Positions 1-32,183 of a stretch of DNA of 32,183 nucleotides are shown here, one piece after another (position 1 is the stretch's first letter; each line of letters begins with the position of its first letter). The stretch is from Wenzhouxiangella sp. (GTDB taxonomy: Bacteria > Pseudomonadota > Gammaproteobacteria > Xanthomonadales > Wenzhouxiangellaceae), in NCBI GenBank assembly GCA_007123055.1, contig SKSJ01000134.1, positions 1 to 32,183 of the forward strand, given 5' to 3'. The position numbers were made by a program, and so were the translations under genes. Below the pieces are notes generated by a model. That model was not told the origin of the DNA. It worked only from the letters and a program-made list of their open reading frames with translations, and ran no database searches.

Positions 1-991
1 ATCGAGTTCGGGAAAGTATTCGAACACCGATACGTGGCCGATGTCGCCGCCACCGTGCTCCCAGCGCTTCAGGCCGCGAAACTCATTGATCGACAGACCC
101 AATCCATAGCCGCTGGAGTCTCCGTTGTTGAGTTCGAACGGCGTGGTCATCAGATCGCGCACCGTCTCGCCGCCGAGCTCGAATCGTCCCAGGTGCGCCA
201 TCCAGCGCGCCATGTCCGCGGCGGTGGTGTAGACGCCGCCGGCACCGAGCGCACCGCCGATATCGCGACCCTCCAGGTAACGCCCTTCACTCTCGAGATA
301 ACCGGTGCTGGCGTTCTGAACAATCTCGTCAGGATTCATGCGGAAACGAGTGTCGTGCATGCCCAGGGGTTCGAAAATCTCGTCGCGAATCCAGTCCGGG
401 TAGGGCGTGCCAGTTACCCGCTCGACCACTTCGGCCAGCAGGCCGTAGCCGGTGTTGTTGTAGTTCCACTCGTCACCGGGCTTGTTCTGCAATTCGGGCT
501 GGCGCTGAACCGTCGCGATCACGGCATCGCCATCCAGCCAGTCCCCTTTTTCGATGCGCACGCCGGCCAGCGCCTCGCGCATTGATGAACTCGCGATAGC
601 CGCTGGTATGGCTAAGCAGGTGGTGCAGCCGGACCGTGTGTTCGAACTCGGGCAGTTCGGGGATGTGCTCGCGGACATCATCGTCCAGCGACAGCTCGCC
701 ACGATCATGCAACAGCGCCAGCGCCATGCCGGTGAACTGCTTGGCCGTCGAACCGATATTGACCCGCGTGGTTGCTTCCAGCGGTATACCAAAGCGCAGA
801 TCGGCCATGCCGGCGACTGCCGTCTCGGCCAGTTCGCCGTCGCGCACCATCCCGATCAGCACACCGGGCGTGGACTCGTTGTAATCGGAAAGCAGGTCAT
901 CGGGACGCTGGTCGTCAGCCGTCACCATCGATCCCGACGCCAACAGGCCGGCGAGCAGGGCGGCACGGAATATAACCGGGTATTCGGGCAC
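1..991 (-). pseudogene. Serine hydrolase, class C beta-lactamase family; 3' end runs off the window; frameshift near 575-585
   Basis: ORF 473..1030(-) carries a signal peptide and the SxxK motif (NIGSTAKQFTG), then HLLSHTSGYREFIN. The family-like sequence continues in another frame (AREALAGVRIEKGDWLDGD...WNYNNTGYGLLAEVVERVTG...LKRWEHGGGDIGH), open to position 1, with YxN (YNN) and HGG motifs. Likely GTG start at 991 preceded by AAAGGGAG. Confidence 0.75.
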
Positions 992-1275
992 GATCGGTCT
1001 CCCTTTCACTGGAATCTTCACTGGAATCACGGAAGGTCTTGTCGAATGATCAGATTAAGCGGCTGTCCGACCGAGCGCATGTGCCATTGGCCATGATTGC
1101 GATTGCAGGCAGGCACAACAAGCACACCTGCCACTCACCGGCCATTCGGGCTACGGGTTTCGCCGATTGGCGATACCTGTGATGCTGCCATGAGTGGCGG
1201 GCCCGGCGGCTGAAAGCCCAGGCATCCGACTCTCACGTTGCATGGAGCAACATCCACGCAGGGAACGCTCAACCG

Positions 1276-2271
1276 TCACAGCCTGGCCACGCTCACCCGA
1301 TTGCGCCCAGCTTCCTTGGCTTGGTAGAGCGCATCATCAGCGCGCTGGAAAAGGTCCGCCCCGTCTTCGTCCGGGCAATACTCTGCCACGCCGAGACTGG
1401 CCGAGACACTGATGTCATCATGAAAACGTGTGTTGGCAATCAGCCTTCGGAAGGCCTCCGCTGCCTGTCGTGCGGCGTCCAGGTCGGTATCGAGAAGGAT
1501 CAGCAGAAACTCCTCCCCCCCATCGAATGCCGATATCCTGGCGGTTGAGATGCTGGTTGATCAGGCGCCCGATGCGTTCGATCACCAGGTCCCCCATGGC
1601 ATGGCCGTGATTGTCGTTGATGGCCTTGAAGTGATCGATATCGAGCAGGGCCACGCTCAGGGGCCGCTCTTCCCGGCGGGCGCTGGCGATCGCGGCGCTC
1701 AGTTCGTTCTCTCCCGACTTGTGATTGAGCAGCTCGGTCAATGCGTCCGATGCTGCCTGTTCACGAAGGCGCTCGAGCAGGCGCACCTGTGCGGTGACAT
1801 CACGCTGGATGGCCAGGTAGTGGGTGACCTCGCCCTTTTCATTGCGTATCGGAGAGGTTCGCCATTCAATATGGAAAGGTCGCCCATCCTTGCGATAGTT
1901 GATCGTCCGGCCTTCGAATGTGCGACCGGCTTCCAGCGCACGGCGCAGACGGGCTGTCACCTGTCGATCGGTTTCCTCGCCCTGGAGAATGGCGGGAGTT
2001 CGCCCGATGACCTCTTCTCGGGTCCACCCGGTCATCTCGCAGAAGGCGGCAAGCATCCCGTGCATCCCGAACGCTCACCGGGTCCCCAGCCTGAACCATC
2101 AGTGCCCGGAATAACGTCGGGAAACAGGGTATGGAGAAGAGTGCCATTCCCCCGGGAGACCACATCCGGGCCCACGGAGCGATCCGGGATAAGGTCGACA
2201 CCATCGAAGGACGCAGTGCTTAGACAGGCCAGCACCGGACTGGCCTGGCTGCCCGGTTCGACTATACTCAT
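1276..2271 (-). pseudogene. PAS-GGDEF diguanylate cyclase with multiple apparent frameshifts
   Basis: ORF 1418..2065(-) encodes AAFCEMTGWTREEVIGRTPAILQGEETD (PAS) and DALTELLNHKSG...VALLDIDHFKAINDNHGHAMGD...IGIRWGG. The frame is lost in a G7 run; the C-terminal part continues in another frame as EEFLLILLDTD...ISVSASLGVAEYCPDEDGADLFQRADDALYQAKEAGRNRVSVARL*, stop at 1276. The upstream PAS part (RALMVQAGDPVSVRDA) is in a further frame. Confidence 0.7.
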
Positions 2272-2301
2272 GCATGTTGTTGACGTAGGGAGAGTATCGA
2301 C

Positions 2302-2811
2302 GTGTATCGTTTTTGCATTGGTGTGCTGGCCGTTTTCATGTCTCTGGCCGTTGCCGCCGAAGAGCCGGCTTCAGAAGAAACCGTTCGTGAGCTGCTTGAA
2401 CTGATGGACGCCCACACGCTGATCGATGCCCTGATCGGTGAAGTGCAGCAGATCATTGACGAGTCAACGGAGCACGTTCTCGGAAATCGTGAAATATCGC
2501 CGGAACACCGGGAGATCATGCGGGAAGCCAACAGCCAGATGGCCGAGTTGATGCGCCGGGAAATGCGCTGGGAGGTCATGGAATCCGACATGATCGCCCT
2601 CTACAGGAAACACTTCACCCAGACCGAGCTCGATGCCATGATCGCGTTCTACCGCACCGAAGCCGGTCAATCCGTCATGCAGAAAATGCCGGCCGTGGTT
2701 CATGAGTCCATCCAGCTCAGTCATCAGCGCATGCAAACGCTCATGCCCGAGATCTCCCGGATTCAGCAGGAGACCTTTACCAAGCTTGATGAGCTGTCCA
2801 CACAACCGTAA
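2302..2811 (+). CDS. DUF2059 domain-containing secreted protein
   Basis: Signal peptide, then ELLELMDAHTLIDALIGEVQQIID...MIALYRKHFTQTELDAMIAFYRTEAGQSVMQKMPAV, typical of DUF2059; GTG start. Confidence 0.85.
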   Translation: MYRFCIGVLAVFMSLAVAAEEPASEETVRELLELMDAHTLIDALIGEVQQIIDESTEHVLGNREISPEHREIMREANSQMAELMRREMRWEVMESDMIALYRKHFTQTELDAMIAFYRTEAGQSVMQKMPAVVHESIQLSHQRMQTLMPEISRIQQETFTKLDELSTQP

Positions 2812-2969
2812 CAACGGGAGCAAACGGGTCAATCACTCCCACCGAAAGGGTACGGGCTCCGGGCTGGTGATGGCGCGGTTATCCCCGAGTGATGAAACGA
2901 TCAGCCGCTGAGCGAAGCGAAGCGCATGCAGGACAACGCTGGCACAACCCCCACCGGGTGGGCGCGGGC

Positions 2970-4130
2970 TCAATCGGCCAGCGCGGCAATCGCCGGCAAC
3001 TCCTTCCCTTCCACGTACTCCAGGAACGCGCCGCCGGCAGTAGAGATATAGTCGATGCGGTCGGCCACCTTGTATTTTTCAATGGCGGCGATGGTGTCGC
3101 CGCCACCGGCCAGTGTGAAACCATCGCAGGCAGCCACGGCATGGGCGATGGCCTGGGTGCCGGAGTGGAAGGCCTCGAACTCGAACACGCCGACCGGTCC
3201 GTTCCAGACGACGGTGCCGGCCTGACGGACGATGCTGGCCAGCTTGCCGGCGGACTCGGGGCCGATGTCGAGGATCATTTCGTCGGCGTGGATGCGGCCG
3301 ACATCGCGCAGGGACGCGTGGGCCTCCTGGTGGAAGCGCTCGGCGGTCAACACGTCGGTGGGCAACGGGATGGCAGCGCCCTTCTGCTCGGCGCGCTTGA
3401 TGAGATCCCTGGCGGTGTCAACCAGGTCCTTTTCATACAGTGAACCGCCGACCTTGTAACCGGCCGCGGCCAGGAAGGTGTTGGCGATGCCGCCGCCGAC
3501 GATGAGCTGGTCGACCTTGTCGATCAGGGCCTCGAGCACCTGCAGCTTGGTCGAGACCTTGGCCCCGCCGACGATGGCCACCAGCGGGCGTTGTGGGTTG
3601 GCCAGGGCCTTGTCCAGCGCCTCGACTTCGCGCGCCAGCAGCGGGCCGGCGCAGGCGGTCTTGGCCTGGCGAATGACGCCGGCGGTAGATGCCTGGGCGC
3701 GGTGGGCGGTGGCGAAGGCGTCGAAGACCAGCACGTCGCAAAGCGCAGCCATTTTCTTAGCCAGCGCCTCGTCATTGGCCTTTTCGCCTTTCAGGAATCG
3801 CACGTTCTCGAGCAGGACGACCTGGCCGGCCTGCACATCGACGCCGTCGATCCAGTCGCGCTTGAGTTCGACCGGCTGGCCGAGCAGCTCGCTCAAACTT
3901 TCAGCGACCGGGGCCAGGGTGAACTCCTCGTCGAAAGCACCTTCATCGGGCCGGCCCAGGTGCGACATGACCATCACCGCCGCGCCGGCGTCGATGCACT
4001 GGCGGATAGTGGGCAGTGCGGCCTTGATGCGTGCCGCCGAGGTCACCTTGCCATCGCGAATGGGCACATTGAGATCGGCACGGACCAGAACGCGTTTGCC
4101 TTTCAGTTCAACCTGATCGAGGGTTTTCAT
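2970..4130 (-). CDS. pgk: Phosphoglycerate kinase
   Basis: Translation has [53 protein letters not shown] and [12 protein letters not shown]. Confidence 0.97.
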
Positions 4131-4154
4131 GGTCGTTCCTGCAAATTCAAAAAA

Positions 4155-4229
4155 TTCACCACAGAGGCACGGAGATCACAGATTAACTTTAATTTGTTTT
4201 CTCTGTGCCCTCTGTGCCTCTGTGGTGAA
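4155..4229. repeat. Long imperfect palindrome in the gap-pgk spacer
   Basis: 16-nt perfect arms TTCACCACAGAGGCAC (4155-4170) and GTGCCTCTGTGGTGAA (4214-4229); pairing continues imperfectly inward. Confidence 0.9.
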
Positions 4230-4236
4230 CCGCTTT

Positions 4237-5244
4237 TCAGACGCGCGACAGGGCCAGCGCGGTGTCGAGCATGCGGTTGGAGAAGCCCCACTCGTTGTCG
4301 TACCAGGCCAGCACCTTGACCAGGCGACCGCCGGAAACCTTGGTCAGCGTGGAATCGAAGATCGATGAGCGCGGGTCGTGGTTGAAGTCGATGGAGACCA
4401 GCAGTTCGGTGTTGTAGCCGAGAATGCCGGCCAGCTCGCCTTCGCTGGCTTCCTTGACCACGCTGTTGACCTCGTCGACCGAGGTGTCGCGGCTGGCGAT
4501 GAAGCTCAGGTCGACGACAGAAACGTTGATGGTGGGCACGCGCATGGCGAAGCCATCGAGCTTGCCGTCGAGCTCTGGCAGCACCAGGCCGACGGCAGCA
4601 GCCGCCCCGGTCTTGGTCGGGATCTGGCTCATGGTGGCCGAACGGGCGCGTCGGATGTCCTTGTGAAAGACGTCGGTGAGCACCTGATCATTGGTGTAGG
4701 CGTGAATGGTGGTCATCAGACCGGTTTCCAGGCCGATTTTTTCGTTGATCGGCTTGACCAGCGGCGCCAGACAGTTGGTAGTGCAGGAGGCATTCGAGAT
4801 GATGTCGTCGCCTTCCTTGAGGATACCGTGGTTGACGCCGTAGACGATGGTCGGCAAATCCTTGCCGGCCGGGGCGGAGATCAGCACCTTGCGCGCCCCC
4901 GCTTTCAAGTGGGCCGAGGCCTTGTCCTTGCTCGCGAACAGGCCGGTACATTCCATCACTACATCGACGCCCATCTCACCCCAGGGCAATTGAGCCGGAT
5001 CGCGCTCGGCCAGCACCCGAATCTTGTCGCCGTTGACGACCAGGTTGTCGCCCTCGACCTTGACCTCGGCATCGAAGCGCCCATGCGCGGTATCGCGCTG
5101 GGTCAGGGTGGCGTTGGTCTGGGCATCACCCAGATCGTTGATGGCGACGATCTGAATCTCGTCGGTACGATTGTATTCGTACAGGGCGCGCAGGACGTTA
5201 CGGCCGATACGGCCATAGCCATTGATGGCGACTTTGATGGACAT
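4237..5244 (-). CDS. gap: Type I glyceraldehyde-3-phosphate dehydrogenase
   Basis: [63 protein letters not shown] at 5244. Confidence 0.97.
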
Positions 5245-5393
5245 GGGCTTTCTCCGCAGCAATTGTTTTCAGGGGATGACGCAATTGTACTGCGGCAGCG
5301 AGCGCAGGACCAAGCGAAGTTGGGAGAGGGGAGTGACGGGCGAATGAGTCGAAGGGCAACTCCGTCCACTCACCCGTTCGTCCGTTGCTTCGA

Positions 5394-7394
5394 TCAGCCG
5401 ATCACCTCACGAACCGCCCGAACAACGGTCTCGTTCGTAAACCCGAACTCCTTGAACAGGTCACCGGCCGGGGCCGAGGCGCCGAAGGTGTCCATTCCGA
5501 TCACCTTGCCCTTGCCGCCGACGATGTGCCGCCAGTACAGACTGACACCGGCCTCGACGGCCACCCGGGCATCAAGCGCAGCGGGCAGCACCGTTTCACG
5601 GTAATCGGCATCCTGGGCCATGAACAAGTCGGGGTTGGGCATGGAGACGACACGCACACCGACACCATCGGTCGCCAGGCTGCCGGCTGCGGCCATGGCC
5701 AGGCCGACCTCCGAACCGCTGGCGATAATGACCGCCTGCGGATTGCCGTCCTCGGGATCGCTGAGGACGTAGCCGCCACGGGCAATGGATGCGATCTGTT
5801 CGCTGTTGCGCGGCTGATGCGGCAGCCCCTGGCGGGTGAGCACAAGCGCGGTCGGGCCGTTGCGGCGCGCCAGGCCGGCCGCCCAGGCCGCCGCGGTCTC
5901 GACCTTGTCGGCCGGACGCCAGACGTCCAGGTTGGGAATAAGCCTGAGGCTCGAGACATGCTCGACCGGCTGGTGCGTGGGGCCGTCCTCGCCCAGGCCG
6001 ATGGAATCATGGGTGTAGACGTGGATTGCGCCGGTCGGAATCAATGCCGACATGCGCACGGCATTGCGTGCGTAATCGGAGAAGACCAGGAAGGTACCGG
6101 TGTAAGGGATGAAGCCGCCGTGCAGATACAGGCCGTTGGCAATTGCGGTCATGCCGAATTCGCGCACGCCATAGTAGACGTAATTGCCTTTCGCCGGATC
6201 GTCCATGATGTCGACACTGCCCGACCAGTTGGTGTTGTTCGAACCGGTCAGATCTGCCGAACCGCCCAGCAGTTCGGGCAGGTGCGGGCCGAAGGCTTCC
6301 AGGGTCTGGCCGGAAGCCTTGCGCGTGGCCACGGTGGCGTCGTCGGCCTGCATGCGCCCGAGGATGTCAGCGACGATACGATCGAAGTCCTCGGGCAATT
6401 CGCCGGACAGGCGGCGTTCGAACTCGGCAGCCAGTTTCGGATGGGCGTCGCGGTAGGCTCGCCATTCGCCCTGCCACTGCTTTTCGCGCTCGGCGCCAGC
6501 CTCGCGTGCGTTCCAGCCGGCACGGATTTCGTCCGGAACTTCGAAGGGGGCGTGCGGCCAGCCGATTTCCTTGCGCGTGGCCTCGATCTCCTCATCGCCC
6601 AGCGGTGCGCCGTGGGTGGCGGCAGTGCCGGCCTTGTTGGGTGAACCGAAGCCGATGGTGGTCTTGCAGCAGATCAATGTGGGCTGACCGACGTTGGCGC
6701 GGGCCGCCTCGATGGCGCTCGCCACGGCTGCCGCATCATGGCCATCGACATCCTCGATTACTTGCCAGCCATAGGCACGGAAGCGCTCGGGCGTATTGTC
6801 GGTAAACCAACCGTCGACCTCGCCGTCGATGGATATATTGTTGTCGTCATAAAACACCACCAGCTTGCCCAGCCCCCAGGTACCGGCCAGCGAGCAGACT
6901 TCGTGCGATACGCCTTCCATCAGGCAACCGTCGCCGGCAAATACCCAGGTGTGATGGTCGACGATGGTGTGCTCATCGGTGTTGAAACGCGCCGCCAGCA
7001 GCTTCTCGGCCAGCGCCATGCCCACGGCGTTGGCCAGGCCCTGCCCCAGCGGGCCGGTGGTGGTTTCCACGCCCGGCGCCTCGCCATATTCGGGGTGACC
7101 CGGCGTGGGTGAATGCAGCTGGCGAAAGTTCTTCAGGTCGTCGATGGAGACGCCATAACCGGTCAGGTGCAGCACCGAGTACAGCAGCATGGAACCATGG
7201 CCGTTGGAGACCACGAAACGGTCACGATCCCACCAGTCGGGATTGTCCGGGTTGTGCCTGAGGTAATCGTTGAACAGCACTTCGGCAATGTCGGCCATGC
7301 CCATGGGCATGCCGGGATGTCCCGAATTGGCGCGCTGGACGGCGTCCATGGACAGGGCGCGGATGGCGTTGGCGAGGTCTCGGCGGGTGGTCAT
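5394..7394 (-). CDS. tkt: Transketolase
   Basis: [84 protein letters not shown] at 7394. Confidence 0.97.
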
Positions 7395-7620
7395 GATGGC
7401 TGGGGCCTGTAGAGCGAGATGAGGAAAACCGCTCATTGTGCCGTCGCTGTAGCCGGCAAGCAAGAGAGGCCGATCAGCAACCCGCCCTGCGCGCCGCAAG
7501 CCCGCAGTCCGGACAGCTTGATTGCCATCACGCTTCTCCTGATATTCCGGGCACTTGGGCGTCAATTTTGCGTGTGCATCTCGCCTCCGGCTCTGCTAGA
7601 CTGCAAGTTAAGAAAAACTT

Positions 7621-7672
7621 ATTCCCGATAACAGTATCTAAGGGGGCGGGAATACCAAGAATTTTTATCGGG
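7621..7672 (+). promoter_or_regulatory. Possible mutually exclusive leader hairpins upstream of the 7680 ORF
   Basis: ATTCCCG (7621-7627) can pair with CGGGAAT (7647-7653), while the overlapping CCCGATA (7624-7630) can pair with TATCGGG (7666-7672), ending 8 nt before the ATG. Confidence 0.35.
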
Positions 7673-7679
7673 ACCGAAG

Positions 7680-8696
7680 ATGACCGCATTGAGGCGAAGC
7701 CTGCTGATTTCGACATTGCTGGTCGCCGGGGCGAATGCCCAGGCGCAAGACGCGGCACCGTGGTCAATCGTCCCCGAGCGCGAAACGACGCCGGCTGCGC
7801 TATCCGACCGCGATGCCCTTGGGCTGCCGGGCCTGCGGCCGCGGGTGACCATGAGCATGCCGCTGGATCTGCGGCCCTACGAGACCGACAGCGACAACGA
7901 CCAGGGGGCGTTCTCCTGGTCCCTGGAAACCTGGCGGCTCAACACCGCGAGTCTCGCCCATATCCAGTGCAACAGCGGCAGACTGACCATCGACTCCTAC
8001 CTGGCCGAGAACTGTCGCTTTGTCGACCAGCCCCTGCCCGACGAGTCGGTCAATCTGCTGCAGGTGCGCGGCAACTGGACCGCTGCCCCGGGCCTGAACA
8101 TCGGTGTGGGTGCGTATCATAGCCAGCCCGAGCACTCACCGGTGATTGCACTCAACGAGGGCATGTACGATTTGCGCGCCGAATACCTGGGTCACGACGC
8201 CACAGCGAGGTCACCACTAGGTTCCGAAGGCGTGGATTTCAACGTCAGCTTCGGCATCCAGACCGAACGCGTGGGTGATTTTCTGGTCGGGCTGCAACTG
8301 GCCCGCTACCGGCAGCGGATGAGCCTGTCCGACCTCGGCCTGTCGCTTGACCACGCGGCGCTGGGCAGCGTCGGCGAATCCAGTTACTACAACAACAGTG
8401 CCCAGCTGATGCTGGGGTGGCGGCGTGGCCGCTTCAGCGGCGAAATGCTCGGCAACCACCGCGAATCGCCGCTGTGGACCGGCGTCGATCCGAGCCCGAC
8501 CCCTTCGGTGCTCAACACCTTCGACCTGGAGTTTTCCTGGCACGCGCCACGCAATGCGTCGATCAGCATCGGCGTAAGCAACCTGCTCGACACCGCTCCG
8601 CGGGCCGACGAGCCGGGCGCGGACGCTCGGCTCGAAGATCCGATGGAAAACATTTACGGTCGAATCCCCTACGTGCGCTACAAGCAGGATCTGTAA
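7680..8696 (+). CDS. Signal-peptide protein with TonB-receptor-like C-terminal beta-barrel character
   Basis: N-terminal signal sequence ending AQAQD; alternating hydrophobic segments; C-terminus NLLDTAPR...MENIYGRIPYVRYKQDL resembles TonB-dependent receptor C-termini; no recognisable plug domain. Confidence 0.6.
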   Translation: MTALRRSLLISTLLVAGANAQAQDAAPWSIVPERETTPAALSDRDALGLPGLRPRVTMSMPLDLRPYETDSDNDQGAFSWSLETWRLNTASLAHIQCNSGRLTIDSYLAENCRFVDQPLPDESVNLLQVRGNWTAAPGLNIGVGAYHSQPEHSPVIALNEGMYDLRAEYLGHDATARSPLGSEGVDFNVSFGIQTERVGDFLVGLQLARYRQRMSLSDLGLSLDHAALGSVGESSYYNNSAQLMLGWRRGRFSGEMLGNHRESPLWTGVDPSPTPSVLNTFDLEFSWHAPRNASISIGVSNLLDTAPRADEPGADARLEDPMENIYGRIPYVRYKQDL

Positions 8697-8747
8697 ACCG
8701 CACTTCCCGTAATCAACGATGACCGCTCAAGGAGTGACCCGACTGCC

Positions 8748-9272
8748 ATGTCTGCACCTCGCCTTGTCTCTGTTCTTGTACTCCTGACCCTGGTGTCGGG
8801 AAGCCTGTTGGCCTCCCAGCCCTTTTCCTCCCTCGAAGAGCGCATGACCGGGCGGGAATTCCGCGAAGCCGGTCTCCACAAGCTCAGTGACGAGGAACTG
8901 GCCGCGCTCAACCGCTGGATTCGCCAGCGCTCGCTGACATTGGAGGAGTATCGCGGCGAGGACTCGCTCCGGCATGCCGAGCCGGCAAGCGACGATCGGG
9001 TCGCGGATACAACCGAGGACCGCCGCGGATTCGAGGAGCCAAGCGAACGCTCGCCGATCAGGAGCCGCATCGTCGGGAGCTTCAACGGCTGGCGCGGCAA
9101 TACCGAGTTCGAACTGGAAAACGGCATGGTCTGGCGGCAGGCGGAAAATGACACCTTCGCGGTGCGCGAAATGGAGAACCCGGAAGTCGTGATTCGACCG
9201 GGCCTGTTCGGGACCTGGCGGCTTTCGATAGAAGGCTACAGCAGCGCAGTCCGTGTCGAGCGCGTGCGCTGA
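8748..9272 (+). CDS. Hypothetical secreted protein
   Basis: Hydrophobic N-terminus VSVLVLLTLVSGSLLAS; ORF open for 174 aa directly downstream of the 7680 ORF on the same strand. Confidence 0.65.
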   Translation: MSAPRLVSVLVLLTLVSGSLLASQPFSSLEERMTGREFREAGLHKLSDEELAALNRWIRQRSLTLEEYRGEDSLRHAEPASDDRVADTTEDRRGFEEPSERSPIRSRIVGSFNGWRGNTEFELENGMVWRQAENDTFAVREMENPEVVIRPGLFGTWRLSIEGYSSAVRVERVR

Positions 9273-9286
9273 AACCAATTCGACAT

Positions 9287-9301
9287 GGCGGCTTCGCCGC
9301 C
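9287..9301. terminator. Small hairpin between convergent genes
   Basis: GGCGGC-TTC-GCCGCC; no U-tract on either strand, so termination activity is uncertain. Confidence 0.3.
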
Positions 9302-9311
9302 GACAGCCCCT

Positions 9312-9653
9312 CTACTCGGGTCGGTTGCGGCGCATGCGCAACCAGAACAGGTAGGCGCGGCCGCCAATATAGCCGACACCGCCGAACACGACCAGAACGA
9401 TGGTCAGCGCCGGAGGCGGCAACTGCCAGGCTACCGGCGAACTCATCCACCACCACAGCACGCCGATGATGATGGCCGCCATCGCCATGTAGGTGACGTT
9501 GGTCGCCCGATAGATGCGTTTTCGCCAACGTCGAATCTCCAGCTTGCGAACCTCTTCGTCGGTCATCTGCCCGAGCGGCAGCTCGCAATGCGGGCAGACG
9601 TTGACCATGCTGGAAATGCGGCGGTTGCAGCCGGGACAGTGAATGATAGCCAT
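9312..9653 (-). CDS. Small zinc-ribbon membrane protein
   Basis: N-terminal CPGC...CPHC zinc-ribbon pattern followed by two hydrophobic helices. Confidence 0.7.
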   Translation of the reverse strand: MAIIHCPGCNRRISSMVNVCPHCELPLGQMTDEEVRKLEIRRWRKRIYRATNVTYMAMAAIIIGVLWWWMSSPVAWQLPPPALTIVLVVFGGVGYIGGRAYLFWLRMRRNRPE

Positions 9654-9700
9654 GGCTCAAAGGGTACCTGAATTCGGTTCGCGTTTGAAACGTGCGCCCA

Positions 9701-10990
9701 TCAGGCCTGCTCGTGGTCCGGGAAGAAACGCACGCACACCTCCAATCCACCTTCCTCGCGATTGGCGAACTCCGTCCGCCAGCCGTACAGATCGCACAGG
9801 CGCTTGACGATCGACAGGCCCAAGCCGGAACCCTTGGTGCCGCTGGCCTGGCGACCGCGGAAGTGGCGATCGAAGACGTGCGGCAATTCTTCTTCGGCAA
9901 TCCCGGGGCCGGAATCGAGGATGCAGACCTTGCCGCGCCGCACCTCGATGCGCACTTCGCCACGGGTGGTGTAGCGCACGGCGTTGCCGACCAGGTTGCC
10001 GAGAGTCACGGCAATGACGGCCTCGGGTGCAATCACGCTGACCGGCTCGACCTCCTCGAAGACGAGCTCCAGCTCGCGATCGCCGATGAGCGGACGGTAA
10101 TTGTCCGCCACCAGCGCGGCGATGCGCCCGACATCGTTGGCCCGGCGTTCGTTGTCCGATGTCCGCTCGGCGCGGACCAGGTGCAAGAGTGCGGTAGTGA
10201 TGTCGGTGGATTGGCGCGCGGCGCGGGCAATCCGCAGCAGACGCTCGCGATTGCGTTCGGACTGGTCGGGCTGGGCCAGCAGCAATTCGGTCGCACCGGA
10301 AATCACCGCCAGCGGGGTACGCAACTCGTGGGAGACGTCGGCATTGAAGGCCTTGTCGCGGTCAACCAGTTCCTTGAGGCGATGGGCGTAGTCATCCAGC
10401 GCAGCGGCCAGCTGACCGACTTCGTCGTCGGGGAAATGTCGCGCCAGGGCGCCCGGCTCGGCGGTTTCGTCCATTGTCTCCAGGCGATGCGCCAACTCAG
10501 TGACCGGCGCCATCACCCGGCGTGACGACCATACCCCCAGCGCGAACGACAGCAGGGCGAACACGATTACGGCAGCGACCAGGGCCTGAACCAGCAGGCG
10601 CGCCAGCTCTTCGTTTTCCGAAACGTCGTAGGTCAGAAAGACCCAGAAGTCGTCGTGCTTGCGCACCGCGGCCTTGTAGCGGGCGTCATCGACGCGCACG
10701 TCGTGCATGCCGCTGGGAAGATCACGGAAGGGCCGGGGCACGATCTCGGCCTGCCCGGGACGCGTCACGTAGCCCTCCAGCCGGCTGTAGAAGGGCTCGA
10801 CCAGCGAAGGATCCTCGCGCAGGTCGGTAACGTACTGATCGATCTCCTCGGCCAGCGTCTGCGAGATCAGAGCATCGACCAGCCAACTCTGCAAGAACAG
10901 CACGGCAGCCGCGAACAGCACGCTGAGCAGCGTGCCGAACAACAGGAAGGACAGAATCAGCCGGCTTCTAAGTCTCCGCCGATACTTCAT
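9701..10990 (-). CDS. Sensor histidine kinase
   Basis: Two TM segments, HAMP-like linker, H-box DVSHELRTPLAVISG, N-box GNLVGNAVRYT, G-boxes DSGPGIAEEELPHVFDRHFRG and GSGLGLSIVKRL; ATG at 10990 (the ORF track start at 10999 is TTG). Confidence 0.93.
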   Translation of the reverse strand: MKYRRRLRSRLILSFLLFGTLLSVLFAAAVLFLQSWLVDALISQTLAEEIDQYVTDLREDPSLVEPFYSRLEGYVTRPGQAEIVPRPFRDLPSGMHDVRVDDARYKAAVRKHDDFWVFLTYDVSENEELARLLVQALVAAVIVFALLSFALGVWSSRRVMAPVTELAHRLETMDETAEPGALARHFPDDEVGQLAAALDDYAHRLKELVDRDKAFNADVSHELRTPLAVISGATELLLAQPDQSERNRERLLRIARAARQSTDITTALLHLVRAERTSDNERRANDVGRIAALVADNYRPLIGDRELELVFEEVEPVSVIAPEAVIAVTLGNLVGNAVRYTTRGEVRIEVRRGKVCILDSGPGIAEEELPHVFDRHFRGRQASGTKGSGLGLSIVKRLCDLYGWRTEFANREEGGLEVCVRFFPDHEQA

Positions 10991-11660
10991 CCGGAGCAAC
11001 CAGGCAGTAACCGATGCCGTGACGGGTCTGGATCATGTGACTGTCGAACGGCTTGTCGATGGCCGCTCGCAGACTGTGGATGTGTACCCTGAGGCTGTCG
11101 CTGTCGGGCAGCTCCTCGCCCCAGACATGATGCTCGAGCTCGCGCCGGGTCACCACCGCCGGTGATGCCGACATCAGTTTCTCCAGCAGCTTGAGCCCGA
11201 TGGGGTTGAGATCGATGGTCTTGCCGCCGCGCTTGACCGTCAGCGTCTCGAGGTTGAAGGCCAGGTCACCGACCTCCAGCTCGCGCGGCTTGATGCGCTG
11301 GCCGCGACGGGCCAGCACGGCCAGACGTGCCTCGACTTCCCGGAGCTCGAAGGGCTTGACGAGGTAGTCATCGGCACCGGACTTGAAGCCGCTAAGCTTG
11401 TCGTCGAGTTGATCGCGCGCGGTCAACATCAGGACGGGCGTGTCCTTGCGACCGTCCTCGCGCAGCTTGCGGCAGACATCCAGCCCGTCCATTCCCGGCA
11501 AGGCGAGATCGAGGACGATGGCGTCGAACTCATTGACCACGGCCAGGTGCAGCCCAGTGACGCCGTCGTAGGCGTAATCGACCTCGTGACCGTGGTCGGA
11601 CAGGAAATCGCCGAGATTGGCGGCGATGTCGCGGTTGTCTTCGATGATAAGGATGCGCAT
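10968..11660 (-). CDS. OmpR/PhoB-family response regulator
   Basis: MRILIIEDNRDIAANL receiver domain, VLDLALPGMDG, VKPF, and winged-helix C-terminus VTRRELEHHVWGEELPDSDSLRVHIHSLRAAID; 3' end overlaps the kinase start. Confidence 0.93.
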   Translation of the reverse strand: MRILIIEDNRDIAANLGDFLSDHGHEVDYAYDGVTGLHLAVVNEFDAIVLDLALPGMDGLDVCRKLREDGRKDTPVLMLTARDQLDDKLSGFKSGADDYLVKPFELREVEARLAVLARRGQRIKPRELEVGDLAFNLETLTVKRGGKTIDLNPIGLKLLEKLMSASPAVVTRRELEHHVWGEELPDSDSLRVHIHSLRAAIDKPFDSHMIQTRHGIGYCLVAPDEVSAET

Positions 11661-11683
11661 GCCCATCACGTCACCATTCGTGT

Positions 11684-11720
11684 CAAAAAAATGCCCGGAC
11701 GGAAGTGACTCCGTCCGGGC
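11684..11720 (-). terminator. Intrinsic-terminator-like hairpin with U-tract between pilU and the response regulator
   Basis: On the minus strand: GCCCGGACGGA-GTCACT-TCCGTCCGGGC followed by ATTTTTTTG; perfect 11-bp stem. Confidence 0.85.
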
Positions 11721-11780
11721 CCACATTGCCCCGTAACCGTCGGTGCAAATTCGGCTCGCGCTGTGACACCAACGATTCGA

Positions 11781-11835
11781 ATGCTACGCCGCACTGCGTT
11801 AATGAAATGTTAACCGTTTCACAATTTCGGGTTAG
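11781..11835 (-). promoter_or_regulatory. Candidate OmpR-family operator with downstream -10 element
   Basis: On the plus strand GTTAA at 11798 and 11809 and GTTAG at 11831 fall on an 11-bp phase. On the minus strand a TAGCAT (-10-like, 11781-11786) lies 11 nt downstream of the last TTAAC. Confidence 0.45.
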
Positions 11836-11850
11836 TTGTTCCGCACCTGC

Positions 11851-12978
11851 TCAACGTGAGTCGTCGATCAGGTTCATGTCCTGCAGATTGCCCGAGAGCG
11901 ATTCGGCATCGCCGCCTTCGCTGAGCTTGACGGCAAGACGGACCTCGTTGGCCGAATCAGCATGCCTGAGTGCCTCCTCGTAGGAAATCAGCCCTTCCTG
12001 GTAGAGCTTGAGCAGGCTCTGATCGAAGGTCACCATGCCGTGATGCTCGGAATCCTTCATGATCGCCTTCAGTTCCTCGATCGCACCCTTGCGAATCTTT
12101 TCCTGCACCAGCGGACTGTTGAGCAGGATCTCGAGTGCGACATGCCGGCGACTGCCGTCAATCGAGGGCAGGAGCTGCTGGGCCACCACGCCCTTGAGGT
12201 TGAACGAAAGATCGAGCAGGACCTGCGGATGCCGGTCCTCCGGGAAGAAATGCAGGATACGGTCCATGGCCTGGTTGGCATTGTTGGCGTGCAGCGTGGT
12301 CAGGCACAGGTGGCCGGTTTCGGCAAATGTAATGGCCTGCTCCATGGCCTCCCGGGTGCGGATCTCACCGATCAGAATCACATCGGGCGCCTGTCTCAGG
12401 GTATTTTTCAGCGCTACCTCGAAGGACTCGGTGTCGATACCGACTTCACGCTGCGTGACCAGGCTCTTGCGATGCTTGTGCACGAATTCGATCGGGTCTT
12501 CGATGGTGATGATGTGGCCCGAAGCATTCTGGTTGCGGTAGCCGAGCATGGCCGCCAGCGTGGTCGACTTGCCTGTACCAGTGGCGCCGACCATGATGAT
12601 GATGCCGCGCTTTTCCATGGCCAGCGCCGAGAGCGACTCGGGCAGGTCGAGTTCCTCGAACGATGGAATCCTGGTCTCGATCCGGCGACAGACCATGCCG
12701 ACACTGTTGCGCTGGTAGAAGGCGCTGACGCGAAAACGGGCCGTCCCCTCCAGTGAGATGGCAAACTGGCACTCGCGCGTGCTGTGGAATTCCTCGCGCT
12801 GCTCGGCGGTCATGATGCCGTCGATGATGTCCAGGACAACATCGTGAGTCAGCGCTTCGCGCGTGAGCGGCCGGATCTTGCCCTGGACCTTGACGCAAGG
12901 CGGCGCGCCGACCGTCACGAATAGGTCAGAGCCCTTGGCTTCGTGCAGCTTGTGCAGCCACTCCTGGATGGTGTTCAT
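11851..12978 (-). CDS. pilU: PilT/PilU family twitching-motility retraction ATPase (PilU type)
   Basis: Walker A GATGTGKST, ITIEDPIEFVHKH, GEIRTREAMEQAITFAETGHLCLTTLHANNANQA; PilU-like C-terminus; ATG at 12978. Confidence 0.9.
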   Translation of the reverse strand: MNTIQEWLHKLHEAKGSDLFVTVGAPPCVKVQGKIRPLTREALTHDVVLDIIDGIMTAEQREEFHSTRECQFAISLEGTARFRVSAFYQRNSVGMVCRRIETRIPSFEELDLPESLSALAMEKRGIIIMVGATGTGKSTTLAAMLGYRNQNASGHIITIEDPIEFVHKHRKSLVTQREVGIDTESFEVALKNTLRQAPDVILIGEIRTREAMEQAITFAETGHLCLTTLHANNANQAMDRILHFFPEDRHPQVLLDLSFNLKGVVAQQLLPSIDGSRRHVALEILLNSPLVQEKIRKGAIEELKAIMKDSEHHGMVTFDQSLLKLYQEGLISYEEALRHADSANEVRLAVKLSEGGDAESLSGNLQDMNLIDDSR

Positions 12979-13009
12979 AAGATACTGCTCCTTCGGCGGT
13001 GACCCCGGT

Positions 13010-14047
13010 TCAAGCCAGCGCCTGCTTGTTCTGGGCCTTGCGCTGCGCCTCCTGCTTGGCGACCAGGCCACGGCGGACCAGCTCGATCAACGACTGGTCG
13101 AGCGTGGTCATGCCGACATTGTGCCCGGTCTGGATGGCCGAGTACATCTGCGCCACTTTGTCTTCACGAATCAGGTTCTTGATCGCCGAGGTGCCGATCA
13201 TGATCTCGTGGGCCGCCACACGACCACCGTTGATGCGCTTGAGCAAGGCCTGCGAGATGACCGCGCGCAGTGATTCGGACAACATCGAGCGTACCACCGG
13301 TTTCTCATCACCGGGGAACACATCAATGATTCGGTCGATGGTCTTCGGCGCCGAGGAGGTATGCAACGTGGCGAAAACGACGTGGCCTGTTTCGGCCGCG
13401 GTCAGCGCCAGGCGCACGGTTTCCATGTCACGCAGCTCGCCGACCAGGATGATGTCGGGATCCTCACGCAGCGCCGAGCGAAGCGCCTGGTTGAAACCGT
13501 GGGTATCACGATGGACCTCGCGCTGGTTGATCAGGCAGCGCTGCGGGGTATGGATGAATTCGATCGGATCCTCGATGGTCAGAATATGCCCCGGGACGGT
13601 CTTGTTGAGATAATCCATCATCGCCGCCAACGTTGTGGATTTACCCGAACCGGTTGGACCGGTCACCAGGATCAGTCCGCGCGGCACCTCGACAATGTCC
13701 TTGAACACGGCCGGAGCGTTGAGATCCTCGAGCGTGAAGATCTCGTTGGGAATGACACGGAACACCGCCCCCATGCCGCGGTGGTGGTGGAAGGCGTTGA
13801 CACGGAATCGAGCCAGCCCGGGCACCGAGTAAGAAAAGTCGACCTCGAGGTTGGCCTCGTAGTCACGGCGCTGATGATCGTTCATGACCGAGTAGATGAG
13901 CTCGGCCATGTCCTTGTTTTCGATCGCCGGGGTATTGATGCGATGAATATCGCCGTCGACTCGAATCATCGGCGGCAAACCGGCAGAAAGATGCAGGTCG
14001 GAAGCCTTGTTCTTGACGGTGAATGCCAACAGTTCGGTAATTTCCAT
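13010..14047 (-). CDS. pilT: Type IV pilus retraction ATPase PilT
   Basis: MEITELLAFTVKNKASDLHLSAGLPPMIRVDGDIHR, GPTGSGKSTTLAAMMDYLN, GELRDMETVRLALTAAETGHVVFATLHTSSA; ATG at 14047. Confidence 0.95.
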   Translation of the reverse strand: MEITELLAFTVKNKASDLHLSAGLPPMIRVDGDIHRINTPAIENKDMAELIYSVMNDHQRRDYEANLEVDFSYSVPGLARFRVNAFHHHRGMGAVFRVIPNEIFTLEDLNAPAVFKDIVEVPRGLILVTGPTGSGKSTTLAAMMDYLNKTVPGHILTIEDPIEFIHTPQRCLINQREVHRDTHGFNQALRSALREDPDIILVGELRDMETVRLALTAAETGHVVFATLHTSSAPKTIDRIIDVFPGDEKPVVRSMLSESLRAVISQALLKRINGGRVAAHEIMIGTSAIKNLIREDKVAQMYSAIQTGHNVGMTTLDQSLIELVRRGLVAKQEAQRKAQNKQALA

Positions 14048-14173
14048 GACGCGGTTTCCTCCAGCAGCGGGTCCCGCCGAACGCAGCCGATAATGCAACC
14101 TCGAGTGGTTGTCCCTTATCACGCCAACGCCGGCAGTAAACTTACCAATTCCTGATATTAGCCTAACCCGGCC

Positions 14174-14866
14174 ATGAACCGAAAGCATAGTCATCAACTC
14201 GAACAAGTACTCACCCGTATCCACGAAGCCTGCCGCCAGTCGGGCCGGGACCCCGAATCGGTGCGGCTGCTGGCCGTCAGCAAAACGCATCCGGCCAGTG
14301 CCGTGTCCGATCTGCACGAACTGGGGCAGAGGGCGTTCGGCGAAAGCTACGTCGACGAGGCCGTCGCCAAGATCGCCGAGCTGGGGACCCTGGACATTGA
14401 GTGGCATTTCATCGGCCCGATCCAGTCGAACAAGACCCGCGCCATCGCCGAGCACTTCGATTGGGTGCAGGGAGTGGATCGGGCCAAGGTCGTTCGCCGC
14501 CTGGCCGATCAGCGGCCGGGCGACCGCTCGCCGCTGAACGTGCTCATCCAGGTCAACATCGACGACGAACCGCAGAAGGCCGGCTGCCGACCCGACGAAA
14601 TCGCCGCGCTGGCCGACATGGTCGCAGGCTACGACACGCTCAGGCTGCGCGGCCTGATGGCAATTCCCGCCCCGCGCGAGGATCTCGAAGCCCAGCGCGT
14701 CGTCTTCGCGCGTCTGAGGGCACTGTTTGAAAAGCTCAGGGAAAGCCACCCGGATGCCGACACCCTGTCGGCCGGCATGTCGGCCGACCTTGAAGCCGCC
14801 ATTGCCGAAGGCAGCACGATGGTGCGCATTGGCACGGCGCTGTTCGGCGCACGTGGCGCGCCGTGA
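14174..14866 (+). CDS. YggS/PROSC family pyridoxal-phosphate homeostasis protein
   Basis: LLAVSKTHPASAV, FGESYVDEAVAKI, EWHFIGPIQSNKTR, LSAGMSADLEAAIAEGSTMVRIGTALFG. Confidence 0.93.
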   Translation: MNRKHSHQLEQVLTRIHEACRQSGRDPESVRLLAVSKTHPASAVSDLHELGQRAFGESYVDEAVAKIAELGTLDIEWHFIGPIQSNKTRAIAEHFDWVQGVDRAKVVRRLADQRPGDRSPLNVLIQVNIDDEPQKAGCRPDEIAALADMVAGYDTLRLRGLMAIPAPREDLEAQRVVFARLRALFEKLRESHPDADTLSAGMSADLEAAIAEGSTMVRIGTALFGARGAP

Positions 14867-14869
14867 CAG

Positions 14870-15016
14870 GAGAAACGGGAAACGGAACACGGAGGTTGGC
14901 TGGGAACCGATGTTGCGAGCGTGCTGGTCCACGGCGTGTTCAAGCCGCTGGAGACCGCGACAAGACTGAAGTCCCGTCGCCTCGCCCCCATTTGACGTTT
15001 ACCTTTACCGTTTGCC
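14870..15016. repeat. Block bounded by inverted arrays of degenerate 7-nt repeats
   Basis: Left: GAGAAAC GGGAAAC GGAACAC (14870-14890). Right: CGTTTAC CTTTACC GTTTGCC (14996-15016), roughly the reverse complement of the same heptamer type. Confidence 0.6.
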
Positions 15017-15052
15017 CGCACAACTGGCACCCGACACGCCTCACCGAATAGA

Positions 15053-15880
15053 ATGCACCTCATGGCAAACTCCACTCCCACCATCACCTTCATCGGCGCC
15101 GGCAACATGGCGCAGGCGCTGATCGGCGGCCTGGTTCAGGCCGGGCATCCGGCCGACCGGATTCGCGTGGCCGATCCCAGCGACGAGCAGCGCCGGGCGG
15201 TATCCGGGCAGTTCGGCGTCGAAACGCACGAAGACAATGCCCGGGCGACCCAAGGGACCGACGTGTTGATGCTGGCCGTCAAGCCGCAGGTCATGGACAC
15301 GGTGCTGGCCTCTCTGGAAGACTCGCTCGGGCCCGGCACCCTGGTCATCAGCGTGGCTGCCGGCGTGACCCTGGCGCAACTGGTGCGCGGACTGGGCGGT
15401 CACCGACGTTCGGTGCGAGCCATGCCCAATACGCCCGCGCTCTATGGCGCCGGAATCACCGGCATGGTGGCCGATGAGGGCGTGGAGAGGGCCGATCGCG
15501 AACGCGCGGAGGAAATTCTCTCAACAGCCGGCAAAACGGTCTGGGTCGAGGATGAAGCGCTGATGGACGTGGTCACGGCCATATCGGGGTCGGGGCCCGC
15601 TTACTTCTTCCGCTTCGTCGAGTTGCTGGCCCGCGCCGGAACCCGTGCCGGCCTGGGTGAAGCCAACGCCGCGGCCCTGGCTCGTCAGACCGCCTTCGGC
15701 GCCGGCACCATGCTGGCCGAATCCGGGCTCGACGCCGCCGAATTGCGCCGACGAGTGACCTCGCCGGGCGGCACCACCGCGGCAGCGCTTGAGGCTTTTG
15801 CCGCCGGCGATTTCGAGCGACTGGTCGATGAGGCCGTGCAGGCGGCGATCCGGCGTGGACGCGAGCTGGGGCAGTCATGA
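15053..15880 (+). CDS. proC: Pyrroline-5-carboxylate reductase
   Basis: ITFIGAGNMAQALIGGL, VLMLAVKPQVM, VRAMPNTPALYGAGITGM, ISGSGPAYFFRFVELL, VTSPGGTTAAALEAF. Confidence 0.96.
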   Translation: MHLMANSTPTITFIGAGNMAQALIGGLVQAGHPADRIRVADPSDEQRRAVSGQFGVETHEDNARATQGTDVLMLAVKPQVMDTVLASLEDSLGPGTLVISVAAGVTLAQLVRGLGGHRRSVRAMPNTPALYGAGITGMVADEGVERADRERAEEILSTAGKTVWVEDEALMDVVTAISGSGPAYFFRFVELLARAGTRAGLGEANAAALARQTAFGAGTMLAESGLDAAELRRRVTSPGGTTAAALEAFAAGDFERLVDEAVQAAIRRGRELGQS

Positions 15881-16422
15881 CCGGCGGCTCGGCAACCAAC
15901 GCCTTCGCTTTCCTGGTCGAGACGGTCTTCCATCTCTACCTGGTCGCGCTGATGTTGCGCGTCCTGCTCGAGACCATCGGCGCCGACTACTACAACCCCG
16001 TCTGCCAGGCCCTGATCCGGATCACCGACCCGGTGGTGCGCCCCTTGAGCCGCATCCTGCCGCGCATCGGCAAGTTCAGCCTGGCCGGCGTGGTGGCCCT
16101 CTACATCATCCAGGTGATTTCGCTGGTGGCTGTCGGGCTGATCAGCGGCTGGGCCCTCGACCCGCTGGTTATCGCGCTGCTGGCCGTACTGCGGCTGGTC
16201 CGCATGCTGCTGGTGCTCTACCTGATCCTGATCATCATCGGCGTGATTCTCTCGTGGGTCGGACACGGCTTTCGCCACCCCATCGTGCCACTGATTTTCC
16301 AGCTTACCGAGCCCGTGCTGGCACCGATCCGGCGCGTGCTGCCAAACCTGGGCGGATTCGACCTCTCCCCGCTGGTCGCCATCATCCTGATCCAGTTCCT
16401 GATCATCCTGCTGGGCGTGTAG
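15877..16422 (+). CDS. yggT: YggT family membrane protein
   Basis: Two repeats of TM + NP...RITDPVVRPLSRILPRIG / TEPVLAPIRRVLPNLGGFDLSPLVAIILIQFL; 4-bp overlap with proC. Confidence 0.92.
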   Translation: MTGGSATNAFAFLVETVFHLYLVALMLRVLLETIGADYYNPVCQALIRITDPVVRPLSRILPRIGKFSLAGVVALYIIQVISLVAVGLISGWALDPLVIALLAVLRLVRMLLVLYLILIIIGVILSWVGHGFRHPIVPLIFQLTEPVLAPIRRVLPNLGGFDLSPLVAIILIQFLIILLGV

Positions 16423-16499
16423 GAGCCCCTTGCCTGGCTGGCAGCGGCGGGAGTACGATCAGTGCCGTGAACAACACTCATGCGCCTTCGGAGGTCGCC

Positions 16500-16958
16500 A
16501 TGATCTACAGGAAAACCCGCTTGTCACTGGCATGGATGGCCGGCCTGCTGCTGATCGCCGCCGGCGTCAGCGCCGAACAGTCCGAGGACATCGGCGATCA
16601 CGTGGTGCACTACAACACCATGAGCACCATGCAACTGCCGACGGAAGTGGCGCGCGCTCACGACCTCCAGCGTTCATCCTCGCGCGCCTTGCTCAACGTC
16701 GCAGTGCTGAAAAAAAGTGACGAGGGCGAGTTGCCGACGCCGGTCACGGCCGAGGTTACCGCCAGCGCCATCAACCTCACCGGGCAACGCCGCAATATCC
16801 GCATGCGTGAAATCACCGAGGAGGACGCGATCTACTACATCGGCACCTTCCGGATACACGACGAGGAAACGCTGGATTTCACGGTCCGGGTGACGCCGGC
16901 ACACAGCGACCAGGATCCAGGCGAGATCCGCTTCCGCCAGCAGTTCTTCATCGACTGA
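16500..16958 (+). CDS. DUF4426 domain-containing protein
   Basis: Signal peptide, then GDHVVHYNTMSTMQLPTEVARAHDLQRSSSRALLNVAVLKK...FRQQFFID; ATG at 16500 inside the longer ORF 15789..16958. Confidence 0.85.
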   Translation: MIYRKTRLSLAWMAGLLLIAAGVSAEQSEDIGDHVVHYNTMSTMQLPTEVARAHDLQRSSSRALLNVAVLKKSDEGELPTPVTAEVTASAINLTGQRRNIRMREITEEDAIYYIGTFRIHDEETLDFTVRVTPAHSDQDPGEIRFRQQFFID

Positions 16959-16987
16959 CGTCCGCGGCACTGCGCTAAACTGGCGCG

Positions 16988-17590
16988 ATGACGCCGGAAC
17001 GCCAAGCACGCATCGAGCAGGTTGCCGCCTGCCGCCAGCCCGATCTGACGGTTTTCATGGAGCAGGTGCACAAGGCCCACAACGTGGCCGCCATCCTGCG
17101 CACCTGCGATGCGGTGGGCATCATGGAGGCCCACGCCGTCCCTCCCGTCGGCGGCATCCCTCCGCTCAATCACACCGCCCAGGGCGCACAGCGTTGGGTA
17201 AAGCTGCATCGTCACCACGATGCGGCCAACGGGCTGCGTCAGCTCAAGAAGGCGGGGCACCAGGTTTATGCCGCGCACTTCTCAGACCAGGCGATGGACT
17301 TTCGTGAGCCAGACTACACCCGGCCTACCGCGATCGTGATGGGTACGGAAAAATTCGGCGTCAGCGAACAAGCACTGGCCGAATGCGACGGCGAGATCAT
17401 TATTCCGATGATCGGCATGACCCAGTCGTTGAACGTCTCGGTGGCCACCGCCCTGATTCTGTACGAAGCGCAGCGCCAGCGCCACCTGGCCGGCATGTAC
17501 GAGCCGAAGTCGCTGCAAGAGGAGCCCTACAGAAGTCTGGCAGAAGGCTGGATACAACGCGATTTCGTTCGACGCAATCGGAATCGGTAG
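16988..17590 (+). CDS. trmH: tRNA (guanosine-2'-O-)-methyltransferase TrmH (SPOUT family)
   Basis: LTVFMEQVHKAHNVAAILRTCDAVGI, AIVMGTEKFGVSEQAL, IPMIGMTQSLNVSVATALILYEAQRQR. Confidence 0.92.
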   Translation: MTPERQARIEQVAACRQPDLTVFMEQVHKAHNVAAILRTCDAVGIMEAHAVPPVGGIPPLNHTAQGAQRWVKLHRHHDAANGLRQLKKAGHQVYAAHFSDQAMDFREPDYTRPTAIVMGTEKFGVSEQALAECDGEIIIPMIGMTQSLNVSVATALILYEAQRQRHLAGMYEPKSLQEEPYRSLAEGWIQRDFVRRNRNR

Positions 17591-17594
17591 ATAA

Positions 17595-17615
17595 GGGAGG
17601 CGGGAGACGGGAGAC
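17595..17615 (+). repeat. Three tandem degenerate heptamers GGGAGGC GGGAGAC GGGAGAC
   Basis: Read directly; located in the spacer after trmH. Confidence 0.8.
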
Positions 17616-17671
17616 GATTGGCGCGCTACAATTTGCCTAAGGGAGAAAGCGCGCACAATTTGGGAGATCAA

Positions 17672-18946
17672 GTGAGCAAGCTGTTCGATCAAGAGCCGGA
17701 AATCAAACCGGTCTGGCAGGTCATACCCCGGTTTTTCCGCTATCCACTCAAAGCCCGGGTGCTACCGACACTGGCCTTCATCAGTGCTGCATCGGTACTG
17801 ACCCTCATACCCATCCTGGGATTTTTCATCTGGCTGCTGCTGTGGGCCATGCTGTTCAAGGTCAGCTACGAAATCCTGAGCAGTACCGCCAGCGGCATGA
17901 TGGAAGGACCGCCATCGGTCACACAGATGTCGGACGGCATCATGTTCAAGCATATCGGCCTGCTGCTGGCCATGGGATTTGCCTACGCAGTCATTGTCGG
18001 CGTTGTCGGCTCCCTGACGTTCGCGTTGGTACTGGGGCTGTTCCTGATGCTCGCCCTGCCGGCGGCAATGATGACACTGGCCATGACCCAGAGCCTGGTT
18101 CAGGCCCTCAACCCGGTGACCTGGGTCCACATCATGCGCACTTGCGGCTGGGCCTATCTGCTGACTACCGTGTTCTTGCTGCTGATGTTGCTAAGCCAGG
18201 CCCAGGCCGAAGCCTGGTTGCTACCGGTGGTGGGGGGTTCGATGCTGCTGTTTTCGGTGGTATCGACTTTCATCAGCGCCTATTTCATGGCCGCCTCGTT
18301 CCACCTGATGGGGTATTTGCTCTATCAGTTTCATGATGAACTGGGTATCGATGCCGCACCTCCGGCTGCCCGTGACGAACATGGTGATAGCCAGGACCCG
18401 CTGATCGACGAGGCCAATGCACTGGTGCGCGAAGGGCAGGTCGAGCAGGCGGCAAGCCTGCTGGGCGGGGAGATTCGCCAACAGGGTGCCGAACGCCCGG
18501 TTCACGATCACTACCGCAAACTACTGCTCACTCGCGGTGACAAGAACGCCCTGCTCGATCACGGCCGCGAATACATCCCGATGCTGATTCACTCCCTCAA
18601 CGACAGTGCCAGGGCCCTGGATGTGGCCGGGGAGTGCATGGAAGCCGATCCCGGTTTTCGCCCCGCCAACCCCGATGACGTCCTGCCCCTGGCCCGGCTG
18701 GCCTTTGCCCAGCGCCGCCACGACCTGGTACTCAAGCTGACCAGCGGATTTGCCAAGCGCCATCGACAACATCCAGACCTGGCCGAGAACTATTTCCTGG
18801 CCGCGCAGAGCATGCTCGAGAAGGGGGAAGATGCGGGCAAGCCCGTGGGACTGGTCCGACAACTGAGAAAACGCTTCCCGAACCACCCCCTGGCCGATGA
18901 CATGGCCCGCTTCGAATCCAGCTTCGGGGATACGATGCCGGGCTAG
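17672..18946 (+). CDS. Hypothetical multi-TM membrane protein with TPR-like C-terminal region
   Basis: Hydrophobic helices between about residues 30 and 220 of the ORF, then a soluble helical region (LIDEANALVREGQVEQAASLLGGEIR...). Probable GTG start at 17672, preceded by GGGAG. Confidence 0.65.
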   Translation: MSKLFDQEPEIKPVWQVIPRFFRYPLKARVLPTLAFISAASVLTLIPILGFFIWLLLWAMLFKVSYEILSSTASGMMEGPPSVTQMSDGIMFKHIGLLLAMGFAYAVIVGVVGSLTFALVLGLFLMLALPAAMMTLAMTQSLVQALNPVTWVHIMRTCGWAYLLTTVFLLLMLLSQAQAEAWLLPVVGGSMLLFSVVSTFISAYFMAASFHLMGYLLYQFHDELGIDAAPPAARDEHGDSQDPLIDEANALVREGQVEQAASLLGGEIRQQGAERPVHDHYRKLLLTRGDKNALLDHGREYIPMLIHSLNDSARALDVAGECMEADPGFRPANPDDVLPLARLAFAQRRHDLVLKLTSGFAKRHRQHPDLAENYFLAAQSMLEKGEDAGKPVGLVRQLRKRFPNHPLADDMARFESSFGDTMPG

Positions 18947-18958
18947 CGGGCCAGGCAG

Positions 18959-20407
18959 CTAGTGGGCCAGGCTGCGCCCCAGTTCGCGGTACCGTTCGGC
19001 TCGCTGATCGCCCATGAGTTCCAGCCTCTCGGCCAGGGCACCGACGGCTTCGGGCAACCCCGGAATGGATCGGCGGCTGCGGCTCATGAGGTCGATCAGG
19101 AAACTGGCGCCATCGACGTCTCCCCACCGGGCCAGGCGCCCCGCCAACACAACTGCGCGGCGCAGCGGGATTTTCGGACGGTCGTTGCGGGTCTGACGAT
19201 ACCGGCGGAAGGTCTCGATAATGAGTTCACGCTGCTCCCCGGTCTCGCCGGGCAGGCGCAGAATGCGGTTGGCGATGACGTCCAGTTCCTGATCGTCCGG
19301 GCGCAAACGACAGGCTGTGAAGTAAAGCGACCACAAACGGACTTCATCGCCATGCCGACTCAGCAGCGGTCGCAGCAAACGTTTGGCCTTTGCCGGCTCG
19401 AGATCGGCGAGCGCCTCTTCGGCAGCGGCAATCGCTCGACGGTCTTCACGCACATCCTCGCCTTCCGGTGCATCGAGCACGTCTCGGCGCACCTGCCCGG
19501 CCCAGACCGCCAGCATCCCGAGCAGGGCACCGCTGACGATGCCTCCGGCATGGGCCTCGTAGGCAATATTGCTGCCTTCGTAGATCATCCAGGCCAGCAA
19601 CTCCCAACCCAGCCACAGGGGCAACAGGATGAGCGCCGGGGCGCGCACGTAGTCGAAATAGACGAATGCCCAGTAGAAGAAGCGCACCTTGCGCAGGCCA
19701 TAGACCACTGCAAAGGCGCCCATCAGCCCGGCAATGGCGCCGGACGCGCCCAGCGAACCGGTCGCCATGCCCCAGTTGATCGCCAGCGAAGCGCCGGCAG
19801 CGCCGAGACCCGCGGCCAGGTAAAGCGCCAGATAGCGAACACCGCCCAGCGCCGGTTCCAGCAACAGCCCCAGCAGCACCAGAAACAGCATATTGCCAAC
19901 CAGGTGGCCGATTCCGCCGTGCATGAACATGTGCATCAACAAACCGCCCGGGGCGATCTCGTCGAAGCGAAGCAGGTAGCGGCGGGTAAAGCTCTGCTCA
20001 CGGTCAGCCTCGAGTACCGATCGCGCCTGGCGCCACTGATCGAGTTGATCGCTGTCGGGATCGATGATCAGGCCGTCCTCCAGCGCATCGTGGAAAGCCG
20101 GCTCGCTGTCGATCACCATCAAACGCAGGCGATCCCCCCAATGCGCTTCTCCCGCAGGAGGCAGCCACTCGTCGACCTCTTCCGGATCGACATCCAGCCC
20201 ATAGGTGAACTCGGCCCATTCGTTGAACCAGACCCACTCCAGCTCAAGCACACCGGAATCGATGTAGCGGTCGGCGGCGGCCTCCTCGATATGCCGATCA
20301 CCGCCTTGCAGCAGCAAGAACACCAGCAGGTTGGCCAGCACCAGCGCCGCGGTGACGTATGGAAAATTCTCTCGTGTCGGCTTTCTGTCCAGCGGCAGAA
20401 TCAGCAC
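18959..20407 (-). CDS. Rhomboid family intramembrane serine protease
   Basis: MFMHGGIGHLVGNMLFLVLLG, GASGAIAGLMGAF (GxSG), AYEAHAGGIVSGALLG (catalytic His), with an N-terminal extension and a C-terminal helical domain. Confidence 0.92.
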   Translation of the reverse strand: MLILPLDRKPTRENFPYVTAALVLANLLVFLLLQGGDRHIEEAAADRYIDSGVLELEWVWFNEWAEFTYGLDVDPEEVDEWLPPAGEAHWGDRLRLMVIDSEPAFHDALEDGLIIDPDSDQLDQWRQARSVLEADREQSFTRRYLLRFDEIAPGGLLMHMFMHGGIGHLVGNMLFLVLLGLLLEPALGGVRYLALYLAAGLGAAGASLAINWGMATGSLGASGAIAGLMGAFAVVYGLRKVRFFYWAFVYFDYVRAPALILLPLWLGWELLAWMIYEGSNIAYEAHAGGIVSGALLGMLAVWAGQVRRDVLDAPEGEDVREDRRAIAAAEEALADLEPAKAKRLLRPLLSRHGDEVRLWSLYFTACRLRPDDQELDVIANRILRLPGETGEQRELIIETFRRYRQTRNDRPKIPLRRAVVLAGRLARWGDVDGASFLIDLMSRSRRSIPGLPEAVGALAERLELMGDQRAERYRELGRSLAH

Positions 20408-20509
20408 TTGACGTCCCTCACCTCAATCTGGCCGGACTCCTCCAGGTTCCGGCGACTCCCATCAGCCATGGCGGCGCTCTTGTCGAATCTCGAGCTGGCT
20501 GATCCCCGA

Positions 20510-21106
20510 TCACGGATACAGCAGGAAATCCCGCCACGTTCCCTCGACCAGTTCGAAGCACACCCGTTCATGCAGCCGCGACTCGCGCCCGTACCAGAAC
20601 TCCACACGCCGCGGGCTCACGCGCATGCCCGACCAGTGCGGCGGACGGGGAACATCCTGTCCAGCGTAGTGCTTCTCGTAATACTCGACACGCTCCTGCA
20701 GTTCCTGGCGACTGGACAGCGTGCTCGACTGTTTCGACGCCCAGGCGCCGATCTGGCTGCCGCGAGGCCGTGACGCGAAGTAGGCGTCGGCCTCGGCTGG
20801 TGTGACCGCCTCGACCCGACCCTCGACCAGCACCTGCTCGGCCGTCTCGCGCCACCAGAACACGAGGGACACATCGGCGTGCGCAGCCAACTGCCGGCCC
20901 TTGCGCGAGTCGAAATTGGTATAGAAGACGAAACCCTCCTCATCCATGTCCTTGAGCAGGACCGTGCGGGCCGAGGGTCGGCAGGCCTCGTCGACGGTCG
21001 CCAGGGTCATGGCGGTGGGCTCGGGCACGCCGGCCTCCTCGGCGCGGTCGAACCCGCTGCGAAAGCGCTCGACCATCTCGGCGGTCATTGCAAACTTGTT
21101 GGTCAC
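20510..21106 (-). CDS. pdxH: Pyridoxamine 5'-phosphate oxidase
   Basis: PSARTVLLKDMDEEGFVFYTNFDSRKGRQLA, YFASRPRGSQIGAWASKQSSTLSSR, PRPPHWSGMRVSPRRVEFWYGRESRLHER. Confidence 0.92.
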   Translation of the reverse strand: MTNKFAMTAEMVERFRSGFDRAEEAGVPEPTAMTLATVDEACRPSARTVLLKDMDEEGFVFYTNFDSRKGRQLAAHADVSLVFWWRETAEQVLVEGRVEAVTPAEADAYFASRPRGSQIGAWASKQSSTLSSRQELQERVEYYEKHYAGQDVPRPPHWSGMRVSPRRVEFWYGRESRLHERVCFELVEGTWRDFLLYP

Positions 21107-21924
21107 GACAGAATCTCTCCGTATCCGTATTGGTAGTCCGGGAACTGGAATTTGAAGCCACTGGCCAGCAGCCGGCGGTTGTCGATGCGCTTGCCCTGGC
21201 CGCCCCCCTCGTCGGGACCGAGACGTCGTGGCGACGGCACACCCAGGCGGTCGGCCAGCCAGTCAAGCACTTCACATCGCATCGTCGGTCGGCAGTCGCT
21301 CGCGCAGTAGACCGGTGCGGGATCGGCCAGATCCAGCAGATGCTCGAGTACCGCGGCACAGTCGTCGGCGTGGATGCGATTGGTCCACTGGGGCGGCTCG
21401 GGCCGGCAACTCGCCTTGCCGGATCGGACCGAATCGATCAGGAATTCCCGCCCGGGACCGTAAATGCCGGAAAAGCGCACGGCCAACGACCGCGCCGCAC
21501 TCGCCAGGGCGACGCGCTCTCCCTCGAGCACCAGGCGACCATTGAACCGTGACGGTACCGTCTCCGACCCCTCATCGACCCACTCGCCCGCGCTCTGACC
21601 ATACACGGCCGTGCTGGAGACAAAGATCAGCCGGCGCGGGCGCACCCGGTCGAGCAGGTTGGACAGGCCCTCGACGTAGGTCCGGCGGTAGGTGGATTCG
21701 TCACGCCGGCCCGGCGTGGCCTGGTAGATCACGGCATCCCATTCGCGGTCGAGTCGGGCTAGGGTATCGGGCCGCGAAAGGTCGGCGCTCAGCGGTGTGA
21801 TGGACGGCGGCAGGGCGGAAACGTCGCGACGCAGGCCGGTCACCTGCCAGCCACGGGCCTGGACACGGGCAGCCAGCCGCATGCCAAGATCCCCACAGCC
21901 GGCAATGAGCAGGCGCCGGGTCAC
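21103..21924 (-). CDS. NAD(P)-dependent epimerase/SDR family protein
   Basis: LLIAGCGDLGMRLAARVQARGWQVTGLRR Rossmann start, RLIFVSSTAVYGQSAGEWVDE, LAVRFSGIYGPGR. Confidence 0.85.
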   Translation of the reverse strand: MTRRLLIAGCGDLGMRLAARVQARGWQVTGLRRDVSALPPSITPLSADLSRPDTLARLDREWDAVIYQATPGRRDESTYRRTYVEGLSNLLDRVRPRRLIFVSSTAVYGQSAGEWVDEGSETVPSRFNGRLVLEGERVALASAARSLAVRFSGIYGPGREFLIDSVRSGKASCRPEPPQWTNRIHADDCAAVLEHLLDLADPAPVYCASDCRPTMRCEVLDWLADRLGVPSPRRLGPDEGGGQGKRIDNRRLLASGFKFQFPDYQYGYGEILS

Positions 21925-21928
21925 CGGC

Positions 21929-22450
21929 TCAACTGGTAGCCGCCGCCGGCTCGCCCGGGGGGTCGCCTTCCCCCTTCGGCGGCAACATGCGCAACCAGAT
22001 CAGCCAGACGACCAGGGCGTCGAGAATGATCAGGGCCTGCCAGAGATAGAGGTGAAACCAGTTGAACCATGTCATGTTCCACTGGCCGAGGTAAAACAGG
22101 CTGATGATACGCACCAGATTCAGCCCCTGAATGGCGAAGAATCCAATGGCAAATCCGATCAGCTTGTGCTTGAGGGGGGCGGGAAACGCGAAGATGGCGG
22201 CGAACAGAATGATCAGCGCCTCGACCCCGTTGCACCCCGGCTCGATGCTGACGGCGAAGCCGGAGTCGAGGTCCCGGATCACCTTGCCGACCGATTCGAC
22301 GCCGCTGTCGAACAACTCGATGATGAAAACGCTGATACTGGCGATCACGCTGGTGAAGGGCAGGATCACGGCCTCTTGCACCGGCTGCAACACCTCGACG
22401 GTGAACAGCACGAGCAGCAGGACCACGAACAGGATTGAAAAACGCAGCAT
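21929..22450 (-). CDS. xrtH: Exosortase H (XrtH-like)
   Basis: Multi-TM protein with SIEPGCNGVEALIILFAAIFAFPAPLKHKLIGFAIGFFAIQGLNLVRIISLFYLGQWN...FHLYLWQALIILDALVVWLIWLR: exosortase Cys/Arg/His arrangement; ATG at 22450. Confidence 0.85.
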   Translation of the reverse strand: MLRFSILFVVLLLVLFTVEVLQPVQEAVILPFTSVIASISVFIIELFDSGVESVGKVIRDLDSGFAVSIEPGCNGVEALIILFAAIFAFPAPLKHKLIGFAIGFFAIQGLNLVRIISLFYLGQWNMTWFNWFHLYLWQALIILDALVVWLIWLRMLPPKGEGDPPGEPAAATS

Positions 22451-22706
22451 CGACTCTTTATCGCCTGGTTGAAGAAGGGTTGCTTTCCGGGCGCCCATAT
22501 TACCGAAACTGCAGTGAGCGCGCAGGTTCGCGTGGTGTACAGCCGGACCGGGCGCCACCCTTGCGTGGTAGCATTGACAGCCAGTTTATGCACCGTTGAT
22601 CCAGCCCGATGATCGCCAGTACCCGCCGACACCATCCATGCTTTCGCCGACCCGAGCCGGGTAGCCGACATGGCAGGAAACGAGCCGCCTGAACATCGAA
22701 CTCACG

Positions 22707-23237
22707 ATGAAACGGATTTTTCTCGTCGGCCCCATGGGCTCGGGCAAGACTACGGTCGGGCGACACCTGGCCCGGCGCCTGGGCATGGAATTCATCGACC
22801 TCGATCACGAAATCCAGGCCCGTTGTGGCGTCGAGGTCGCGGTCATCTTCGACATCGAAGGCGAGAAAGGATTCCGCAAGCGCGAGAGCGAGTTGCTCGA
22901 TGAATTGAGTCAGTGCGACAACATCATCCTGGCCACGGGCGGCGGCAGCGTGCTGGATCCGCTCAATCGTCGTCGCCTGTCCGAACGCGGGCTGGTCATC
23001 TACCTGCAAACCAGCGTCAACCAGCAGTTGCGGCGGCTCGAGCGCGACAAGCAGCGCCCCTTGCTGCAGGCGCCGGATCGCCGGCAGAAACTGATCGAGC
23101 TGGCCGATGCGCGCAATCCTGTTTACGAGGAGGCCGCAGAACTGGTGGTGGCTTCGGCCAACATTCCGCCACCGGCCATGGCCGCCAGGGTGGAGCACGC
23201 CATCCGCAAGCATATTGAGAGGGAACGGATCGAATGA
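22707..23237 (+). CDS. aroK: Shikimate kinase
   Basis: MKRIFLVGPMGSGKTTVGRHLARRLGMEFIDLDHEIQ, FRKRESELLDEL, ILATGGGSVLDP. Confidence 0.95.
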   Translation: MKRIFLVGPMGSGKTTVGRHLARRLGMEFIDLDHEIQARCGVEVAVIFDIEGEKGFRKRESELLDELSQCDNIILATGGGSVLDPLNRRRLSERGLVIYLQTSVNQQLRRLERDKQRPLLQAPDRRQKLIELADARNPVYEEAAELVVASANIPPPAMAARVEHAIRKHIERERIE

Positions 23238-24304
23238 AGGTTGTACAGGTTGAACATGCCTCCGGCAGCTACCCGGTCTACGTCGGCCAGGGACTGTTGG
23301 GCATGCCCGGCATCTGGGAGCGCCATCTCGACGGCCGTGTGCTGGTCGTCAGCGACGAGACCGTGGCCGCTCACCACCTGGGTCGGCTTGCCCCCGTGCT
23401 GGAGGCTCATGGCCGCCATCGCGAGGTCATCCTGCCGCCAGGCGAGGAAAACAAGACCGTCGCGCAGTGGCAACGGGTCATCGATGAACTGGTGCACCTG
23501 GGCGCTCAGCGCGACGCTACCGTAGTGGCGCTGGGCGGCGGGGTGATCGGTGATCTGGCCGGATTCGCCGCAGCCAGCTACATGCGCGGAATTCGGGTGG
23601 TGCAGATTCCGACCACACTCCTGGCTCAGGTCGACGCTTCGGTTGGCGGCAAGACCGGCGTCAATCACACTGACGGAAAGAACCTGATCGGCGCCTTTCA
23701 CCAACCCGTTGCGGTGGTGGCCGATCTCGACACCCTCGCCACGCTCGGCAACCGTGATTATCGGGCCGGCCTGGCGGAGGTGGTCAAGTATGGTGCCATC
23801 CGTGATCCCCACTTGTTCGCCTGGCTTGAGGCGAATGCCGATGCACTGGCCTCGCGCCTGCCCGACATGCTGGCCGAATGCGTCTACCAGTCGGTTCGCA
23901 ACAAGTCCGAAGTCGTCGCCGACGACGAACGCGAAGCGGGCCAGCGCGCCCTGCTCAATTTCGGTCACACCTTCGGTCACGCGCTGGAAACGGTCACCGG
24001 CTATGCCCAGTATCGACACGGTGAGGCGGTGGCCATCGGCATGGTGCTGGCCGCCCGCTTGAGCGAGCTGCTGGGGATGGCAGAAACGGGCACGGCCGAT
24101 CGCCTGCACGATCTGCTCGACCGGCTCGGCCTGCCGACGCGGCTGCCCGATGACATCTCGCGTACCGCATTGCTCAAGCGCATGCGCCTGGACAAGAAGA
24201 ATCGTGCCGACCAGATTCGCCTGATCCTGCTTGAATCCCTCGGCCGCGCGGTGGTCCGCTCCTGCCCGGCCGATGACATCTCCGAGGTACTGAACCAGTC
24301 ATGA
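23234..24304 (+). CDS. aroB: 3-dehydroquinate synthase
   Basis: VVALGGGVIGDLAGFAAASYMRGIRVVQIPTTLLAQVDASVGGKTGVNH, NFGHTFGHALE, MRLDKKN; 4-bp overlaps with both neighbours. Confidence 0.97.
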   Translation: MKVVQVEHASGSYPVYVGQGLLGMPGIWERHLDGRVLVVSDETVAAHHLGRLAPVLEAHGRHREVILPPGEENKTVAQWQRVIDELVHLGAQRDATVVALGGGVIGDLAGFAAASYMRGIRVVQIPTTLLAQVDASVGGKTGVNHTDGKNLIGAFHQPVAVVADLDTLATLGNRDYRAGLAEVVKYGAIRDPHLFAWLEANADALASRLPDMLAECVYQSVRNKSEVVADDEREAGQRALLNFGHTFGHALETVTGYAQYRHGEAVAIGMVLAARLSELLGMAETGTADRLHDLLDRLGLPTRLPDDISRTALLKRMRLDKKNRADQIRLILLESLGRAVVRSCPADDISEVLNQS

Positions 24305-25353
24305 ATCCCCGCCACAACAGCCTGTTCATGCGCGCACTGCGGCGCGAGGAAGTCGAACGCACACCGATCTGGCTGATGCGCCAGGCCGGGCGTTACCTGC
24401 CCGAGTACCTGGCCACGCGCGAGCGTGCCGGCAGCTTCCTGGAGCTGGCGGGAACGCCGGAGCTGGCCTGCGAGGTCACCTTGCAGCCCATCGAGCGCTT
24501 CGGCTTCGACGCCGCCATTCTGTTTTCCGACATCCTCATCATTCCTCACGCCATGGGGCGGGGTCTTGGCTTCGCGCCGGGCGAAGGACCGTATTTCGAG
24601 CGGCCGGTGCGCACGGTCGGCGACGTCGACGAACTCCCCGGCATCGATCCCCATGACGATACCGGCTACGTGATGGAGGCGGTACGCCTGATCCGGGCCG
24701 CCCTGCCGGAAGCCACGCCTCTGATCGGCTTTGCCGGCAGCCCCTGGACGGTGGCGACCTACCTGATCGAGGGGAAAAGCAGCAAGGATTTCGCACTGGC
24801 CAAGAAAATGCTCCTGGCCGAGCCCGCAGCGGCGGCAAGGCTGCTGGACCATCTGGCCGATGCCACGGCCGACTACCTGATCGCCCAGGTCGAGGCCGGT
24901 GCCGACGCACTCATGATTTTTGACTCATGGGGCGGTGTGCTGTCACCGCGGCTCTACCACGAATTTTCCCTGGCATCGCAGCAACGCATCGTCGAGAAAT
25001 TGCAGAAACATTGCCCGCATACCCCGCTGATCCTGTTCGGCAAGGGATGTGGACAACACCTGGAAGCCATGGCCGAGACTGGGTGTGCGGCGTTGGGGGT
25101 GGACTGGACGCTGGACTTGAGCGTGGCGCGCGCGCGCGTCGGCGACCAGGTCGCCCTGCAGGGCAATCTCGACCCGGCGGTGATGCTGACTTCACCGAAG
25201 GTGATCCGCACGGAAGCCCGGCGCGTGCTCGACAGCTTCGGGGAAGGCCCGGGCCATATTTTCAACCTGGGCCACGGTATCACTCCCCAGGTCGATCCGG
25301 AAAACGTTGCCTGCCTGGTGGAAACGGTGCGCGAGTACAGCCGTACCGTCTGA
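24301..25353 (+). CDS. hemE: Uroporphyrinogen decarboxylase
   Basis: RTPIWLMRQAGRYLPEYLATR, AAILFSDILIIPHAMG, FAGSPWTVATYLIEG, FNLGHGITPQVDPENV. Confidence 0.97.
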   Translation: MNPRHNSLFMRALRREEVERTPIWLMRQAGRYLPEYLATRERAGSFLELAGTPELACEVTLQPIERFGFDAAILFSDILIIPHAMGRGLGFAPGEGPYFERPVRTVGDVDELPGIDPHDDTGYVMEAVRLIRAALPEATPLIGFAGSPWTVATYLIEGKSSKDFALAKKMLLAEPAAAARLLDHLADATADYLIAQVEAGADALMIFDSWGGVLSPRLYHEFSLASQQRIVEKLQKHCPHTPLILFGKGCGQHLEAMAETGCAALGVDWTLDLSVARARVGDQVALQGNLDPAVMLTSPKVIRTEARRVLDSFGEGPGHIFNLGHGITPQVDPENVACLVETVREYSRTV

Positions 25354-25373
25354 TCGTCAGACTCAGGCAGGAG

Positions 25374-27065
<1,692 letters not shown>

Positions 27066-27123
27066 CGGAATCGGCCCGGTTCAAAGTCAAGCCGCACATT
27101 ATACCGCCGCGTCCCGCGATCCC

Positions 27124-27185
27124 GTCTCCCGTCTCTCGTCTCCACTCGACACTTCACAGTTCACTCCTCACGTCTCACGCCTCCA
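27124..27185. repeat. Degenerate 7-nt-period array in the glnS / symporter spacer
   Basis: GTCTCCC GTCTCTC GTCTCCA (27124-27144), 6 nt, then ACTTCAC AGTTCAC TCCTCAC GTCTCAC GCCTCCA (27151-27185). Confidence 0.8.
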
Positions 27186-27257
27186 AACTAGACCCGCCCG
27201 GCGGCATGCGCTACCCTTCCCGGGCCGGACAACAATCGACAACACGGACCCAGCCCG

Positions 27258-28556
27258 ATGAGCGAAGAGTTCCGATTCAACCACCACAAACTGTCCAACC
27301 GCATCCTGATCGGTCTCGGTCTGGGACTGGTGGTAGGCCTGCTGATGAATTTCACCATCGCCGACACCGAGTGGGCGAGAACCTGGCTGATCGGCGGGCT
27401 GTTCGAGGTCGTCGGCGAAGGCTTCGTTCGATTCCTGAGCATGCTGATCGTGCCGATCGTGTTCGTCTCTCTGATTACGGGCGTTTCTTCCCTGGCCGAC
27501 CCCAAGAGCCTTGGTCGGGTGGGCGGCAAGGCCATCGGGCTGTACCTGATCACCACCGGCATCGCCATCACGCTGGCGCTGTCGGCCGGTCAATTATTTC
27601 AGACCGGAGTTGGCGCGAGCCCGCCGGACATGGAGCCGCCACAGATATCCGACGCACCTCCATTCACCGAGGTACTGGTGGACCTGATTCCGCGTAACCC
27701 CGTGGAGGCGATGGCCGAGGGCAACATGCTGCCGATCATTGTCTTTGCCATCCTGCTGGGTCTGGCGATGTCGTTTGCCGGCACACCCGGTAAACGATGT
27801 TCTGATTTCTTCGCCGACTTCATGGAAGTGGTGATGAAACTGGTCGGTATCGTCATGCTCATCGCGCCATACGGGGTATTCGCATTGATTGCCGGCATGG
27901 CGGCGACCACGGGCTGGGGCACGTTTGCCGGGGTGCTGAAATATGTGGTCCTCGTACTTGCGGTGCTGATCTTGCACGCAGCTGTGGTTTACCCGACATT
28001 GCTCAAGCTGTTTACCGGCCTGAGTCCATTGGTGTTCTATCGACAGATCCGTGACGTGCTGGCTTTCGCCTTTTCCACGGCCTCATCGGGTGCGACCATT
28101 CCGGTCACGCTGCGTGCGGTACAGGAGCGGCTGGGAGCAAGCAACCGGGTCAGTTCCTTCACGGTGCCGCTGGGCGCGACCATCAACATGGACGGCACCG
28201 CGATCATGCAGGGCATTGCCGTGGGCTTCATTGCCCAATTCTACGGCGTGGACCTGAGCTTCACACAATACCTGATGGTCGTATTCATGGTCATCATGGC
28301 CTCGATCGGTGCAGCCGGTGTGCCGGGCGTCGGGCTCATTCTTCTGGCCGGCGTGCTGTCGCAGGTCGGACTGCCGGCAGAGGGCATCGCGCTCATCCTT
28401 GGCGTTGATCGACTGCTCGACATGACGCGCACCGCGGTCAACGTGACCGGGGATGCCACCGTGACGTGCATCGTCGCCGACGGGGAGAACGAGCTGGATC
28501 GCGAGAGATTCTACGACACGGAGCTACCGGAGCCCGACCGGAAGGCGCGGGCCTGA
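27258..28556 (+). CDS. Dicarboxylate/amino acid:cation symporter (DAACS family)
   Basis: FLSMLIVPIVFVSLITGVSSL, AFSTASSGATIPVTL, SFTVPLGATINMDGTAIMQGI, LILGVDRLLDMTRTAVNVTGDATVTCIVA. Confidence 0.95.
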   Translation: MSEEFRFNHHKLSNRILIGLGLGLVVGLLMNFTIADTEWARTWLIGGLFEVVGEGFVRFLSMLIVPIVFVSLITGVSSLADPKSLGRVGGKAIGLYLITTGIAITLALSAGQLFQTGVGASPPDMEPPQISDAPPFTEVLVDLIPRNPVEAMAEGNMLPIIVFAILLGLAMSFAGTPGKRCSDFFADFMEVVMKLVGIVMLIAPYGVFALIAGMAATTGWGTFAGVLKYVVLVLAVLILHAAVVYPTLLKLFTGLSPLVFYRQIRDVLAFAFSTASSGATIPVTLRAVQERLGASNRVSSFTVPLGATINMDGTAIMQGIAVGFIAQFYGVDLSFTQYLMVVFMVIMASIGAAGVPGVGLILLAGVLSQVGLPAEGIALILGVDRLLDMTRTAVNVTGDATVTCIVADGENELDRERFYDTELPEPDRKARA

Positions 28557-28578
28557 GCCGGCCTTTTCAACGCCGCCA

Positions 28579-29538
28579 TCAGCGGGCGGCGGTTCCCGGC
28601 AGGGCACCGTTCAGGGCCAGGGCCGAGCGGGCGTCGACACTCAACCCTTCTGGATTTTCCAGTTGATCGACATAGGCCAGGCGATGCTGCAAGCCACTGC
28701 GGCTGGCGATCTGGATGGCCAGCCCGGGGCGGGCATTAAGTTCGAGCACCAGCGGTCCATGCTGCTCATCCAGCACCATATCGACCCCCAGGTAGCCCAG
28801 GGGCACGGCGTCGAAACAGCGTGCCGAAAGCCGGATGAGGTCCTGCCACCCCGGTAACTGGAACTCAGTCACCGGCGCACCGGTATCGGGGTGCTGGGTG
28901 ACAATGTCGTGATGCATCACGGCCGAGAGGGTTCGTCCAGAAGGCATGTCGATGCCCGCACCGATAGCGCCCTGATGCAGGTTCGCCTTGCCGCCGGAGC
29001 GACGTGTGGGCAGGCGCATCATCGCCACTACGGGCACGCCACGAAAGACGATGACACGGATGTCCGGCACGCCCTGTGGCGCGATGGGATGCAGGGCCGG
29101 ATCGGTGCGCACCAGGGCTTCGACCAATGCGGCGTCCAACTGTCCGGCCAGGGAATACATGCCGGCCAGGATGCCGGAAACATGATATTGAATATCGGCC
29201 AGAGTCAACAACTCTCCGCCGGGAGTGACCCAGTCCTTGCCACGTTTGCCGAGGGTGACCAGAACGCCGTCACCGCCGGTCCCCATCGCCGGCTTGATGG
29301 CAAACGCTTCGAGTGTCCGCAAACGCCGCGCCAGGGCGCCGGCCTGGTATTGCCCGCGAACCACCCCCAGTTGCTCGGGAACGGCAATACCGTGGGCCTT
29401 GAGCCGCGCCTTGCACAAAATCTTGTCGTCGACCAGCGGGTAGAGCCGTCTAGGGTTATGCTCGAGCACGTACTTGGCGTTGCGGGCATTGATTCCCAGC
29501 ACACCCGCAGCTCGAAGCTTGCGGACCAGGCCGATCAC
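28579..29538 (-). CDS. ATP-grasp alpha-L-glutamate ligase-like protein (RimK-related)
   Basis: GINARNAKYVLEHNPRRLYPLVDDKILCKARLKAHGIAVPEQLGVV, FAIKPAMGTGGDGVLV, YLGVDMVLDEQHGPLVLELNARPGLAIQIA: hallmark of the RimK-related ligase-like family (TIGR02291 from memory). Confidence 0.9.
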   Translation of the reverse strand: MIGLVRKLRAAGVLGINARNAKYVLEHNPRRLYPLVDDKILCKARLKAHGIAVPEQLGVVRGQYQAGALARRLRTLEAFAIKPAMGTGGDGVLVTLGKRGKDWVTPGGELLTLADIQYHVSGILAGMYSLAGQLDAALVEALVRTDPALHPIAPQGVPDIRVIVFRGVPVVAMMRLPTRRSGGKANLHQGAIGAGIDMPSGRTLSAVMHHDIVTQHPDTGAPVTEFQLPGWQDLIRLSARCFDAVPLGYLGVDMVLDEQHGPLVLELNARPGLAIQIASRSGLQHRLAYVDQLENPEGLSVDARSALALNGALPGTAAR

Positions 29539-31061
29539 AGTTCTTTGGCCAGGCGACGGAAACGGATCAGTTCCGAAACTCGATAACCGGAATATCGGCC
29601 CATCAAGAGTGTCAGCCCAAGCACGGTCAGCAATAGTTCGGGGAAGACGAACACCATGTGCTGAATGGATTCACGGGTCATCATGTAAAACGCCAGGCTG
29701 GCAATCAGAGCCGTTCCGGCAGCTTCGATCAGGGCCTCGTGGGGGCCGCGTTCCTCCCAGACGATGGACATGCGTTCGATGACCATCGCGATGATGACCA
29801 TGGGAAACAAACCCACGGACAGTCCGATATCCCAGCCAACCTGGTGGCTGAAGAGACTCAATGTCACCATCAGCGCAACGACAATGATCAGAACCGCGGT
29901 CAGTCGGGGGACAAGCAACAGGCGTAGCTTTTCCAGGTAGAAGCGAAGCAGCAACCCGCTGCTGACGACAACGCTGAACAACACCAGGCCACCGATCAGG
30001 CCGGTTTCGCGGAATGCCAGGGCAATCAGCACCGGCATGAACGTGCCGAAGGAACGCAAGCCGATGACATTGCGCATCAGCACCATGATGAATCCGCCCA
30101 CGGGGACAAGCAGCAGAACCGCATAAACCGTTTGCGCCTGCACCGGGAGCTCCAACATGCTGAACCGCGAAGCCCAGGCGTCATGGCGCGCAGCGCGCTG
30201 TTCGGCAAGATCGAGGGCACCCAGTTCATTGCGGCGGATCGACCAGCTTAAATCCTGAAGCTCCGCCCCCTCCACGGTGACCACAGGCTGCTCGCCTCGC
30301 CACCAGACCAGAAAATTCTGGGGCAGGCCCTGGCGTCCGCTTTCGGGATCGAAAAACAACCACTGCCGGCCATTGTGAACGGCGAGCAGGCGCTCCGGGC
30401 GGGCCCTGCGTTCAGTGGCAGTCAGGGTGAAGCCGTTGACCTGCTCGGTAGGAATGCGGGCGCCGGCCAGCAGGGTCCGTGCGATTCGCACCGGGTTATT
30501 CCGGTATTCTGGACTACCGAGGAACAGCGCCATTTCCTCGCTCGGCGAGGGACTGTTGATACGGGCCACCATTTCGGCGGCGAAAGAAGCGATATCGGCC
30601 GATTGACGCCGAACGTCATCGACAATGGATTGCATTGCCGTGTCAAAAGGCTCGGGCAGTTCGGGTATTTCCGGGTAGGAGGGAACCGGTGCAAACGGCT
30701 GTTCACCGCGGTCCGCGTAGAAAACGCCGCTGTAATAGAGCAGTTGACGTTGACTTGCCCGACGCACGGCCCAGATAGCACCACGATCCCAGCGGTTGCT
30801 CTCGGTCGTCAATCCGTAACCACGGGAAATGAAATTCTCGTGGAGCAGACCGAGCCCCGGAGTGACCGCCGGCAAAGCCAGTTCGACCTTGACCGGTCCC
30901 GCTTCGGGCAGAATGACCAGCCTGACTTCCGCCGTCCAGGATTCCTCGATTTCCCCGGGTTTGAGGGGATAGCCCAGGCTGAAATGCTTGTGCGCGACCA
31001 GTAGGAGACCGACAGCGACCAGGGTGAGGCTGACGACCAGCCAATGGACCGAGCGACTCAT
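29535..31061 (-). CDS. Inactive transglutaminase fused to seven transmembrane helices
   Basis: One N-terminal TM, a periplasmic transglutaminase-like domain (ARTLLAGARIPTEQVNGFTL...QWLFFDPESGRQGLP), then a multi-TM C-terminus. No cysteine in the whole translation, so no canonical transglutaminase catalytic Cys. 4-bp overlaps on both sides. Confidence 0.88.
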   Translation of the reverse strand: MSRSVHWLVVSLTLVAVGLLLVAHKHFSLGYPLKPGEIEESWTAEVRLVILPEAGPVKVELALPAVTPGLGLLHENFISRGYGLTTESNRWDRGAIWAVRRASQRQLLYYSGVFYADRGEQPFAPVPSYPEIPELPEPFDTAMQSIVDDVRRQSADIASFAAEMVARINSPSPSEEMALFLGSPEYRNNPVRIARTLLAGARIPTEQVNGFTLTATERRARPERLLAVHNGRQWLFFDPESGRQGLPQNFLVWWRGEQPVVTVEGAELQDLSWSIRRNELGALDLAEQRAARHDAWASRFSMLELPVQAQTVYAVLLLVPVGGFIMVLMRNVIGLRSFGTFMPVLIALAFRETGLIGGLVLFSVVVSSGLLLRFYLEKLRLLLVPRLTAVLIIVVALMVTLSLFSHQVGWDIGLSVGLFPMVIIAMVIERMSIVWEERGPHEALIEAAGTALIASLAFYMMTRESIQHMVFVFPELLLTVLGLTLLMGRYSGYRVSELIRFRRLAKEL

Positions 31062-31597
31062 CCGTCGTTATCCTCGGGTGAACACTGCGGCGAGAATAGA
31101 AACGTCGAACCGCTGTCGATCAGCGCATAGCCTTCGAGGGCGCTGCGCCCAAGCAGTAATGGATAAATGAAGTTGCTACGATCGATCAGGTTGACCTCGA
31201 CCACCCGACGTTGGTCACCGATGCAGACCGGCAACTCGATAACCGGACGGCGCTGGTGATCACCCCTGTGCCGAACGATCCGGACGTTCCGAATCAGCGG
31301 CTTCTCAAGAGTGACATGATTTTCACTTTCCGGGTCAGTAACCGTAAACCGCACCCAGCGCTCACCATCCCGGCGAAAGCGCTCGATACCGGCTGCATCC
31401 AGCGAGGAGGTGGCCGCACCGCTATCAAGCTTTGCCTTCATGGAGAATTTACCATCAAGAAGCTCAACCCGCTCAACCCATCCGAAGACCTCCAGATGAC
31501 GCTCCTCGAAATCGTCGGCCAAGGCAAGGCCGAAGCCCGCAAGCATCGTCAAGCCACAAAGAAAGCCCCGATTTGAAATGGAGACCGGTCGTTTCAT
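31058..31597 (-). CDS. Retropepsin-like 'ATP-dependent zinc protease' family protein
   Basis: Signal peptide, FGWVERVELLDGKFSMKAKLDSGAATSSLDA (DSG active-site motif), LLLGRSALEGYALIDSGSTFLF; PF05618-type architecture. ATG at 31597 preferred over the TTG at 31633. Confidence 0.85.
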   Translation of the reverse strand: MKRPVSISNRGFLCGLTMLAGFGLALADDFEERHLEVFGWVERVELLDGKFSMKAKLDSGAATSSLDAAGIERFRRDGERWVRFTVTDPESENHVTLEKPLIRNVRIVRHRGDHQRRPVIELPVCIGDQRRVVEVNLIDRSNFIYPLLLGRSALEGYALIDSGSTFLFSPQCSPEDNDG

Positions 31598-31634
31598 ATT
31601 CGGCAAGGAGTTGAAAGGAATGAGCCGGGCCAAT

Positions 31635-31643
31635 TCTATAGCA
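31635..31643 (-). promoter_or_regulatory. Candidate extended -10 for the protease/transglutaminase/ligase operon
   Basis: Minus strand TTGCTATAGAAT includes TGnTATAGA; about 38 nt upstream of the ATG at 31597. No good -35. Confidence 0.35.
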
Positions 31644-31865
31644 ATTTACCCAGAACTCCTACCTCATTGAGTGACTTACAATTCCTTAACGTATTCCGTT
31701 CCGGTCAAACAAGTGACATTGCACTCTTCAATCTGCGTCAAGGTGGAAGACAGAACAGCGAGTCTGGCACCGACTGACGCCGTGCAGGCTGAAAGAAAGG
31801 CGCGAGTCTCTCAGATTCTTAGGGCTTCGGGAAAGGTGCCTGGCAGGCAGCTGGAGCAACGCCCA

Positions 31866-31906
31866 GGCAAAAAGAAACCCCGCAACTCGGAGGAGCTACG
31901 GGGTTT
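31866..31906 (-). terminator. rRNA operon intrinsic terminator
   Basis: Minus strand AAACCCCG...CGGGGTTT hairpin (31875-31906), followed by CTTTTTG, immediately downstream of 5S. Confidence 0.9.
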
Positions 31907-31916
31907 CGGGTATAGA

Positions 31917-32034
31917 TGCCTGGCAGTGACCTACTCTCACACGGTAAGACCGCACTACCATCGGCGCTGGCGCGTTTCACTGCCGAGTTCGGGATGGGAT
32001 CGGGTGGTTCCACGCCGCTATTGCCGCCAGGCAA
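31917..32034 (-). rRNA. rrf: 5S ribosomal RNA
   Basis: Minus strand TGCCTGGCGGCAATAGCGGCGTGGAACCACCCGATCCCATCCCGAACTCGGCAGTGAAACGC...GTGAGAGTAGGTCACTGCCAGGCA, with complementary ends; about 118 nt. Confidence 0.97.
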
Positions 32035-32044
32035 GACAAACCTG

Positions 32045-32063
32045 TCCCGGGCCTGACCCGGGA
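32045..32063. other. Hairpin in the 23S-5S spacer
   Basis: TCCCGGG-CCTGA-CCCGGGA perfect 7-bp stem; plausible rRNA processing stem. Confidence 0.5.
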
Positions 32064-32125
32064 TCGGAAATTCTGTTCAAAGAGCGCTGATTGCGTCTGT
32101 CGCAATTGGCTTTGGTGTTATATGA

Positions 32126-32183
32126 CCAAGCCTCACGGGCAATTAGTACTGGTTAGCTTCATGCATTGCTGCACTTCCACACC
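32126..32183 (-). rRNA. rrl: 23S ribosomal RNA, 3' end (partial)
   Basis: Minus strand GGTGTGGAAGTGCAGCAATGCATGAAGCTAACCAGTACTAATTGCCCGTGAGGCTT matches the conserved 23S 3' terminus; exact end is approximate. Confidence 0.93.

Follow-up and report, generated by a model that had tools for sequence, protein, structure and literature searches.

The closest described system to the locus reported here is the rlo operon of Pseudomonas aeruginosa, rloA-rloB-rloC (PA1768-PA1767-PA1766), which was named in 2025 and studied with knock-outs (PMC12239564). In that study, RloA is a secreted retropepsin-like dimer, whose crystal structures have been solved, and it cleaves runs of at least eight glutamates in vitro. 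P. aeruginosa has three redundant RloA proteases and depends on them to grow in the absence of salt. In the RloA-null strain this growth is fully restored, and the other defects are partially relieved, when rloB or rloC is lost. The rlo system influences survival under osmotic stress, biofilm formation and sensitivity to antibiotics, and the published phenotypes include cell-wall-like ones, namely altered cell shape and ampicillin sensitivity. A retropepsin is also paired with an ATP-grasp enzyme of the glutamate-ligase type in RimB-RimK (ribosomal protein S6 glutamylation, PMC11957791). It has been remarked that most rlo genomes hold rim as well.

Results and discussion

The window, the whole 32,183-nucleotide stretch of Wenzhouxiangella sp. 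DNA that was analysed, carries three minus-strand genes at 28579-31597, joined by two 4-bp overlaps (ORFs read from the window sequence; Table 1). Their order (protease, 7TM protein, ligase) is as the initial annotation had described, and profile searches against Pfam and NCBIfam bore out the PF05618, inactive transglutaminase/7TM and RimK-related families that it had named. Relatives show the same tightly packed order on a single strand. The trio is not a chance arrangement, since the same genes, order and strand recur in Gammaproteobacteria and a few other phyla. We are almost certain that it is an rlo operon. The system has already been named and genetically tested in P. aeruginosa (PMC12239564), so the window copy adds no new system type. 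The earlier view of an unknown system is therefore out of date, although it still holds for the substrate in the cell and for the role of RloB. Of what the initial annotation had listed as counting against it, an already characterised system does exist; a defined substrate is not given in the available part of that paper, and co-occurrence of the three families is conserved.

Table 1 Coordinates of the rlo genes, their sequence features and the adjoining RNA features in the window
Feature	Position	Strand	Remarks
rloA	31058..31597	-	ATG start at 31597; frame open to TTG at 31633 (ORF 31058-31633)
Predicted signal peptide of RloA, MKRPVSISNRGFLCGLTMLAGFGLALA before DD	31517..31597	-	Sequence reading and N-terminal hydropathy only
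KLDSGA active-site motif, D70	31415..31432	-	TTG-start numbering
rloA/rloB overlap, ATGA	31058..31061	-	Read from sequence
rloB	29535..31061	-	Inactive transglutaminase with 7 transmembrane helices; PF14400 4.2e-40, PF14402 2.6e-93
Periplasmic dead transglutaminase domain of RloB, residues 30-281	30219..30974	-	Model; no cysteine
RloB membrane domain, residues 307-490	29592..30143	-	Hydropathy and models
rloB/rloC overlap, GTGA	29535..29538	-	Read from sequence
rloC	28579..29538	-	ATP-grasp, alpha-L-glutamate-ligase-like; TIGR02291 379 bits, PF14397 4.7e-77
ELN, E266-x-N268, putative ATP-grasp metal-binding motif of RloC	28735..28743	-	E and N invariant in 81/81
Terminator-like hairpin between 5S rRNA gene and rloA	31874..31907	-	15-pair stem followed by TTTTT
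5S rRNA gene	31918-32031	-	

The closest relatives of the window RloB come from two Wenzhouxiangella assemblies (64% and 63% identity). The window genome (2.47 Mb in 259 contigs, 81% complete) also holds a RimB-RimK pair of cytosolic paralogues on contig C215, in agreement with the published remark on rim in rlo genomes. A ribosomal RNA operon lies upstream of the rlo operon in the window and in a second Wenzhouxiangella locus, L037; rloA follows the 5S gene after about 320 bases, with a similar placement in L037, and the edge of the window (to 32183) is probably inside the 23S gene. A promoter scan of the operon strand gave no signal above chance. On the other side, a sodium:dicarboxylate symporter family gene (27258-28556, plus strand) converges on rloC and ends 22 bases from it. 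Its nearest NCBIfam model is the glutamate/aspartate transporter GltP, with a score below the cut-off; the gene also occurs close to rloC in the Wenzhouxiangella loci L037 and L038 and is absent from all other fetched loci. Further away on the minus strand are an exosortase H (XrtH) gene (21929-22558; 197 bits, cut-off 86) and a rhomboid-type membrane protein (18959-20407) with a weak rhombosortase match below the cut-off.

The recurrence in other gammaproteobacteria claimed at the outset holds in two samples. Among 143 genomes of the class, 21 contain strong PF14402 matches and 20 have TIGR02291 above its cut-off, all of them within the 21; in the remaining one (G033) the ligase is cut by a contig end. 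In G114 the ligase is on a separate contig, with an assembly break there. PF05618 is adjacent to PF14402 in 20 of the 21, and co-occurrence in the class survey has a Fisher p of about 2e-23, a value that ignores the relatedness of the genomes. In the second sample, 80 named-genome loci picked by RloB similarity and thus uneven, rloC follows rloB at every locus and rloA precedes rloB at 58. ORF clustering around these 80 loci revealed no recurrent partner beyond the trio, just shared chromosomal context in some clades. A conserved neighbour gene as the substrate was accordingly rejected, which accords with the earlier remark that no substrate gene lies beside the cassette. RloA, RloB and RloC themselves contain no genome-encoded acidic stretch of four or more residues. 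A second group of PF14402 proteins (L031, L032, L033, L034 and L036) is divergent, scoring 124-184 bits, and possibly marks a sister system; in L031, L032 and L036 its neighbour is a ligase-like gene that scores under the TIGR02291 cut-off.

The window RloA matches PF05618 (2.6e-37), and its best solved matches are 9g58 (6e-26), 9g59 (2e-22) and the Legionella structure 2pma (5e-18). The name of the Pfam family, Zn_protease, is the sole ground for regarding the protein as a zinc enzyme. The nearest solved relatives are retropepsin-fold dimers with D(T/S)GA at the interface, D70 and G72 are invariant in all 59 operon proteases, and HExxH is absent from the sequence. Mutants of the active-site Asp in relatives effectively refute the zinc reading (PMC12239564). 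We rejected it on motif and solved relatives and consider it scarcely credible; the DSG aspartyl-type assignment of the initial annotation was correct. The DSG form is itself ordinary, as it occurs in six of the 59 operon proteases, the remainder having DTG.

K68, D70, R115, R129 and R152 of the window RloA align with the reported basic and catalytic residues that bind poly-glutamate, the numbering being matched to P. aeruginosa through 9g58 and residue spacing rather than a direct RloA alignment. D70, R129 and R152 are invariant among the 59 relatives. C137 and C184 align with the reported RloA disulfide and are kept in 43/59. On this alignment, the window protease would retain both the disulfide and the basic poly-glutamate contacts. 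The flap region is around eight residues shorter than in 9g58. In a tree of 99 proteases, secreted Rlo proteins split from RimB with an SH-aLRT of 99, and the window protease falls on the Rlo side, grouped with Wenzhouxiangella operon copies; the alignment is short and many inner forks of the tree are open. RimB identity, which would call for a protease in the RimB clade without a signal peptide, was rejected on this placement together with the predicted signal peptide. Together, motif and tree describe a D(T/S)GA retropepsin of a kind other than RimB, predicted to be secreted.

The window proteins score too low for NCBIfam to assign them the names RloA1, RloA2, RloA3 and RloB. RloA scores 138 bits against 210 for RloA3 and 120 against 280 for RloA1, and RloB scores 426 against 900. 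These cut-offs serve naming and do not define the system; they are set high, apparently for close Pseudomonas relatives. Scores below them bar strict-equivalog status for the window proteins, not rlo-type status.

RloB contains no cysteine in 508 residues, as had been stated, which fits a family that already bears the name inactive transglutaminases. A structure predicted from 20 sequences (mean pLDDT 84) places its periplasmic domain close to the transglutaminase-like 3isr (E 4e-8). Pfam matches, the missing cysteine, this predicted likeness and hydropathy together describe a dead transglutaminase with seven transmembrane helices. The membrane domain was modelled separately from 54 sequences (pLDDT 81); compared with solved and viral structures it gave no significant match and no transporter fold. 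Matches to Rnf/NQR subunits were weak (best TM-score 0.40, E 1.7) and were not relied on. Since the membrane domain has no solved match, structure favours neither transport nor scaffolding. An invariant G-Y-x-G-Y-R...E..RF motif is located in the C-terminus, past the last helix.

RloC exceeds the TIGR02291 cut-off of 314 bits and matches RimK (3e-9) in addition to its best Pfam family, PF14397. K39, K82, D253, E266 and N268 are kept in 81/81 sequences. We presume, from ATP-grasp enzymes generally, that E-x-N is the metal-binding site. Family match and invariant residues identify RloC as an ATP-grasp glutamate-ligase-like protein, which would add amino acids, as the initial annotation had proposed. 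The picture of an envelope-linked system with a cytosolic ATP-grasp enzyme, a secreted protease and a 7TM partner was right.

A link among the three proteins is required by the published genetics, in which loss of rloB or rloC suppresses the RloA-null defect (PMC12239564). In the mechanism we propose, cytosolic RloC would build chains of alpha-linked glutamate, either unattached or joined to a protein or peptide. RloB would carry or present the product across the inner membrane and hold it by means of the dead transglutaminase domain, capable perhaps of binding peptide though not of cutting it. The periplasmic RloA dimer would then cut the chains and so hold their quantity or length in check; excess uncut product would harm the envelope in low salt. 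The conserved gene order, the catalytic and substrate-contact residues and the placement in the secreted clade support this scheme, whereas the RloC product, export by RloB and the acceptor are what we infer. The family matches of all three proteins, the RloA structures as best solved matches and the invariable position of RloC after RloB speak for it, as do the published epistasis and poly-glutamate cleavage (PMC12239564). Against it stand the membrane domain of RloB, which matches no solved transporter, the rloBC genomes lacking a secreted Rlo protease (below), the name given in Pfam to the family of RloC, which suggests sugar transfer rather than glutamate, and the literature, in the available parts of which we found no enzymology of RloC. 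As a whole, we judge the mechanism of synthesis, presentation or export, and trimming to be evenly balanced between right and wrong.

RloB could instead be a sensor or scaffold and no transporter: its periplasmic domain would bind glutamate-rich or wall peptides and signal RloC to work or stop, RloA setting the level of the ligand. Related dead domains have been proposed as peptide-binding anchors (PMC3482391), so the domain could bind peptide without cutting it. The C-terminal motif could touch RloC, and the membrane domain resembles no solved transporter. We regard this as rather unlikely; it leaves unexplained how a poly-glutamate substrate comes to be outside the membrane, on the side of the protease. 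Alternatively, RloC might make no glutamate chains and instead extend a sugar-linked or peptidoglycan precursor with amino acids, and RloA might trim that peptide. PF14397 is a sugar-transfer-associated ATP-grasp family, and the published phenotypes are cell-wall-like. Set against these are the alpha-L-glutamate ligase-like NCBIfam match of RloC, above its cut-off, and the need of RloA in vitro for at least eight consecutive glutamates (PMC12239564), and such a precursor seems to us improbable.

The proposed trimming by RloA also has to accommodate the 22 of 80 loci where an adjacent rloA is absent (among them L043, L053-L055, L065, L067, L068, L070, L074-L076, L080, L082, L083, L088, L099 and L107). 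One of these, L085, is truncated where its contig stops. The other 21 genomes were searched for PF05618, the protease type being judged by N-terminal hydropathy and motif: 10 had none, eight had RimB-type cytosolic proteases only and three had a secreted Rlo type elsewhere. A secreted Rlo protease was thus undetected in 18 of the 80 rloBC genomes. Mapped onto the RloB tree, the distribution of adjacent rloA takes three changes, and rloBC-only loci occupy three separate clades (at least three lineages); their RloC proteins keep all the invariant residues. Steroidobacter gossypii and Lysobacter sp. CAU 1642 carry no metagenome-assembly label, so that incomplete assembly accounts less readily for the absence in these two; most of the other genomes do carry it. 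A search for a protease that consistently takes the place of RloA in the 18 genomes found none; PF13650 proteases, present in just eight of them, were rejected as a stand-in. We found no remark on such genomes in the available part of PMC12239564.

With at least 18 rloBC genomes in which no secreted Rlo protease was detected, RloA appears not to be needed everywhere to restrain RloBC. We tentatively raise the possibility, which we hold at somewhat under an even chance, that rloBC and not rloABC is the working core, RloA being a lineage-specific editor rather than a needed safety valve. Woeseiaceae, Steroidobacter and some Lysobacteraceae would then have dispensed with the secreted retropepsin, and their product would be either removed by another hydrolase or useful without being cut. 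These natural genomes offer a comparison for finding the RloC product, as does the compact window copy, from another lineage and with a single Rlo protease found.

Conclusions

Like RimB-RimK, the window locus pairs a retropepsin with an ATP-grasp enzyme of the glutamate-ligase type. RimB differs from the window RloA in being cytosolic, in having a GWREW-type N-terminus in most copies and in forming a separate clade, and RimB-RimK has no RloB partner. An inactive transglutaminase is also known from a hyper-vesiculation screen, hm2192 of Shewanella vesiculosa (PMC12096838). Compared with the P. aeruginosa rlo operon, the window protease has DSG in place of DTG, one Rlo protease was found in the 81% complete genome as against three, the genes share two 4-bp overlaps and the NCBIfam Rlo-name cut-offs are not reached. 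The gene order and the three protein types are the same in both, and, as judged by alignment, the window copy appears to keep the catalytic and poly-glutamate contact residues and the disulfide cysteines of the P. aeruginosa system.
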